Source: Candidatus Brocadia sinica JPN1 | GTDB lineage: Bacteria; Planctomycetota; Brocadiia; Brocadiales; Brocadiaceae | Reading direction: 5' to 3' | Length of the DNA stretch: 64,000 nt | NCBI RefSeq assembly: GCF_000949635.1 | Contig: NZ_BAFN01000001.1 | Location: forward strand, 3,283,052-3,347,051 | Shown: one piece after another, positions 1 to 64,000 of the stretch | Layout of the letters: the number at the start of each line of letters is the position of its first letter | Numbering within the stretch: position 1 is the first letter of the stretch | Notes under the pieces: model-generated | What the model saw: only the letters and a program-made list of their open reading frames with translations | Database searches by the model: none | What the model was told of the DNA's origin: nothing | Program-made: the position numbers and the translations under genes

Positions 1-1
1 A

Positions 2-373
2 TTTCTCCGGGATTATTCACAGATGCACAATAAAAAAATCTTGTATCTCTCACCCGAGGCAAGAAAGATTTTGTATAAATATTCCTGGCCAGGAAATGTA
101 CGGGAACTAAAAAATTGCATCGAAAGTATGGTAGTGGTAAGCACGAAAGATATTCTGGGCGTTGAAGACATACCAGACCACATACTCCAGCGAAGTAATG
201 AAGTATCTCATTCTCCAACTTTAGTGGCGGGAATGACTGTGGAAGAGGCAGAAAGGGAGCTTATCAAAAATACCCTTGTTACGGTTGGCGGGAATAGGGA
301 GGAAGCGGCAAAGTTACTTGGTATTGGTGAACGCACCCTCTACCGAAAACTAGACCGGTATGGGCTCAAATAA
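2..373 (+). CDS. Sigma-54-dependent transcriptional regulator, C-terminal part
   Basis: The reading frame is open from the left edge of the window, so the true start lies upstream; about 123 residues are present. The visible part begins at the end of an AAA+ sigma-54 interaction domain, with the hallmark WPGNVRELKN, and finishes with a Fis-type helix-turn-helix (NREEAAKLLGIGERTLYRKL). Proteins of this NtrC type hydrolyse ATP to open promoters bound by sigma-54 RNA polymerase. The N-terminal receiver or sensor domain is outside the window, so the signal cannot be named. Confidence 0.93.
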   Translation, partial: FLRDYSQMHNKKILYLSPEARKILYKYSWPGNVRELKNCIESMVVVSTKDILGVEDIPDHILQRSNEVSHSPTLVAGMTVEEAERELIKNTLVTVGGNREEAAKLLGIGERTLYRKLDRYGLK

Positions 374-436
374 AAGTTTGTGCTGCATGTGATGTTGCCA
401 TTTAGCATTATAAAAATATTCTAGACTTTTATTACT

Positions 437-814
437 ATGTTAGAAATTAAACTCTGCGCCAATTGCAAAAGAAGTCTATCGAAGAATGATATAGACTCCG
501 GACATGCATTATATCAGGAAGATGGAAAGCTTTTTTGCAGAGAATGCTTAACCATAAAAACTAGGAAAGAAAAGGGGTACGAGGAAAAAGATTTTGTTCT
601 GGAGGCTCTGTTAAACGAGGTAAAAAACATAAACCGTACTTTAACCTATGAACCTGCTTCATGGTTAACTATTTTGGCAGCTGTTATTCAGTGTTTTGTT
701 TTCGGCTCACTCGTTTTTGCTTACCTTAATCGCAATAGCGATGTTCATGCGTATCTATTACTCGCTTTAGTTTTTCAGGTAATGGCGTTAACTTTTTTTG
801 TAATAAAAAAATAG
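437..814 (+). CDS. Small zinc-finger membrane protein, function unknown
   Basis: A 125-residue protein. Residues 7-40 carry two CxxC pairs (CANC and CREC) spaced like a LIM-type or treble-clef zinc finger. After a charged linker, two hydrophobic segments (about residues 73-95 and 104-122) predict a membrane hairpin. It lies 63 bases after the sigma-54 activator on the same strand and could be cotranscribed. I do not recognise a named family. The architecture suggests a cytoplasmic zinc domain tethered to the inner membrane. Confidence 0.7.
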   Translation: MLEIKLCANCKRSLSKNDIDSGHALYQEDGKLFCRECLTIKTRKEKGYEEKDFVLEALLNEVKNINRTLTYEPASWLTILAAVIQCFVFGSLVFAYLNRNSDVHAYLLLALVFQVMALTFFVIKK

Positions 815-837
815 ACAGAAAAGCAAGCAAAAATAGC

Positions 838-865
838 TTGACAATAATTATCTTGTAATTATAAT
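838..865 (+). promoter_or_regulatory. Sigma-70 promoter with an operator-like inverted repeat, upstream of the peroxiredoxin
   Basis: TTGACA at 838-843 and TATAAT at 860-865 are separated by 16 bases, a near-perfect sigma-70 promoter. Between and overlapping them lies a perfect 7-5-7 inverted repeat, ATAATTA (844-850) and TAATTAT (856-862). A protein bound there would block RNA polymerase. AT-rich dyads of this kind resemble Fur/PerR-family boxes. PerR control is inference, although a Fur-family gene is present at 23852. Confidence 0.75.
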
Positions 866-918
866 GAGCATTGATATTTATTTAACAATCATTACATTTT
901 GAATGAAAGGAGTGTGGC

Positions 919-1440
919 ATGAGTGTAAAAGTAGGACAAACAGCGCCAGATTTTACTATGCAAGGTCTTGTAGATGAAAAGTTTCAGGATATAAGTTTAG
1001 AGGATTATAGAGGCAAATGGGTTGTTCTTTTCTTCTATCCGCTGGATTTTACGTTTATCTGCCCTACAGAAATCACCGAATTTTCCAAGCGAGATAGTGA
1101 ATTCAAGGCGCTGAATGCACAAGTAATTGGGGTAAGTGTTGACAGTGTATTTTCGCACAAGGCATGGTTAAAGGAACTTGGAAAGATTAATTTTCCCTGG
1201 CTCAGTGATATGACAAAAGAGGTTTCGAGAAAGTATGGTGTTCTCATCGAAGAGAAGGGGATTGCCTTGAGAGGCACCTTCATTATTGACACGGAAGGAA
1301 AAGTAAAATACCAATTAGTTCACGATTTAGGCGTTGGTCGAAGTATTGAAGAGGTTCTCAGGGTTTTAAAGGCATTACAGACAGGGGAGCTTTGCCCCGT
1401 TGAATGGAAGCCTGGCAAAAAGACCTTAGGCAAGGCATAA
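919..1440 (+). CDS. 2-Cys peroxiredoxin (AhpC/TSA family)
   Basis: A 173-residue thiol peroxidase that reduces hydrogen peroxide and organic peroxides in the cytoplasm. The peroxidatic cysteine is C48 in FTFICPTEI, within the conserved P-x3-T-x2-C region. A resolving cysteine lies at C159 in GELCPVEWKPG, typical of the 2-Cys class. A ribosome-binding site (AAAGGAGTG) precedes the ATG. The gene has its own strong promoter with an embedded inverted repeat, implying stress-responsive regulation, and appears monocistronic. Peroxide defence fits a strict or near-strict anaerobe. Confidence 0.96.
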   Translation: MSVKVGQTAPDFTMQGLVDEKFQDISLEDYRGKWVVLFFYPLDFTFICPTEITEFSKRDSEFKALNAQVIGVSVDSVFSHKAWLKELGKINFPWLSDMTKEVSRKYGVLIEEKGIALRGTFIIDTEGKVKYQLVHDLGVGRSIEEVLRVLKALQTGELCPVEWKPGKKTLGKA

Positions 1441-1668
1441 TGCTATAATTGTTATCCAGGTTCTAACAGTAACCACAGACCCAAGAATTCCCGCAAGTTT
1501 TTCATGAAGTCTGCGGTGCAATGTTTTTATGGTTTGAGAACTGCTTCTTTAGAGGTACTTTATCATCTAACTAAATAATTGCTAAAAAAGAGTAGAAGTG
1601 ACTTACTCTGGAGCTAGTGCTTAATTGCATAAGTTTTCGATAATACCTTTGTGCTGGAAGGCCTATAT

Positions 1669-2028
1669 TCATCGTAAACGTCTTAAATAAGTTGACACAG
1701 AGGGTGTCAGTGCGAGTGATAGTGAAGCATCTTTCTCGTTTTTATTTTTTATCCCGCTTGTCTGGTCGCGCAAATTCCGTTGTAGCGCTCTTACAGAGCG
1801 CCACGGGACTGGTACTTGCATCGCCGTAAATCTTCCGTCTTTTCCCACTTCTTCTAGAGACGGTGTCGTAATTACAAAAGAAAGGAGGAAGGTATTCTTT
1901 TCTCTTATCCAAGAGAAAACGAATGCATCATATGCCCATACCGGGCCATCAGCTCCAACGTAATCCTCGATACCCTTGGGTAACAGTGCCATTTGATAAC
2001 GATTGCCATATCGATATGCCATTGCCAT
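1669..2028 (-). pseudogene. Transposase N-terminal fragment
   Basis: The first 37 or so residues (MAYRYGNRYQ, then LLPKGIEDYV and AYDAFV) match the conserved N-terminus of IS1182/IS4-like transposases. Homology then stops. The frame runs through the inverted repeat at 1857-1874 into unrelated sequence, so the rest of the 119-residue reading frame is not transposase and no DDE catalytic residues are present. The ATG sits about 100 bases inside the IS end at 2128, a normal distance. It is a dead remnant. Confidence 0.6.
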
Positions 2029-2128
2029 GCCTCCTTTTCTAAGGTATATTATATCACATCTCTTTTCCCTTGCATTATGACTTTGATATTTTTTTAAAAC
2101 AAATACCTCTCAATTACGACACAGTCTC
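1857..2128. mobile_element. 272-bp inverted-repeat element, MITE-like remnant of an IS
   Basis: The ends are inverted repeats matching at 17 of 18 positions (1857-1874 and 2111-2128; core GTGTCGTAATT). The right end continues into a sequence nearly identical to the IS end at 13533-13565. The interior holds only the first part of a transposase gene, so it looks like an internally deleted, non-autonomous derivative. I see no target-site duplication. Confidence 0.55.
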
Positions 2129-2196
2129 CAAAGGGAGTGAAGGGGGGTTGTAAGGAAATTTGCTAAAAAGAGAAGATTTTACAAGATACTACTATA

Positions 2197-3180
2197 ATGA
2201 GTAACTATTCACTTTCAGACATAAGCAACAGTACCAGTACAAAAAAAACAGCTGCCCTAAAATTTATCGTTTTACTTGGGGTGGTGAGCCTCTTTGCCGA
2301 TGTGACTTACGAAGGTGCCAGGAGTATAAATGGCCCGTATCTTGCCTTGCTTGGGGCAAACGCAACGACGGTTGGATTTGTGGCGGGACTTGGGGAGTTG
2401 ATTGGACATGGCCTGCGGCTTGTCTCAGGCTATGTGAGTGACAAAATAGGAAGATACTGGGCAATCACATTGTTTGGCTATGCCCTGAATATGCTGGCGG
2501 TACCGGCCCTGGCTCTGGCAGGGCGCTGGGAGTTTGCCGCTATGCTCATGATCACAGAACGCCTAGGCAAGGCAATCCGGACACCGGCACGTGATGCAAT
2601 GCTTTCGCACGCAACCAGGGAGATTGGAAGGGGGAAGGGCTTTGGATTACACGAGGCATTAGACCAAATTGGAGCCGTGCTTGGCCCTCTCACCGTTGCG
2701 GGAGTCCTTTACTTCAAGAAGGGTTATGAGATAGGCTACGTTGTCCTGCTTGTACCTGCTATCATGGCTATAAGCGTGCTTTTAACGGCCCGGTGGTTAT
2801 ATCCTCAACCCCGTAATCTGGAAGTAGCTCAACCAGAATTAGAGACGAAGGGGTTCCCCAAAAAATTCTGGCTCTATCTCGTTGCAGTTGCGTTGATTGC
2901 CGCTGGCTATGCGGACTTCCCGCTGATTGCATATCATTTCAAAAAAGTATCAACCGTTCCCGATACCTGGATACCTCTCTTTTACGCGATTGCAATGGGT
3001 GTCGACGCCATTGCGGCGCTTTTCTTTGGATATCTGTTTGACCGCAATGGTATTTCTATACTGATTGTTGCCGCTCTATTCTCAATGCTTTTTGCCCCAT
3101 TGGTTTTTTTGGGGAACTTCTCTGTAGCCATCATTGGAGTGACGCTCTGGGGATGGGTATGGGGGCACAGGAATCCATAA
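2197..3180 (+). CDS. MFS transporter, N-terminal part of a frameshifted gene
   Basis: This 327-residue frame covers roughly the first ten transmembrane helices of a major facilitator superfamily permease (DVTYEGARS opening, YVSDKIGRY between helices 2 and 3). It ends in a short out-of-frame tail (GWVWGHRNP). The natural continuation lies in another frame from 3153. One extra G in the GGGG run at 3149-3152 would join the two into a protein of about 398 residues, a normal MFS length. The substrate is unknown. Either a real mutation, a ribosomal shift or a sequencing error separates the halves. Confidence 0.8.
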   Translation: MSNYSLSDISNSTSTKKTAALKFIVLLGVVSLFADVTYEGARSINGPYLALLGANATTVGFVAGLGELIGHGLRLVSGYVSDKIGRYWAITLFGYALNMLAVPALALAGRWEFAAMLMITERLGKAIRTPARDAMLSHATREIGRGKGFGLHEALDQIGAVLGPLTVAGVLYFKKGYEIGYVVLLVPAIMAISVLLTARWLYPQPRNLEVAQPELETKGFPKKFWLYLVAVALIAAGYADFPLIAYHFKKVSTVPDTWIPLFYAIAMGVDAIAALFFGYLFDRNGISILIVAALFSMLFAPLVFLGNFSVAIIGVTLWGWVWGHRNP

Positions 3181-3392
3181 TGAGGGCTGCTATTGCAGAA
3201 ATGGTTCCCATAACCAGGCGTGGCACGGGATATGGTATCTTCAATACCGGTTATGGCATATTCTGGTTTCTCGGCAGCGCATTGATGGGGGTTCTCTACG
3301 ACTTCTCCCTCATGTTTCTCATTGCATTCTCAGTTGTGACACAGCTTGCCTCGGTTCCATTGCTCCTGTTGGTCAGAAAAAAACCCGGATAA
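3153..3392 (+). pseudogene. MFS transporter, C-terminal part (frameshifted)
   Basis: These 79 residues hold the last two transmembrane helices of the preceding permease, starting at GMGAQESIMRAAIAEMVP, a conserved loop in this MFS subgroup, and ending in a basic tail (VRKKPG). It has no ribosome-binding site of its own and overlaps the upstream frame by 28 bases. A -1 shift at the G run at 3149-3152 would produce the full-length product. Confidence 0.75.
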
Positions 3393-3465
3393 TTATCTAT
3401 TAATTTATCAAGTCTATGTTCCTGATGGAATATACAGCTAAACTTCCCCCTACCCTGACAGCAGC

Positions 3466-4434
3466 TTACTCCTCATATGGTCCGAGGAATCGTTCGCCGT
3501 TAAAATGGATCAAATGTGTGGGGGTTTCAGCAATCCAGACTTCCGTTTCCCAAGAAATTTCGTCGAGGTATTTTATCATGGCTTTTCGATCAAGAAAAGC
3601 CGTCACATACACTATACCAACTTTTGATCCAGCAAACAGCGTCTTTAATTCTTGCCTACGCTTCGGGTTTACGGGACCGTGGCTGGTAACTGCTTCGATC
3701 AGAACAAGCCAGTTCTTCTCAACGTGATGCACCACGACGTCCGGCATCTTTCCATGTTCTTCTATCTCAATAGCTAACTCCTTAAGCGCATTGGAATCGA
3801 AATATGCCCATTTCGTCTCCGTGTCGCCTACGTATATTATACGTCCCCCTGGGGTAAAAAGCGGACAAAAATCGTCTATGATCTTTTTAATCAATATATT
3901 CTGGCCACCCGGCGAAAGACTGACCTCTCGGCCATTTGATAGTTTAACAGGAATCCGCCGCATATCTCGCTCTCGCGCATAGAGATTCTTCAAAGTCTTG
4001 ACCGCATGCAGATACGAGCGCAAATGGCTACCCCAAGCTGGCCTCCCAAACTCCCGAAACAGCTTCAATACGGAAGGCTCTATCTGGTAGACCGCTTGGG
4101 GGCTATTTGTCGGTCTCAAAGGCTTATCAGGATTAGGCACAATCATTCCCGCCTGCATAAATTGATGAACCGTCTGTCGGCGTACCGTCTCCCTGGTATT
4201 TGGTGCGTATCGCTTGCCATAATGCACAGCAAAGAACTCCATCATGGGTGTAATGCCAATTAATGGGTCGCTTGCGCTCTCCCACGCATCGTTAGGCTTG
4301 AGGTTCAACAGCGAAAGAAGTGTCAATGCTGAACGCTCATTCTGCTGCTGTCGAGGAAAACCAAGCATTTTTAATATCTCCAGTGCTTCCTTGATTTTTC
4401 GTTCGGCCTTCTTTGTGTCGATTTTTTTAGCCAT
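3466..4434 (-). CDS. Type II restriction endonuclease, BsuBI/PstI family
   Basis: A 322-residue protein resembling R.BsuBI and R.PstI, which cut CTGCAG; family members are close to this length. The C-terminal catalytic half shows a PD-(D/E)xK-like arrangement: GKMPDVVVHHVEKNWLVLIE followed by AVTSHGPV. The N-terminal half is a predicted helical DNA-recognition region. It overlaps the methyltransferase gene by 8 bases, so the two are translationally coupled, with the methylase first, as expected for safe expression. The specificity is inferred from the family only. At least five CTGCAG sites occur in the window (7931, 18932, 24834, 50237, 52029), so an active enzyme would need the methylase. 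Confidence 0.9.
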   Translation of the reverse strand: MAKKIDTKKAERKIKEALEILKMLGFPRQQQNERSALTLLSLLNLKPNDAWESASDPLIGITPMMEFFAVHYGKRYAPNTRETVRRQTVHQFMQAGMIVPNPDKPLRPTNSPQAVYQIEPSVLKLFREFGRPAWGSHLRSYLHAVKTLKNLYARERDMRRIPVKLSNGREVSLSPGGQNILIKKIIDDFCPLFTPGGRIIYVGDTETKWAYFDSNALKELAIEIEEHGKMPDVVVHHVEKNWLVLIEAVTSHGPVNPKRRQELKTLFAGSKVGIVYVTAFLDRKAMIKYLDEISWETEVWIAETPTHLIHFNGERFLGPYEE

Positions 4435-5947
4435 TGATACCGCATTCCTTTTCCAATATCTCGTCTACCATTGCCTGATCTGGCATTTGATGTTTTATGT
4501 GAGCACCGAGCCTCAGCAGTTGTTCGTGAGAAGGATAACGCATCTTTCTCAGGTCAGTGGCGTTGACCTGTGTATGTCCACTGAAAAGGCGAAAGTACTG
4601 ATCGAAGAGCGAAGAATTTAGATATAAAGCCAGCCCTCTCGCTAAATTTGCCGATAAGCCTTTACCTTTCGCATGAAAATAATTAAGATGGTTCTCAAAA
4701 CCGATAAGCGCAGCTTCAACCCTGTTGGGGTCGTATATCGCAGCCACGACACGGCGTGGCTCCTCCTTTGTCGAGAAACGCTTTGTGAGAACATAGTATC
4801 CTGCCGGTAACAGTAAATCCATTGTCTGTGGCGAAACTGCAATAGCATTTGGCTTTTTTCCTGATTCATCGGGCCAACTTACGAAGCCAGACACAAAGTG
4901 GCAAGGATATATAAGCGGAGATGTCCCCTCTTTCGGTAAATAGCGGAGGTATTCCTGAGCGCGAAAGTCCACAACTCTCCCTGTTGAGACATCCACCCCA
5001 AGTATGACGAGCGAAGTCGTAAATGCCTCCATCTTCTCCATCAGGCGGTCGTCGGTATCGTTCAATACAAGATGAATGAAGGCATCGCGGTCGCCTGGTA
5101 AAATAACGTGATCGTATGGAACAGAGCGACTCCTTGATTTGTCAAAGTCCGCACCTTCGGACGACGAGACTATTAATCGCTCCGGTTTTCGTCCACCCCG
5201 AATCATATGATAGATCACATTTTCCTGAAGCACATCGTCATCCCTGAATGCCTTATTGCGTGACCCAAACACATGAATACGATGTAAGCTCATCATATTC
5301 AGCAGATTAATCCTAAACCGGCGGAAGTACGGCCCATTACAGAAACTTCGGGGCGTAATCGCTACCAATTCGCCTCCAGGCTCAAGCAACTTAGCGGATA
5401 GCCATACAAACGCAGCATAAAGATTTGACACCCCAAACCCTGCCGCATCGAGCAATTGGCGCGTTGCCGATTCCCCGATGATCTTCTTGTAAGGTGGATT
5501 GAGTATTACATGAGTGAAACGCTCCCTATGAACAGCAAACAGGCGTCCTTCTGCCTGCGCTATGGCCGCCGCAATAAAGTCCTCCACCCGTATTTCCCCC
5601 TGAAAGGGAATGCCAGCTCTCTGGCAGGTCGATTTGCACCATTCCATTGTTTCTTTCAGGTACGGCAATATCTTCTGATCGTTCTCGTATGCAACCACAT
5701 GAATCGAAAGCGGACGATAATTCCTCGAAACCATTGTCTCTACACACGCCGCAAACAGAGCCCCCAACCCTGCACCTGCATCCAGGATTCGCACGTGTTC
5801 TCTCTCACGCTCAAACAATGATGCCATAAACCGCGCAATCCTGGCAGGTGTCAGGAACTGGCCAATCCTTGAGCGTTCTAGTCGGCAGCTACTGCCGTTC
5901 ACTGAGTTGCGAACACTATCGAGAATGCTTGTTAATTCAACAGTCAT
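4427..5947 (-). CDS. Type II adenine-N6 DNA methyltransferase, BsuBI/PstI family
   Basis: A 506-residue methylase that should protect the host from the adjoining nuclease by adenine methylation at CTGCAG. S-adenosylmethionine-binding motif I is ILDAGAGLGAL (residues 54-64) and catalytic motif IV is NPPY (residues 150-153), the order of gamma-class N6-adenine methylases. The length fits M.BsuBI/M.PstI (about 500 residues). The C-terminal half (from about residue 300) should hold the target-recognition domain. It is first in a two-gene operon on the minus strand. Confidence 0.93.
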   Translation of the reverse strand: MTVELTSILDSVRNSVNGSSCRLERSRIGQFLTPARIARFMASLFEREREHVRILDAGAGLGALFAACVETMVSRNYRPLSIHVVAYENDQKILPYLKETMEWCKSTCQRAGIPFQGEIRVEDFIAAAIAQAEGRLFAVHRERFTHVILNPPYKKIIGESATRQLLDAAGFGVSNLYAAFVWLSAKLLEPGGELVAITPRSFCNGPYFRRFRINLLNMMSLHRIHVFGSRNKAFRDDDVLQENVIYHMIRGGRKPERLIVSSSEGADFDKSRSRSVPYDHVILPGDRDAFIHLVLNDTDDRLMEKMEAFTTSLVILGVDVSTGRVVDFRAQEYLRYLPKEGTSPLIYPCHFVSGFVSWPDESGKKPNAIAVSPQTMDLLLPAGYYVLTKRFSTKEEPRRVVAAIYDPNRVEAALIGFENHLNYFHAKGKGLSANLARGLALYLNSSLFDQYFRLFSGHTQVNATDLRKMRYPSHEQLLRLGAHIKHQMPDQAMVDEILEKECGING

Positions 5948-6032
5948 AATAAATGGTTTTATCGTCTATCTTTTTCCTCTGGCCTAATACCCAAAAACAG
6001 GGATGCTGTATAGTGTTTGCTGGGTTTTCTTG

Positions 6033-6899
6033 TTAGTCAATAATTTCCTCTATGTTTGTTAGTTTTGCCACTATGTCCACATGATCACCGTTAACATATT
6101 CTTTAGAGATACAACATTTTTTAAATTTCTTTCCACTTCCACAATAACATGGGCTGTTCCTTTCCTTCTTTTGAAACTCATGGTTTTTGACTTTCTTCTT
6201 ACTAAATTGCAATTCTCCAAAGTCAAATGGTTGTAAATTGTTTGTCGTAATTAATTCTGATAAAAAACGTATCAGCTTAAATTGTTTCCCGTTGTCATCG
6301 TATACCACTACACAGCGCTTATCTGCTGGATGTTTAACCATAGCGACATGATCTGTCTCGATAATATTGTGAGCAATTCCATACGCCATCTGACCTTGAT
6401 ATAACTCTCCTCTGGTGTGAGGACAATCGAAAGTGTCTATGTCCCTTCCACAGATGCTACACTCGAACCTCTCCACAGTAATCCCGACACTACAGAAAAC
6501 ATTGTATGGATATAATTTCTCCAATTCTAGTAGTTGGTTCTCAAAAAAACTTATGGTTTGGTTTGTATTTCGACTCGAGAACTTTTTTACCTGCCTTAGT
6601 TGATCGAGGGCGTCCTGAAGGAAATTCCAGGAGGAAGAAAATTCCATCTTAATGATTTTCATCCACAGATCGCAGTACGAAGACAGCATATCAACGAATC
6701 TGCTCAACACGTAAAATTCATTGAGTACTTCCTCGTGACTCGATTTATATTCCTTTTTTGCGATCGTTAAATTGTTTTTCAGTTGATCAATTTGTTCTCT
6801 ACACTCTTGAAAACTCAAGTGGTTCAAGAAATACAAGAACTTCTTAATGGATGGTTTTGATTTTCTATACAGAGATTCTACTTCAGATGTGATGAACAT
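6033..6899 (-). CDS. SEC-C motif protein, function unknown
   Basis: A 288-residue protein. A SEC-C zinc-binding motif lies near the C-terminus (NSPCYCGSGKKFKKCC, about residues 248-263), as in SecA and in many proteins of unknown role. A second metal-site candidate is CSICGRDIDTFDCPH (about residues 155-169). The N-terminal 130 residues are helical, with a probable coiled coil. The start codon directly abuts the stop of the upstream gene, so the pair is one translational unit. The position next to a restriction-modification operon on the same strand suggests, but does not show, an accessory or defence role. Confidence 0.75.
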   Translation of the reverse strand: MFITSEVESLYRKSKPSIKKFLYFLNHLSFQECREQIDQLKNNLTIAKKEYKSSHEEVLNEFYVLSRFVDMLSSYCDLWMKIIKMEFSSSWNFLQDALDQLRQVKKFSSRNTNQTISFFENQLLELEKLYPYNVFCSVGITVERFECSICGRDIDTFDCPHTRGELYQGQMAYGIAHNIIETDHVAMVKHPADKRCVVVYDDNGKQFKLIRFLSELITTNNLQPFDFGELQFSKKKVKNHEFQKKERNSPCYCGSGKKFKKCCISKEYVNGDHVDIVAKLTNIEEIID

Positions 6900-7391
6900 T
6901 TACTTGTCCATGAACTTGTTCAAATCGAATTGTTTGATGGCTTTTTGCAATCCATCGACATCACCTTCAAAATGGAACTTTTTAACAACGCCTTCTTGTT
7001 TATCTTCATACATGGCTTCCAAATGAATCCGTCCTTTCTCTCCTCGTAATGCCCCTTTCATTCGGTCATAAACGTAATTTGTAACGAGATTAAGATAAAA
7101 GGGGAGAGCAACGTCTTGGGCAAGAAAAACAAACGGTAGCCAAAAATCGTTAGACTTCAACACTAACCGCTTATCAGCTTTACGCACTTCGACATTTAGT
7201 TCTGGTTTGTTTTTCCGCAACCATTTTGAAAAATCGCCAGCATCAGGCTTTAATACCAGACCTTCGCATCCTTGATATTTTTCAGGAACAATCATAATTC
7301 CGGACAGGGATGAATTTAGAAAGTCCCTGAATTCTTTGTCGCCATCAATAATGACAATTTCACATGATTCTTTGTCGTCAAAGATGTCCAT
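6900..7391 (-). CDS. Hypothetical protein, partner of the SEC-C protein
   Basis: A 163-residue soluble, acidic protein with no signal peptide, membrane segment or motif that I recognise. Its TAA is immediately followed by the ATG of the SEC-C gene, so the two are almost certainly cotranscribed and translationally coupled. It is the first gene of that unit, with 226 bases of AT-rich upstream sequence before the divergent gene at 7618. Confidence 0.7.
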   Translation of the reverse strand: MDIFDDKESCEIVIIDGDKEFRDFLNSSLSGIMIVPEKYQGCEGLVLKPDAGDFSKWLRKNKPELNVEVRKADKRLVLKSNDFWLPFVFLAQDVALPFYLNLVTNYVYDRMKGALRGEKGRIHLEAMYEDKQEGVVKKFHFEGDVDGLQKAIKQFDLNKFMDK

Positions 7392-7617
7392 ATTCGTAAT
7401 ACCTATCTGGACTATACTACCTCTATCTAGTCTTTTATTGCGGCAATAATGGAAATTTCTGTTGTAAATGTATAATAAAATAGGCTATTCTGTCAACAAG
7501 GTTTTAACGTCCGGGAATTTCAAACTAGCCGGTCAATAAGTTTTTTAATTTGTGTCTTGGGGTCTTTGTGGCGTAAGAAAATTACTGAAGGTCTAATTTA
7601 AGGGTAGGTATTAATCT

Positions 7618-8667
7618 ATGTCAATTAATTTTAAAGGTAATTTCTCTGCTACTGCCATTGGCAGTCTTCCGCATACCGATATCGAAGCGGCATGTGAGCT
7701 CATGTTTAAATCACTTCCGGAGATTCCCTGTTGGCCTCAGCTACCAAAGCTAAGTGTCAGGGAGGATATGTGCATCCAATACACAGAAGGACTGCCCTGC
7801 GCTGTAATAAATGCAGATGGAAAGACGGTCAGTATTGACGTCTCTCAAGATACATCCGGCGCACTGGCAGGCTTCTATGAGGTGTATTTGAAAAATGACC
7901 CGGATTTGTTCAAGATAAGCCTTGAATGTGCTGCAGGATTTTATGCAATGCTGGATCGACTCAACAAATCATCCCAAACATCCTTCCGTGCACTCAAAGG
8001 GCAGGTGGTTGGCCCAATCACCCTGGCAGGTTCTTTAAAACTTTCAACGGGCATTACGGCCCTGTACAGCGAGGAATTTTTTGACGTGATCATCAAGTTG
8101 ATGTCGATGAAGGCATACTGGCAGTATACTAAGTTATCCCCGTATGGTCTTCCGGTCATTATCTTTGCAGACGAACCGTATCTTACCAGCTTTGGTTCGG
8201 CATTTATGAACATCAGCCGCGAAAGGGCAATCAGTGCCCTCAACGAGGTCTACGAAACAGTTCAAGCCCATGGCGGTTTAACAGGCACTCATTGTTGCGG
8301 CAATACGGACTGGACCATGCTTATGGAATCTAAGGTGGACATCGTCAGTTTTGACGCCTATGAATTTATGGATAAGTACCTCATGTACTGGCGAGAAATA
8401 CGGGCATTTCTTGACAGGGGAGGTTATCTGGCGTGGGGTATTGTCCCAACTTCTCCTAAGGTAATGAACGTCTCGCTCAATGATCTGATAAAAAAACTGG
8501 ATGAAGGTATCAAATTTCTCGTTAGTAAAGAAATATCAAGAACATTAATTCAAGAAAGATCACTCGTTACTCCCAGTTGTGGGGTAGGGACATTGACTAT
8601 GGAAGAGGCAGAAAGGGTAATGACATTGACACACGATATTTCCTTAGCCATGAAAAATTCATTATAA
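7618..8667 (+). CDS. MetE/UroD-like superfamily protein
   Basis: A 349-residue TIM-barrel protein of the cobalamin-independent methionine synthase / uroporphyrinogen decarboxylase superfamily, corresponding to the catalytic half of MetE only. Conserved features include the opening ATAIGSLPHTD, a zinc-ligand segment GTHCCGNTDW (H225, C226/C227) and a late cysteine in TPSCGVGTLT (about C323). Stand-alone domains of this type are methyltransferases that often act with corrinoid proteins, but the methyl donor and acceptor cannot be told from sequence. A monocistronic gene facing away from the SEC-C operon. Confidence 0.85.
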   Translation: MSINFKGNFSATAIGSLPHTDIEAACELMFKSLPEIPCWPQLPKLSVREDMCIQYTEGLPCAVINADGKTVSIDVSQDTSGALAGFYEVYLKNDPDLFKISLECAAGFYAMLDRLNKSSQTSFRALKGQVVGPITLAGSLKLSTGITALYSEEFFDVIIKLMSMKAYWQYTKLSPYGLPVIIFADEPYLTSFGSAFMNISRERAISALNEVYETVQAHGGLTGTHCCGNTDWTMLMESKVDIVSFDAYEFMDKYLMYWREIRAFLDRGGYLAWGIVPTSPKVMNVSLNDLIKKLDEGIKFLVSKEISRTLIQERSLVTPSCGVGTLTMEEAERVMTLTHDISLAMKNSL

Positions 8668-9027
8668 AAAATCCTCAAGGATTTCTCAATCGCTCAGATC
8701 CTTCGAGATGGCAAGCTTTGGCGCTTATGAATTTCGACAAAGTATCTTATATAATGCCGTGAAATGCAGCATTGTTTAATAGGGGGAGAGTCATCTCCTT
8801 CGAAATGACACCTTTCTTTTTAGAAAGCCAAAGACATAACAAAATCAGATAATTATAATAATTCAGTATAACAATAAATTCTCAAATTTTGTAAAGAAGT
8901 ATAATTGTGTTTTCAACATATTTCTATTCATTCTTGGTTGACATCATACATTTTACATAATAATCTGCTGACAATTGTAGAATAAAGATAAAAATAAATG
9001 TTGGCAAGAAGGAGGAATGAGACTTCC
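8668..9027. other. Intergenic region without a convincing gene
   Basis: About 360 AT-rich bases. Just after the stop codon is a short dyad (AAATCCT/AGGATTT). At 8787-8815 the phrase GTCATCTCCTTCGAAATGAC forms a weak imperfect hairpin. I see no RNA gene or reading frame worth calling. The ribosome-binding site GGAGG for the next gene lies at 9011-9015. Confidence 0.4.
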
Positions 9028-9585
9028 ATGAACCCTGCCATCATAATCAGAAACGAGACGGACGCCGACGTCAGCACCATAACCGAGGTGACCGTTGCGG
9101 CGTTCAGAACTCTAGAGACCAGCAACCACACGGAGCAATTCATCATTGAGGCACTACGTGCCGCGAAAGCTCTGACCCTATCGCTGGTCGCAGAAGTTGA
9201 TGGTCGTATGGTCGGGCATATTGCATTCTCCCCCGTGACCATATCGGACGGCACCATGCACTGGTACGGACTCGGACCCGTTTCAGTGTTACCGGAGTAC
9301 CAGCGGAAGGGTATTGGCAAAGCCTTGATACAGGAAGGGCTATCACGGTTAAAAAAACTAAATGCCAAAGGCTGCTGTCTGGTGGGACATCCGCAATACT
9401 ACAGGAGATTTGGATTTGAGAATGTTACCGGACTTGTCCACGAGGGCGTTCCGCAAGAGGTATTCTTCGCTCTTTCATTTGACGGGCACTTTCCGCAAGG
9501 CGATGTCATGTTTCATGAAGGATTCAAAGCAAATGGCCAACACACATTCACCGGACACGGCAGCGCCGGCGGTGCGCACCGTTAG
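9028..9585 (+). CDS. GNAT family N-acetyltransferase (YhbS-like)
   Basis: A 185-residue acetyl-CoA-dependent acyltransferase. The acetyl-CoA pyrophosphate loop is VLPEYQRKGIGKAL (motif A). The end of the fold shows GHPQYYRRFGFE, characteristic of the YhbS-type subgroup. I chose the ATG at 9028 because GGAGG lies 12 bases upstream and homology starts at once after it; an in-frame ATG at 8998 has no such site. The substrate is unknown. It is convergent with the next GNAT gene. Confidence 0.88.
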   Translation: MNPAIIIRNETDADVSTITEVTVAAFRTLETSNHTEQFIIEALRAAKALTLSLVAEVDGRMVGHIAFSPVTISDGTMHWYGLGPVSVLPEYQRKGIGKALIQEGLSRLKKLNAKGCCLVGHPQYYRRFGFENVTGLVHEGVPQEVFFALSFDGHFPQGDVMFHEGFKANGQHTFTGHGSAGGAHR

Positions 9586-9630
9586 AAATAGACTTACAAT
9601 CCAAAAATTATTTAAAACAACAAATCGTCT

Positions 9631-10116
9631 TTACACAAATCTGTGCATCACATAAACGTCAACCAGGCCAAGTTTCTTGTGATTAAATGCCTTTGGCACG
9701 GTACCGACGATCTTAAATCCAAGTTTTAACCATAACTGTATTGCAACAATATTTGCACTCACAACAAAATTAAATTGTATTGCTGAAAAACCAAGTTTCC
9801 TTGCCTGTCTTATGGAATGATTTCCCATGGCCTTGCCTATTCCCTGGCCACGTGCATCAGGATGCACCATATAAGCCGCATTTGCCACATGGGCACCCAG
9901 ACCCGGCTGATTCTGTCTCAGAATATATGTCCCGAGAATTCTATTCTGCAATTCAGCAACATACGTATGAACGGAAGGCGACATCCATAAGGTTCTGCAA
10001 TCCTCTTTACTTGCCTTTGGGTCAAAGGCAAAGGTATCTCCCCTTTTCACTATCTGATGGAAAATATCCCAAACATCTTTAAAATCTGCATCCTTTGTCT
10101 TCCGTATCTTAATCAT
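9631..10116 (-). CDS. GNAT family N-acetyltransferase
   Basis: A 161-residue acyltransferase whose motif A is VHPDARGQGIGKAM, followed by the YxxxGF-like LKLGFKIVGTVPKAF. The N-terminal IRKTKDADFKDVWDIF is typical of the family. Its start overlaps the last 8 bases of the histidine kinase gene, which implies cotranslation with it, so the enzyme may be part of the kinase's output or just carried along. The substrate is not predictable. Confidence 0.88.
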   Translation of the reverse strand: MIKIRKTKDADFKDVWDIFHQIVKRGDTFAFDPKASKEDCRTLWMSPSVHTYVAELQNRILGTYILRQNQPGLGAHVANAAYMVHPDARGQGIGKAMGNHSIRQARKLGFSAIQFNFVVSANIVAIQLWLKLGFKIVGTVPKAFNHKKLGLVDVYVMHRFV

Positions 10117-11731
10117 AGTTCTTTCGAGGTTTTATTGGTAACGTAAAGGTAAAGGTACTCCCTTTTTCATATTCACTTTCTACCCATATTTTTCCTCCAT
10201 GTAATTCCACCAGATGTTTTGTAAGAACCAAACCAAGTCCTGTTCCTTCGTACCGGCGTGAATATGAACTGTCTAATTGAAGAAATGGTTTAAATAATTT
10301 GTCAATCTCTTCAGATTTGATACCAATTCCCGTATCGCTTACCCCAATTTGAACAGATTGTTCCGCCAGTTCTGCATCGATAGTAACCCTACCATTTTCA
10401 GGCGTAAACTTAACGGCATTGGATAAGAGATTAAACATGATTTGCTTAAATTTTACTTTATCAGCAACTATGGGGGGTATGTCAGCATGAAAATGTGTGT
10501 GTATACTGATGCCTTTCTTGCCGGAAAATTCGGAAATCGCATTTAATACCTCATCAATAACCTCTTCTAAAGAAAACTCTTCATATTTGAGCTCAAATTT
10601 CCCGGCCTCAATTTTTGAGAAGTCAAGGATGTTATTAATCATGCTGAGCAAGTGTTGTCCGCTACTATGGATATCATCTAAACACTCTTTTTGTTCTTTA
10701 CTGAGATGACCGATAACTTCATCCCTTAAGACTTCAGCAAAACCAATAATTGCATTCAGTGGAGTGCGTAGCTCGTGTGACATGGTTGCTAAAAATTCTG
10801 ATTTCAGTTTGTTAGCCTTTTCAAGTTCAATATTTGCCTGACGAAGTTCTTTTGTTCTTTCTTCCACTTTTTTTTCAAGATTCAAATACAAACTTTCCAA
10901 ATGCTTCGATTGTTCAATCGCAGTTTTTTTGTATACGTCCAATAAATTTGTTTGAGTAGCTATCAATGACCTGAGCCTTTCCTCCTCCTTCATCTCGATT
11001 TTATCGCTGACAAAGATCTTTTCTGTTACAAAAGGCAATACCGCCATCCTTACATTTAAGGCGATGTTTTTGAACATATTTGCTGTCTCACGAGGAATTT
11101 TCGTTTTAGAAAATATAATCAACGAGAATAAATTTCCCGTAGGCAATATGCTCCCAAATCCTAAAACGGACTTGATTCCGTAAGGAACTACGAATCTATC
11201 CTGAGCAGGAATATAAGGACTTCCAAGGGCATTGGGTACGTGGAATACGTTGAAAACCTTGCTCCCTAACTCTATAATTAGTTCTGGGTTTGGATTTAGA
11301 ACATTGGCGATATCTATTCCTAATTGGTAAATCATTTGGGAAATCATGGGGATTTGTTCCACGGTATGTTCACTCAACAAAGGAATAACCCGGTGTTCTT
11401 TGGAAAGCTTTGTCGAATTCCACTCCGGTCGTATTCCTACCGTAGCTAATTGAATTAAACATTTTATTCCTTGCCGGACAGGCTGCCCGTCTAATATTTC
11501 GTTGGCCAATTGACGTAATTCCGGGTCAAGACTTGCATAAGGATACGTCATGAAAAAACGGACCAGGACACAAGATTTTTCCCCGGTTTGTTTCTCAGTA
11601 AGATTGTCATAAAAATAGTGAACCATCAAATTAGCCAACTCTTCCAGGTTTCTTGCCTTAAGCCCAAATTGCTGTAAGGCATCTCCGCAGCGAGTCATGT
11701 CTTCTAAAATAAATTTTGTTAAATCATACAT
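10109..11731 (-). CDS. Sensor histidine kinase, soluble, with GAF-like input domain
   Basis: A 540-residue protein with no transmembrane segment. The N-terminal 240 residues look like a GAF-type sensory domain. Residues 246-312 form a coiled coil. A HisKA domain follows with the phospho-acceptor H319 (MSHELRTPLNAIIGF), then a HATPase domain with N box (LLSNAVKFTP), G1 box (SDTGIGI) and G2 box (GTGLGLVLTKHLVELHGG). No response regulator is adjacent; the gene overlaps a GNAT gene downstream. The N-terminal signal is unknown. Confidence 0.93.
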   Translation of the reverse strand: MYDLTKFILEDMTRCGDALQQFGLKARNLEELANLMVHYFYDNLTEKQTGEKSCVLVRFFMTYPYASLDPELRQLANEILDGQPVRQGIKCLIQLATVGIRPEWNSTKLSKEHRVIPLLSEHTVEQIPMISQMIYQLGIDIANVLNPNPELIIELGSKVFNVFHVPNALGSPYIPAQDRFVVPYGIKSVLGFGSILPTGNLFSLIIFSKTKIPRETANMFKNIALNVRMAVLPFVTEKIFVSDKIEMKEEERLRSLIATQTNLLDVYKKTAIEQSKHLESLYLNLEKKVEERTKELRQANIELEKANKLKSEFLATMSHELRTPLNAIIGFAEVLRDEVIGHLSKEQKECLDDIHSSGQHLLSMINNILDFSKIEAGKFELKYEEFSLEEVIDEVLNAISEFSGKKGISIHTHFHADIPPIVADKVKFKQIMFNLLSNAVKFTPENGRVTIDAELAEQSVQIGVSDTGIGIKSEEIDKLFKPFLQLDSSYSRRYEGTGLGLVLTKHLVELHGGKIWVESEYEKGSTFTFTLPIKPRKNYD

Positions 11732-11863
11732 TGTTTTGCAAATCTACCCTATTTAAGGAAGGGAACGGAAGACACTTTTTCCAAGTCGTAAACAGGAAAA
11801 AGGTATCTAAAATCATATTCCGGCTGTACCTTTCATGCACATGTTCATAATACTTATCCAAAA

Positions 11864-12841
11864 CTAGGTGAGTACTTCCGGATTTACACAGTTTGGTGGT
11901 TTCTGCCTGTTTAACACGGCGATGATATTCTCTGCGGCCATGAGAGACATTTTCGTCCTCGTTTCCACAGTAGCGCTGCCCAGGTGAGGCGCGAGGACGA
12001 CATTATCCAGTTCTGCAAGTCCCGGCTTTAATTTAGGCTCCGCCTCATAGACGTCTAATCCTGCACCTGCAATCTGTTTATTCCTTAAGGCATTTACCAA
12101 AGCTACTTCATCAATTACAGCACCCCGTCCAGTGTTAATAAGATAAGCCGTTCTCTTCATCAGTGAGAATTCGTGAGGTCCAATCAAGTGTCTGGTCTTT
12201 TCAGAAAGCGGGGCATGAATAGAGATAAAATCCGACTCCTTTAGTAACGTTTCTAAGTCTACCCTTTTGGCGCCGAACATCTCTTCCAACACGGCATTTC
12301 TGCTACTTTGTGTCGTATAAAGAATCCTCATATTCCATCCCCGTGACCGCATGGCCATAGCCGTTCCAATCCTGCCGGCACCAATAATGCCCAGGGTTTT
12401 TCCCACGAGGTCACCCCCAAGCAGCATCATAGGTGCCCAACCGGTAAATTTACCGGCACGGGTGAGCCTATCGCCCTCAATAATTCTCCGGGTTATGGAA
12501 AAAAGCAGTGCCCAGGCCATATCAGCTGTACTGTCTGTTAACACGCCAGGGGTGTTAGTTACCACAATGACCCTTGCAGTGGCGGCCTTGACATCGATAT
12601 TGTCATATCCCACGGCATAATTGGCAATAACCTTTAGATTTTTTGCTTCATTTAGTAAACGTACATCGATCCTGTCTGAAAGCATAGTGAGTATGGCATC
12701 CCTGCCCTTCACCCGTTCCAGAAGCTCGTTGTAGGTCAATGATCTGTCATGTGGATTCACCTCCACCGTTTGGCAAAATTTCTTTAATAAAGTAATGCCT
12801 TCCTCAGGAATTTGTCGTGTAATAAATACGTTCAATGACAT
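11864..12841 (-). CDS. D-2-hydroxyacid dehydrogenase (glyoxylate reductase-like)
   Basis: A 325-residue NAD(P)-dependent oxidoreductase. The Rossmann fingerprint GIIGAGRIGTAMAMR sits near residue 150. The catalytic Arg is in NTGRGAVIDE, Glu in the segment DVYEAEP, and His in LAPHLGSAT, the order seen in GyaR-type glyoxylate/hydroxypyruvate reductases. Similar enzymes include phosphoglycerate dehydrogenase, but the short C-terminus without an ACT domain argues against that. The substrate remains an inference. Confidence 0.93.
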   Translation of the reverse strand: MSLNVFITRQIPEEGITLLKKFCQTVEVNPHDRSLTYNELLERVKGRDAILTMLSDRIDVRLLNEAKNLKVIANYAVGYDNIDVKAATARVIVVTNTPGVLTDSTADMAWALLFSITRRIIEGDRLTRAGKFTGWAPMMLLGGDLVGKTLGIIGAGRIGTAMAMRSRGWNMRILYTTQSSRNAVLEEMFGAKRVDLETLLKESDFISIHAPLSEKTRHLIGPHEFSLMKRTAYLINTGRGAVIDEVALVNALRNKQIAGAGLDVYEAEPKLKPGLAELDNVVLAPHLGSATVETRTKMSLMAAENIIAVLNRQKPPNCVNPEVLT

Positions 12842-12897
12842 CTACTCTCCCTTTTAAATGTAAAACACAAATCTTACAAATCTCATTTGCACACGAA

Positions 12898-13518
12898 TCA
12901 TTCACAATAATCCTTGTATAAAATCATATAATCTACAATTATTTTTATCGCCTCCGGGCGTAAATCCTGTTTAAGCGCCCTGTTTTCCAGGACTCTTTCA
13001 GTAAGTTTCCACACCGCACACCAATCTTCAGTAAGAACTATTTGCGCCTTTGCAAGGGCTAAAATAATTGAAACGGTAAAACTGTTTTCCATTGCCTTCT
13101 GAGCTTCTTCAAGTAATGGTATAGCATGCTCCGGATGAAAATAATTGTCCATAACCATGAGATAACCCAGGCAAAATGTTTCATCTGCACTGAGGAAATC
13201 AGTGTCTAATTCCAGAATTGATACATGATACAATAACCCCAGGTAGTACATGTACAATTCTGCATTATTCTTACCCTCAAATCTCCATGAAAGGGCATTA
13301 ATTACCGCCGCCTTAGTATCTATAGGGTTCTTCGGGGAGGATAAAAATTCGGCAATTTCTAGACCCATTACGCCTTCCAGATATGCCCTTTGAACCATTT
13401 TTACATCCAGATACGCCTCATAAAATTTGGTAGAAGTAATCGGCGAATCTGCATAGATGACTGCAGGAAATATAAACAGCGATTTTAATAAAATGACCAA
13501 AACCAATATCTTTTTCAT
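12898..13518 (-). CDS. Secreted hypothetical protein
   Basis: A 206-residue protein with a clear signal peptide (KK, a hydrophobic core LVLVILLKSLFIFPAVI, cleavage near YADS). The mature part is helical with TPR-like character (for example AIPLLEEAQKAMENSFTVSI) but no scoring repeat that I can assert. Likely periplasmic or, in an anammox cell, exported to one of its compartments. It is preceded by the IS end at 13533, 15 bases from the start codon, which may have altered its promoter. Confidence 0.75.
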   Translation of the reverse strand: MKKILVLVILLKSLFIFPAVIYADSPITSTKFYEAYLDVKMVQRAYLEGVMGLEIAEFLSSPKNPIDTKAAVINALSWRFEGKNNAELYMYYLGLLYHVSILELDTDFLSADETFCLGYLMVMDNYFHPEHAIPLLEEAQKAMENSFTVSIILALAKAQIVLTEDWCAVWKLTERVLENRALKQDLRPEAIKIIVDYMILYKDYCE

Positions 13519-13532
13519 CTTAATCCTTTTCT

Positions 13533-14080
13533 CTTATAAGACTGTGTCGTAATTGGGGGTATTTGTTTAAAAAAAGGTCTTCTCTCTAGCGAGTGGGTAA
13601 AAATGAGCCATTTTTGTACTGAATTAGATATCAGGCAGCATACAGGTCAATATTTTGAGACGAAGATACTCTTCGTCTCGTAGGCCATAAGACCGGCGTT
13701 GAATGACTCTGATTTTGTTATTTAGTCCTTCGACAAATCCGAGCAAAACCTTATTTTCTAGTTTGCAGAAGGCGGCAATGCCATCCCAGTGGCGTTCGAC
13801 CAGTTTTGCAAACTTCTCATAGGGTTTAAGCCGTTGCCATTTTAACGAGGTCTTCCAGTTATCAAAAAACTTTCTAGCCCAGGCCTCTGAGGTATAGTCC
13901 CATAACTGTTTGAGAACGTATGCTGTGTTCAGTCGTTTGTTAACAGTCAGAAGCGTCTTTAATACCTTTCTCCCGTCTATCGTAAGGTTCTCACGATGAG
14001 AGATATCCCTTGTATCCGGTTTTGATCGTAGGCTATATTCAATGACATGCAACAGGTGATAGTCAGGCACTGAAACAAGT
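13533..14080 (-). mobile_element. ISL3-family insertion sequence remnant
   Basis: One end (13533-13565, beginning GACTGTGTCGTAATT) matches the right end of the element at 2128 almost base for base. Inside it lies the 3' half of an ISL3 transposase gene. The opposite end is missing, so a deletion removed the front of the element near 14080. Confidence 0.7.
13624..14070 (-). pseudogene. ISL3-family transposase, C-terminal fragment
   Basis: 148 residues corresponding to the last third of an ISL3 (DDE) transposase. The diagnostic stretch is FVEGLNNKIRVIQRRSYG followed by RDEEYLRLKIL, containing the final catalytic Glu region. The zinc-finger and helix-turn-helix N-terminal domains and the two catalytic Asp residues are absent, so it cannot transpose itself. 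Confidence 0.85.
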
Positions 14081-14107
14081 TGTAAAAAAATATTTCAATC
14101 CTTATGA

Positions 14108-14578
14108 CTATGTTGCGCTGTGGTCTATTCTAATCCACATTTCGTAAAGGGGGATAAAGATGTACGCCCCAAAACTCAGAATGAGGAGTATATTGGAGAT
14201 GGTAAAGGTAATTACAAAGTGAGGGGATGCGTATCTAATAAGCCATGGGGCTGCAAGATTCAATATAATTCCCATAAATGAAACTCCATAGACCGTAATC
14301 TTTAATCCTTCGCGTGTATGCGTCATGGCCATAATACGGGAGAGAACAAATATGACGATGGGGATTGAAAAAATATGTGTGTGGGTAACCTCTAATAACT
14401 CCCGATAGGATTTTGGGAAAAACAATCCTTCCTCAAGTTTTAATCTGTTTTCTTCAGCCGATGGGGGGGTATCGAGTTCTTCCTCTTTATCACCACAATA
14501 GTAACGTATCGTTTTTTGCGAGGAAAAGCCTGTCCTCTCATAATAATTCAGAAAGCCAAGTCCGGTGGCAATGGCCAT
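14108..14578 (-). CDS. Membrane protein downstream of, or once fused to, the ApbE protein
   Basis: A 156-residue integral membrane protein with about four hydrophobic helices and a His-rich start to helix 2 (LLEVTHTHIFSIPIV), a possible metal or haem site. The ATG at 14578 has no ribosome-binding site and falls inside the first helix. Ten codons further upstream in the same frame also encode hydrophobic residues (DFFYFFLSI) and run back directly to the TAA of the ApbE gene. The true protein may therefore be the C-terminal membrane domain of that gene, separated by one stop codon, or may use an unrecognised start. Confidence 0.65.
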   Translation of the reverse strand: MAIATGLGFLNYYERTGFSSQKTIRYYCGDKEEELDTPPSAEENRLKLEEGLFFPKSYRELLEVTHTHIFSIPIVIFVLSRIMAMTHTREGLKITVYGVSFMGIILNLAAPWLIRYASPHFVITFTISNILLILSFGAYIFIPLYEMWIRIDHSAT

Positions 14579-14608
14579 GATAGAGAGGAAAAAGTAAAAA
14601 AAATCTTG

Positions 14609-16354
14609 TTACTGATTGGAAGCGACCACATGCCACCCGACATTGTCTTCTCCTTCAACATGGGTTTTTTTGAATTTATCTGAGAAACCCCTTGTCATAT
14701 CAATCATGAGTTTTCCATCCTTTCCCTCATATGCAATCATGGCATTAGCATCAGGCATATTCTTGATAAGCTTCAAGCCTTTTTCGGGACCTAAGACGAA
14801 GATACTGGTTGATAGTGCATCAACTTTCGTACCTGTAGGGGCTACTATTGTTACTGCAATTGTACCACTTATCGGTCTTCCTGTCCTAGGATCTATGATG
14901 TGGGAGTACCGTTTTCCGTTTATTTCAAAGAAACGTTCGTAATCTCCCGATGTGGCCGTTGCTTCATCTTTCAGTTCCAGATAACCCAGGATCTCATTTT
15001 TGTCCCGCGGGTGTTGTATGCCAATCTTCCATGCAGTTTTATCCGCAGGTGTACCGAGTACATAAATATTTCCACCAAGATTAATACAGGCATTGCTTAC
15101 GCCAAATTTTTTTATGATTTCCAATGCCTTGTCTACGGCATACCCTTTTCCAATTGCTCCTAAATCAATTTGAGTCTTCGTGTTTTTTAAAAAGACAGTG
15201 CTTGGTTTTTTAGGGTCGTTATTCTTTTGTATTACAATATTCTTGTAAGAGATTGCCGGTAAAAGCCTTTCTATTTCTTTGTCGGAGGGGATATGCCCTT
15301 TTTCGTTAAAAAATCCCCATAAAGCAACGATCGGCGCGATAGTAATATCAAAGGCGCCATCACTTAGTTCGCTGTAATATTGTGATTGTTCAATCACGTC
15401 GAGAAGTTCTCTTTGGCAGGGAAAAGGCGATTTTGCCGCCTTTCTGTTTAATTGGGAAAGCTCAGTATTATTTTTATAGTTACTCATAATGCGGTCCATG
15501 CGTTCCATTTCATCCAACGCTTCTTCAATGGCCTTACCGGCAGTTTTCTCATCACGTGAATATACTGATACCTCGGCAAAGGTGCCCATGATCATGCGAG
15601 TTTGTTTCAATAGTTTTATGTCAGACGATAACTCTTCGGAACTACTGTTCGTTTTTTTATTTTGCTCCTGGTTTTGGCGTGCTTTTTGGGCATTGACCTC
15701 TTCGGGTGTCACCGTATATCCGGTTGCTAGTTTAATATTATTTACACTTCTTTTCTCGCTGAGGTAATATTCATTAATGACGGCAAGAACCTTTTTTACT
15801 CCGGCGCACATATACTGCACGGACATGGTGGCCCCTGTGACATTGATTATATCCTTATTTATACGGATCGGATTTTTGAGAGATTTGCCGATAAATTGAT
15901 AAAGAAAACGTTTTCTGGCAATCTCTCCACCACGACTTTCACGGTAAACAAGGACGGCTACATTATTAATTTTTCCATTCGAGGTTACACCAACAATGAA
16001 AGTAAATGGGTGAAACTTTCCAATCTCCTCCGTAATAATTGCATATCCCTGGATAACATCTTTCTTTTTTCCAATATAAACCTTGAATCCATCTTCATAA
16101 AGTCTTCTGGCAAGAAGTTTTTCTAGGTTGCCTTTTTCTTCTGAAGTCATTACAAATTCATCAGTTACAATTTCATCACATTCAGGAAAGACAAGGGCAA
16201 TTGCTTGTTCTTCTGTGAGATAAGTCTGTATTTGGAAATTTTCAGACGGTTCTATCTCTGCTTGAGACTTTGCCGTTCTCGGAATGAATGTGACTAGGAT
16301 AACTGATACAGAAGAAAGTATTGTGAGTATGAAAAATAAACGTTTTGTCATCAT
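14609..16354 (-). CDS. FMN-binding domain / ApbE flavin transferase fusion, exported
   Basis: A 581-residue protein. A signal peptide or anchor (residues 1-30) is followed by an FMN-bind domain (about 45-205) ending in VTGATMSVQ, where the Thr of the GAT motif is the usual site of covalent FMN attachment. From about residue 250 an ApbE domain follows (MIMGTFAEVSVYS, MSNYKNNTELSQLN, DLGAIGKGYAVDKAL), which transfers FMN from FAD to threonine. The protein may flavinylate itself, acting outside the cytoplasm in electron transfer. Such fusions are known around extracellular and periplasmic redox systems; the partner here is unknown. Confidence 0.92.
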   Translation of the reverse strand: MMTKRLFFILTILSSVSVILVTFIPRTAKSQAEIEPSENFQIQTYLTEEQAIALVFPECDEIVTDEFVMTSEEKGNLEKLLARRLYEDGFKVYIGKKKDVIQGYAIITEEIGKFHPFTFIVGVTSNGKINNVAVLVYRESRGGEIARKRFLYQFIGKSLKNPIRINKDIINVTGATMSVQYMCAGVKKVLAVINEYYLSEKRSVNNIKLATGYTVTPEEVNAQKARQNQEQNKKTNSSSEELSSDIKLLKQTRMIMGTFAEVSVYSRDEKTAGKAIEEALDEMERMDRIMSNYKNNTELSQLNRKAAKSPFPCQRELLDVIEQSQYYSELSDGAFDITIAPIVALWGFFNEKGHIPSDKEIERLLPAISYKNIVIQKNNDPKKPSTVFLKNTKTQIDLGAIGKGYAVDKALEIIKKFGVSNACINLGGNIYVLGTPADKTAWKIGIQHPRDKNEILGYLELKDEATATSGDYERFFEINGKRYSHIIDPRTGRPISGTIAVTIVAPTGTKVDALSTSIFVLGPEKGLKLIKNMPDANAMIAYEGKDGKLMIDMTRGFSDKFKKTHVEGEDNVGWHVVASNQ

Positions 16355-16494
16355 AAAAATTTGATTGATTAAGGGGGTTCGTTTTTTATAAATCTAACTT
16401 TGATATTTTAGTAAATTTCTGTGATACACATTTGTCACTTATTGGGAAACCGGAAGATAATTCAATTGGAGCTTGCCGCGCTATTGTGCAATTT

Positions 16495-16980
16495 TCATTG
16501 GTTATTGAGGATGTTTTCCAGTTTTTTCAAAAATTCCTGTTCTATAGTACCATCCGATACAATACGATTCCACCGGTACGCCTGACTACCCCCAGGTGCC
16601 TTTTCTTCGATCTGGGTATTTATGGAAACATAGGTTTTATGCTGTCCTTCGGTTACTTTCACTAATAGACGATAACGTTCTTGCCATCTCCCCTCCAGGA
16701 CTAACCCCGAAGCCTTTTTTGTCGACCAACCTTTAACCCATTGGGTCTTTAAAAAACCGTTTTCCTTATCTTTGATCTCAATCGGAATTCCTTCAGCCGA
16801 CAGGAGTACTGCATCCCATACAGCATTCTTATCGCTATCGAAATATTCGGAAACAGATGCCATATTCCTATGGCTCCAACTTCTCGTAGCACATCCCGTG
16901 AAGGAGGCAGTGACTAGAACAATCGATAATAGCAGTATTATAATATTATATCCTGCATTTGATAATCCTTTGTAGTTCAT
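16495..16980 (-). CDS. BamC-like lipoprotein
   Basis: A 161-residue lipoprotein. The signal sequence ends in a lipobox (FTGC, cysteine near residue 30). The mature part, with KNAVWDAVLLSAEGIPIEI and KENGFLKTQWV, resembles the helix-grip domain of the outer-membrane assembly lipoprotein BamC/NlpB and related DUFs. Planctomycetes have an outer membrane and Bam machinery, so a role there is possible but only inferred. It is separated by 140 bases from the ApbE gene. Confidence 0.75.
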   Translation of the reverse strand: MNYKGLSNAGYNIIILLLSIVLVTASFTGCATRSWSHRNMASVSEYFDSDKNAVWDAVLLSAEGIPIEIKDKENGFLKTQWVKGWSTKKASGLVLEGRWQERYRLLVKVTEGQHKTYVSINTQIEEKAPGGSQAYRWNRIVSDGTIEQEFLKKLENILNNQ

Positions 16981-17097
16981 AAAGATAAAAATACTAACAA
17001 AAATAACGATCTTTTACAAACACTTTGTTGAACTTCTTTGTAATTTACTTGCAATAGGTTGAAAAATAAATAAAATTTAAAACAAAAAGCCAATGTC

Positions 17098-17127
17098 TTG
17101 AAAAAAGCGACATTTTTTTATTATAAA
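17098..17127 (+). promoter_or_regulatory. Possible promoter of accA
   Basis: TTGAAA at 17098-17103 and TATAAA at 17122-17127 with an 18-base spacer, about 50 bases before the start codon. A weaker match than the rrn and peroxiredoxin promoters. Confidence 0.35.
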
Positions 17128-17176
17128 ATAAGATCGCTGAAACATTTTGGAATTATATTATTAGGGGGAATGTTTT

Positions 17177-18139
17177 TTGTCTGAAAAAACTGTAACAGAG
17201 CTAGAAAATTTGATATTAGAGATTGAGCATCGTATCGAAGATTTGGAAAATGCCTCCCTAAAGGATAACTTTGATAGGAGTGCGGAGGTAAAATATCTGA
17301 GAGAAAAACGAGAGAGGCTTCAAACGCGGTTGTGCTCTAAATTAACTCCATATGATATTGTCAAAATAGCACGGCATCCCTTGCGCCCCCTCGCGGCTGA
17401 TTATGTGAATATGATGATGGATGATTTTGTTGAACTTCATGGAGATAAGCGTTTTGGGGATGATAAAGCGATTATTTGTGGATTAGGAAGCATTGGGCGA
17501 GAAAGGATCTTGTTTGTTGGACAACAGAAGGGAAAGAGTACAAAAGAGCGTATTGCATGTAATTTTGGGATGCCGAATCCTGAAGGATACAGAAAGGCAT
17601 TGCAAAAAATGAAACTTGCAGAGAAGTTCCATTTGCCCATTGTAACGTTGATAGATACTCCAGGCGCTAATCCAGACATAGGAGCTGAAGAAAGGGGACA
17701 GGCACATGCAATTGCAGAGAATATTTATGAGATGTGTCGATTGAAAACACCAATTATTAACGTGGTCATAGGGGAAGGTGGCAGTGGTGGCGCATTGGGT
17801 ATAGGTATAGGTGATAAATTTGCAATTTTGGAATATGCATATTACTCAGTCATTTCGCCCGAGGGTTGTGCCGCGATATTGTGGAAAAATGCTGAAAATG
17901 CACCAGAGTCTGCCAGGTCTTTGCAGTTAACAGCAAAAGATTTGTTAAATTTTGGAATAGCGGATGAAATTGTTCCAGAACCTCTTGGTGCTGCGCATAA
18001 GGGTCCTAAAGAAATGGCTGGCATACTTAAAGCGCGTTTACTTAGTTATTTAGAAGAACTAAAAGGTATTCCTGTTATCAGTCTTGTAGAAAGTAGATAT
18101 GAAAGATATAGGAAAATGGGCGAATATTTAGAAGAGTAA
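17177..18139 (+). CDS. accA: Acetyl-CoA carboxylase carboxyltransferase subunit alpha
   Basis: A 320-residue protein, the usual AccA length. It transfers the carboxyl group from carboxybiotin to acetyl-CoA with AccD, the first step of fatty acid (including ladderane) synthesis. Recognisable are the helical N-terminus, DFVELHGDKRFGDD, DTPGANPDIGAEERGQ and the oxyanion segment GEGGSGGALGIG. The start is TTG, supported by AGGGGG 8 bases upstream and by the family N-terminus; no in-frame ATG fits. A single gene located before the rrn operon. Confidence 0.97.
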   Translation: MSEKTVTELENLILEIEHRIEDLENASLKDNFDRSAEVKYLREKRERLQTRLCSKLTPYDIVKIARHPLRPLAADYVNMMMDDFVELHGDKRFGDDKAIICGLGSIGRERILFVGQQKGKSTKERIACNFGMPNPEGYRKALQKMKLAEKFHLPIVTLIDTPGANPDIGAEERGQAHAIAENIYEMCRLKTPIINVVIGEGGSGGALGIGIGDKFAILEYAYYSVISPEGCAAILWKNAENAPESARSLQLTAKDLLNFGIADEIVPEPLGAAHKGPKEMAGILKARLLSYLEELKGIPVISLVESRYERYRKMGEYLEE

Positions 18140-18370
18140 AGCATGACGGTTTATATATTAATTTTGAATGTGTATAATTTCGGATATTTGAACGCTCTCG
18201 TTTTAAACTTAAGGATTTATAATTTTGATAATAATATAGAATAAGTATTTATATTTGCTGTAGTTATAGTCCTAGATTTAAAGAAAAAAGATTTTATGCT
18301 TGCATTTGTGGTTTTTGGAAGTATAATCTCTTTAGAAATGTGGGAGTTGATGAAAAAAATAATTTTTTTC

Positions 18371-18398
18371 TTGACTCTTTTTAAAATGTGTGTAGAAT
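18371..18398 (+). promoter_or_regulatory. rrn operon promoter
   Basis: TTGACT (18371-18376), a 16-base spacer, then TAGAAT (18393-18398), followed by a leader of about 140 bases before 16S. The AT-rich tract directly upstream (18355-18370) could serve as an UP element. Confidence 0.65.
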
Positions 18399-18544
18399 AA
18401 CGTGTCTGTAGTAAGTAAGAGATGTTCTTTTAAAACTTAGAAGTCAAATGCGTGCGAGTAGTGAGGCTGATGTAAACAATTGGCCTTTGAGTTGAAAAAA
18501 GAAGTTGAGATTGCCAGGCATTGCTTGGCGCCTTTATAATATAC

Positions 18545-20142
<1,598 letters not shown>

Positions 20143-20282
20143 ATAAAAAAGTTGTGCTACTTTGCACGCAAAGACTTCTATGTTTTTAAAAATGTTGTAG
20201 TCTCTTTACGAGGTTCGTGGTAGGGAGAATAGGTGTTGTGCAAGTGAGATTGCGGGCCCAAAAAGGTACGAGCATGAGTTTT

Positions 20283-20360
20283 GGGCCTATAGCTCAGTTG
20301 GTTTAGAGCATTCCCCTGATAAGGGAAAGGTCAGTGGTTCGAATCCACTTAGGCCCACCA
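20283..20360 (+). tRNA. tRNA-Ile (GAT)
   Basis: Acceptor arms GGGCCTA and TAGGCCC pair fully. The anticodon loop is CTGATAA with anticodon GAT. The T arm contains GGTTCGAATCC and the 3' CCA is encoded. It lies in the 16S-23S spacer, the standard position. Confidence 0.97.
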
Positions 20361-20381
20361 CCCTCAAAAGATTCTAAAGCA

Positions 20382-20457
20382 GGGGATGTAGCTCAATTGG
20401 GAGAGCGCTGCCCTTGCAAGGCAGAGGTTGGCGGTTCGATCCCGCTCATCTCCACCA
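20382..20457 (+). tRNA. tRNA-Ala (TGC)
   Basis: Acceptor arms GGGGATG and CATCTCC pair with one G-U. The anticodon loop is CTTGCAA with anticodon TGC. The T arm contains GGTTCGATCCC and CCA is encoded. It follows tRNA-Ile by 21 bases in the rrn spacer. Confidence 0.97.
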
Positions 20458-20580
20458 CTTTAGGTCATAAGATATGATTTAAGGTGCGTTTAGTGAAGAA
20501 ATTGATCTTTGAAAAGTGAATACTTAACGGGTAGCAATTTGATCCTCTTTGTTTAAAAGAGTAATAAGATAACGTAGAAT

Positions 20581-23585
<3,005 letters not shown>

Positions 23586-23648
23586 TGTTATCTTGTTAGT
23601 CTGTAATGAAAGTATCGGTTGTTACCGTTAAGTTATTCCTGATTTTTT

Positions 23649-23760
23649 TCCGGTGGGCATAGTAAGAAGGAAACACCCGTTCCCATTCCGAACACGGTAG
23701 TTAAGCTTCTTACGCCGATGGTACTGACGAAAGTTGGGAGAGTAGGTTACTGCCGGGAAT
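23649..23760 (+). rRNA. rrf: 5S ribosomal RNA
   Basis: About 112 bases with terminal helix CCGGTGG...CTGCCGGG and the conserved loop CCCATTCCGAACACGG. It lies 64 bases after 23S, completing the operon. Confidence 0.95.
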
Positions 23761-23770
23761 TATTTACATG

Positions 23771-23804
23771 AAACCCGTCCCGTTTTTAGGGATGGGTTTT
23801 TTGT
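23771..23804 (+). terminator. rho-independent terminator of the rrn operon
   Basis: An 11-bp stem AAACCCGTCCC / GGGATGGGTTT (one G-U) with a 7-base loop, followed by a run of T. It lies directly after 5S. Confidence 0.93.
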
Positions 23805-23851
23805 TTGATAAACATAGTTTAGCAGACGATTAATGTTGCTTCTCATTTGTT

Positions 23852-24307
23852 ATGCTCTCAGAAGAGGATAAATTTAAAGAATATCTTGAATCAAAAAATT
23901 TGAAATTTACACCTGAAAGGCAAGCAATACTTAGCAGGGTGTTTGCAAATCCTAAGCATTTTGAAGCAGATGAATTACTGGTTGATCTCAGGCTAAATAA
24001 GTTGCGAATTTCTAAGGCTACGATTTATCGCACGCTATCGTTGCTTGTGAAAAGTGGTTTGTTAAGAGAAGTTATCTTTGGTGAAAGACATGCACACTAT
24101 GAACAGGTATATGGAAATGAGCATCACGATCATTTGGTTTGTAACAACTGTGGAAAAATCATTGAATTTATTGAATATAGAATAGAAAAACTTCAAGATG
24201 AAGTTTGTAGAAAGAACAAATTTGAACCGGAATCTCATCGTTTACAGATACAAGGGCTATGTGAAGATTGTACTAAAAAAGACGATAATAAAATAAAAAA
24301 GAAATAA
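23852..24307 (+). CDS. Fur-family transcriptional regulator
   Basis: A 151-residue metal-dependent repressor. The winged helix contains the recognition region ISKATIYRTLSLLVKSGLL. The dimer domain carries HHDHLVCNNCGKIIEF and CEDC, i.e. a structural zinc site C97/C100/C137/C140, plus the His cluster of the regulatory metal site. Whether it senses iron (Fur), peroxide (PerR) or zinc (Zur) is not decidable by eye. The palindromic operator in front of the peroxiredoxin gene at 838-865 makes PerR-like function attractive. It is followed 21 bases later by rpmB. Confidence 0.93.
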   Translation: MLSEEDKFKEYLESKNLKFTPERQAILSRVFANPKHFEADELLVDLRLNKLRISKATIYRTLSLLVKSGLLREVIFGERHAHYEQVYGNEHHDHLVCNNCGKIIEFIEYRIEKLQDEVCRKNKFEPESHRLQIQGLCEDCTKKDDNKIKKK

Positions 24308-24328
24308 CCAATTGTGGGAGCGCTATTT

Positions 24329-24559
24329 ATGTCGCAGGTATGTCTAATATGTGGTAAAAGAACACAGGTTGGAAATCAGATTGAACGAAGAGGGTTGGCT
24401 AAGTGGAAGGGTGGAGTTGGGAGAAAGATTACTGGTAAAACCAAAAGAAAATTTAAAATAAATTTGCAACGGGTAAGAGCGAAAATAGGTGGTACCATCA
24501 AAAAGATTAGAGTTTGCACCCGATGTATCGGTGCCGGTAAAGTGACAAAAGCCCTTTAA
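24329..24559 (+). CDS. rpmB: 50S ribosomal protein L28
   Basis: A 76-residue basic protein with CLICGKR near the N-terminus and CTRCIGAGKV near the C-terminus, i.e. the zinc-binding (C+) form of L28. I place the start at the ATG at 24329, because GTGGGAG just upstream (24314-24320) is its ribosome-binding site rather than a start. The family N-terminus (MSQVCLICGK) agrees. It lies between fur and gatC. Confidence 0.95.
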   Translation: MSQVCLICGKRTQVGNQIERRGLAKWKGGVGRKITGKTKRKFKINLQRVRAKIGGTIKKIRVCTRCIGAGKVTKAL

Positions 24560-24592
24560 ATTAAAACAGGAGTTTGAGATATATCCGCCTTC

Positions 24593-24880
24593 ATGAAAAT
24601 AGATAAAAAAGACATTGAATATATAGCCTCACTTTCCAGAATAGAACTTTCTGACCTTGAAAAGGGCGTGTTCGTTCACCAACTCAACAATATTCTGTCG
24701 TATATAGAAAAGCTTAACGAGTTAAATACTGAAAACGTTAAACCGATGGCCCACCCGATGAATGCTTCTAATGTGTTTAGAGAGGACAGATTAGAGCCCT
24801 CAATTCCTTCATCAAACGCATTACTCAATGCCCCTGCAGTAAAAGGTGTTTTTTTTAAAGTACCTAAGGTAATTGAATAA
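24593..24880 (+). CDS. gatC: Asp/Glu-tRNA amidotransferase subunit C
   Basis: A 95-residue subunit that wraps around and stabilises GatA in the GatCAB complex. The N-terminal DIEYIASLSRIELSD and the later AHPMNASNVFREDRLEPS are typical. It is first of gatC-gatA-gatB, with 21-26 base gaps. Confidence 0.96.
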   Translation: MKIDKKDIEYIASLSRIELSDLEKGVFVHQLNNILSYIEKLNELNTENVKPMAHPMNASNVFREDRLEPSIPSSNALLNAPAVKGVFFKVPKVIE

Positions 24881-24901
24881 GAATATTAGTATAAAAGAGC
24901 C

Positions 24902-26383
24902 GTGTCATTGAGACTATTTGAACCCACCGCACTTCAAATAAAAACAAAAATCTTATCAAAAGAAGTACGAGCATCTGAGTTTATCGACCAGCTTTTTGGA
25001 CGGATCAAAAATGTTGAACCAAGCATTCAGGCTTACATAACGATAAACGAAGAAGAAGCCTTTAAAAAAGCAATAGAAATTGATAAAAAAATTGAAAATG
25101 CCGAAAAGGTTGGCCTGCTTGCAGGTATCCCGGTAGCCGTTAAAGATAACATCTGCACCAGGAATTTATATACCACCTGTGCCTCAGAAATACTTAAGAA
25201 GTTCATTCCACCTTATGACGCCTTTGTTGTTAACCGTCTAAAAAAAGAAGATGCCATAATAATTGGTAAGACAAATTTAGACGAATTTGCAATGGGGTCA
25301 TCTACAGAAAATTCTCGTTACAAAGTAACACGTAATCCCTGGAATCTTGAATATGTCCCTGGTGGCTCTAGCGGGGGTTCAGCCGCTGCCGTAGCTGCTG
25401 ACCTTTCATTAATTGCCTTGGGATCTGAAACAGGCGGTTCTGTCAGACAGCCTGCGGCACTTTGTGGTGTCGTTGGTGTAAAGCCAACATATGGCCGGGT
25501 ATCGCGGTATGGTCTTGTGGCCTTTGGATCTTCTCTCGATCAGGTCGGTACAGTAACAAAAGATGTGGGCGATGCGGCTCTTATATTGCAAGTAATCGCA
25601 GGTTATGATTTGCACGACTCTACATCCGCAAATGTACCCGTTCCTGATTATTTAAATGGAATTGATTCTGGTATTAATGGTTTACGCATCGGCATTCCAA
25701 AAGAATACTTTGCTGCTGGTTTAAACGCAGACGTCCTTAAAGCACTTAAGGATGCTTTGAAAGTATATGAACATCTTGGTGCAAAAATTATTGATATATC
25801 TTTGCCGCATACAGAATATGCCGTTGCAGTTTATTATATTGTCGCAAACGCTGAGGCAAGCTCAAATTTAGCACGTTACGATGGTGTTCGATATGGATAC
25901 AGAGCGTCCAGATCAAATGGAATTATTGACATGTATTGCCGTACCAGGTCTGAAGGATTTGGCAATGAAGTCAAACGACGTATCATGCTAGGAAACTATG
26001 CATTGAGTTCCGGCTATTATGATGCTTATTATTTAAAAGCATCTAAGGTCAGGAATTTAATAAAACAGGATTTCGATGTTGCCTTTGAAAAGGTTGATTG
26101 CATCATTTGTCCTACCTCTCCTGCGCCTGCCTTCAAAATAGGGGAGCGTGCTAATAATCCATTAGAAATGTATCTTTCCGATATCTATACCATTCCGGCA
26201 AATCTTGCCGGCATTCCAGGTATCTCTATCCCTTGTGGGTTTTCAAAAGAAGTTTTACCTATTGGAATGCAAATTCTTGCAAAACATTTTGAAGAGAAAA
26301 AATTATTACAAATCGCATATGCTTTTGAGCAGGAGACTGATTTCCATTTAAAGAAACCCGTATTGAAGGTTTCTTCAGTGTAA
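24902..26383 (+). CDS. gatA: Asp/Glu-tRNA amidotransferase subunit A
   Basis: A 493-residue amidase-signature enzyme that releases ammonia from glutamine for transamidation. The Ser-cisSer-Lys triad lies in VAVKDNI (Lys) and the glycine/serine-rich signature [15 protein letters not shown] with downstream [14 protein letters not shown]. The start is GTG (GTGTCATTGAGA), as no ATG fits the family start. With GatB and GatC it converts mischarged Glu-tRNA-Gln and/or Asp-tRNA-Asn in the cytoplasm. Confidence 0.97.
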
Positions 26384-26409
26384 GGATAATATTCAAAAGG
26401 CTTTGGTGT

Positions 26410-27846
26410 ATGGAATACGAAGTTGTTGTCGGTTTAGAAACTCATGCAGAATTGGCGACCGTAACGAAATTATTTTGTGGATGTAGCACAAAATTTGGTG
26501 CTGAGCCAAATACGCAAGTCTGTCCTGTATGCCTTGGCATGCCAGGAGTTTTACCTGTAATGAACAAAAAGGCTTTTGAATATGCATTGAAGGCTGCCAT
26601 TGCTCTCAATTGTAGGATTGATGAGTTCACGAATTTCGACCGAAAAAGTTATTACTACCCCGATCTACCCAAGAACTACCAGATTTCCCAAAATTATTAT
26701 AATTTAGGCGTTGAAGGGTATATGGATATCAACGTAAATAGCGTCATAAGCAGGGTTCGTATCCACAACGTTCATCTGGAAGAAGAGGCAGGGAAACTCA
26801 TCCATCCCGAAGAAGTTGATGCAGATTACAGTCTCGTTGATTTTAACAGGGCGGGTGTCCCACTCCTTGAGATCGTATCGTATCCGGACATGAGAAATGT
26901 GGACGAGGTGGAAAGCTACATGCAAACCTTGCGAAAGATACTTTTATATACAGGAATTTCAGATTGTAAGATGCAGGAGGGGTCTCTTCGGTTTGAAGCA
27001 AGTATTTCGCTCAGGAAGAAAGGCTCTGATAAACTGGGCAACAGGGTAGAAATAAAGAATCTTAATTCGATGAAGTCTGTTTTGAAGGCTATTGAATATG
27101 AGGCAAAGAGACAGTCTGAGGTATTAGACCGGGGAGAGACAGTTGACAGGGAAACGAGGTTGTGGGATGAAGTAAGCGAAAAGAGTGCCCGTATGCGCTC
27201 AAAAGAAGAGGCGCAGGATTATCGATATTTTCCTGAACCTGACCTTTTGCCCGTTTTGATTGATGAAAAATGGCTGTCTGCGATAAAGGTCTCAATACCT
27301 GAGCTTCCTCTGGAAAGAAAACAACGGTTTATGGAGGTGTTTAAACTTTCTGATTACGATGCCAGTGTCCTTACCGAAGATAAGGTGCTTGCAGATTTTT
27401 TTGATGAATGCGTAAAGATAATGGATCGTCCAAAGGCCTTCTGTAATTGGATAATCAATGATCTTTTGAGGGAAGTAAAGGACAGAAAATTAGATATCGA
27501 TAATTTACCGATCAAAGCCAAACAATTAGCTGGCCTGGTTGAAATAATTGAAAAAGGTGCCATCAGCAGTACCATTGCAAAAGAAGTATTTTCTGAGATG
27601 ATTCAAACAGGAAAAGGACCTCAAACAATTATTGAAGAGAAAAAATTGGCACAGATCAGTGATGAAGGGTTGATTGAAGCAGTAATAACGAAGGTTATAT
27701 CAGGCAACCCGGATGCGATAGAGGATTACAAAAAAGGGAAAAAGAATGCCCTCACCTTTTTAGTAGGGCAGGTCATGAAAGAGACGAAAGGCAAGGCCAA
27801 TCCAAAAATAGTGAATGAGATGTTAGTGAAAAAAGTTGGTATATAA
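26410..27846 (+). CDS. gatB: Asp/Glu-tRNA amidotransferase subunit B
   Basis: A 478-residue subunit that binds the tRNA and carries the kinase/transamidase active site. The N-terminus shows VVGLETHAELAT and KLFCGCSTKFG...CPVCLGMPG (zinc cysteines), then the DRKSYYYPDLPKNYQISQ signature. The C-terminal YqeY-like domain ends LVGQVMKETKGKANP. It completes gatCAB; its presence implies indirect aminoacylation for Gln and/or Asn. Confidence 0.97.
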   Translation: MEYEVVVGLETHAELATVTKLFCGCSTKFGAEPNTQVCPVCLGMPGVLPVMNKKAFEYALKAAIALNCRIDEFTNFDRKSYYYPDLPKNYQISQNYYNLGVEGYMDINVNSVISRVRIHNVHLEEEAGKLIHPEEVDADYSLVDFNRAGVPLLEIVSYPDMRNVDEVESYMQTLRKILLYTGISDCKMQEGSLRFEASISLRKKGSDKLGNRVEIKNLNSMKSVLKAIEYEAKRQSEVLDRGETVDRETRLWDEVSEKSARMRSKEEAQDYRYFPEPDLLPVLIDEKWLSAIKVSIPELPLERKQRFMEVFKLSDYDASVLTEDKVLADFFDECVKIMDRPKAFCNWIINDLLREVKDRKLDIDNLPIKAKQLAGLVEIIEKGAISSTIAKEVFSEMIQTGKGPQTIIEEKKLAQISDEGLIEAVITKVISGNPDAIEDYKKGKKNALTFLVGQVMKETKGKANPKIVNEMLVKKVGI

Positions 27847-27921
27847 AAAATTAGTTTTGGTATAATCCCATTTTGAACACGATTACTGTAACGATAAACC
27901 GTATGTTTGAGGGAAAAGCAA

Positions 27922-28491
27922 ATGGGACTTCCTTCAGTAAAAAAGAGTGATCAGAAATATACATGGGATGACTATCTTACGTGGCCAGAGCATGAAAGAT
28001 GGGAGATTATTGATGGTGTAGCTTACAATATGACTCCGGCTCCATCGGTAAGGCATCAGATTGTAGCTGGTAAATTTTTCAGCCGACTGGAACAAAAGCT
28101 AGCGAACAAAACATGCAAACCATTTATAGTCCCAGTTGATGTAATTCTTTCCGAATATAATATCGTCCAGCCTGATGTATTTGTTGTTTGTGATAAGAAT
28201 AAGATTGCTGAAGCCAATATAAAGGGATCTCCTGATCTTGTTGTGGAAGTCCTTTCACCTGCAACTGCTCTCATGGATTTGAGAGAAAAGAAACGTCTTT
28301 ATGAAAAATTTGCTGTAAAGGAATATATTGTCATCGATCCCCTTGAGGAATATGTGGAGAGGTTTTGTTTAGGTGCAGATGGGACTTATAATAAGGGAGA
28401 GGTGTTTGGTTCTCAGGAGGTCTTACAGTTCAAGTCGGTTGAGGGAACTGAAGTAAATCTCTGGGAAATTTTCGAAGTTAAGAAAGTGTGA
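27922..28491 (+). CDS. Uma2 family (DUF820) PD-(D/E)xK nuclease-like protein
   Basis: A 189-residue protein of a family abundant in cyanobacteria and planctomycetes. It shows TWDDYLTWPEHERWEIIDG at the start, then IVQPDVFVV and SPDLVVEVLSPAT with a Lys further on, matching the nuclease-fold core. Function in cells is unknown; some members accompany mobile elements. The start at 27922 is chosen because GAGGGA lies 8 bases upstream. A possible -10 (TATAAT) is at 27861-27866. Confidence 0.9.
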   Translation: MGLPSVKKSDQKYTWDDYLTWPEHERWEIIDGVAYNMTPAPSVRHQIVAGKFFSRLEQKLANKTCKPFIVPVDVILSEYNIVQPDVFVVCDKNKIAEANIKGSPDLVVEVLSPATALMDLREKKRLYEKFAVKEYIVIDPLEEYVERFCLGADGTYNKGEVFGSQEVLQFKSVEGTEVNLWEIFEVKKV

Positions 28492-28526
28492 AGGATTATC
28501 TTATTGTCAACGCTGAGCAAGGAAAG

Positions 28527-29093
28527 CTATTTCATTAAGGAAGGCAACTTGATCGTTTCTCCGGCTACCATGAAAGCGCCTCTCCCGCGATGATGGATCG
28601 TACGTGGGTCTTTGTTCGCGGGGTCGATCCACGCTTTGAGTACCTCGAGGATGAAGATGTTGTATTTGGCTACCATCTTCCCATCGAAGACCTTGCATTC
28701 GAGATTCGCATAGCATTCGTCGATGAGCGGTGCCTTGATGCACGAGGCTGACGTCTGCGTGAGCTCAAAGGTTTTGAACTTGTCGACCTTACGTCCGGAG
28801 GTATTCCCGCAGCCCACCACCTTTTCAGCCAACTCCACCGTCGGGATGTTGATTACGCATTCCCTGGTTGCTTTCAGGATGTCGAACGTGTAATTTCGAT
28901 TGCTAATCACGCAACCTACGATCGGCGGCTCGAAATCTATCATCATGTGCCACGACATGGTCATAATGTTTGCCCGCTCCTTGCTGGTGGTTGTGACCAT
29001 CACCACTGGTCCAGGTTCGAGCAGACCATAGACCTTGAGTAAGGGAAACGATTTTTTCACTATTTTGGAACCCTTATTTTGGGCGGTTTTCAT
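28527..29093 (-). CDS. Flavin reductase-like domain protein (FMN-binding split barrel)
   Basis: A 188-residue member of the flavin reductase / flavoredoxin family: PVVMVTTTSKERANIMTMSW (FMN phosphate-binding region), ECVINIP and GCGNTSGRKVDKF are characteristic. Such proteins bind FMN and transfer electrons, sometimes with rubredoxin in anaerobes. I place the start at the ATG at 29093, where homology begins and AAAGG lies upstream. A longer frame to 29240 adds 49 residues without family similarity. Confidence 0.88.
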   Translation of the reverse strand: MKTAQNKGSKIVKKSFPLLKVYGLLEPGPVVMVTTTSKERANIMTMSWHMMIDFEPPIVGCVISNRNYTFDILKATRECVINIPTVELAEKVVGCGNTSGRKVDKFKTFELTQTSASCIKAPLIDECYANLECKVFDGKMVAKYNIFILEVLKAWIDPANKDPRTIHHRGRGAFMVAGETIKLPSLMK

Positions 29094-29289
29094 GATTACC
29101 TTTGTCTTTCCGTATGAATGTCGAGGTAAGTTTGATGTTGCTGACGAAGCAATTGACAGGCTCAGAGCTGGTGCCGACTCTACAAACTGGCCATTAGCCA
29201 TTCCCATGTTTCGCAGATTCTTCAGGTCAGTCCACTGCAACCGTGCCAGGATTCTGTACGAACCAGACGATAACTTTTAGGGTCTCAGC

Positions 29290-29535
29290 ATGTCTTACTC
29301 CTTACGACAAAACTCATTGGCGGGCATAGCCCGTCCACAGGAGCGCTTTGAGCGGTACACGCCTGAAATTGTACATGATATCGATTTAAAGGACAGTAAA
29401 TATGGAAGGAAAGAGATGGAAGGAATAGAGCAAATTATCAGGGGATTGAAACAACGACAAAAAGACGACAACAAATTACTCGAAAAAGGGATGGAAATAT
29501 TTGACGCACTGTATCAGTATTATACATCTATATAG
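29290..29535 (+). CDS. Small hypothetical protein
   Basis: An 81-residue charged protein, helical in its second half (KEMEGIEQIIRGLKQRQKDD). No recognised domain. It lies divergent from the flavin reductase gene and is followed by another small gene on the same strand. The coding call rests on composition and context only. Confidence 0.45.
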   Translation: MSYSLRQNSLAGIARPQERFERYTPEIVHDIDLKDSKYGRKEMEGIEQIIRGLKQRQKDDNKLLEKGMEIFDALYQYYTSI

Positions 29536-29650
29536 CCTTACATAAATAAAGTGACATTACAAAGCTCTGGAATGGCTCTGTTAGCTGATTTCGAGAATGT
29601 TTCACATCTCGAACTAAAGCAATGCTATATTATGAGAGGGGAAAACGAAC

Positions 29651-29815
29651 ATGCCACCTCTTGACATTCATTTTCAAAATAGTAAAGAAAGAACAGGGAA
29701 GACGTATGAGGAACTTCATCACTGGATTGATGATAATAAGGCAAAGGCACCGGAAATCCACGACCTTGGGAAAATTCACGAGAACATAGCAAAATTTATT
29801 TGTAATTATAAGTAG
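29651..29815 (+). CDS. Very small hypothetical protein
   Basis: A 54-residue frame starting MPPLDIHFQNSKERTGKTYE, continuing with a helical LHHWIDDNKAK segment and ending IAKFICNYK. It has a good ribosome-binding site (GAGAGGGG, about 10 bases upstream). The composition is protein-like and it sits between genes on the same strand. Function unknown. Confidence 0.5.
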   Translation: MPPLDIHFQNSKERTGKTYEELHHWIDDNKAKAPEIHDLGKIHENIAKFICNYK

Positions 29816-29944
29816 TTTCTTATTATGCTTTTATTCAAAATGATTAGGTAGTGTTTCGAATCCACTCCTAATATCCGGGGAGTCTTCATATACAAAGACT
29901 TTGCCAGCTTTTGTATTCGAATGAACTTTTTTAAGGAGGTTACC

Positions 29945-30634
29945 ATGAAAAAATTATTTGTGACGTTAGTCGTTTGTCTGTCGAGTTCATTAATTTCCGG
30001 TTATGCCCATGCGCAGCAGGGGCAAAAGCTTACAACATCTGAAATCCTCGGGGAAAGAAGGGAATATTATTTTGATGATAATAAAGTCGATGAATTGCCC
30101 GTAGGGTTTCAAAGCGCCTTTACAGGGAAAGGAGAATCAGAACGCTGGATAGTTAAGAAGATTGAACATGCTCCTTCGGCAGACAATGTGGTTGTACAGA
30201 CAAAACTGAATGATACGGACTATCGTTTTCCACTCCTGATACTGGACGGGGTGTCGTATAAAGATTTCATGGTATTTGTAAAATTTAGGGCTGTCAGCGG
30301 GAAGACCGACCAGGCCGGCGGGCTGGTCTTCAGATATAAAGATAATAATAACTATTACGTGCTCAGGGCCAATGCCTTAGAAAATAATGTTCGGTTATAT
30401 ACCGTAATTAATGGAAACCGGAGACAGATTGCAGAGAAAAATACAAAGGTAACATCAAATGAGTGGCACTTACTCAAGGTCATTTGCAAGGCAGACAAGA
30501 TTCAATGTTTTTTTAATAATACAAAGGTGTTTGAAGTGTCGGACGATACTTTTGATAGCGGGAGTGTAGGACTTTGGACAAAATCGGATTCTTACACCTT
30601 TTTTGATGACATGGTGATGCAGGAAATGAAATAG
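29945..30634 (+). CDS. Secreted LamG/DUF1080-like domain protein
   Basis: A 229-residue exported protein. The signal peptide is residues 1-22 (cleavage after YAHA). The mature part is a concanavalin-like beta-sandwich of the 3-keto-disaccharide hydrolase (DUF1080) type: GLVFRYKDNNNYYVLRANA, EWHLLKVICKADKIQCFFN and GSVGLWTKSDSYTFFDD. These domains bind or cleave sugars; I see no catalytic residues that I can assign. The ATG at 29945 follows a perfect AAGGAGG, so it is preferred over the upstream frame start at 29921. Confidence 0.88.
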   Translation: MKKLFVTLVVCLSSSLISGYAHAQQGQKLTTSEILGERREYYFDDNKVDELPVGFQSAFTGKGESERWIVKKIEHAPSADNVVVQTKLNDTDYRFPLLILDGVSYKDFMVFVKFRAVSGKTDQAGGLVFRYKDNNNYYVLRANALENNVRLYTVINGNRRQIAEKNTKVTSNEWHLLKVICKADKIQCFFNNTKVFEVSDDTFDSGSVGLWTKSDSYTFFDDMVMQEMK

Positions 30635-30773
30635 TGCGTTGCTTAGAGGCGTCTCTATTCGTAAATGGTTTTGAGACTAAAGCACGGATAAATAAGTTTG
30701 TCCATGCCACCCAATTATTAAGTTGGCGCTATGATGTTGAATAATTTATTTACCTGTTGTTGCGTTACTGTAT

Positions 30774-31305
30774 ATGTGGAAAAACCAATTACACATGGCG
30801 TTATTTGTCCTAGCAGGCCTTATTATGCCCAAAGAGGTGCTGGCATTACGACCATTTGTCGCGACAGATGCGGCGTGGTCGAACCAAAAATAATCGAAAT
30901 AGAATTGGGGGGTGTTTGGATTGCATGAGCAAAAACATCCGGGCCCCGATGAAATAACCCTGGAGGCGCCAAGCATCCGCTTTAATTACGGACTACTGTG
31001 GGACAGTGAGATTGTACTGGTGACTGTAGGTGAATTCATTGATAACAAATATACAGGTACGTTGGGCATAAAGGAGAAACAATTTGCCAATACGGCAGGC
31101 TTTTATAAGAAAGTCTGGTGGCGCGGAAGTGACTGGATACCCAACCTCGCCACTGAAACGGGTATTGTATTTCCCACAGAAAAAGGTACCTCTGGATTGG
31201 ACTTTGAAGGTACTGGCATCCTTTCCTGGTACCTGGAAAAGTTCATCCGCCGTCTGACACTGGGTGGAGGCACAGAAAAAGAAGCCTTTGAACACAACAC
31301 GCGCG
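30774..31305 (+). pseudogene. Outer-membrane beta-barrel/transporter-type protein, eroded N-terminal part
   Basis: From the ATG at 30774 a signal peptide (ALFVLAGLIMPKEVLA) leads into LRPFVATDAA, the usual start of 'phenol MetA degradation'-type outer-membrane proteins. The frame then hits TAA and TAG. Reading with one added G near 30875 and one G removed from the G6 run at 30907-30912 restores VVEPKIIEIELGVFGLHEQ, which fits the family. After about 31300 the gene is replaced by an ABC permease. It is truncated and has two compensating frameshifts. Confidence 0.65.
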
Positions 31306-31730
31306 GTCTCTTTATTTATGGAGTCATTATCCTGGGATACGGAGTGCGGTTTTTACCGTTATCCAGCCGTATCATGGCGAATTATTTTAAACAGATCCCC
31401 AATTCCATGGAGGAGTCAGGTGCAGTAATTGGCGCATCATGGTTTACTGTTTTCAGGAGGATTTTGATACCTTTGCAGGGTTACGGAATAATTGCCACAT
31501 GGCTGATTTCCTTTATGTTCTGCGTTGGAGAGTTGGGTACGACAATATTGGTCTATCCGCCAGGGCACGAGACCCTTCCCATAGCCCTATTTACTATCAT
31601 GGTAAATAGCCCGATAAATATTGTTTCAGCACTTTCTGTTGTAATAGTAGCGATGACTTTGTTACCTGTGGGGATATTTCTTGTTATATCAAAATATTTA
31701 GTGAAATCATGGCGAATACTCTTGATGTAA
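30912..31730 (+). CDS. Chimeric reading frame: beta-barrel protein remnant fused to ABC permease C-terminus
   Basis: An open frame of 272 residues. Residues 1 to about 130 derive from an outer-membrane-type protein (GPDEITLEAPSIRFNYG). From about residue 133 it is the last third of a binding-protein-dependent ABC permease of the FbpB/iron type: VRFLPLSSRIMANYFKQIP and the EAA loop EESGAVIGASWFTVFRRILI, with about four transmembrane helices. A normal FbpB-like permease has about 550 residues, so a deletion has joined two genes. It overlaps the ATPase gene by 22 bases, a genuine operon junction that survived. Confidence 0.75.
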   Translation: MFGLHEQKHPGPDEITLEAPSIRFNYGLLWDSEIVLVTVGEFIDNKYTGTLGIKEKQFANTAGFYKKVWWRGSDWIPNLATETGIVFPTEKGTSGLDFEGTGILSWYLEKFIRRLTLGGGTEKEAFEHNTRGLFIYGVIILGYGVRFLPLSSRIMANYFKQIPNSMEESGAVIGASWFTVFRRILIPLQGYGIIATWLISFMFCVGELGTTILVYPPGHETLPIALFTIMVNSPINIVSALSVVIVAMTLLPVGIFLVISKYLVKSWRILLM

Positions 31731-32740
31731 AAAATTTAAGAAAGAGTTTTGATAAAAGAGAAATTGTAAAAGGTATTTCTTTTGAGGTTGAGAAAGGGCG
31801 GCTCCTGGCATTATTAGGACCCTCAGGATGTGGGAAGACAACGACATTAAGGATGATTGCAGGTCTTGAGGTGCCAGATGACGGAGAAATCAGGATAGAA
31901 GGCACACTTGCAAATCAAGGGCGGAAAACCTTAATCCCTCAAAAACAAAGGCACATCGGAATGGTATTTCAGGACCTTGCACTCTGGCCACACATGACGG
32001 TATATGAAAATATTGAATTTGGATTAAAGGCAAAGGGATTTGCAAAAGTTGAGCGGCGGACAAAAATTGATACTGTTTTGAGCAAAGTCAACATGCAAAA
32101 ATATACTAAAGTGTACCCTGCAAGGCTCTCTGGCGGACAGCAGCAATTGATTGCTATCGCACGGGCAATTGTTACTGAACCCAGGCTGCTCCTTATGGAC
32201 GAACCCTTATCGAATATCGATATAAAATTACGTGAGGATATCAGGCAGGAAATCAGGCGTATTCAGCAAGAGACGCAAATTACAACCGTCTATGTCACTC
32301 ATGACCAGGAAGAAGCCTTTCTTTTAGCTAATAAGGTAGCAGTGATGAATGCAGGAATACTGGAACAAGTAGGCAGCCCGGAAGAAATTTATTCTTCTCC
32401 GGCATCGCTTTTTGTGGCTGGTTTTGTGGGAGAATCAAATGTTATACAGGTAAAAATAGTTGGTAAAGATAAGATATTAACTCCATGGGACGAATTTGTT
32501 TGCAATACAAAAGGACAAAACCAAGGAAATGCCTTCCTCTTCTTCAGACCGCATCATGTGAAGATTGAGAAGAGCGGTCATATTGACGGTGTAATTATAA
32601 ACCGGAACTTTTTAGGGGAAGGGTACAAGTATTATGTTTTAACTTCGGGTAAAGAAATTAAATTGCAAATTCAGGAAATTTATGAGGTAGGCCAATCTAT
32701 AAGGTTCTCCATTACAAAAATGAAGGTTTTCTTTTTCTGA
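31709..32740 (+). CDS. ABC transporter ATP-binding protein (FbpC/PotA-like)
   Basis: A 343-residue ATPase: Walker A GPSGCGKTT (37-45), signature LSGGQQQ, Walker B RLLLMDEP, H-loop VTHDQEEA, then a C-terminal TOBE-like regulatory domain (from about 240). This is the layout of iron(III), thiosulfate or polyamine importers. The gene is intact, but its permease is truncated and no binding protein is adjacent, so the transporter is probably not functional unless it serves another permease. Confidence 0.92.
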   Translation: MANTLDVKNLRKSFDKREIVKGISFEVEKGRLLALLGPSGCGKTTTLRMIAGLEVPDDGEIRIEGTLANQGRKTLIPQKQRHIGMVFQDLALWPHMTVYENIEFGLKAKGFAKVERRTKIDTVLSKVNMQKYTKVYPARLSGGQQQLIAIARAIVTEPRLLLMDEPLSNIDIKLREDIRQEIRRIQQETQITTVYVTHDQEEAFLLANKVAVMNAGILEQVGSPEEIYSSPASLFVAGFVGESNVIQVKIVGKDKILTPWDEFVCNTKGQNQGNAFLFFRPHHVKIEKSGHIDGVIINRNFLGEGYKYYVLTSGKEIKLQIQEIYEVGQSIRFSITKMKVFFF

Positions 32741-32744
32741 GGTA

Positions 32745-33377
32745 TTAAAAAAACGGATTGTGTTGTTTCTCCTCTCCAATGGTGGTAAATATCCCATGTC
32801 CTGGGTATACAATTACATGGTCTTTTAAGATAAACAGACGGGTTCTTATTGAACTTATTATCTTTTCATAAGAACCGCCATAGAGATCTGTCCTTCCAAT
32901 CGACCCCGCAAAGAGAGTATCTCCCACAAATACTGCATCATCAATGAGGAAGCATGTGCTGCCCGGAGAATGTCCTGGGGTGTGTATGACCCGTATCGTT
33001 TCATTCCCAATAAAAATTTCCTCATTGTCGGTAAGTGGTCTGTCTATCTTTGGAATAGGAATGGACGGCAATCCAAAGGCATCCGTTTGATCATTGAGAT
33101 AATTCAAAAGTGGAATATCTTCCTGATGAAGCAGGAACTTTGCGCCAGTCAAATCTTGCAAAGGCCTTACTCCGCCCACGTGATCAAAATGGGCATGCGT
33201 GTTTATCATGAGTCGTAAGGTGAGATCATGTTTTTTTACTATATTCAGGATTTCTTCATGGTCACCACCGGCATCAATAACTATTGCTGCGTTGTCTTTT
33301 TTGGAACCGATAATATAACAGTTCACTGCTAGGGGACCTACTGCTAATGTCTCAAAGATTATGTTGGGTAATTTCAT
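32745..33377 (-). CDS. Metallo-beta-lactamase fold hydrolase (glyoxalase II-like)
   Basis: A 210-residue zinc hydrolase with the metal motif THAHFDHVGG, a later HTPGHSPGS (His ligand), FVGDTLFAGSIGRTDL (Asp) and YPGHG (last His), the full set of the family. Likely a thioester or sulfur-transfer hydrolase. I use the ATG at 33377, because it overlaps the upstream stop as ATGA and matches the family start (LPNIIFETLAVGPLAVNCY). It is coupled to the zinc-ribbon gene before it. Confidence 0.93.
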   Translation of the reverse strand: MKLPNIIFETLAVGPLAVNCYIIGSKKDNAAIVIDAGGDHEEILNIVKKHDLTLRLMINTHAHFDHVGGVRPLQDLTGAKFLLHQEDIPLLNYLNDQTDAFGLPSIPIPKIDRPLTDNEEIFIGNETIRVIHTPGHSPGSTCFLIDDAVFVGDTLFAGSIGRTDLYGGSYEKIISSIRTRLFILKDHVIVYPGHGIFTTIGEEKQHNPFF

Positions 33378-33625
33378 GAGTTGGCAAATCTGATTTTGCA
33401 ATAGTATTGGAGCGCTCTTTTATTAAACGTCTCATTTTCCATTGATTTTTTTACATCTATAGTTTCTCTCGCAAATGTACTGTGACAATTCTTGCAGCGC
33501 CACAACTCATGATTTTCGAATAATCCTTTTTGTTTTTGCAGACCAATAAATATGAAAGTACTGCCGTTACAATGGGGACATACAAACTCATCCTGAATAG
33601 TATTTTTGTTTTCTTTAATAACCAT
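33374..33625 (-). CDS. Small zinc-ribbon protein
   Basis: An 83-residue protein with two CxxC pairs (CPHC and CKNC, about residues 18-50) forming a zinc ribbon, and no other domain. Its TGA overlaps the ATG of the hydrolase gene by four bases (ATGA), so the two are translationally coupled. The role is unknown. Confidence 0.75.
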   Translation of the reverse strand: MVIKENKNTIQDEFVCPHCNGSTFIFIGLQKQKGLFENHELWRCKNCHSTFARETIDVKKSMENETFNKRALQYYCKIRFANS

Positions 33626-33808
33626 AATTACACCTGCCTTCTATGAATGCGTAGTTATTAAAATTCTTACGTTGTCCTATAATATGTATGATTTTATAGA
33701 AAAGTCAACAATAGCCGGCCGAAAAAGGTGAGGAGTCGCACAATACATCCTAATTATAGATATTAGAAGGGCTTTTGTGCATTAAGGGACATTCCTGTCT
33801 CTACTTAA

Positions 33809-33967
33809 TCAATTATTGTAAATAACATTGCTATTCTTACTGCTGTCCCGTTTCTTATTACGACGGGCTTTTAGATTCATAGATGCCTTTGCATCACTAT
33901 AACAATCATCACAGCCATAAGGATATTCGTGGCAATGTGAACAATCATTCTTAAAATGCTTTTTCAT
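33809..33967 (-). CDS. Cysteine-rich miniprotein (52 aa)
   Basis: A 52-residue basic peptide with CSHCHEYPYGCDDC, two CxxC pairs likely to bind zinc or iron, and a Lys/Arg-rich tail. The ATG overlaps the stop of the upstream small gene (ATGA), and GAAGGAG precedes it. The overlap and cysteine pattern make it a real gene. No family recognised. Confidence 0.65.
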   Translation of the reverse strand: MKKHFKNDCSHCHEYPYGCDDCYSDAKASMNLKARRNKKRDSSKNSNVIYNN

Positions 33968-34152
33968 GACGAATTTTCTCCTTCTTCTCTCCTATCTAAC
34001 TGTTTCTGTTTGTAATATTCATTTGAATGAGTGTGTTCCAGAAACAGTTTATAATTCGTATATTTTATCCATATCTCAAATTCCTGAAATTCTTTATCCA
34101 GACTATGGACATAAATGTGAGTTTGATGTTTAGTAACAGTAATACTTTTCAT
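33964..34152 (-). CDS. Small hypothetical protein coupled to the cysteine-rich miniprotein
   Basis: 62 residues, charged, with tyrosine- and His-rich segments and an acidic C-terminus (REEGENSS). Its stop overlaps the start of the downstream miniprotein by four bases, the main reason to believe it. No motif is recognised. Confidence 0.55.
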   Translation of the reverse strand: MKSITVTKHQTHIYVHSLDKEFQEFEIWIKYTNYKLFLEHTHSNEYYKQKQLDRREEGENSS

Positions 34153-34305
34153 AACAATAAACAGGAAATAATTGTTTCTTTCATGCTGTTTTACAATAAA
34201 ATATATTTTAATTTGTGACTTTTATCATAAACTTTTATACTATTAATTCGCTGTTCAGAGTAGTGTTATTATCGGCTCTTTACCTTGGAAATTTAGGATA
34301 TTTTT

Positions 34306-35217
34306 ATGAACTTTATCCCGAAACAACACCTGGAAATTGGCAACTACCTAAAATACATCGAAGAAATCCTCAACAAGTGCGATAAGGGAATTGAATACTG
34401 CAAGATTTGTCCCAATGAGTTCGTATGTTCAGAACTGGAAAAGGACGATTTCGGTTTAGCTGGTTCAACCATATCAGATGTATTAACTGCCATCCAATAT
34501 GCCCTCAGTAAGGTTCCTGGATATCTAAACCCCAAGAAAAGGAATGAACTCAAGGATCATATAAGAAACTACATTAATGAATCCCCTACTCATGAAAGAG
34601 GCATTTGGGAAAACAGCATCATGGATATCTTACTCGATGACAAGCTTGCCAATCAGGCATATAAACCCAGAGTAAAAACAGGTGAGATCAGGACACTTCT
34701 CACCTATAACTCCAGGATTAGCTTTTCTACTAGTTTGAAATGTTCATACTCAGAAAACGAAACATCGTTCCGGGATATTTCAGTGACTTTACCTGGGGAA
34801 ATTTTTTCAAATAGTATTTCGGGTGTGAATCATTTTGTCCAGTCCAAACACATCAACAATATAATTATTCCCCTTACAACTCATATAAAATACGGCATGG
34901 AAAAGGGTATGACTGAAATCGTCCAAAGGTGTAGTTTAAACGAAGCGGAGCTTGCAGCCGCTTTATGCTATTACGCCTTACTTACAAATGCCCCTATTCC
35001 AGAAAATATTGCAGTGACAGGTGGGTTGGATAGTCAGGGAAAAACGCTTAGTACGGAATCACCGGATGGCAAAATAGAAACGGTTTTGAGGGAATTGCAT
35101 TTCGTGGACACAATCATCATTGCAAAAGGTGCATCATTGAACATCCCTGTCCCTCAGAATATAAGCATAATCGAGGTCAGCGATCTTGAACAGGCATTTG
35201 ATAGCGTATTCAAATAA
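34306..35217 (+). CDS. Protein with Cys cluster and degenerate Lon-protease-like C-terminus
   Basis: A 303-residue cytoplasmic protein. Residues 25-47 contain CDKGIEYCKICPNEFVC, a cysteine cluster that could bind metal. The C-terminal third (AALCYYALLTNAPIPENIAV, then TGGLDSQGK, then a VDTIIIAKGA segment) resembles the S16 fold of Lon: helix, TGxL strand, and a late alpha/beta unit. The catalytic Ser motif (PKDGPSAG in Lon) is absent and the Lys position is altered, so peptidase activity is unlikely. The similarity is by eye and weak. It appears monocistronic. Confidence 0.6.
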   Translation: MNFIPKQHLEIGNYLKYIEEILNKCDKGIEYCKICPNEFVCSELEKDDFGLAGSTISDVLTAIQYALSKVPGYLNPKKRNELKDHIRNYINESPTHERGIWENSIMDILLDDKLANQAYKPRVKTGEIRTLLTYNSRISFSTSLKCSYSENETSFRDISVTLPGEIFSNSISGVNHFVQSKHINNIIIPLTTHIKYGMEKGMTEIVQRCSLNEAELAAALCYYALLTNAPIPENIAVTGGLDSQGKTLSTESPDGKIETVLRELHFVDTIIIAKGASLNIPVPQNISIIEVSDLEQAFDSVFK

Positions 35218-35328
35218 CGACGTGGCAATTTACCTTCGAAAACTTTACCCGGAAATCAGAAACGAGGTTTTGAACATTTGAATTTGTAATTTTGAAATTG
35301 TGTTGAGTTTTGGCAGGAAGGAGGATGC

Positions 35329-35784
35329 ATGAAGGTTAAAACAGTTTTCACTACTGTACTAATTTTCCTGTTGATCACAAAGCTGGGAGTTGATAGAGTC
35401 CGTGCGGATAGAGTAAATACTTCAATCCAAAAAATTCAATACCCGTCAGACTGGGCAATTAACCTGGATCGTCGCACTGATACAGAGGATATAGTAAGAG
35501 CTCCATTTGGTAAAATCGAATATTTAACAAGTCAGGTAACCGGTATAGGGCATGGACGTCCAGGCACTGAGGAGTTTCTCAACGCTGAGATTCTGGTTAA
35601 ACTCAAGGAAGATAGCAATATATACGGATTTAGTTTGGTATATTCCGACGGACGCGGACACGGAACTACTGGAGCAATGTTTGATACGCTTCTAGCAGCG
35701 CTTGTTAACGATCTGAGGGTAGAAATCCTCTATTATAAGAAGGACGGAGCAAAACAGATTGTACGAGTTACAGTTAAAAAATAG
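35329..35784 (+). CDS. Secreted hypothetical protein
   Basis: A 151-residue protein with a signal peptide (cleavage near RVRA) and a strong ribosome-binding site (AGGAAGGAGG). The mature part is a predicted small beta-rich domain with GIGHGRPG and YSDGRGHGTTGAMFD. I do not recognise the family. Confidence 0.75.
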   Translation: MKVKTVFTTVLIFLLITKLGVDRVRADRVNTSIQKIQYPSDWAINLDRRTDTEDIVRAPFGKIEYLTSQVTGIGHGRPGTEEFLNAEILVKLKEDSNIYGFSLVYSDGRGHGTTGAMFDTLLAALVNDLRVEILYYKKDGAKQIVRVTVKK

Positions 35785-35945
35785 GCGATGGCATATCAAA
35801 ACCGGGATCAACAAAATTGTGTTTCAGAGCCAAATAAGGAATTCCAATATAAAAGGATGGCACGAACTTCGCCGTAAGCGTTCAGTTGAACGACGAACTT
35901 GTTTGTCCATGCTTTTCTAATTTTGTGACCTGATATCTTAGTGGT

Positions 35946-36149
35946 TTAGACAGTCAGATTCGGTCTTAATACAAAGGCAATAAAGAGTTCGCCCATCCCG
36001 CTGGAAAGCAAATTCATAAAAATATCCCTTACATCAAAAACCCACAAGGGTAAAAAGGCGTAGATTGCCGAAACATACGAAATAACGATCCCCCATTGCC
36101 ATTCCCGGGAGATTTTTTTCAAAAAGCTGTAATTAATGTTTAGGGACAC
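35946..36149 (-). CDS. Possible small membrane protein
   Basis: A 67-residue frame with two hydrophobic helices (GIVISYVSAIYAFLPLWVF and a second near the C-terminus, GELFIAFVL). It lies in an otherwise gene-free stretch (35785-36262). Weak ribosome-binding site. It could be a remnant of a larger membrane protein. Confidence 0.35.
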   Translation of the reverse strand: MSLNINYSFLKKISREWQWGIVISYVSAIYAFLPLWVFDVRDIFMNLLSSGMGELFIAFVLRPNLTV

Positions 36150-36262
36150 AATTCACTTATTGTTAAGCTGTTTTACGGAAGGATTCATAGTACATGATAG
36201 AAGTAACCAAAAGAGTTAAAATGAAAAATCAAAATGCAAAATGTCACACTAAAATTGCCATA

Positions 36263-37744
36263 CTAAAACTTCACCGTCAATCCCTGGGCCATCTTGATTT
36301 CTCTGGCGTGGTTGACCGTCCATGCCGTACGGTGCGTCACCACATCAATCAGTGTACTGGCCGATGGCAATCCCGTCCCGCTCTTTTTTACGCCACCAAA
36401 GGGCAAATGCACCTCAGCCCCAATCGTGGGCAAGTTCACATACCCGAGGCCATATTCACAATCATCTCGTATCCTCTTCGCATTCCGAAAGTCTTCAGTA
36501 ATTACTGCACAAGTGAGACCGTAGTCCGTATCGTTATGCACCTCTATAGCTTCGTCAATATCTTTTACCGGGATAATAGCGACATGGGGGCCAAAGACCT
36601 CTTCACGAAGCACCCGGCTCTTTGGATTGTTCTGCATACGATACACGAATGGAGACATAAAATAGCCCTTTTTGTATTCATTACCCGTGAGTCTTCCACC
36701 ATCCAGCAGCATCTTTGCACCCTCCTTTTTTGCCAGATCATTATATCGTGTAATCTTTTCAGTTGCCGCCTGGTTAATCACAGGACCCATAAACACATTT
36801 TCGTCAAGGGGATCACCGATTCTCATCCTTTTGGTTGTCTCAACAAATCTCCTTTCAAATTCAGCCAATACCTTTTCGTGAATAATTAACCGGCTTGCAG
36901 AGGTACATCTCTGTCCCGATGTCTTAAAGGCGCTGATAATGGCTGCATTTACCGCGACGTCCAGGTTGGCATCGTCGAGAACGATTAAGGCATTTTTGCC
37001 GCCCATCTCGCAGGCGCACATCTTATCGTAAAATCCGGCAACAATTTGCTTTATTTCTGAACCTACGTCATTGGAACCCACAAACAACACTACATGGGTA
37101 TCCGGATGTTTCACCAGAAAATCCCCACATCCTCCCTGTACCACGTTAATAACACCCGGCGGGAACCCTGCCTTATGTGCATACTCGGCAATCTTATTTG
37201 CCGTACATGCCGTCTCCCTCGAAGGTTTGAGAACAACCGTGTTTCCTTCCACTACCGAGGGACAGATGAGCCATAAGGGAATGGCAAAAGGAAAATTCCA
37301 CGGTGTAATTGCCGCTACAACCCCCTTGGGTTTCCGGCGCAGAAAAGCATCTTTTTCCGGAATTTCAGAATCAATCACATCACCGTGAGGCATCCTCACG
37401 GTACCGAATACATACTGGCACATATGAATTCCTTCAGTAACATCGGCGCGTCCTTCGATAATTCCCTTTCCACATTCTTTTGTTACCAGTCGTGATAGTT
37501 CTTCACGATCTTTTTTCAGGAGTTGGGTAAATTCGTCCAGATACTCACCGCGTTTAATGCGGGACAAGCGCCTCCACCCATAATAGGCCGCTTTTGCAGC
37601 GCTGACGGCATTATTCACATCCTGTTCCGAAGAAAGGGGAAACGTCCCCAATACCTCATTGAAATTAGCAGGATTTCTGCTTTCAAACCGATCGCCGGAA
37701 GTGCCATCTACAAATGCCCCATTGACATAATTTTTCCCTTCCAT
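36263..37744 (-). CDS. NAD(P)-dependent aldehyde dehydrogenase
   Basis: A 493-residue enzyme oxidising an aldehyde to the acid. The catalytic nucleophile is C280 in SGQRCTSASRL and the general base Glu246 is in CEMGGKNAL; the cofactor region PWNFPFAIPLW and the late EEVFGPHVAI are present. The overall pattern is nearer to the semialdehyde-dehydrogenase groups than to ethanol-type acetaldehyde dehydrogenases, but the substrate is not determined. No operon partner on the same strand. Confidence 0.94.
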   Translation of the reverse strand: MEGKNYVNGAFVDGTSGDRFESRNPANFNEVLGTFPLSSEQDVNNAVSAAKAAYYGWRRLSRIKRGEYLDEFTQLLKKDREELSRLVTKECGKGIIEGRADVTEGIHMCQYVFGTVRMPHGDVIDSEIPEKDAFLRRKPKGVVAAITPWNFPFAIPLWLICPSVVEGNTVVLKPSRETACTANKIAEYAHKAGFPPGVINVVQGGCGDFLVKHPDTHVVLFVGSNDVGSEIKQIVAGFYDKMCACEMGGKNALIVLDDANLDVAVNAAIISAFKTSGQRCTSASRLIIHEKVLAEFERRFVETTKRMRIGDPLDENVFMGPVINQAATEKITRYNDLAKKEGAKMLLDGGRLTGNEYKKGYFMSPFVYRMQNNPKSRVLREEVFGPHVAIIPVKDIDEAIEVHNDTDYGLTCAVITEDFRNAKRIRDDCEYGLGYVNLPTIGAEVHLPFGGVKKSGTGLPSASTLIDVVTHRTAWTVNHAREIKMAQGLTVKF

Positions 37745-37840
37745 AGTTCTTCTTCCTCCCTCATAGATTTATAGAGGTTTTACCTTGCGAATTGGCAGAT
37801 ACTAAAAGTATACATACTTTCAGTTTGTTTGATATAGTAT

Positions 37841-38059
37841 TTAGCAAATTCCTTCTTTTCCTTTAAGCAACCGGAAAGTATCCTCATATGTGCATTCGCG
37901 GGAACCTATTGCAACAATCTTAATTAGCTTTTGGCCTGAAATCCTGCATATTATTCTAAATCTGCTGACTCGAAAACTTCTCAAATCCGCAAGTTTGTTT
38001 TTTAGTGCTTTTCCTAAATAAGGATTAGTGATTATCGGTTGTAGGGATGCCTTGATTCT
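37841..38059 (-). pseudogene. RelE/ParE-type toxin remnant
   Basis: This frame encodes NPYLGKALKNKLADLRSFRV and RFRIICRI, then IVAIGSRECTYEDTFRLL, the conserved second half of RelE/ParE toxins. It has no start codon; it is in the same frame as the antitoxin and follows directly after its TAA. About 20 N-terminal residues are missing, so it should be inactive unless read through. Confidence 0.7.
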
Positions 38060-38233
38060 TTAGATGAGGATGCAAGTTATAGTTTCTTTCCAGCGTTCAA
38101 ATTCATCCGGACTCGCCAAAACAGCGGCAGGTGAACCATTTTTTGTAATTATCACCTCTTCGTCGGTGGTACTAACAGTTTCAACGAGGCTGCTTAGCTT
38201 CATCTTTGCTTCTGACAGAGATAAGGTTTTCAT
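38060..38233 (-). CDS. Phd/YefM-type antitoxin, C-terminally truncated
   Basis: A 57-residue protein with the DNA-binding N-terminus of the family (MKTLSLSEAKMKLSSLVETV) and VIITKNGSPAAVL. GGAGG lies 10 bases upstream of the ATG at 38233. Normal members have 80-90 residues; here the toxin-binding tail is lost after ERWKET by a deletion that also removed the toxin's beginning. Confidence 0.75.
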   Translation of the reverse strand: MKTLSLSEAKMKLSSLVETVSTTDEEVIITKNGSPAAVLASPDEFERWKETITCILI

Positions 38234-38302
38234 AATAAAAAGACCTCCATTAAAATTGACTAGAATTATGGTCATAATAGTGCAGATGGGCAAAATTGTC
38301 AA

Positions 38303-38881
38303 TCTCTTTGTTCCCGTTTTCCTTGGGGACTTCGTGAAGTTGGTTAAAGTTGTGCTTGTGATATTCCTTTAGGGCGGTCTTGTTTGTAAGGGTATCGTCC
38401 TCTGCACCAATTTTACGCTCAAGTCATTTCAGAAAGCCTTTATTTCCTCGTTCTTCTTTAAACTATTTACATCAATCACTTGCATGACAGGATGGGCAGG
38501 AAGCCGTAAATAATGTCAGACTTTCCAAGAAAATATGTTTCAATTTTTATAATAATTATCAGCGTTGTCCGGTTAAGTAATTGCGGATGAGCGGCATTGT
38601 TGCTCTTTGAGATTATCGAGACCTGTCTGCTGACAGGTGGGATTTGGTAGATCATTTTTAAGATTGCGGGCTTCATTTTGTATTTTGATACGCAACTCTG
38701 TGGACAATGCTGAATAAATTCAAATATAAAGATAAAAAATCCTATAAGTATAACTCTTAAGACAAAAGGGAATGCCGATTTTATAGGTAACCTGAAGTAA
38801 ACGAGAAAATAGCAATCACTTATTTCATCAAAGTAGGAATGATTGGCCTATGTAGAAGGGATTGAAACAGACAGACAATTA
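38303..38881. other. Intergenic region without recognisable gene
   Basis: About 580 AT-rich bases between two pieces of toxin-antitoxin debris. Only short frames with no protein-like composition. No RNA gene, repeat or promoter that I can defend. Confidence 0.4.
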
Positions 38882-39266
38882 AGGATAATAGTCGTTGATT
38901 CGCTTAGGCTTCTGCTTTTGCCATCCCTGTAGCAAGGCAGAGGCGGTAATCTTAAGAATAATTAGAGGCGATGATACCCTCTTAATTTCCGGGGAAATCA
39001 TCAAAGAGGTCTTAGAAGTGCTATCCACAAAATTCCATCGTGACAGAGAGGCAATCAGTGATGCAGCAGTTTACCTTTCGGGTATTGCTCAGGTGATAAA
39101 TCCAACAAAAAAATTCGAGTCTTTAAAGACGATCCTGATAACAGAATCCTTGAATGTGTTTTATTTTGGTAAAGCAAATGCGATTGTAACGGGCGATAAA
39201 GAAATGTTAAAATTGAGAAAATACAAAGGGATTAAGATTATAAGCTTAAAGGAATATTTGGGCTAG
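38882..39266 (+). pseudogene. PIN-domain toxin, frameshifted
   Basis: The C-terminal part (ANAIVTGDKEMLKLRKYKGI) is typical of COG1569-type PIN toxins, which are RNases. The N-terminal RIIVVD with the first catalytic Asp (38897) is in another frame, and the acidic segment KDDPDNRILEC near 39120-39165 is in a third. At least three indels are needed to restore it. The open frame beginning at 38895 therefore encodes a false middle. No antitoxin gene is visible upstream. Confidence 0.7.
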
Positions 39267-39330
39267 CGTGAGTTTATTATGGCTGAAGGCCAAAAGCAAT
39301 ATAACGTTAATCCAGTCAATGTGTTAGAGA

Positions 39331-39357
39331 GGGTGTTAGTTGTATACACTAACACCC
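39331..39357. repeat. Perfect 10-bp hairpin
   Basis: GGGTGTTAGT (39331-39340) and ACTAACACCC (39348-39357) are separated by TGTATAC. There is no T-run on either side, so it is not a standard terminator. It overlaps the stop codon of the small minus-strand frame 39336-39518. Confidence 0.75.
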
Positions 39358-39518
39358 TGAAATTTCAGACGATTCTTGTGGAAATCCTTAATTCCTAACG
39401 CATTCATTAAAAATAATGTGTCGCTTTGAAAGATTGAAAGATTGTATATTTTAAACGTTTTTTTAACTAATTCGCGCTCTATTTTTGCAATGGATTCTAC
39501 GGGCCGTATCTTAGCCAT
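39336..39518 (-). CDS. Possible small hypothetical protein
   Basis: A 60-residue basic frame (MAKIRPVESIAKIERELVKK start) with a helical N-terminus. No family recognised; weak support. A 10-bp hairpin sits over its stop codon. Confidence 0.3.
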   Translation of the reverse strand: MAKIRPVESIAKIERELVKKTFKIYNLSIFQSDTLFLMNALGIKDFHKNRLKFQGVSVYN

Positions 39519-39787
39519 GAGTGAAAGTATAGCAATACCGATGATGTCCCAAATAGGTATGGCATAAGTACGACATGGATAAATAGAGGTTTTTGTATGT
39601 TTTTGCTATGGCAAGGCTTACAAAATACGGGCAAATAATCAAGTGGTTATTTCCAGGCATTTTCAGGCTTTTCTCTGTCTTTTTCCATTTTCTGATTTCT
39701 TTTGATCCTATCAATATTTTCAACTCGTTCATGGGAATTGATTTCTTGGTAATTCCAAAGATCTATCTGCTTCTTGCGATCTTCGTA

Positions 39788-39825
39788 ACACAAAAAGACA
39801 ATTCATACGAATTGCCTTTTTGTGT
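39788..39825. repeat. Long near-perfect hairpin
   Basis: Two 17-base arms pair at 16 of 17 positions around a 4-base loop (left arm ACACAAAAAGACAATTC, right arm GAATTGCCTTTTTGTGT). The arms themselves contain A5 and T5 tracts. It is in a 1.2-kb stretch (39267-40455) with few genes and might act as a bidirectional terminator. Confidence 0.7.
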
Positions 39826-40037
39826 TGTCTTCAAGAATTTGCCAAATATCTGCATTTGGCTTATTGTTTTAGTGCGTTGATTTATGGCATCAGCAGTTCA
39901 ATCTTTTTCAGCCTTTGAGAGTAAGTATTCGCATTTATAGCACTTCTTTTTCTCTGCCATAGCTAAGCCTATCTACAGAATATTTTCGCTTATGTAACCG
40001 CTTTTACATAAGCATTCATAGTTTTTCAGTCAGGTGC

Positions 40038-40199
40038 TTATTTCTTTTCTTCTATTTTCTCCTTTACCTCTTCTTTCTTTTCCCCTACCTTCTTCTTTAC
40101 CTCTTCCTTCTTCTCCTCTGCACTTACAGAAATGACATTACTGCCAGCAAACATCAATGCTCCGATAAAGGCAAGACCAATACTAAACTTCTTAAACAT
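40038..40199 (-). CDS. Small secreted Lys/Glu-rich peptide (53 aa)
   Basis: A 53-residue precursor: signal peptide about 1-27 (core IGLAFIGALMFAGS, cleavage near VSA), then a mature peptide made almost only of Lys, Glu and Val (EEKKEEVKKKVGEKKEEV), which should form a charged single helix. A very strong GAGGAGG lies 9 bases upstream of the ATG. A perfect palindrome is 45 bases further upstream. Similar low-complexity exported peptides exist in many bacteria; the function is unknown. Confidence 0.7.
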   Translation of the reverse strand: MFKKFSIGLAFIGALMFAGSNVISVSAEEKKEEVKKKVGEKKEEVKEKIEEKK

Positions 40200-40243
40200 T
40201 TTTTTCTCCTCCTCATAATTATTGAAAACTCAAACCAAACCTC

Positions 40244-40257
40244 CGAGAACGTTCTCG
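40244..40257. promoter_or_regulatory. Perfect 14-bp palindrome, candidate operator
   Basis: CGAGAACGTTCTCG is perfectly self-complementary. It lies 45 bases upstream of the start of the secreted KE-rich peptide gene (minus strand), where a repressor or activator site would be expected. The regulator is unknown. Confidence 0.5.
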
Positions 40258-40455
40258 AAATACCCAATTGGCTTTTCTCTAGCACAAGTATGCTATAAAT
40301 ACGCTATATTTGCAATATAATCATCCTTATACAATGAAAAATAGTGTATATAATGTACCCCAAAAACTGGACAGTATGTTAAGATAGAAAATCATGCCTG
40401 GCTAAAGGCAGGCATGGAAGAGAAAAAGGTTTGGAAAGGGGGTATAAAATAAGAG

Positions 40456-40740
40456 GTGGAGAGGAAGCAATATAATGGGGAATTTAAGGCGAGAGTAGCG
40501 ATAGAAGCGATAAAGGGGGAGAAGACTGCAAACGAGCTAGCAGGGCAATATGGGGTACACCCAACGCAGATAGCACAGTGGAAGAAGCAGGTAATAGAAG
40601 AGATACCGAGGATATTTTCGCTGAAGAAGGTGCAAGATGCCAGAAAGGAGGATGAATTGCGTGCGTCGTTGTACCAGCAGATAGGGCAATTGAAGGTTGA
40701 ACTGGATTGGCTGAAAAAAAAAGTTGGGATCAACGGTTGA
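40456..40740 (+). CDS. IS3-family transposase OrfA
   Basis: A 94-residue protein with a GTG start, containing the helix-turn-helix FKARVAIEAIKGEKTANELA and GVHPTQIAQWKKQ that binds the IS ends, and a leucine-zipper-like tail. The gene ends in an A9 run (40714-40722), where slippage could join it to OrfB. Confidence 0.9.
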   Translation: MERKQYNGEFKARVAIEAIKGEKTANELAGQYGVHPTQIAQWKKQVIEEIPRIFSLKKVQDARKEDELRASLYQQIGQLKVELDWLKKKVGING

Positions 40741-41608
40741 GGAAAGGAAGAGGTTAATAGAGCCAGAAAATGAGGAGATAAGTGTAAGTCGGCAGTGTGA
40801 GTTACTGGGGATATCCCGTTCAGTCTTTTATTATAAGGCGATTGGTGAGAGTGCATATAATCTTCAATTGATGAACCTGATAGATGAGTATTATACGGGG
40901 TATCCGTTTTATGGGGTAAGGCGGTTGACGGCATGGTTAAGAAAGGAAGGGCATGAGGTAAACCCTAAGAGGGTAAAACGGTTAATGAGGAAGATGGGAT
41001 TATATGCGATCTATCCGAAGCCTTGGCTAAGTAAAGGAGGTGAAGGACACAAGAAATACCCATATTTACTCAGAGGATTGAGTATAGAGTATCCAGATCA
41101 CGTGTGGTGTGCGGATATAACGTACATACGGCTCAATCAGGGGTATGTATATCTCATGGCAATAATGGACTGGTATAGTCGGTATGTGCTGTCGTGGGAG
41201 ACATCAATAACCCTGGATGTGGGATTTTGTCTGGAAGCATTAGACAGGGCAATAAGGAAGGGATGCCCTGAGATATTTAACACGGACCAGGGATCGCAGT
41301 TTACGAGCAATGCGTTTACTGGGAAATTAGAGGGAGCCGGGGTAAAGATCAGCATGGATGGAAGGGGACGAGTGTTTGATAACATTTTTATAGAGCGTTT
41401 GTGGAGGTCGATAAAATACGAGGAGGTGTATTTAAAAGACTATAAGACGGTAAGAGAGGCAGTGGATGGTTTAAGGAGGTATTTTGATTTTTATAACAAC
41501 GAGAGATTACATCAGTCGCTTGAATACAGAGCGCCAGCAACGCTGTATTGTAGTAACAAAAAGGCACGGAAAGGAGAGATGGTAAATACTCTTGAACTGA
41601 CCGGGTAA
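40724..41608 (+). CDS. IS3-family transposase OrfB (DDE integrase-like)
   Basis: A 294-residue catalytic subunit. The DDE triad is in WCADITYIRL, FNTDQGSQFTS and FIERLWRSIKYEEVY. A HTH_21 segment (YPFYGVRRLTAWLRKEGHEV) precedes the rve core. The frame opens at TTG 40724 inside the end of orfA. Relative to orfA it is +1 (or -2), so loss of one A from the A9 run by transcriptional slippage, or reinitiation at the TTG, would be needed. All catalytic residues are intact. Confidence 0.93.
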   Translation: MGSTVEERKRLIEPENEEISVSRQCELLGISRSVFYYKAIGESAYNLQLMNLIDEYYTGYPFYGVRRLTAWLRKEGHEVNPKRVKRLMRKMGLYAIYPKPWLSKGGEGHKKYPYLLRGLSIEYPDHVWCADITYIRLNQGYVYLMAIMDWYSRYVLSWETSITLDVGFCLEALDRAIRKGCPEIFNTDQGSQFTSNAFTGKLEGAGVKISMDGRGRVFDNIFIERLWRSIKYEEVYLKDYKTVREAVDGLRRYFDFYNNERLHQSLEYRAPATLYCSNKKARKGEMVNTLELTG

Positions 41609-41644
41609 AAATGGCAAGAAAGCAAGAACGGAGAAATGCACAGC

Positions 41645-41697
41645 GGATGAGCAGAAAAACTCCATTCCGCTCCGCTCCATTCCGTTTTCCTGCTCAT
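41645..41697. repeat. Hairpin with internal short repeats at the 3' end of the IS3 element
   Basis: The arms GATGAGCAGAAAAAC and GTTTTCCTGCTCATC pair at 14 of 15 positions around a 23-base loop made of repeated TCCATTCCG/CTCCG units. It lies between orfB and the right end of the IS. Confidence 0.65.
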
Positions 41698-41781
41698 CAA
41701 ATAATTAAAAGATACTTCGCATAAACAATACTAAAATTCTATCTTATTTTTATTAAATAATTGTCTAGACAATGGGGTACA

Positions 41782-42121
41782 CCTTAGTATGTATTTGCAT
41801 ACACTTCAGGTCGCATCTGATAATTGGGATCACTAAATAACGATATTCTATAAACTTTAATAACGAATTTAGCAGAAAAACAGATAGGGTAAGATACGGT
41901 GAATTACGTTGAACGAAGAGTGAGATTATGAAATTAATTGACCTGAATAAATGCAACTGCTATTATAATGCCCTGTAGCCGAAAGGAATTTTCTCAGCTT
42001 TGGCTTAAATGATTGCCACCCTGTCAAAAGTATATTTTGCAATGGATATGATACTATGCGTGTGGTGTTTGACCCATTGGTAAGAAAAGGCCTATGAAAA
42101 ATAACTACTTGCGAGGTAGCT
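41782..42121. other. Intergenic region
   Basis: About 340 bases between the IS end and the PilZ gene. No gene, terminator or RNA that I can support. Confidence 0.35.
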
Positions 42122-42484
42122 GTGTGCGGTAATCGATACTTTAGCCGTATCAAATTTGCGGCTCACGCTCAAATTGAATGTAATAAGGCGATCCATAAAT
42201 TGGAATTGCTGGATATATCTTTACGAGGTGCATTGTTGCATTCCCCAACGTCTCTTCCTGTAAAAATAGGCACGAGTTGTTTATTAAAAATATACCTTCA
42301 TGCGTCACATATTACATTGACGTTTCATGCGGAGCTCGTCCATCTCAATAAAAAGAATCTGGGATTGAAATTTCTAGATGCAGACATAGATACCATGACG
42401 CATCTGAGAAACCTGCTTGGCTATAATACAGGTAATCCTGACCAAATCACCCATGAACTTCATTTCTGGCTGGATTCTGTATGA
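42122..42484 (+). CDS. PilZ domain c-di-GMP-binding protein
   Basis: A 120-residue single-domain protein. The binding signature is RYFSR (RxxxR, residues 5-9) and DISLRGALLH (the D/NxSxxG motif), followed by beta strands and LGLKFLDADIDTMTHLRNLL. It should be a receptor for cyclic di-GMP. The start is GTG at 42122, which keeps the RxxxR at the N-terminus. The target process is not known; a c-di-GMP riboswitch candidate lies 10 kb away. Confidence 0.85.
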   Translation: MCGNRYFSRIKFAAHAQIECNKAIHKLELLDISLRGALLHSPTSLPVKIGTSCLLKIYLHASHITLTFHAELVHLNKKNLGLKFLDADIDTMTHLRNLLGYNTGNPDQITHELHFWLDSV

Positions 42485-42575
42485 CAAAAGGGACAAAGTT
42501 TTCCTCTTCTCTATAACACAGCTAAGGCATCGTCCGAGACTGAAAAAATATTTAGAACTACAGACTGATGTGTGT

Positions 42576-43817
42576 TTAAACTTTTACGACTTCTTCCTTT
42601 TCTACCTTGTCCAATCCAAAGGCCGTATGAACTGTTCGTAATGCCCGATCAGCGTGGGCCTCGTCAATCACACAAGAAATCTTGATTTCCGAGGTGCTGA
42701 TCATCTGTATGTTGATCTTCTCATCGGCCAGTACACTAAACATTTTTTCTGCCACACCGCAATGACTCCGCATACCGATGCCAACCACAGAAAGTTTTGC
42801 TATCTTGCTGTCATGTAAGACCTCCTTCGCCCCGAGGTCTTTTTTAATCTTTTCCGCGACATTCAATGCCTCTCTCAGATCGCTCCGGGGTACCGTAAAC
42901 GTTACATCCGCCCGGCCCTCAATACTGGCATTCTGTATAATCATATCTACATTGATGTTTCTCTTTGCAATCTCATGAAAAATCTTGGCCGCCTGCCCCG
43001 GAACATCAGGAACAGCCCTGATGGTAATCTTTGCATCATCCTTGCTTACTGCAACACCGCTTACGACAATATTTTCCATCTCTTTAGCCTCCTTACAAAT
43101 CAACGTCCCCTCTTTGTCATTGAAACTTGACCGGACATAAAGCGGAACGTTATATTTCTTCGCAAATTCAATTGAACGGGAATGCATCACCTGTGCACCT
43201 AAACTTGCCAGTTCAAGGATCTCATCGTAAGATATCGTGTTAAGTTTCCGCGCGTGTGGAACTTTCCTTGGATCGGCTGTATAGATACCATCCACATCGG
43301 TGAAAATGTCACACCGGTCAGCCTTCATAATTGCAGCCAGGGCAACAGCAGTCGTATCCGAACCCCCACGGCCTAATGTGGTAATGTTTTCATTTGCATC
43401 AATACCCTGAAATCCGGCAACAATTACTATCGTGCCATTGTCTAATTCTTTTTTTATACGCTGGGCATTGATATTTCGGATGCGTGCCTTGGTGTGATAG
43501 CTGTCAGTAACGATACCGACCTGGCCGCCGGTGAAGGAGACGGCCGGATACCCAAGGGCATGGATAGCCATGGCCACAAGGGCAATGGAGATCTGCTCTC
43601 CGGTTGACATGAGCATATCCATTTCACGTGTAGAAGGCTTGTCCGTAATTTCGTAAGCAAGCTCAATCAGCTCGTCAGTCGTCTGGCCCCTTGCCGATAC
43701 TACCACAATGACCTGATTCCCTGCCTTGTATGTCTCAACAATCCGTTTCGCAGCCGCCCTGATACGCTCTGCATTGGCAACAGAAGTGCCTCCAAATTTC
43801 TGTACAATAAGTCCCAT
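42576..43817 (-). CDS. lysC: Aspartate kinase
   Basis: A 413-residue aspartokinase that phosphorylates aspartate, the first step to lysine, threonine and methionine. The N-terminal VQKFGGTSVANAERIRAAA and the GRGGSDTTAVALAA segment form the kinase site; two ACT domains at the C-terminus (from about 265) mediate feedback inhibition. The length matches the ACT-containing alpha form of Bacillus/Corynebacterium type. Confidence 0.97.
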   Translation of the reverse strand: MGLIVQKFGGTSVANAERIRAAAKRIVETYKAGNQVIVVVSARGQTTDELIELAYEITDKPSTREMDMLMSTGEQISIALVAMAIHALGYPAVSFTGGQVGIVTDSYHTKARIRNINAQRIKKELDNGTIVIVAGFQGIDANENITTLGRGGSDTTAVALAAIMKADRCDIFTDVDGIYTADPRKVPHARKLNTISYDEILELASLGAQVMHSRSIEFAKKYNVPLYVRSSFNDKEGTLICKEAKEMENIVVSGVAVSKDDAKITIRAVPDVPGQAAKIFHEIAKRNINVDMIIQNASIEGRADVTFTVPRSDLREALNVAEKIKKDLGAKEVLHDSKIAKLSVVGIGMRSHCGVAEKMFSVLADEKINIQMISTSEIKISCVIDEAHADRALRTVHTAFGLDKVEKEEVVKV

Positions 43818-43982
43818 ATTCCGTCCTTACCTATAGTTTCCATAGTATCGAAATTCAAACAAGTTTATTTAGAGTATTACATATTTTGTTTAAAGTCAAT
43901 CCTTTTTATGGATCAAAAAGGAAATTATGCTTTACAATTTGCAAGGTATCAAATTATAATGGGAAAATTAAAATAAATTGGA

Positions 43983-43990
43983 AGAAATTC
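43983..43990. repeat. Target-site duplication, left copy (AGAAATTC)
   Basis: It matches 45709-45716 exactly and directly abuts the IS66 ends. Confidence 0.9.
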
Positions 43991-45708
43991 GTAACTATTC
44001 AGTGAAAATATTTTAAAATATGTTTGACAGGATATCCGGGACAGAGAGTCGTTTGGATTAGTTTGTGGCATATATGGCCTGTAGAGGTGGTTAGTACAGC
44101 CTACATGAGGAGAGAGCACAGACATGGACAGACTTGGTGTTGGTAAGAGGAATTCGTGCTTTTGTCGTGTCTTATAGCGCCAATAAAAAGGATGAAAAAG
44201 CCTGTGATATAATAGCCGCAGTAAATAAATGGGTGGCTCATCATACAGGCGGATTCATTGACGATAGACAATATAGACATAGAGGTAACGCTCCAAAAAG
44301 TAGAGAAGCTTCTTTCTGAAGAGAAAGTGCTGTCGCCAGCCATGAGGTCCATGGTAGAGTTATTGGTAGTAGTAATAACGCTGCTGGTTGGTCGTTTAAA
44401 CCGTAACAGTCGCAACAGCAGTAAGCCTCCCTCAAGTGATCCGAATCGCAAGAGAGAAAGCAAGGCGAAGGGCGAGAGGAAGGCGGGTGGACAAAAGGGT
44501 CGTGAGGGGGTGACGCTGAAAAGGGTTGAGAACCCTGATAAGGTGGAAGTGATAAAAGTAGACCAAAGGAAGTTGCCGCGTGGGGAATATACGGTGGTGG
44601 GTTACGAAGCGCGCCAGGTGTTTGATATGAAGATTTCACGGGAGGTAACAGAGTATCGTGCAGAGATAGTAGAGGACGCGGAGGGGAACCGATTTATCGC
44701 GCCCTTTCCTGAAGGAATAACAAAGGCGGCGCAGTATGGGGCGGATTTGAAGGCGCATGCAGTATATATGTCACAGTATCAACTGATACCCTACAAGAGG
44801 ATTCAGGAGTATTTTGAAGAGCAGATGTCGATGCCGGTGAGTGAAGGTTCCTTGTACAATTTTAATCAGGAAGCCTACGAATATCTGGAAATCTTTGAGG
44901 AGAAAAGCAAAGCAGAACTCACCAAGTCAGAGGTGTTGCATGTGGATGAAACGAGTATTAACAAGAACGGGGATAGATATTGGTTGCATAGCGCATCCAA
45001 TAGGCAGTGGACATGTTTTTATCCTCACGAAGGGAGAGGGACAGAGGCAATAGATAGCATAGGAATATTGCCCCAATTTCGTGGGATTCTTTGTCACGAC
45101 CATTTGAAGGCGTATTACACCTATCCCTGTACGCACGCGCTCTGTAATGCGCACCACCTGAGAGAATTAGAGGGTGTGTGGGAAGAGGACAATAAGCAGC
45201 AGTGGGCGAAAGAGATGAAGGCCTTGCTTGAAGAGATAAATCGTGCAACATGCGATGCCGGAGGAATGTTGGGCGCCGATGAGTCTGAAAAATATCGGCA
45301 CAGGTACCGGGTGATATTGCAAAACGCAGAAGCCGAAAGCCCTCCCCCTGATGAAACAAACCGTAAGGGGAAAAGGGGGCGAGTGAAAAGGACAAAAGCC
45401 AGAAATCTTCTGGAACGATTACGAAAGTATGAGGATGATGTCCTGAGGTTTATGGACAATAAAAACGTCCCTTTTACGAATAATTTGGCTGAAAACGACA
45501 TCAGGATGACAAAGGTTCAGCAGAAAATATCGGGCTGCTTTCGTTCTTTGGAGGGAGCCAGGATTTTTTGCCGCATTCGCAGCTACCTCTCAACTTGTCG
45601 AAAACAAGGGGTAAATTTGAGACAGGCATTAAAGATGCTATTTCATGGCGAATTGCCTGATTTTGTTCGCTCATAGCAATTATGAGCGAATATACGCTGA
45701 ATAGTTAC
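43991..45708 (+). mobile_element. IS66-family insertion sequence, intact ends
   Basis: 1718 bp bounded by inverted repeats GTAACTATTCAGTGAAAATA (left) and the complement of a right end reading GTAACTATTCAGCG. A perfect 8-bp direct repeat AGAAATTC flanks it (43983-43990 and 45709-45716), the size expected for IS66. The single large gene is intact, so it may be active or recently inserted. Confidence 0.92.
44258..45676 (+). CDS. IS66-family transposase (TnpC-like)
   Basis: A 472-residue DDE transposase. The linker SRNSSKPPSSDPNRKRES is the IS66 hallmark; catalytic segments include LHVDETSINKNG, GILCHDHLKAYY and the C-terminal NVPFTNNLAENDIRM. Zinc-binding residues occur in the HALCNAHHLRELEG segment. 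Classical IS66 elements also have tnpA and tnpB, which are absent here, so this belongs to the single-gene subgroup. The start is TTG; the first ATG is 84 bases further in. Confidence 0.92.
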   Translation: MTIDNIDIEVTLQKVEKLLSEEKVLSPAMRSMVELLVVVITLLVGRLNRNSRNSSKPPSSDPNRKRESKAKGERKAGGQKGREGVTLKRVENPDKVEVIKVDQRKLPRGEYTVVGYEARQVFDMKISREVTEYRAEIVEDAEGNRFIAPFPEGITKAAQYGADLKAHAVYMSQYQLIPYKRIQEYFEEQMSMPVSEGSLYNFNQEAYEYLEIFEEKSKAELTKSEVLHVDETSINKNGDRYWLHSASNRQWTCFYPHEGRGTEAIDSIGILPQFRGILCHDHLKAYYTYPCTHALCNAHHLRELEGVWEEDNKQQWAKEMKALLEEINRATCDAGGMLGADESEKYRHRYRVILQNAEAESPPPDETNRKGKRGRVKRTKARNLLERLRKYEDDVLRFMDNKNVPFTNNLAENDIRMTKVQQKISGCFRSLEGARIFCRIRSYLSTCRKQGVNLRQALKMLFHGELPDFVRS

Positions 45709-45716
45709 AGAAATTC
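45709..45716. repeat. Target-site duplication, right copy (AGAAATTC)
   Basis: The second 8-bp copy, directly after the right inverted repeat of the IS66 element. Confidence 0.9.
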
Positions 45717-45770
45717 ATTAATTTTATTAGATACGCAAAAACTATTTCTTAAATATAGAGGAGACTTTTC

Positions 45771-46253
45771 ATGAAGGGAAGCGCAAAAGTTATTGAAGTG
45801 CTGAACGATGTCCTTACAGCTGAGATAACAGCTATTAATCAGTATTTTGTACATGCCAAGATGTGCGAAAATTGGGGGTACATACTCTTATACGATGATA
45901 CTGAAAAAAGGGCAATGGAAGAGATGAAACATGCGGAAAAACTGATAGAACGCATTTTATATCTGGAAGGCATTCCAATCATTACCAAAATCGAAAAAAT
46001 CAACGTAGGAAACGCAGTAAAAGAGCAAGCCGAGAACGATTATGGGCTGGAAAAGGTTGCAATTCAAAGACTTCAAAAGGCCATTAAACTCTGCATTGAT
46101 GAAAGCGATGCAGGTTCACGTGAATTGCTCGAACACATCCTCCTTGATGAAGAAAATCATGCCAATGACTTAGAAGCATACCTGCAAATGATCAAAGACA
46201 TGGGAATTGAGAATTTTTTAACAACACAGGTTCATAAAAAAGAAAATTCGTAA
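45771..46253 (+). CDS. bfr: Bacterioferritin
   Basis: A 160-residue ferritin-like four-helix protein storing iron as ferric mineral. Di-iron ligands are visible at E18, E51 and H54 and in the second half (ELLEHILLDEENHANDLE). M52, the haem axial ligand between subunits, is present, so it is bacterioferritin rather than a plain ferritin. A good ribosome-binding site (AGAGGAG) precedes the ATG. The IS66 insertion ends 62 bases upstream of the start and probably displaced or replaced its promoter. Confidence 0.95.
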   Translation: MKGSAKVIEVLNDVLTAEITAINQYFVHAKMCENWGYILLYDDTEKRAMEEMKHAEKLIERILYLEGIPIITKIEKINVGNAVKEQAENDYGLEKVAIQRLQKAIKLCIDESDAGSRELLEHILLDEENHANDLEAYLQMIKDMGIENFLTTQVHKKENS

Positions 46254-46363
46254 TACTTCACCAGAGGGCATGGAGAACGCTGAGAAATTTAAAGAAAAGG
46301 TTGAATTCGCATAATTCTGCCTGTTTATCCTCTAGCAATCTCTGTGACGTTTGACTGATCTCA

Positions 46364-46396
46364 CGCCGAAGACTCACGACGAAGTCTCGGCGTTTT
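46364..46396 (+). terminator. Candidate terminator downstream of bacterioferritin
   Basis: CGCCGAAGACT pairs with AGTCTCGGCG (one bulge), followed by TTTT. It lies about 110 bases after the stop codon. Confidence 0.5.
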
Positions 46397-46551
46397 CTGG
46401 TTCGAAAATTTCTTATTAAACGACGCTGTGGTGTTTCAGTGTATCCTCTCACCGAAACATCTAAGATATTTTCGCGGTTTCCAGGCGCAAGAACGGCATG
46501 ATGACAGTGGTGGAATGAACTGTTACAAAATTTGATTCCCCTCTCTAGGCA

Positions 46552-48570
46552 TTACAGGGGTTTTTGAACATGTCGATGCATATAAAACTCCGAGTTACCG
46601 CATTCACCGCACAGAGAAATTTTTTCACGTTTCTTCATATATTTTATCAATGTTGTAACGAAGGTTGCATGGCTCCAGGTGAGAGGTGATACGGATAATG
46701 GCGCGTTGGTGTAAGGATCGACTTGTTCCGCAAGAACACCCGACGGTAAGGCTCTATCCACTACCCAGTCCAGAATTGGCAGTGCATCGTTCAGTTCTGT
46801 CAAATTTTTTGCCCGCATAATGCCATACTCTGCCAGCCACATGGTACAAATAAACCAGGGATTCCCGGGGATACGTCCTGAATCGGTACCGACACGGTGA
46901 TAGTAATCATTCGTGTACCTTGCAATCCCTCCTACTGAAGTCTTCACCTGCAACTTTTCCTTCACAGCATTCATCGTTGACACGATCATGGATTCTTCCG
47001 GGCTAAAAACATCAAACGCTGCTAACCCGAAAAGGCTTGCATCCACTGTCATATCGAGTTCATATCCATTTGCAGTCCTTTTCCCCATTCTCGCAAATCG
47101 CCCTTGCTCTTTATGAAAGAAATGCGTTACTAATGCATTTTTCATTTTGTCCGCAATTTCATAATAGTTATTGCCGTACTCATGCTCTCCAAAAGCACGG
47201 GCAAAGTTGCCTGCCGCTCGCAACCCTGCGATGACAGCCGATGCCGTAAAGGTATGCACTCCATAGCGCTCTTCCCATAAATCATATGAATTCAGTGGTA
47301 AGCCGGTTTCCTCGTCTCTGAATTTAACCATAAATTCCGCTGCGTTGATGATAAAACTCCTATACAGTGGTTTTACAAACTCGATGTCCCTGAATTCATC
47401 GTAATGATTCCACAGCGCCCAAATAACCAGGGCAATTCCATCTTCCTGGATGGGAAGACTCTTTTTGTCATCCTTCAACCAGGGATGCCACGAACTGGCG
47501 AAAGACCTGTCTGGATTATATTTATGGAGTAAATAACCTTCTTTGGAAATAACATCAGCACAAAATTGAAAGAATCGTTTTGTCGTGTCCATATATCCCG
47601 ATTTAATGAGGGCATTGGCAACCAGGGCGCCATCCCGTGGCCACATATAAGAATATGTATCCCTGCCTACCTGGACAATATCAGAATCATTTGCCGCAAT
47701 GATGGCGCCATTGTTGTCAATCTGTGTCCGGATGATCAACAGGCTTCTTTTGAAAAATGAAACAAGCCTCTGAGGGAGATCGTGGAAATTAAATACCTCT
47801 TTATTGACCCACAGTTTCCAGTAGTTTTCAGTACGGCGAATCAATTCTTCCGGTGTTTTTTCCCAGATATCCTTATTGAGCTTTGCGACTTCACTGTACT
47901 TCATCCCTGCCGCAATCCAATAATGGGCGACGTTCTCACCATGTGCTCTTATCTGAAGATTAATGCCAAGGGTTGAATCAACGGAACCCTGGGCAATGGG
48001 ATTGCCACTTAACATACCGTCCTCTGCATCCTTCCACGTCCCTTCAGCGCCATGTACTTCCTTGATTCCCGTGGCAAAATGGTCTATACCGCATTTGGCA
48101 GGATCACAACAATTAATCAGAAAATACCGCTGGGACTTATAATGAATAATAGACCTTGTATCCGGGTCGTAATACGCTGTATCCCCAACTTCATTTTCAT
48201 AAATGTGAAAATCATGATTGAAAAACAATCGTACTTCTCGGTCCCTTCCCTCTAAATTTCTTACGACAATTTCCTTCACAAAAATATTTAAATGAAAATC
48301 CACGGTATCATACATCTGAAGCTCTATCTTCAACCGATCGTTTCTTGCCTTTACATTCGTTACCAGCGTATCTTCTTTGTATCGTAATGTCTTTTGCCAT
48401 TCTCCTTCTATCCAGCTAAATTGACCATCAACCCACACCCCCATGCGGCAGGGATGCCCTATCGTATGATTCTCCTTTCCTACATAAGGATAATAGAGGT
48501 CACGGATCTGATATTCCCGATCAAAGGTAACCAGCATCGAACCATTTCCTACAGGTATGTCTCTGGGCAT
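46552..48570 (-). CDS. Glycoside hydrolase family 15 (glucoamylase-like)
   Basis: A 672-residue protein. The N-terminal beta domain (VGNGSMLVTFDREYQIRDLY) and the (alpha/alpha)6 barrel with YSYMWPRDGALVANALI and DLWEERYGVHTFTASAVI (catalytic Glu region) are those of GH15 glucoamylases/trehalases. It would release glucose from alpha-glucans or trehalose. There is no signal peptide, so it acts on an internal substrate. The C-terminus ends with a small CGECG element. The neighbouring pgl-zwf-rpiB genes suggest glucose-6-phosphate as the destination. Confidence 0.92.
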   Translation of the reverse strand: MPRDIPVGNGSMLVTFDREYQIRDLYYPYVGKENHTIGHPCRMGVWVDGQFSWIEGEWQKTLRYKEDTLVTNVKARNDRLKIELQMYDTVDFHLNIFVKEIVVRNLEGRDREVRLFFNHDFHIYENEVGDTAYYDPDTRSIIHYKSQRYFLINCCDPAKCGIDHFATGIKEVHGAEGTWKDAEDGMLSGNPIAQGSVDSTLGINLQIRAHGENVAHYWIAAGMKYSEVAKLNKDIWEKTPEELIRRTENYWKLWVNKEVFNFHDLPQRLVSFFKRSLLIIRTQIDNNGAIIAANDSDIVQVGRDTYSYMWPRDGALVANALIKSGYMDTTKRFFQFCADVISKEGYLLHKYNPDRSFASSWHPWLKDDKKSLPIQEDGIALVIWALWNHYDEFRDIEFVKPLYRSFIINAAEFMVKFRDEETGLPLNSYDLWEERYGVHTFTASAVIAGLRAAGNFARAFGEHEYGNNYYEIADKMKNALVTHFFHKEQGRFARMGKRTANGYELDMTVDASLFGLAAFDVFSPEESMIVSTMNAVKEKLQVKTSVGGIARYTNDYYHRVGTDSGRIPGNPWFICTMWLAEYGIMRAKNLTELNDALPILDWVVDRALPSGVLAEQVDPYTNAPLSVSPLTWSHATFVTTLIKYMKKREKISLCGECGNSEFYMHRHVQKPL

Positions 48571-48649
48571 ATATTTTCCTTCCTTAAATTTTCTGGAATT
48601 TTGGGATTTATATGGAAATTGTTATTTGTAATTTGAGATCTCTCACTCT

Positions 48650-49092
48650 CTATTGAGCAGGTAACAAAAAACGTACCCTTCTTTATGACAGATTCAAAAC
48701 CAGGAGTTTTGGTTCTGTCATCTCTTCCATGGCATAGCCGACCCTTCACATTCTCTACCTGACTCCTTAACACTCCCGTAGGGTATATTATCGGCTTGGA
48801 ACGAGGTACATCATTAACAATCACACCACCAACCTCCAGATGCTCATAGGCGTAGGAAACATGTCTTATGTTATTGGTGAACACACTCGCCCGTAATCCA
48901 TAGATAGAATCATTGATCTGCATCACTGCCTCTTCGAAGGTATCGTGTCCTGAAATCGTTAAAGCTGGTGCAAATAATTCGTTTCTGCTCACTTTCATCT
49001 GGGGAGTAGTGCTGGTAATTACTGCCGGCTCATAGAAAGTACCTTTCCGTCACAAAATTGTTTTTGATTTCACCACTATCATTATCGAAGCC
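48650..49092 (-). pseudogene. Aldehyde dehydrogenase, C-terminal remnant
   Basis: Pieces of the last third of an aldehyde dehydrogenase in three frames: GEIKNNFVTERYF near 49050, then YEPAVITSTTPQMKVSRNEL and the NDSIYGLRASVFTN segment, then after another shift PYGSVKESG and GYAMEEMTEPKLLVLNL. The catalytic cysteine domain is absent. The first large piece appears as an open frame at 48549-48998, which runs into the GH15 start. Non-functional. Confidence 0.75.
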
Positions 49093-49105
49093 GTGCAAAC
49101 GGATT

Positions 49106-49867
49106 TTATCTCCGGGCCAGTTTACCAGCAGCCATGCGGTCCACGATGAACAAAAGCCTGCCATTTACTGGCCGTATGATCTGTGACGGAAATCGTTGCG
49201 GCTGGTATTCACCCTCTAGCACATCCCTCAACACAGAGGCCTTTGACTCACCAGAAATCAAAAAAATAACATTGGTAGCCTGGTTAATTACAGGAACCGT
49301 TAAGGTAAGACGATATGCATTGAGCTTCTCGACATAGTTGGCAGAGACTAAACGATCCGTTTCTTCAAGTGCAGATGTCCATGGAAAGAGTGAAGCGGTA
49401 TGTCCATCCTCTCCCATGCCGAGTACAATCAGGTCAAAACGAGGCAACTCTCCCTCATTTGGGTGAAAAAATGCCCATATCGTTTGTTCGTATTCCATAG
49501 CTGCGTGAACAGGATCTTCTTGTTCTGCGGGCATACGATGAATGTTCTTTTTCGGAATCGGAACCTTGTTAAGCAGCAATTCACGAATCATGCGGTAATT
49601 ACTATCAGGATGATCCGGTGGAACACAGCGCTCGTCACTCCAGAACAAATGCACCTTTGACCAGGGTACCCGTTCGCGATATTGATCACCGGCCAACACC
49701 GTGTAAAGTCCTCTGGGAGTAGAGCCACCGGATAGCGCAACAGTAAAAATCCCCTTTGCCTGCATTTTTTGTCCGGCCTGGCGAACAAACTCATCTGCTG
49801 CAAAGCGGCTTAACTCATCGGGGTTAGCTACAACCAGGATTTTGCGATTGACAGATACCTTGGTCAT
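49106..49867 (-). CDS. pgl: 6-phosphogluconolactonase
   Basis: A 253-residue enzyme hydrolysing 6-phosphogluconolactone in the oxidative pentose phosphate pathway. Family signatures: VALSGGSTPRGLYTVLA, LFWSDERCVPPDHPDSNYRM and VLGMGEDGHTASLFP. It lies downstream of zwf, whose product is its substrate, with a gap of about 300 bases. No gnd gene is in the cluster. Confidence 0.96.
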   Translation of the reverse strand: MTKVSVNRKILVVANPDELSRFAADEFVRQAGQKMQAKGIFTVALSGGSTPRGLYTVLAGDQYRERVPWSKVHLFWSDERCVPPDHPDSNYRMIRELLLNKVPIPKKNIHRMPAEQEDPVHAAMEYEQTIWAFFHPNEGELPRFDLIVLGMGEDGHTASLFPWTSALEETDRLVSANYVEKLNAYRLTLTVPVINQATNVIFLISGESKASVLRDVLEGEYQPQRFPSQIIRPVNGRLLFIVDRMAAGKLARR

Positions 49868-50162
49868 ATTTCCTCGTAGCGCTGTATAGTTACAATCATT
49901 TTAACACCATCCAAAAAGTCTGCAAACAATACAAAATTTAAGCTTAGGAATTTCAAACTTTTCGCCTCCCCCTTAGTCGCCTTCACGAGGGAAACAATAA
50001 CTGTCCCCCGCTGGCGGGAGCGAAGGGGGTGGACTGTCATTGCGAAAATAGACATTTTCAGTAGCTGAAGGCCTAGAATGTAAATCCCCCAGGGTTATCA
50101 GGTGTCTGTATCACAAATAGAGTAAAAATTGTGTCCGTTGCTGCCGGTGTCTCTCATCAAAG

Positions 50163-51701
50163 TTATCTATCACATTTCCTCCATTCCCGGCCGTCCCTCG
50201 CCATCAAATCATCTGCCTCCTGTGGACCCCAGGTGCCTGCAGCGTAGTTGGGAAACTTTCGATGCGGCAATGCCTTCCATACATCCTGTATTGTCGACAC
50301 CACGCTCCAGGCGGCTTCGACCATATCGGCGCGCTGAAATAAGGTTGCATCTCCCAGCATGCAATCGTACAATAACCTCTCATGTCCGGTGCTAGGTGTC
50401 CTTCCAAAATAATCCTCGTACTTAAACTCCATATCAACCGTTCCCAGGCGCACAAGTGGTCCAGGGATTTTAGCGCCAAAGTTGAGTGAAATGCCTTCAT
50501 CAGGCTGAATATGGAGCACCAGTAGGTTTGGTTTCAGATGCTCCACACTGGTTTTACGGAATAGCACAAAGGGGGCGCGTTTGAATTGAATGGCGATTTC
50601 GGTAACACGACAGGGAAGCCGTTTGCCGGTACGCAGGTAAAATGGCACGTTCGCCCATCGCCAGTTATCGATATACAGCTTCAGCGCTACAAAGGTCTCG
50701 ATAAAAGAGTCGGGTGGAACACTGGGTTCTGCCCGGTAAGCGGGTACTCTCTGGCCCTTAACAGTCCCTTCTCCATATTGCCCCCTTACGGTATACCTGA
50801 GAACTTCTTCAGGGGACATGGACTGGATGGCACGCAAAATCTTTACCTGCTCGTCACGTACAGCATCTGCTTCAAAAGAGATCGGTGGTTCCATTGCTGT
50901 GAGGGTAACCAGTTGAAAGATATGATTTGGCACCATGTCTCTCAGCGCTCCCGCTTTGTCATAGTAATCACCACGCTGTCCCACACCAATATCCTCGGCA
51001 ACCGTTATTTGCACGTAGTCAATGTAGCGGTGATTCCAAATAGGTTCAAAGATGCCGTTGGCAAAACGGAAGACCATAATATTTTGCACAGTTTCCTTAC
51101 CAAGGTAGTGGTCAATGCGATAAGTCTGACTCTCGCTCAGCACCTTTCTGATTTCATGGTTGAGGGCGCGGGCGGACTCGATATCCCGCCCGAACGGCTT
51201 TTCAATGATAACGCGACGCCAGCGGCCATTTTCTTCATGTGCAAGTCCGGCAGCGCCGATTTGTTGAATAATTTGCGAAAACAAATCAGGGGCTGTTGCA
51301 AGGTAATAAAGATAGTTCCCCCCGGTGCCATGCTCTTGGTCCAGTTCCGACAGTAGGCCCTGAAGCCGTTGGTAGGCGTTTGGGTCCTGAATATCCCCCG
51401 ACAAATAATAGAGCCGTTGGATGAACCAATTCCACAGATCAGGATCAACCGAACCCGTAGCGAACTCTTTTATGTCTTTGCTGATCTTCTCCCGGAACTC
51501 TTCGTGGCTCATTTCGCTACGGGAAAATCCAACGACAGCAAATTCTCTGGACAATAAACGCTCACTTGCCAGATTGTAAAGCGCTGGAATGAGCTTACGT
51601 TTTGCCAGGTCCCCGGAAGCACCAAAGATTACCATGACGCAAGGGTCGCTGGCTTTTCCCAGCGGTTCACTGACAATACTCTTTTCATCTGTGCGATCCA
51701 T
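50163..51701 (-). CDS. zwf: Glucose-6-phosphate 1-dehydrogenase
   Basis: A 512-residue NADP-dependent enzyme forming 6-phosphogluconolactone. The coenzyme fingerprint [20 protein letters not shown] and the substrate site [13 protein letters not shown] are intact. The length is standard. rpiB is upstream (47 bases), so rpiB-zwf form an operon, with pgl next. Confidence 0.97.
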
Positions 51702-51748
51702 TCTATCCTCTTTTCATTGAAACCTGCGATTATTAAAAAAACTTTTTC

Positions 51749-52228
51749 CTATTCTCTCTTCTCACATTGTGCTGTCAGGTGGCTGTAACGAGTTTCTAAC
51801 GCTTTGATCTTTTCCAGCCTTCGGCGGTGGCGCTCTTCTCCGGTAAATTCAGCTCCCACGAACACCCGAACGAGTTCTTTTGCCAGCTCAAGCCCAGCAA
51901 CACATGAGCCCAGTACCAGAATATTCATATCGTCATGTTCCACACCCTGGTGAGCTGAATACGTATCATGACAAAGCCCTGCACGGATGCCAGGTATCTT
52001 GGTCGCTGCCACTGAAGCGCCGACACCGCTGCAGCAAATCAGGACACCTCGATCTGCCTGGCCATTGTGAATCGCTAACCCAACGGCCTCGGCAAAATCG
52101 GGATAGTCTACCGGGTCCCTGTTGTATGTGCCCAAATCTACAACGTGATATCCCTGCCGGCGAAGAAAAGCAGTCAGGTACTCCTTCAATTCGAATCCAG
52201 CATGATCAGACCCAATAGCAATTCGCAT
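51749..52228 (-). CDS. rpiB: Ribose-5-phosphate isomerase B
   Basis: A 159-residue RpiB/LacA-type isomerase interconverting ribose-5-phosphate and ribulose-5-phosphate. IAIGSDHAGFELKEYL at the start, LICCSGVGASVAATK (catalytic Cys region) and the RAGLCHDTYSAHQGVEHDDM segment are characteristic. It is the first gene of the pentose phosphate cluster. Confidence 0.96.
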   Translation of the reverse strand: MRIAIGSDHAGFELKEYLTAFLRRQGYHVVDLGTYNRDPVDYPDFAEAVGLAIHNGQADRGVLICCSGVGASVAATKIPGIRAGLCHDTYSAHQGVEHDDMNILVLGSCVAGLELAKELVRVFVGAEFTGEERHRRRLEKIKALETRYSHLTAQCEKRE

Positions 52229-52628
52229 ATTCTACCTCCATTTCACCAATAAACATCAAGATAGTTACCAAACAGCGATCTGTCAAGAAAATATAAGGCT
52301 AAGTCTGTTGCAAAAGTATATGAGCATATTGTGCGCTTAAAAAAGGAATGTTCATCTACCCCCTTATTTTCTATTGATTTCTTGAAAGTTAATAGCTATA
52401 TTGAACCGATGTAATTATTCAGCCAAAATGAAACTTTGCAATAAGAATGCACCCTTTAATTGTTTGACTGAGCGTTCACGATGAAGTTGTCTCCCGTAAG
52501 AATGGGTGGATGTAATTATATTCTCTTCGGCTAACAAAACTATAATTCCTCAAACTTTTTTAGTTTTGCCTTCATTCAGGCTATATAGTATTATTTTTAA
52601 AAAAATAGAGTCACAGAATACATCGCGA

Positions 52629-52750
52629 TAAAGGTAAACCCTGAGCAATCAGGGGACGCAAAGTAAAGGGTCTTAGCTAAAAAATGGTTTAAACGGTCGA
52701 ACGGTTTAAACCGTTTAAGCGGCTAAAAATAAGACAGCCTTACTGCCGAA
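52629..52750 (+). promoter_or_regulatory. Candidate c-di-GMP-I (GEMM) riboswitch
   Basis: The order of conserved elements fits the GEMM-I aptamer: AAGGTAAACC (52631-52640), a short hairpin, then GGGGACGCAAAG (52652-52663) and GGGTCTTA (52668-52675), a long AT-rich stem (52676-52730) closed by TAAGAC, and the 3' part AGCC-TTACT-GCCGA (52736-52749). The 3' strand overlaps the left arm of a perfect 11-bp terminator-like stem, the usual expression platform. It ends 163 bases before a large secreted-protein gene. The family identification is by eye. Confidence 0.8.
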
Positions 52751-52790
52751 GATGTTTTATATGGTATCTTTGCAGTAAGGCTTTATTGTT
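52736..52790 (+). terminator. Expression-platform terminator hairpin of the riboswitch
   Basis: AGCCTTACTGC (52736-52746) pairs perfectly with GCAGTAAGGCT (52772-52782), with an inner AAGAT/ATCTT stem, and TTTATTGTTC follows. The left arm is shared with the aptamer's 3' side, so ligand binding should decide whether it forms. Confidence 0.75.
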
Positions 52791-52912
52791 CTAAAGATAT
52801 TTATGAAAAAGCATTCGCATACTGTAGCCATATCTTTTATGGAAAACGTGAAGTCGACTAATCATTATTACAAAAACCACCCCCTTAACGTCAGAAAGGA
52901 GGCAGAAAGGTT

Positions 52913-55549
52913 ATGAAAAACATATCTTTTGTCCCTATCCAGGTCAAGTTTAGCATTCTTTCGTGCATAGCGATTTTCTTTTCACTGGTATTGACCGCTA
53001 GCAATACTTCATTGGCATCTGTAGTCCCCCAACTAGCAGGGGGAGGACATCATAGTCTTGTATTGAAACCAGACGGTACAGTCTGGGCATGGGGACGCAA
53101 TGATTTTGGCCAATTAGGTAACGGTACCACCAGCGACAGTACAATTCCCATACAGGTAAATACCGTCCCGGGAAAGACAGGTAATTTTAACGGTATCACC
53201 GCTATAGCTGGTGGTTGGTCTTACAGTGTAGCCCTAAAATTCGATGGTACGGTCTGGGGATGGGGAAGGAATGATTTTGGCCAATTGGGTAACGGAACTA
53301 CCAATGATAGCGCTGTTCCCGTACAGGTAAACAATCTTAGCGATGCTGCTGCCCTTGCTGGCGGAGGATTTCACGGTCTTGCCCTGAGGTCGGATGGCAC
53401 AGTCTGGGGATGGGGAAGGAATGATTTTGGCCAATTGGGTAACGGAACTACCAATGATAGCGCTGCCCCCGTACAGGTAAGCAATCTTAGCGATGTTGCT
53501 GCCCTTGCTGGCGGAGGATTTCACAGCCTTGCCCTAAAGTCGGATGGCACAGTCTGGGGATGGGGAAGGAATGATTTTGGCCAATTGGGTAACGGAACTA
53601 CCAATGATAGCGCTACCCCCGTACAGGTAAGCAATCTTAGCGATGTTGCTGCCCTTGCTGGCGGAAGATTTCACAGCCTTGCCCTAAAGTCGGATGGTAC
53701 GGTCTGGGCATGGGGACAAAATGATTCCGGTCAATTGGGTAATGGAACCGCCGGTAATAGTACAGTACCTGGACAAGTGAAGAATCTTAGTAATGTCATT
53801 GCCATTGAACGTGGGCGTTCTCACAGTCTGGCTGCAAAATCAGACGGTACGGTTTGGGGATGGGGAGATAACTCTTATGGACAACTCGGGAACGGAGCGA
53901 CTAGTAATAGTACAGTCCCTGTTCAGGTAAAGAATCTGAGTGATGTTGCCGTTATTGGAGGCGGAGGATTTCATAGTCTTGGATTAAAATCTGAAGGTAC
54001 GGTATGGGCTTGGGGACGAAATAACTCTGGTCAACTGGGAGACGGGACTACCAAAGACAGCGCTATCCCTGTACAAGTTTTTATTGACCTGTCGATTGAA
54101 ACGGGTAATATTGCTGGTGTTGTGAAAGATGCAACAATTGGGGCAGGCATTAATAATGCGACAGTTACACTTGATGATCAAAGTAATACAACCACTACGA
54201 GCAGGATTCGGGGGCAAGATGGAGTGTATAAATTCCGTGATGTATCTGCCGGAAACCATACTCTATCAGTGCAGGCAACTGGTTTTGAGACGGGTACACA
54301 ATCCATTACGGTAGAGAAAGGGCAGCCAAATCCAAAAACAGGAAGAAATATTTTTAACTTTGCCCTAATCTCCACGGCGTTCCCAACACCTACACCCACA
54401 CCCGGAACAGGCAATCTCGGAGGGCAGGTAACGGACGTAGGGACAGGGGGAGGCATTGTTGGCGCGACGGTATCGACCGATACGGGGCTTACAACCACTA
54501 CAGTCAAAAACGGCGCCTACGCATTCCGCAACATTGCCGCCGGAGATTACACACTTACTGCGTCTGCAACAGGCTATACATCTGCATCCCAGTCTGCTAC
54601 GGTAACAACAGGCAAGAACACCAGGGCTGATTTCGCATTGACATCTGGAGGGACGCCCACACCAACGCCTGGGACAGGTAACCTTGGCGGTCAGGTAACG
54701 GACGTGGGAACAGGAGGAGGCATTGTTGGCGCGACGGTATCGACCGATACGGGGCTTACAACCACTACAGTCAAAAACGGCGCCTACGCATTCCGCAACA
54801 TTGCCACCGGAGATTACACACTTACTGCGTCTGCAACAGGCTATACATCTGCATCCCAGTCTGCTACGGTAACAACAGGCAAGAACACCAGGGCTGATTT
54901 TGCATTGATATCTGGAGGGACGCCCACACCTACACCAACGCCTGCACAGACCCCAACACCAGGAACAGGCAATCTCGCGGGACAGGTGACAGACACCGGG
55001 ACAGGGGCAGGTATTGTTGGCGCAACGGTATCGACCGATACAGGACTCACAACCACAACGGTTAAAAATGGTATTTATACATTTCGTGACATAACCGCAG
55101 GTGACTACATTCTTACGGTATTTGCAACGGGTTATGGGCTGGCTTCTCAGTCTGCAACCGTTGTTGCAGGTAAAAACACACGGGCTGATTTTGCTTTGAT
55201 ACCAGAAATACCCACGCCAACACCAGAAGCAACCCCAACACCAACATGCGAAGCTGACCTGTTAGTGGCGTCTTCAAAAAGACTAAGATTACAAACAGAG
55301 GAAAGCGCCGAAGAAACAATAACGGTGTTCTGTGAGAACGATATCCCTCTTGCAGGCGAAACGATAACGTGGAAGATTAAGTCTGGTAGAAAACGGATAA
55401 CGATTACACCTGACAGTGCCGTAACAAACGCTAACGGCGAGGCCAGATTCACGATTACAGCTACAGACAGGATCGGTGATGCAAAGATCAAATTCGAAGG
55501 TGAATCAGCCGATCTAAAGACAACAGTAACCGTAAAGGTTATAGAGTAA
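52913..55549 (+). CDS. Large secreted RCC1-repeat protein with carboxypeptidase-regulatory-like and Ig-like domains
   Basis: An 878-residue exported protein. A signal peptide (about 1-35) is followed by seven RCC1 blades (GTVWGWGRNDFGQLGNGTT type), about 40-390, forming one beta-propeller. Four carboxypeptidase-regulatory-like domains (GNLGGQVTDVGTGGGIVGAT type) follow, joined by TPTPTP linkers, then a C-terminal Ig-like (Big_1) domain ending in TTVTVKVIE. The build is that of a surface adhesin or matrix protein. A strong ribosome-binding site (AAAGGAGG) and the upstream c-di-GMP riboswitch candidate fit biofilm control. No sorting signal is obvious. Confidence 0.9.
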   Translation: MKNISFVPIQVKFSILSCIAIFFSLVLTASNTSLASVVPQLAGGGHHSLVLKPDGTVWAWGRNDFGQLGNGTTSDSTIPIQVNTVPGKTGNFNGITAIAGGWSYSVALKFDGTVWGWGRNDFGQLGNGTTNDSAVPVQVNNLSDAAALAGGGFHGLALRSDGTVWGWGRNDFGQLGNGTTNDSAAPVQVSNLSDVAALAGGGFHSLALKSDGTVWGWGRNDFGQLGNGTTNDSATPVQVSNLSDVAALAGGRFHSLALKSDGTVWAWGQNDSGQLGNGTAGNSTVPGQVKNLSNVIAIERGRSHSLAAKSDGTVWGWGDNSYGQLGNGATSNSTVPVQVKNLSDVAVIGGGGFHSLGLKSEGTVWAWGRNNSGQLGDGTTKDSAIPVQVFIDLSIETGNIAGVVKDATIGAGINNATVTLDDQSNTTTTSRIRGQDGVYKFRDVSAGNHTLSVQATGFETGTQSITVEKGQPNPKTGRNIFNFALISTAFPTPTPTPGTGNLGGQVTDVGTGGGIVGATVSTDTGLTTTTVKNGAYAFRNIAAGDYTLTASATGYTSASQSATVTTGKNTRADFALTSGGTPTPTPGTGNLGGQVTDVGTGGGIVGATVSTDTGLTTTTVKNGAYAFRNIATGDYTLTASATGYTSASQSATVTTGKNTRADFALISGGTPTPTPTPAQTPTPGTGNLAGQVTDTGTGAGIVGATVSTDTGLTTTTVKNGIYTFRDITAGDYILTVFATGYGLASQSATVVAGKNTRADFALIPEIPTPTPEATPTPTCEADLLVASSKRLRLQTEESAEETITVFCENDIPLAGETITWKIKSGRKRITITPDSAVTNANGEARFTITATDRIGDAKIKFEGESADLKTTVTVKVIE
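53240..53690 (+). repeat. Three near-identical 150-bp tandem repeats (RCC1 blades)
   Basis: Units start near 53251, 53401 and 53551 and are almost identical at the DNA level (for example GGAAGGAATGATTTTGGCC in each), with the flanking blades more diverged. Recent duplication is likely. Confidence 0.85.
54409..54930 (+). repeat. Two near-identical 267-bp repeats (carboxypeptidase-regulatory-like domains)
   Basis: The unit near 54421 recurs at a spacing of 267 bp near 54688 with only a few differences. A third, diverged unit follows near 54979. The linkers vary in TP repeat number. Confidence 0.85.
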
Positions 55550-55647
55550 ATCGTCTCCCTGTCACATAACACAGATAACAGTTCACCCTTTCCTCTGTCA
55601 AGGGGAAAGGGTGCTAATCTATCAACAATACAGGGAAGGTGAATATA

Positions 55648-57425
55648 TCATAACACAGCACCGCCGCATCCAAATACTATGTAACTTGAAAGCTGCAAAC
55701 CACAGAGGTCACAGAGATTTTTATTCTCTAAAAAATTTTTTGAAATTGCCTTTCCTACCCACCGATCATCTGTTTTTCCCTTTTCAATCTCCAAAAGCCT
55801 TTCCAAAATTTCTTCAATACCTTCTGTCTCCCAATGTGAAAACTTATCGATCATTAGCAGAATTGGACCAAATGCCGGATTGGAAGTATTTAATGCATAT
55901 TTCCAGCATTCAATTACCTTATTAGGACGAACGTGCATCCATTTTTCCAGAGCAAATAAAAGCGTTACTTTTACTGAATCATTTTCTTTCTTGGTTAGTA
56001 TAGCCTCCGTCAATGCTGAATGTAAGGTATCGAACCATTCTGGTGAAGTAACCATTTGTAAAAATCGATTAAAGAGATTGGGATAGCTCACATGAATCTT
56101 CTTAACAAGATTAAACTCAACATTGGTAATTGGTGATAACTCTGCAAGTCAACAAGCAACCTTTTTAAATGATAAGCTACTTTGTCATTTCCTAAAATCT
56201 GTATCATTTTTCTGGAAAAATTCTTGTTATCCATCGAGTGGAGGTAAAATAAAAATGTCCTGATAGAGGGGCGGATAAAAGGCAACTGCGGGTGTTCCAT
56301 AATAAACACTTGCAGGGTTTTGCCTTCATTAAGGTACGATCAGATCATCAGATAATCCAGCAGCGTCTGATGTGCAAATGAGAGTCTATCACTGAATGAA
56401 TCTACTATTAAAACACCTTCTGAAGACAAGATTCGTATTGTTTCTTCAGTTTCGTTGAACTGTGATCTTGGCATGAAAAGTCGGCGTTTTTGCACAAGAT
56501 TATTTGACATAGACTGCAATGATTCTATAGCTTCATGTCCTAACTTTGAATTCTTTTCAACGGACCCCTCAAAGAAGAGTTTTATAATATGAAACTCTGT
56601 AGGGATTGATGAAATTGGAGTTTTACTGTAAATTTTCTCATAAAGTTTTAAGTTCTGCGGATGAGGGAGCAACCGTTGCTGATGCGCGCCAATATTCCTG
56701 ACATTAATCCTCCATGATTTAAGTATTGGTTTGGCGTCTCTTTCAAAACAAAGCGGTGGTAGTGGTATTTTGACCTCCCATGAACGATTCCACAACTGCG
56801 GGTCGTATTCAAGATCAAAGTCTCTACAGGCTAGAACGACAGTAACATTTTCTATTGAAATAACTTTATCAATAAAACATCTTTTGTAAATTTATGGGAA
56901 ACGTTTAAGCGAGCACTTTGTTTCGTAACTAAGTTTTTTACGAAAGAATATGCGTGATTATGTTTGAGAAAGGGTCGTTTTAAATCATTTCTAATAACCT
57001 CTTCCCAGTCTTCAAAGGTATGATGATGACCTATTATGATCTGATTCAGGATGTTGAAAGCTTCTTCGCATGAGATATCAAGAATGCGTTTGAAATCATC
57101 AAAAATCTCTTTAACAATACCAGAGGCATTTGAATTAAACGTGGAGAAGTTTTCGTATAAATGTACGGCCTCTTTTAGCTTCTGAAGGACTCAAAAAGGG
57201 GTTCTTGAATAAAGATGGATATATCCAGTGGGGTCTTTTTTAATTGATTTTTAGCCTTGGAAAGCATATCTTTAAGGTCGGACAATCTCCACGCTTTATG
57301 GTCAGTTTGGTTTTCTTTGCCTGGATATAAACCTTATGTTCATTTTTATAATCAACTACAATATCTTCAATTAATATTCGTTCATGAGTTTTTGGAGATG
57401 CAATGGCTTCCATTTGCACCACTCA
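55648..57425 (-). pseudogene. STAND/NACHT-type ATPase with nuclease-like N-terminus, decayed
   Basis: Minus-strand pieces in order: an N-terminal segment MEAIASPKTHERILIEDIVV and DYKNEHKVYIQAKK (57240-57425) like the nuclease-fold domain of defence ATPases; a middle part IFDDFKRILDISCEEAFNIL (near 57100); VTVVLACRDFDLEYDPQLW (near 56830); LIVDSFSDRLSFAHQTLLDY (near 56350); and C-terminal helical repeats (55648-56309). Stops and frameshifts separate them, and the Walker A region appears deleted near 56885. Related intact proteins are antiphage systems. Confidence 0.6.
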
Positions 57426-57695
57426 GCAGAGAAATACTTTAAGGCATTTATCGTTGCCCACGATCTCGAGTTTGAGAAGATACACAACTTAATCAGCTTG
57501 CTGAAGATTTGCAGTAAAAAAGAACCTGTGCTTTCATCCCTCCTTTCTGGATGTGAGTTTCTTAATACATCATACATTGATACTCGCTATCCTGTTCACT
57601 GGCCAACGAACTATACAAAAGAAAAGTCGTTAAAAGCCAGAGAAGTTGCTGTAAAAATCGGAGAAACGATAAAAGAATTACTAAAAAGGCTGGTT
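57384..57695 (+). pseudogene. HEPN-domain protein remnant
   Basis: GFHLHHSAEKYFKAFIVAHD and the following helices (HNLISLLKICSKKEPVLSSL) match HEPN proteins that pair with MNT nucleotidyltransferases. The N-terminal helix is missing, and the C-terminus runs in frame, without stop, into livH. No partner gene remains. Confidence 0.6.
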
Positions 57696-57900
57696 ATGTT
57701 TAACCAACTCTTTTTGAGCGGTATTACCGCGGGTAGTATTTATGCTCTTATCGCCCTCGGTTTCACCATTATTTATAAAACTGTCTGATTCTTCCATTTT
57801 GCGCACGGCGTTGTTTACGTGGCTGGCGCTTATTGTGCCTACCGCCTTTCCATATCCCTTGGGATAAATTCGGTCATTTCTTCTTTCCTGTTTTTTACGT
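57696..57900 (+). pseudogene. livH remnant (branched-chain amino-acid ABC permease)
   Basis: From the ATG at 57696 the frame encodes LFLSGITAGSIYALIALG, the typical LivH start, then a TGA at 57786-57788, then in the same frame FFHFAHGVVYVAGAYCAYRL. The TGA replaces a codon that is normally Arg (CGA). Homology stops near 57900, at the end of the opposing debranching-enzyme gene. It is truncated and interrupted. Confidence 0.7.
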
Positions 57901-59990
57901 CACTTGTTCTCAAACCCATATACGTGTTCAAAATAAACCCGTAATATCTCCGCTACGCTCCATGCCTGTGAGATACACCCCCGGGGTGTATGCGGAGGAT
58001 CTCCATCAAATATCTCAGAAATAGTCCCCAGCCCCGCTTCAAATAAGTGTGCATAAAATGGCTCGAGTAATCCCTTGATATATTTTGGGGTATCTTTACT
58101 GCCTGCGTACACCATGGCGTAGGCTGAAATGTAAGGGCCTATCAGCCATGTCCATACCGTACCCTGATGATATGCCCTGTCCCTCTCATACTGATTTCCA
58201 TGATATTGATTGATGTAGTCTTTATCTTCCGGTGACAGGCTTCGCAAGCCATACGGTGTTAATAAATGTGTTTTTACTATTTCTATCACGCTCCTCTGCC
58301 TTTGTACGGATAGCATCGAATATGGCAGGCTCACGGCAAATATCTGATTCGGACGAATGGCCTTATCCTTCATTTCACCATTGATACAGTCATAGAGATA
58401 TTGTCCCTTATCAAACCAAAATATGTCATGAAATGATCTACTTACCTTTTGGGCCAACGAATGATACTCATTACCTTCCTCGTTCAAATTCATCTCACGA
58501 GCAAAGAAGTCCATGATTTTCAAGGCATTATACCATAAGGCATTGATTTCCACTGCCTTTCCCCTGCGGGGAGTCACAACCCAATCCCCCACCTTTGCAT
58601 CCATCCACGTTAGTTGTACTCCCTCGGCGCCTGCATGGATTAACCCATCTGAATCCATATGAATGTTATATCGAGTCCCTTTCCTGTAATACTCAATGAT
58701 CTCCTTTAACACACTATAGAGATCCTTACGAATAGTCTTTAAATCCTTTGCAAAGCGCAGGTACTGGTATACAGCATGAATGTACCACAGCGATGCATCA
58801 ACGGTATTGTATTCAGGCGTCTCGTCATAATCGGGGAATCGGTTGGGTATCATCCCCTTGTCAACAAACCGGGCATAGGAAAGTAATATCTCTTTGGCTT
58901 CTTCAAATCTGCCCCGTATGAGGGTAAGACCGGGTAATGAGATCATCGTATCACGTCCCCAATCTCCAAACCAGTGATATCCGGCAATGATGCTCTTTTT
59001 ATTATTTCCCCGTTTCACAAGAAAACTGTCGGAGACAGCCAACAATGATTCAACCAATTTGGCAAGGTTATCTAAAGGGGGGTGCTGTCCGGTGTCAGGT
59101 CTCCGGTATGTATGTCCCGTCACCCGATTCCTGATCCCTGATCCCTGATCCCTATTTTTTATTCGGCAGCTAACGGGCTCAACTTTGTTTCGACTTCTCC
59201 TTCGTTTGATTTCTTTGTTTACTAACTCCGGAACATCTAATGTATCATATTCCTTTGTAGAGGCCACAACATAGCAATCCGTCCCTTTATTCAAATCGAA
59301 GTGCAGTGCAAAGGGACTGAAGTGGTCTTCGTGGGCATCCATGCCGCGTTCGATTTCCTTTGGATATTCCATATTTTTATACCAAAATGAAAAATTATCC
59401 ATTGATTGTGCATTAAAAAAGAGATACAGGGGTGGAAGCGTATTGTAAGGTTGTAAACATATTCCATTTGCCAGAATTTTGTAGTCTGTCTTAAATGACG
59501 GATTTTCCTTGGTGAGCCAGTGATAGTCCCGAAACGCTACCATAACTCTCACCTTCAGAGTAAGGGCGGACAACAGTTTGTCTTTGCTGTCCACCTGATA
59601 GAGGATTACGGTAGTGTTTTCTCCATGAACCATAAACACGATTTTTTTAACATGTATTCCGTTAAGAAAATAATGGAATGTAGGAAATGGTGTTAAGCTA
59701 AACTGGATAAGATTTTTATGTCCAGACGGATAGACTGCATTAGGATAGAGGTTTGTTGACAGTGGAAACTCTTTGTCTTCTATGGAAACAAATTCTTCTA
59801 CTTTGGAGAGCATTAGGGTACGTCCGAGCGGAGGTCTCGTTGCGGCCATGAGCAGGCCATGATAACGTCTTGTATTGGCACCGATTATCGTAGAGGATGC
59901 ATAACCGCCAATTCCATTGGTCTCAAGCCATTCCTTTTCAATAGCCGTAGAGACATTATGGCAGTCATCTTCGTTGAATACCATCGTCAT
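57900..59990 (-). CDS. Glycogen debranching enzyme (amylo-alpha-1,6-glucosidase type)
   Basis: A 696-residue protein. The N-terminal domain (EWLETNGIGGYASSTIIGAN, RRYHGLL) and the catalytic barrel with YHWFGDWGRDTMISLPGLT, AGAEGVQLTWMDAKVGDWVV and QYERDRAYHQGTVWTWLIG match the GDE_N/GDE_C families. It removes alpha-1,6 branches from glycogen. Residues about 285-320 contain an odd low-complexity stretch encoded by CTGATCC heptamer repeats, absent from the family. It is followed upstream on the same strand by an enoyl-CoA hydratase gene with a one-base gap. Confidence 0.94.
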   Translation of the reverse strand: MTMVFNEDDCHNVSTAIEKEWLETNGIGGYASSTIIGANTRRYHGLLMAATRPPLGRTLMLSKVEEFVSIEDKEFPLSTNLYPNAVYPSGHKNLIQFSLTPFPTFHYFLNGIHVKKIVFMVHGENTTVILYQVDSKDKLLSALTLKVRVMVAFRDYHWLTKENPSFKTDYKILANGICLQPYNTLPPLYLFFNAQSMDNFSFWYKNMEYPKEIERGMDAHEDHFSPFALHFDLNKGTDCYVVASTKEYDTLDVPELVNKEIKRRRSRNKVEPVSCRIKNRDQGSGIRNRVTGHTYRRPDTGQHPPLDNLAKLVESLLAVSDSFLVKRGNNKKSIIAGYHWFGDWGRDTMISLPGLTLIRGRFEEAKEILLSYARFVDKGMIPNRFPDYDETPEYNTVDASLWYIHAVYQYLRFAKDLKTIRKDLYSVLKEIIEYYRKGTRYNIHMDSDGLIHAGAEGVQLTWMDAKVGDWVVTPRRGKAVEINALWYNALKIMDFFAREMNLNEEGNEYHSLAQKVSRSFHDIFWFDKGQYLYDCINGEMKDKAIRPNQIFAVSLPYSMLSVQRQRSVIEIVKTHLLTPYGLRSLSPEDKDYINQYHGNQYERDRAYHQGTVWTWLIGPYISAYAMVYAGSKDTPKYIKGLLEPFYAHLFEAGLGTISEIFDGDPPHTPRGCISQAWSVAEILRVYFEHVYGFENK
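59131..59151. repeat. Tandem CTGATCC heptamer, three copies
   Basis: Three perfect copies (59131-59137, 59138-59144, 59145-59151) within a low-complexity part of the debranching-enzyme gene. On the coding strand they read GGATCAG. Confidence 0.9.
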
Positions 59991-59991
59991 T

Positions 59992-60798
59992 TTATTTATT
60001 TTTGTTCACGAGCTTCAGACGCATCATCTCTGCAAAGAGCCCTACCTCATATTCGATGCCTTTGAGAATATCGTTCTCCACAGCAAAGTTAATACACTTC
60101 TTCATCTCTTTGAGTGCCCTCGCATCCCTTTCCAGTAAAGTCTTTGCCAGTGCAATGGCATGATCTAAAATTTCTTTGTGAGGTGATATTTGGTTGACAA
60201 GACCCCACTCCAGGGCTGTTTCGGCACGAATCATCTTTCCCAGAAACAACATCTCCTTGGCGCGGGCTGCACCTATGTAACGAGGCAAACGCTGTGTACC
60301 ACCCAGGCCCGGGATAATACTCAATTCAGGCTTTGCCTCCGGTAAACTGAAAAAGGAAAGTTCTGATGCAACGCGCAGGTCACAGAGCATGGCAAGTTCC
60401 AGGCCTGCCCCAATTGTAACACCGTTAATAGCGGCGATAACGGGTTTTTTGCAATTTTCAATTTCTACGAACATCTCATGTGCGCGTTTGAATCGTTCAT
60501 AGTTTTTTTCGGCAACAAGGCCAGAGATCCATGAACCAAAGAGCTCGTCACGATCGGCGCCATCGCTAAAGACCCCCCTGAGTTTACTGGCAATGATAAC
60601 AGCGCCAATCTTGTCATCTCCCTCGTATTGATCCATTTTGTCGTAAATCGCGTCCACAAGCCATGAACCTATGGAGTTGCGTGGGGGTTTTTTCATGGAG
60701 ATAATGCCAATGGACTTGCCATTATCTCCGGAAATTTCTTCAAACTCGATGTGGTTATAACCAGAGTTGTCACCCCGGTTCATGCGGATGTCTTTCAT
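59992..60798 (-). CDS. Enoyl-CoA hydratase/isomerase family protein
   Basis: A 268-residue crotonase-fold enzyme. The oxyanion-hole segments are IASKLRGVFSDGADRDELF and AAINGVTIGAGLELAMLCDL; the catalytic-region PGLGGTQRLPRYIGAARAKE is present. It hydrates or isomerises an enoyl-CoA. Together with the FadH-like gene 47 bases upstream it suggests unsaturated acyl-CoA metabolism. Confidence 0.93.
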   Translation of the reverse strand: MKDIRMNRGDNSGYNHIEFEEISGDNGKSIGIISMKKPPRNSIGSWLVDAIYDKMDQYEGDDKIGAVIIASKLRGVFSDGADRDELFGSWISGLVAEKNYERFKRAHEMFVEIENCKKPVIAAINGVTIGAGLELAMLCDLRVASELSFFSLPEAKPELSIIPGLGGTQRLPRYIGAARAKEMLFLGKMIRAETALEWGLVNQISPHKEILDHAIALAKTLLERDARALKEMKKCINFAVENDILKGIEYEVGLFAEMMRLKLVNKNK

Positions 60799-60845
60799 CA
60801 GTTAAAAACCTTTATTTTAACAATCTATCCGTTATAAAACTCATT

Positions 60846-62870
60846 TTATATCTTTAATGCCACTTCAAAACCTTCGTGGATGGCCTCCAGGGCAGTACGT
60901 ACCTTAACGCAGTCACCAATAAAGTATGTTTCTGAAAATTTTCCTTCTATTTGCTTCCGGAGTTCATTATTGGAGCTGTATCCCACAGCAATGATAACGG
61001 TATCGGCCTTGATAAAATGTTCTTCCCCGTTCTTCTCATATAGTATTCTGCTCGTACCATGTCCATTTTCACCGGGGTTGGTTACAATTTCTTTTACTTG
61101 TACTTCGGTTATTTCTTTGACTCCAGCCTCTTTTAATTCTTTGAGAATAATCCATCGTGTGGAGATGCCAAATCCGCCTCCTATTTTTTTCCTCATTTCC
61201 AGAATGGCGACATTTTTGTTTCCCCTTGTTGTGTACTCAATTACATCTTTGGCATCAATCACCTTTTGCCTGAGGAGAAAGCAGGCCACATCTGGCCTCA
61301 TTGCTCCCTGTTTGGCCACATGCAAAGCTACTTCGCACCCAACCGTTCCGCCACCAATAATGACTACATCCTTTCCCGCAGATACCTTATTGTCCAATAC
61401 ATCGCTGGCAATATATACATTTTCCCCTTTTATTCCAGGGAGATTGAGGGTTATGGGATTCCCGCCTGTAGCCACAATTATCGCATCAGGGCGCTCTTCT
61501 TTTATAATCTGGAAATCTGCCTCCGCTCCGGTTTTTATCTTTACCTTAAGCTTTGAAATCTGTCTTTCCAGATACGTTTTAATATTTTGTATTTCTTCAC
61601 GTCCGGGGGGAATAAAGGCGTATCGTAATTGACCACCCAGCTGGTTATTTCTTTCATAGAGTGTAACTTCATGTCCCCGTAATGCCAGAACGCGGGCTGC
61701 CTCCATTCCAGCAGGTCCACCACCCACGACTACAACTTTTTTGGGTTTGTTCGTTTTGGTAATTTTATATTCACCCTCGTGTCCTACCATTGCATTATAC
61801 ATGCAGGAAACGGGCTTAAAATTGAGCAGGGAATCGAAACACCCTTGATTACATGCGATACATGTCCTGATGTCATCAAGTTGCCCATGTTCATATTTAT
61901 TTGGTAATTCAGGGTCTGCGATGAGCGGTCTTCCAAGAGACACCATATCGGCCTGTTCATTATCTAAAATCTCTTCAGCCAGTTTAAGATCATTTATCCT
62001 TACCGAGGCAATAACAGGGACTTTTACACGCGATTTAATCTTCTCTGAAAGAAATGCATAAGCCATCCGCGGAATAACCATCAGCATGATCGGCGTCTTG
62101 CTCTCATGCCAGCCAGGAGATACGTTAAAGACGTCTACACCTGCCTGCTCTAATATCCTGGCAATTTCTAAACTCTCGTCTATCTTGAGCCCTTCTTCTA
62201 CAAAGTCATCCCCTGACATCCTAAAAATGATGGGATAATCCTTCCCGACAGTCTCCCTTATCGCAAGAACCATTTCTCTGGCAAAACGAGCCCTGTTTTC
62301 AAGGCTTCCACCGTATTCATCGTCACGTTTGTTGGTAGCTTTTGAGAGGAACTGATTAATGAGGTATCCCATTCCGCCGTGAAGTTCCACAGCATCGAAA
62401 CCTGCTTTTTTTGCCCTCACGGTAGCGCTGACATAGTTATCAATAATAATTTTGATCTCTGGGACCGTTAAGGCATGAGGTTCCTGCTTAATACTTCTAT
62501 GTGTTAGCGAGGAGGGTGCAACAGGTTGCATCTTTGTAAAAAAAGACGAGGCGCTTCGGCCACCATGGAGTAATTGTGCTGCCACGCGGACGTTATACAC
62601 ATGAATGGCATCGGTTAGTTTTTTTAAACCCGGGATGAGTTCATCCTTGTCCAGTCCAATAATACTCTTCCAGACCTTACCATTCATTTCCGGATAACAA
62701 CCACCCACGACAATAAAACCTACACCTCCCTTTGCCCGTTCAACGTAAAAATCGATGATCTGGTCGTTAATGGTACCGTCTGAGGTAAATCCCAGATCCA
62801 TGGCAGACATGATTAGCCGGTTTTTTAAAGTCATTTGACCAATATTGATTTTGTTAAACAGTTTGCTCAT
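60846..62870 (-). CDS. 2,4-dienoyl-CoA reductase-like (FadH/OYE) flavoenzyme
   Basis: A 674-residue three-domain enzyme: an OYE-type FMN barrel (1-340), a 4Fe-4S site CIACNQGCFDSLLNFKPVSC (about 340-360), and an FAD/NAD(P)-binding half with VVVVGGGPAGMEAARVLALR and VVIIGGGTVGCEVALHVAKQ. The architecture matches FadH, enoate reductase and trimethylamine dehydrogenase relatives. It reduces C=C bonds, perhaps of enoyl- or dienoyl-CoA given the hydratase next door; the exact substrate is not known. Confidence 0.93.
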   Translation of the reverse strand: MSKLFNKINIGQMTLKNRLIMSAMDLGFTSDGTINDQIIDFYVERAKGGVGFIVVGGCYPEMNGKVWKSIIGLDKDELIPGLKKLTDAIHVYNVRVAAQLLHGGRSASSFFTKMQPVAPSSLTHRSIKQEPHALTVPEIKIIIDNYVSATVRAKKAGFDAVELHGGMGYLINQFLSKATNKRDDEYGGSLENRARFAREMVLAIRETVGKDYPIIFRMSGDDFVEEGLKIDESLEIARILEQAGVDVFNVSPGWHESKTPIMLMVIPRMAYAFLSEKIKSRVKVPVIASVRINDLKLAEEILDNEQADMVSLGRPLIADPELPNKYEHGQLDDIRTCIACNQGCFDSLLNFKPVSCMYNAMVGHEGEYKITKTNKPKKVVVVGGGPAGMEAARVLALRGHEVTLYERNNQLGGQLRYAFIPPGREEIQNIKTYLERQISKLKVKIKTGAEADFQIIKEERPDAIIVATGGNPITLNLPGIKGENVYIASDVLDNKVSAGKDVVIIGGGTVGCEVALHVAKQGAMRPDVACFLLRQKVIDAKDVIEYTTRGNKNVAILEMRKKIGGGFGISTRWIILKELKEAGVKEITEVQVKEIVTNPGENGHGTSRILYEKNGEEHFIKADTVIIAVGYSSNNELRKQIEGKFSETYFIGDCVKVRTALEAIHEGFEVALKI

Positions 62871-63458
62871 AATTCATTTCTTGGATAAATCAGGACGCTG
62901 ATTTTCATAAATGGACACAATACGTATTTTGTAAATCACTCTTTAAAATCCTTACTTTATCAATAGCTATACATTTTTGAAAACATTACTCTATTTACTA
63001 ATGAAAGCTACCTGCGGTATGTAATGAAGTGACCCTTTAATCGTTGAGATAGTCAATGACCACTATTTTACAAAGGGCAAGGGAATAAGCTGAAGGTTTT
63101 TTGTAGCAATATATATTATCCTTCTTTGAGAATTTTTATAGAAAGTGTAGCAATAGTTGTAAGTGATAACGTACTCTCATTTTGAAACGCCAAGCACCTT
63201 GGGATTATAAGGCTCACATCCACTTTTGTCAAGTGTATCCTTGCAGGAACGCAATATCACATTTCCAATTAAGAAATTTTTATTGTGCCGGTAAGGTGTG
63301 GAATACGAGTGAAAAGGGGTAGAAAATAAAGAAGGGGGTAAAATCTATAAACACAGCTACAAACTCAAAGGTATGATTTGCATTCACCTTTCAATGGTGA
63401 AACGCCAAAGATAAATTTCCGGATAGTTTTATCACAACAATTTCGGATTTAAACTCAT
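62871..63458. other. Intergenic region
   Basis: About 590 AT-rich bases. A small hairpin TTCACC/GGTGAA (63382-63402) is followed by ACGCCAAAG, loosely reminiscent of a GEMM aptamer but too degenerate to call. No gene seen. Confidence 0.4.
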
Positions 63459-63641
63459 TTATGCGTAAACATCTACATTTTTACCAACCCCTTCGGGATT
63501 GATAAAACTCTCATTTGCCTGTTTTTGTTCTTCGATAAGCTTTAATACCGTTTCCCCCTGCATCTTCATTAAGTCCATAGCTTTTTTAACCATCTCTATA
63601 TTATTATCAATGGACATTTTTGACGTAATGTTGCCGACCAT
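63459..63641 (-). CDS. YjfB-like putative motility protein
   Basis: A 60-residue protein with MVKKAMDLMKMQGETVLKLI, matching the small YjfB family, often found near flagellar genes. AAGGAGG precedes the ATG. It is helical, soluble and of unknown molecular role. Confidence 0.7.
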   Translation of the reverse strand: MVGNITSKMSIDNNIEMVKKAMDLMKMQGETVLKLIEEQKQANESFINPEGVGKNVDVYA

Positions 63642-63872
63642 AATGGTTGCCTCCTTAATTTGTGTTGTTGACTATGGTTTATAACAAAAATATCGTATAG
63701 TATCTTAAAATATCGGAACATTTCAGAAATTGTTTAGTACTTTTCATAAAAATATTTTGACATTTTGAGGGCACTTCTATCACAATGATAAAAATAAGTA
63801 GAGGCAAAAAATGTTTTTGTATAATATTCAAGTACAAGTACGCTGTGCATAATTTTTAAAGTAAAAATTACA

Positions 63873-64000
63873 GTGATTATCAATCCTGAACAAATCAAGA
63901 CTTTTGTTAATACAATCTACCCTTACCTTGGTGTAAATAAACAGCAAGAGGTCTCCCGGCTTCTGTTTGAGATTGCCAAGCGTGAACGCATCGATTATAC
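63873..64000 (+). CDS. Partial coding sequence running off the right edge
   Basis: From GTG 63873 the frame is open to the end (VIINPEQIKTFVNTIYPYLG, then NKQQEVSRLLFEIAKRERID). The composition is protein-like. The family is not recognisable from 42 residues, and no strong ribosome-binding site is seen. Confidence 0.4.
   Translation, partial: MIINPEQIKTFVNTIYPYLGVNKQQEVSRLLFEIAKRERIDY

Follow-up and report, generated by a model that had tools for sequence, protein, structure and literature searches.

A predicted c-di-GMP-I riboswitch attenuator before the gene of a secreted RCC1-propeller protein in Candidatus Brocadia sinica, within a genome-wide set of similar switches

The stretch of Candidatus Brocadia sinica DNA analysed here (the window, 64,000 nt) carries a c-di-GMP-I class aptamer at 52624-52751 of the + strand. 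Judged from its sequence and predicted folds, the element is very probably a transcription attenuator that turns ON the gene behind it, the product of which is a probable surface or matrix adhesin. The element itself is a further member of an already known riboswitch class; the interesting part is the scale of the regulon to which it belongs.

The aptamer was identified with covariance models. The only riboswitch found by cmscan in the whole window was a match to RF03167 (c-di-GMP-I-GGC; 64.9 bits against a gathering threshold of 59, E 4.6e-13) at 52624-52751 (+). A preliminary description of this DNA had noted GEMM-I-like aptamer motifs and proposed a search with the parent family, RF01051, as a check; the motifs are present at these positions, and RF01051 scored 63.1 bits at the same place (gathering 35). 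Other Rfam matches in the leader (miRNA families, aspC, Pistol and others) lay far below gathering and were ignored. In the pair list of the fold, all on the + strand as are the other features of the leader, P1 joins 52626-27 with 52747-48, P2 joins 52634-35 with 52658-59 and 52639-44 with 52649-54 and is capped by a GCAA tetraloop of the GNRA type (52645-52648), and P3 runs from 52662 to 52744. No pair and no pocket base is lost in the window copy. A longer P1 (ACAUC with GAUGU) can be drawn for many copies, but across the copies it pairs barely better than shuffles do (49 of 2000 reach it) and it is not claimed. The P1/P2/P3 architecture, the GNRA loop on P2, the G20/A47/C92 pocket and the position ahead of surface- and signalling-protein genes are shared with known RF01051 switches; the differences are a P3 tip lengthened by a 9-nt repeat, a P3a (AGTAA-AGG/CCTTACT) nearly copied by the 3' arm of the terminator, and a very high copy number with one platform in common.

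The bases G52633, A52660 and C52746 were taken to be the equivalents of G20, A47 and C92 of the Vc2 structure. G52633 is the last base of J1/2 (model alignment and tally), A52660 directly follows P2 (mismatch column of the alignment and tally), and C52746, which is unpaired in the aptamer fold, directly precedes the 3' strand of P1 and is the last base of the terminator 5' arm (alignment and competing folds). By pattern tally, pocket G/A/C was read in 51 of the 58 copies of this genome and in 43 of 44 copies from relatives; in three further own copies A and C were read and position 20 was missed by the pattern, and the remaining own copies are degenerate. The RF03167 consensus has G (GACGCGAA) at the A47 equivalent, whereas the window copy has A52660 in an unmatched column, and essentially all copies of the genome have A there. 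RF03167 thus gives an above-gathering score to the window copy and 33 others in the genome and ranks first, but since A stands at the A47 equivalent, where the variant has the G for which it appears to be named, the window copy is not of the 'GGC' type.

Riboswitches for 3',3'-cGAMP (c-AMP-GMP; GEMM-Ib) have the same fold, and these variants reportedly carry A at position 20; that feature is absent here, where 52633 is G. A G20/A47/C92 pocket, with neither the G47 of GGC nor the A20 of the cGAMP type, makes c-di-GMP the expected ligand. Sensing of another cyclic dinucleotide such as 3',3'-cGAMP has a precedent in Geobacter, where some GEMM-I switches prefer cGAMP (PMC8683041, PMC7266159), and Rfam does place the variant model RF03167 above RF01051; it is nevertheless quite unlikely, because position 20 is G, the other two pocket positions, A47 and C92, also match c-di-GMP sensors, and the G at 47 characteristic of RF03167 ('GGC') is missing. 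Two other copies (L096 and L094, at 568047-568159 and 3789578-3789716 of contig C1 of the genome, G000) have A and U at the position-20 equivalent; these are either degenerate or altered in ligand preference, A20 being the cGAMP type.

The tip of P3 (52676..52729) is an AT-rich insert with a 9-nt interspersed repeat of the GTTTAAAC type, located by pattern count. The pattern GTTTAAACNGTTTAA has 96 matches in the genome against 5 for a reversed control, and many of them lie in riboswitch P3 tips. The P3 arm had been described as unusually long and AT-rich; the tip is indeed long and AT-rich, but it is usual for this genome, in which the aptamer span has a median of 113 nt (range 77-148; copies measured in other genera, 77-110 nt). 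The periodic repeat (GTTYAARCN, often GTTTAAAC), which fills the P3 tips of many riboswitches, is also found in intergenic arrays elsewhere, for example L240 (G000:C1:370200-374600), and is sometimes read into ORF ends to give LNGLNGLN-like peptides. A separate 18-nt string, ACCTTACTGCTGAAGATA, occurs exactly at seven places (G000:C1 60093, 302105, 305784, 1817180, 2670956, 2889717 and 3987221); it is unrelated to the switches and is probably part of a multicopy mobile element.

Upstream of 52630, about 30 nt before the aptamer, a consensus scan found a promoter-like site, TTGCCT-N17-TATTAT (52566..52594). The match is weak taken alone; sites matching at least 9 of 12 positions within 75 nt upstream were found for 30 of the 58 copies, against 24% of shuffles, and 52566-52594 is a putative promoter.

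The strand AGCCTTACTGC (52736..52746) belongs to two competing folds, serving in the aptamer as the 3' side of P3, J3/1 and C92, and in the terminator as the 5' arm. The terminator 3' arm, GCAGTAAGGCT (52772-52782), is followed by the T-rich tail TTATTGTT, the two together occupying 52772..52790. A perfect 11-bp terminator-like stem with a nested inner stem had been reported to overlap the aptamer, and this proved exact: AGCCUUACUGC (52736-52746) pairs without mismatch with GCAGUAAGGCU (52772-52782) around a nested 9-bp upper stem (52748-52756 with 52763-52771; with its loop, 52748..52771). The hairpin folds at -23.6 kcal/mol (z -5.43; 0 of 200 shuffles equally good) and the whole leader at z -6.94. 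A simple terminator scan overlooked this + strand hairpin, the stem and loop of which lie beyond the limits of the scan; it was found by direct folding.

When the transcript was folded by length, the aptamer fold stayed within 2.6 kcal/mol of the best fold from 52754 to 52770, and once the terminator 3' arm was transcribed the terminator was favoured by 17-19 kcal/mol. That arm (AGTAAGG) nearly repeats the 5' strand of P3 (AGTAAAGG), a strand-exchange design. Through the shared strand 52736-52746 the expression platform and the folded aptamer are mutually exclusive: because the terminator recruits the P3 3' strand and C92, a ligand-bound aptamer would exclude it, read-through would be expected, and a transcriptional ON switch is predicted. 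In the proposed sequence of events RNA polymerase would start near 52600 and the aptamer would fold first; c-di-GMP, expected to contact G52633, A52660 and C52746, would lock P3 and P1, and the locked aptamer would keep strand 52736-52746, so that transcription would continue into the gene. With no ligand, arm 52772-52782 would displace the P3 5' strand, and the strong hairpin with its T-rich tail would stop transcription. More c-di-GMP would then mean more of the secreted RCC1-propeller protein, a putative adhesin. The sign and the kinetics of the switch are those suggested by the fold model.

An OFF switch, or control through translation or RNA stability in place of termination, is unlikely, with some points in its favour. 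The own copies L042 and L046 are without a terminator and adjoin a ribosome-binding site, so other platforms exist in the genome, and the T-tract of the window copy (TTATTGTT) is imperfect, being poorer than that of most copies (TTTTTGTT), so that termination may be leaky. The terminator is, on the other hand, built on aptamer bases including C92, both here and in 53 other copies, and ligand binding should for that reason prevent its formation. Two of its pairs are changed on both sides across the copies; compensatory changes are few because the copies are nearly identical.

The gene placed under this predicted ON control (52913..55549, +) is preceded by a strong Shine-Dalgarno-like AAAGGAGG (52895..52902), 10 nt before the ATG. 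It encodes a protein of 878 aa with a signal-peptide-like N-terminus, an RCC1 propeller, CarboxypepD_reg repeats and a C-terminal Big_1-like domain; Pfam recognized seven RCC1 and four CarboxypepD_reg stretches, in agreement with the secreted RCC1/carboxypeptidase-regulatory-like protein of 878 residues that had been described. An ORF at about 1.31 Mb of G000:C1 matches the protein over residues 473-876, which align with 1151-1561 of the ORF (37% identity, E 8e-52). Read from its MKRPK start, this ORF (L239:3495-8189, -) has a length of 1552; its repeats begin close to 1258 and 1359, and its C-terminal part begins at 1451. The S-layer/matrix protein of Ca. Brocadia sinica, BROSI_A1236 (PMC7482068, PMC10202920), has repeats at 1254-1338 and 1354-1439 and was studied with a C-terminal construct of 1448-1551 (PMC7482068). 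These positions fit, and the ORF is therefore likely to be BROSI_A1236.

The repeats and C-terminus of BROSI_A1236 bind each other and its disordered region condenses (PMC7482068). Both proteins have CarboxypepD_reg-type repeats and a C-terminal domain in the aligned segment; the 878-aa protein differs in the RCC1 propeller placed in front. From this homology the 878-aa protein may act as a surface or matrix adhesin, the production of which c-di-GMP would raise, and it is plausibly a partner in the same matrix as BROSI_A1236. No c-di-GMP riboswitch was found before BROSI_A1236 in the 11 kb read around that gene. Its C-terminal domain is common to many proteins across Brocadia genomes (many matches to residues 766-876 of the window protein) and is perhaps a common surface-attachment domain.

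The switch is conserved before the orthologous gene. A c-di-GMP-I switch precedes the closest relative in all three of the other Brocadia genomes for which the region upstream could be read (L117, from Ca. Brocadia sp. BIN37, L181 and L182); two further orthologues, L180 and L183, start at contig ends and were left out of this count. The overlapping terminator is present in all three leaders, and in the alignment the aptamer core and terminator are kept while the P3 tip has completely diverged. None of 15 other loci with RCC1 relatives, mostly outside Brocadia and several with little upstream sequence, had a c-di-GMP switch above gathering, so that control of this gene by the switch looks like a Brocadia trait. 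The leader might instead be a decaying copy, in which aptamer and hairpin are left from a duplication and regulation is lost; the many near-identical copies fit duplication, and some own copies (L094, L095, L097) are clearly degenerate. Decay is very unlikely for the window copy, given its intact pairs and pocket and the retention of the switch before the orthologue in three other genomes despite full divergence of the P3 tip. The preliminary description had proposed that a matrix or adhesion protein is controlled by c-di-GMP at the RNA level, and this prediction is now supported by the covariance models, the pocket bases, the exclusive terminator, the position and strand, the orthologue leaders and the homology to BROSI_A1236. 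It had also pointed to a PilZ receptor 10 kb away; a PilZ domain does lie at 42134-42418, but it is one of several and has little bearing on the switch.

The genome (4,077,002 bases, 3 contigs) was searched for further copies. RF03167 gave 58 matches, 34 of them above gathering, and RF01051 gave 56, with 55 above gathering; with up to 2 mismatches allowed, the pattern of the strand shared by aptamer and terminator led back to these sites and to practically nothing else. An overlapping terminator was found in 54 of the 58 copies, the others being L042 and L046, with a different platform adjoining the ribosome-binding site, and the degraded L094 and L095. That the window motif is a chance resemblance has nothing in its favour except the prior; this reading, of negligible probability, is already refuted by the score (E 4.6e-13 in the window), by the 58 copies, mostly with one platform, and by their co-orientation with genes.

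Eleven Brocadia genomes hold 20-56 c-di-GMP-I copies each and other genera of the family 1-28; a phylum-wide count, with at most 10 candidates scored per genome, gives presence and not size. The regulons of Geobacter relatives are also rich in copies, 38 genomes from the family of a Geobacteraceae MAG having 6-40 each; at an equal threshold Brocadia goes up to 56, and most of its copies follow a single attenuator design. A second Brocadia subclass with a short P3, no terminator and a position near the ribosome-binding site (L042, L046, L199, which is in tandem, L201, L202 and L205) probably acts in translational control. Close pairs of switches, about 0.5-1.6 kb apart and some before one gene (L093/L095, L069/L078, L068/L073 and L094/L098), possibly provide tandem control.

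At 50 of 52 loci the first ORF with a length of 100 aa or more lies on the strand of the switch. By a simple home-made rule, 27 of the 50 downstream genes have a secretion signal; among 163 other ORFs the number is 17 (odds ratio 10, p 6e-10). Pfam assigned surface-protein domains to downstream products (Laminin_G_3, FG-GAP, PKD, beta-helix, SBBP, DUF11, Kelch and RHS), together with a contractile sheath (L052), sigma-54 regulators (L047, L060), radical SAM and PqqD proteins (L061, L078), a Wzm/Wzt-type ABC exporter (L067), a UTP-glucose-1-phosphate uridylyltransferase (L045), cytochrome domains (L049, L055), cell-wall amidases (L079, L087) and a caspase-like peptidase (L092). The genome has 17 GGDEF and 9 PilZ matches. 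The switches L047 and L052 (G000:C1:1907295 and 1909803) stand 2.5 kb apart, before the sigma-54 response regulator and the contractile sheath gene, and c-di-GMP control of a contractile injection-like system is possible. Locus L097 (G000:C1:2104850-2104937, gene to about 2109470) has a degenerate aptamer with an intact extended terminator; the gene behind it encodes a response-regulator/PAS/GAF protein, in an open frame ending in GGDEF, and former or weak feedback on c-di-GMP synthesis is possible.

No papers on c-di-GMP riboswitches in anammox bacteria were found in a literature search that stopped short of key riboswitch surveys, in which copies may already be listed; the Brocadia scale, the single common platform and the connection with a matrix-protein module were likewise not found in the literature searched, those surveys being outside it. 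With nearly 60 switches, mostly of one plan, a single signal could set off an entire surface and biofilm programme. A wider reading, offered tentatively as possible but somewhat less than probable, is that a single c-di-GMP regulon working at the RNA level governs most of the surface programme of Brocadia. Its attenuators, more than 50 and nearly identical, would have multiplied by duplication inside the genus, would together give a coordinated ON command for biofilm, and would make up the largest set for a single riboswitch class yet recorded in a genome. The programme so meant, held with the same reserve, would take in matrix proteins, the contractile sheath system, polysaccharide export, cell-wall amidases and sigma-54 regulators.

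Anammox bacteria grow as granules, and the lack of a genetic system for them has kept the control of their matrix out of reach. A c-di-GMP-I regulon that can be read from sequence supplies about 50 candidate biofilm genes in one step, and is testable with in vitro RNA and with existing metatranscriptomes (leader against gene coverage). According to work cited in PMC11224092, as that article relates it, c-di-GMP goes up together with matrix polymers in granular sludge, anammox sludge among it; the switch set would be a direct route by which the increase so related could happen. The 878-aa protein links the switch to a type of protein with adhesive behaviour measured in Ca. Brocadia sinica.
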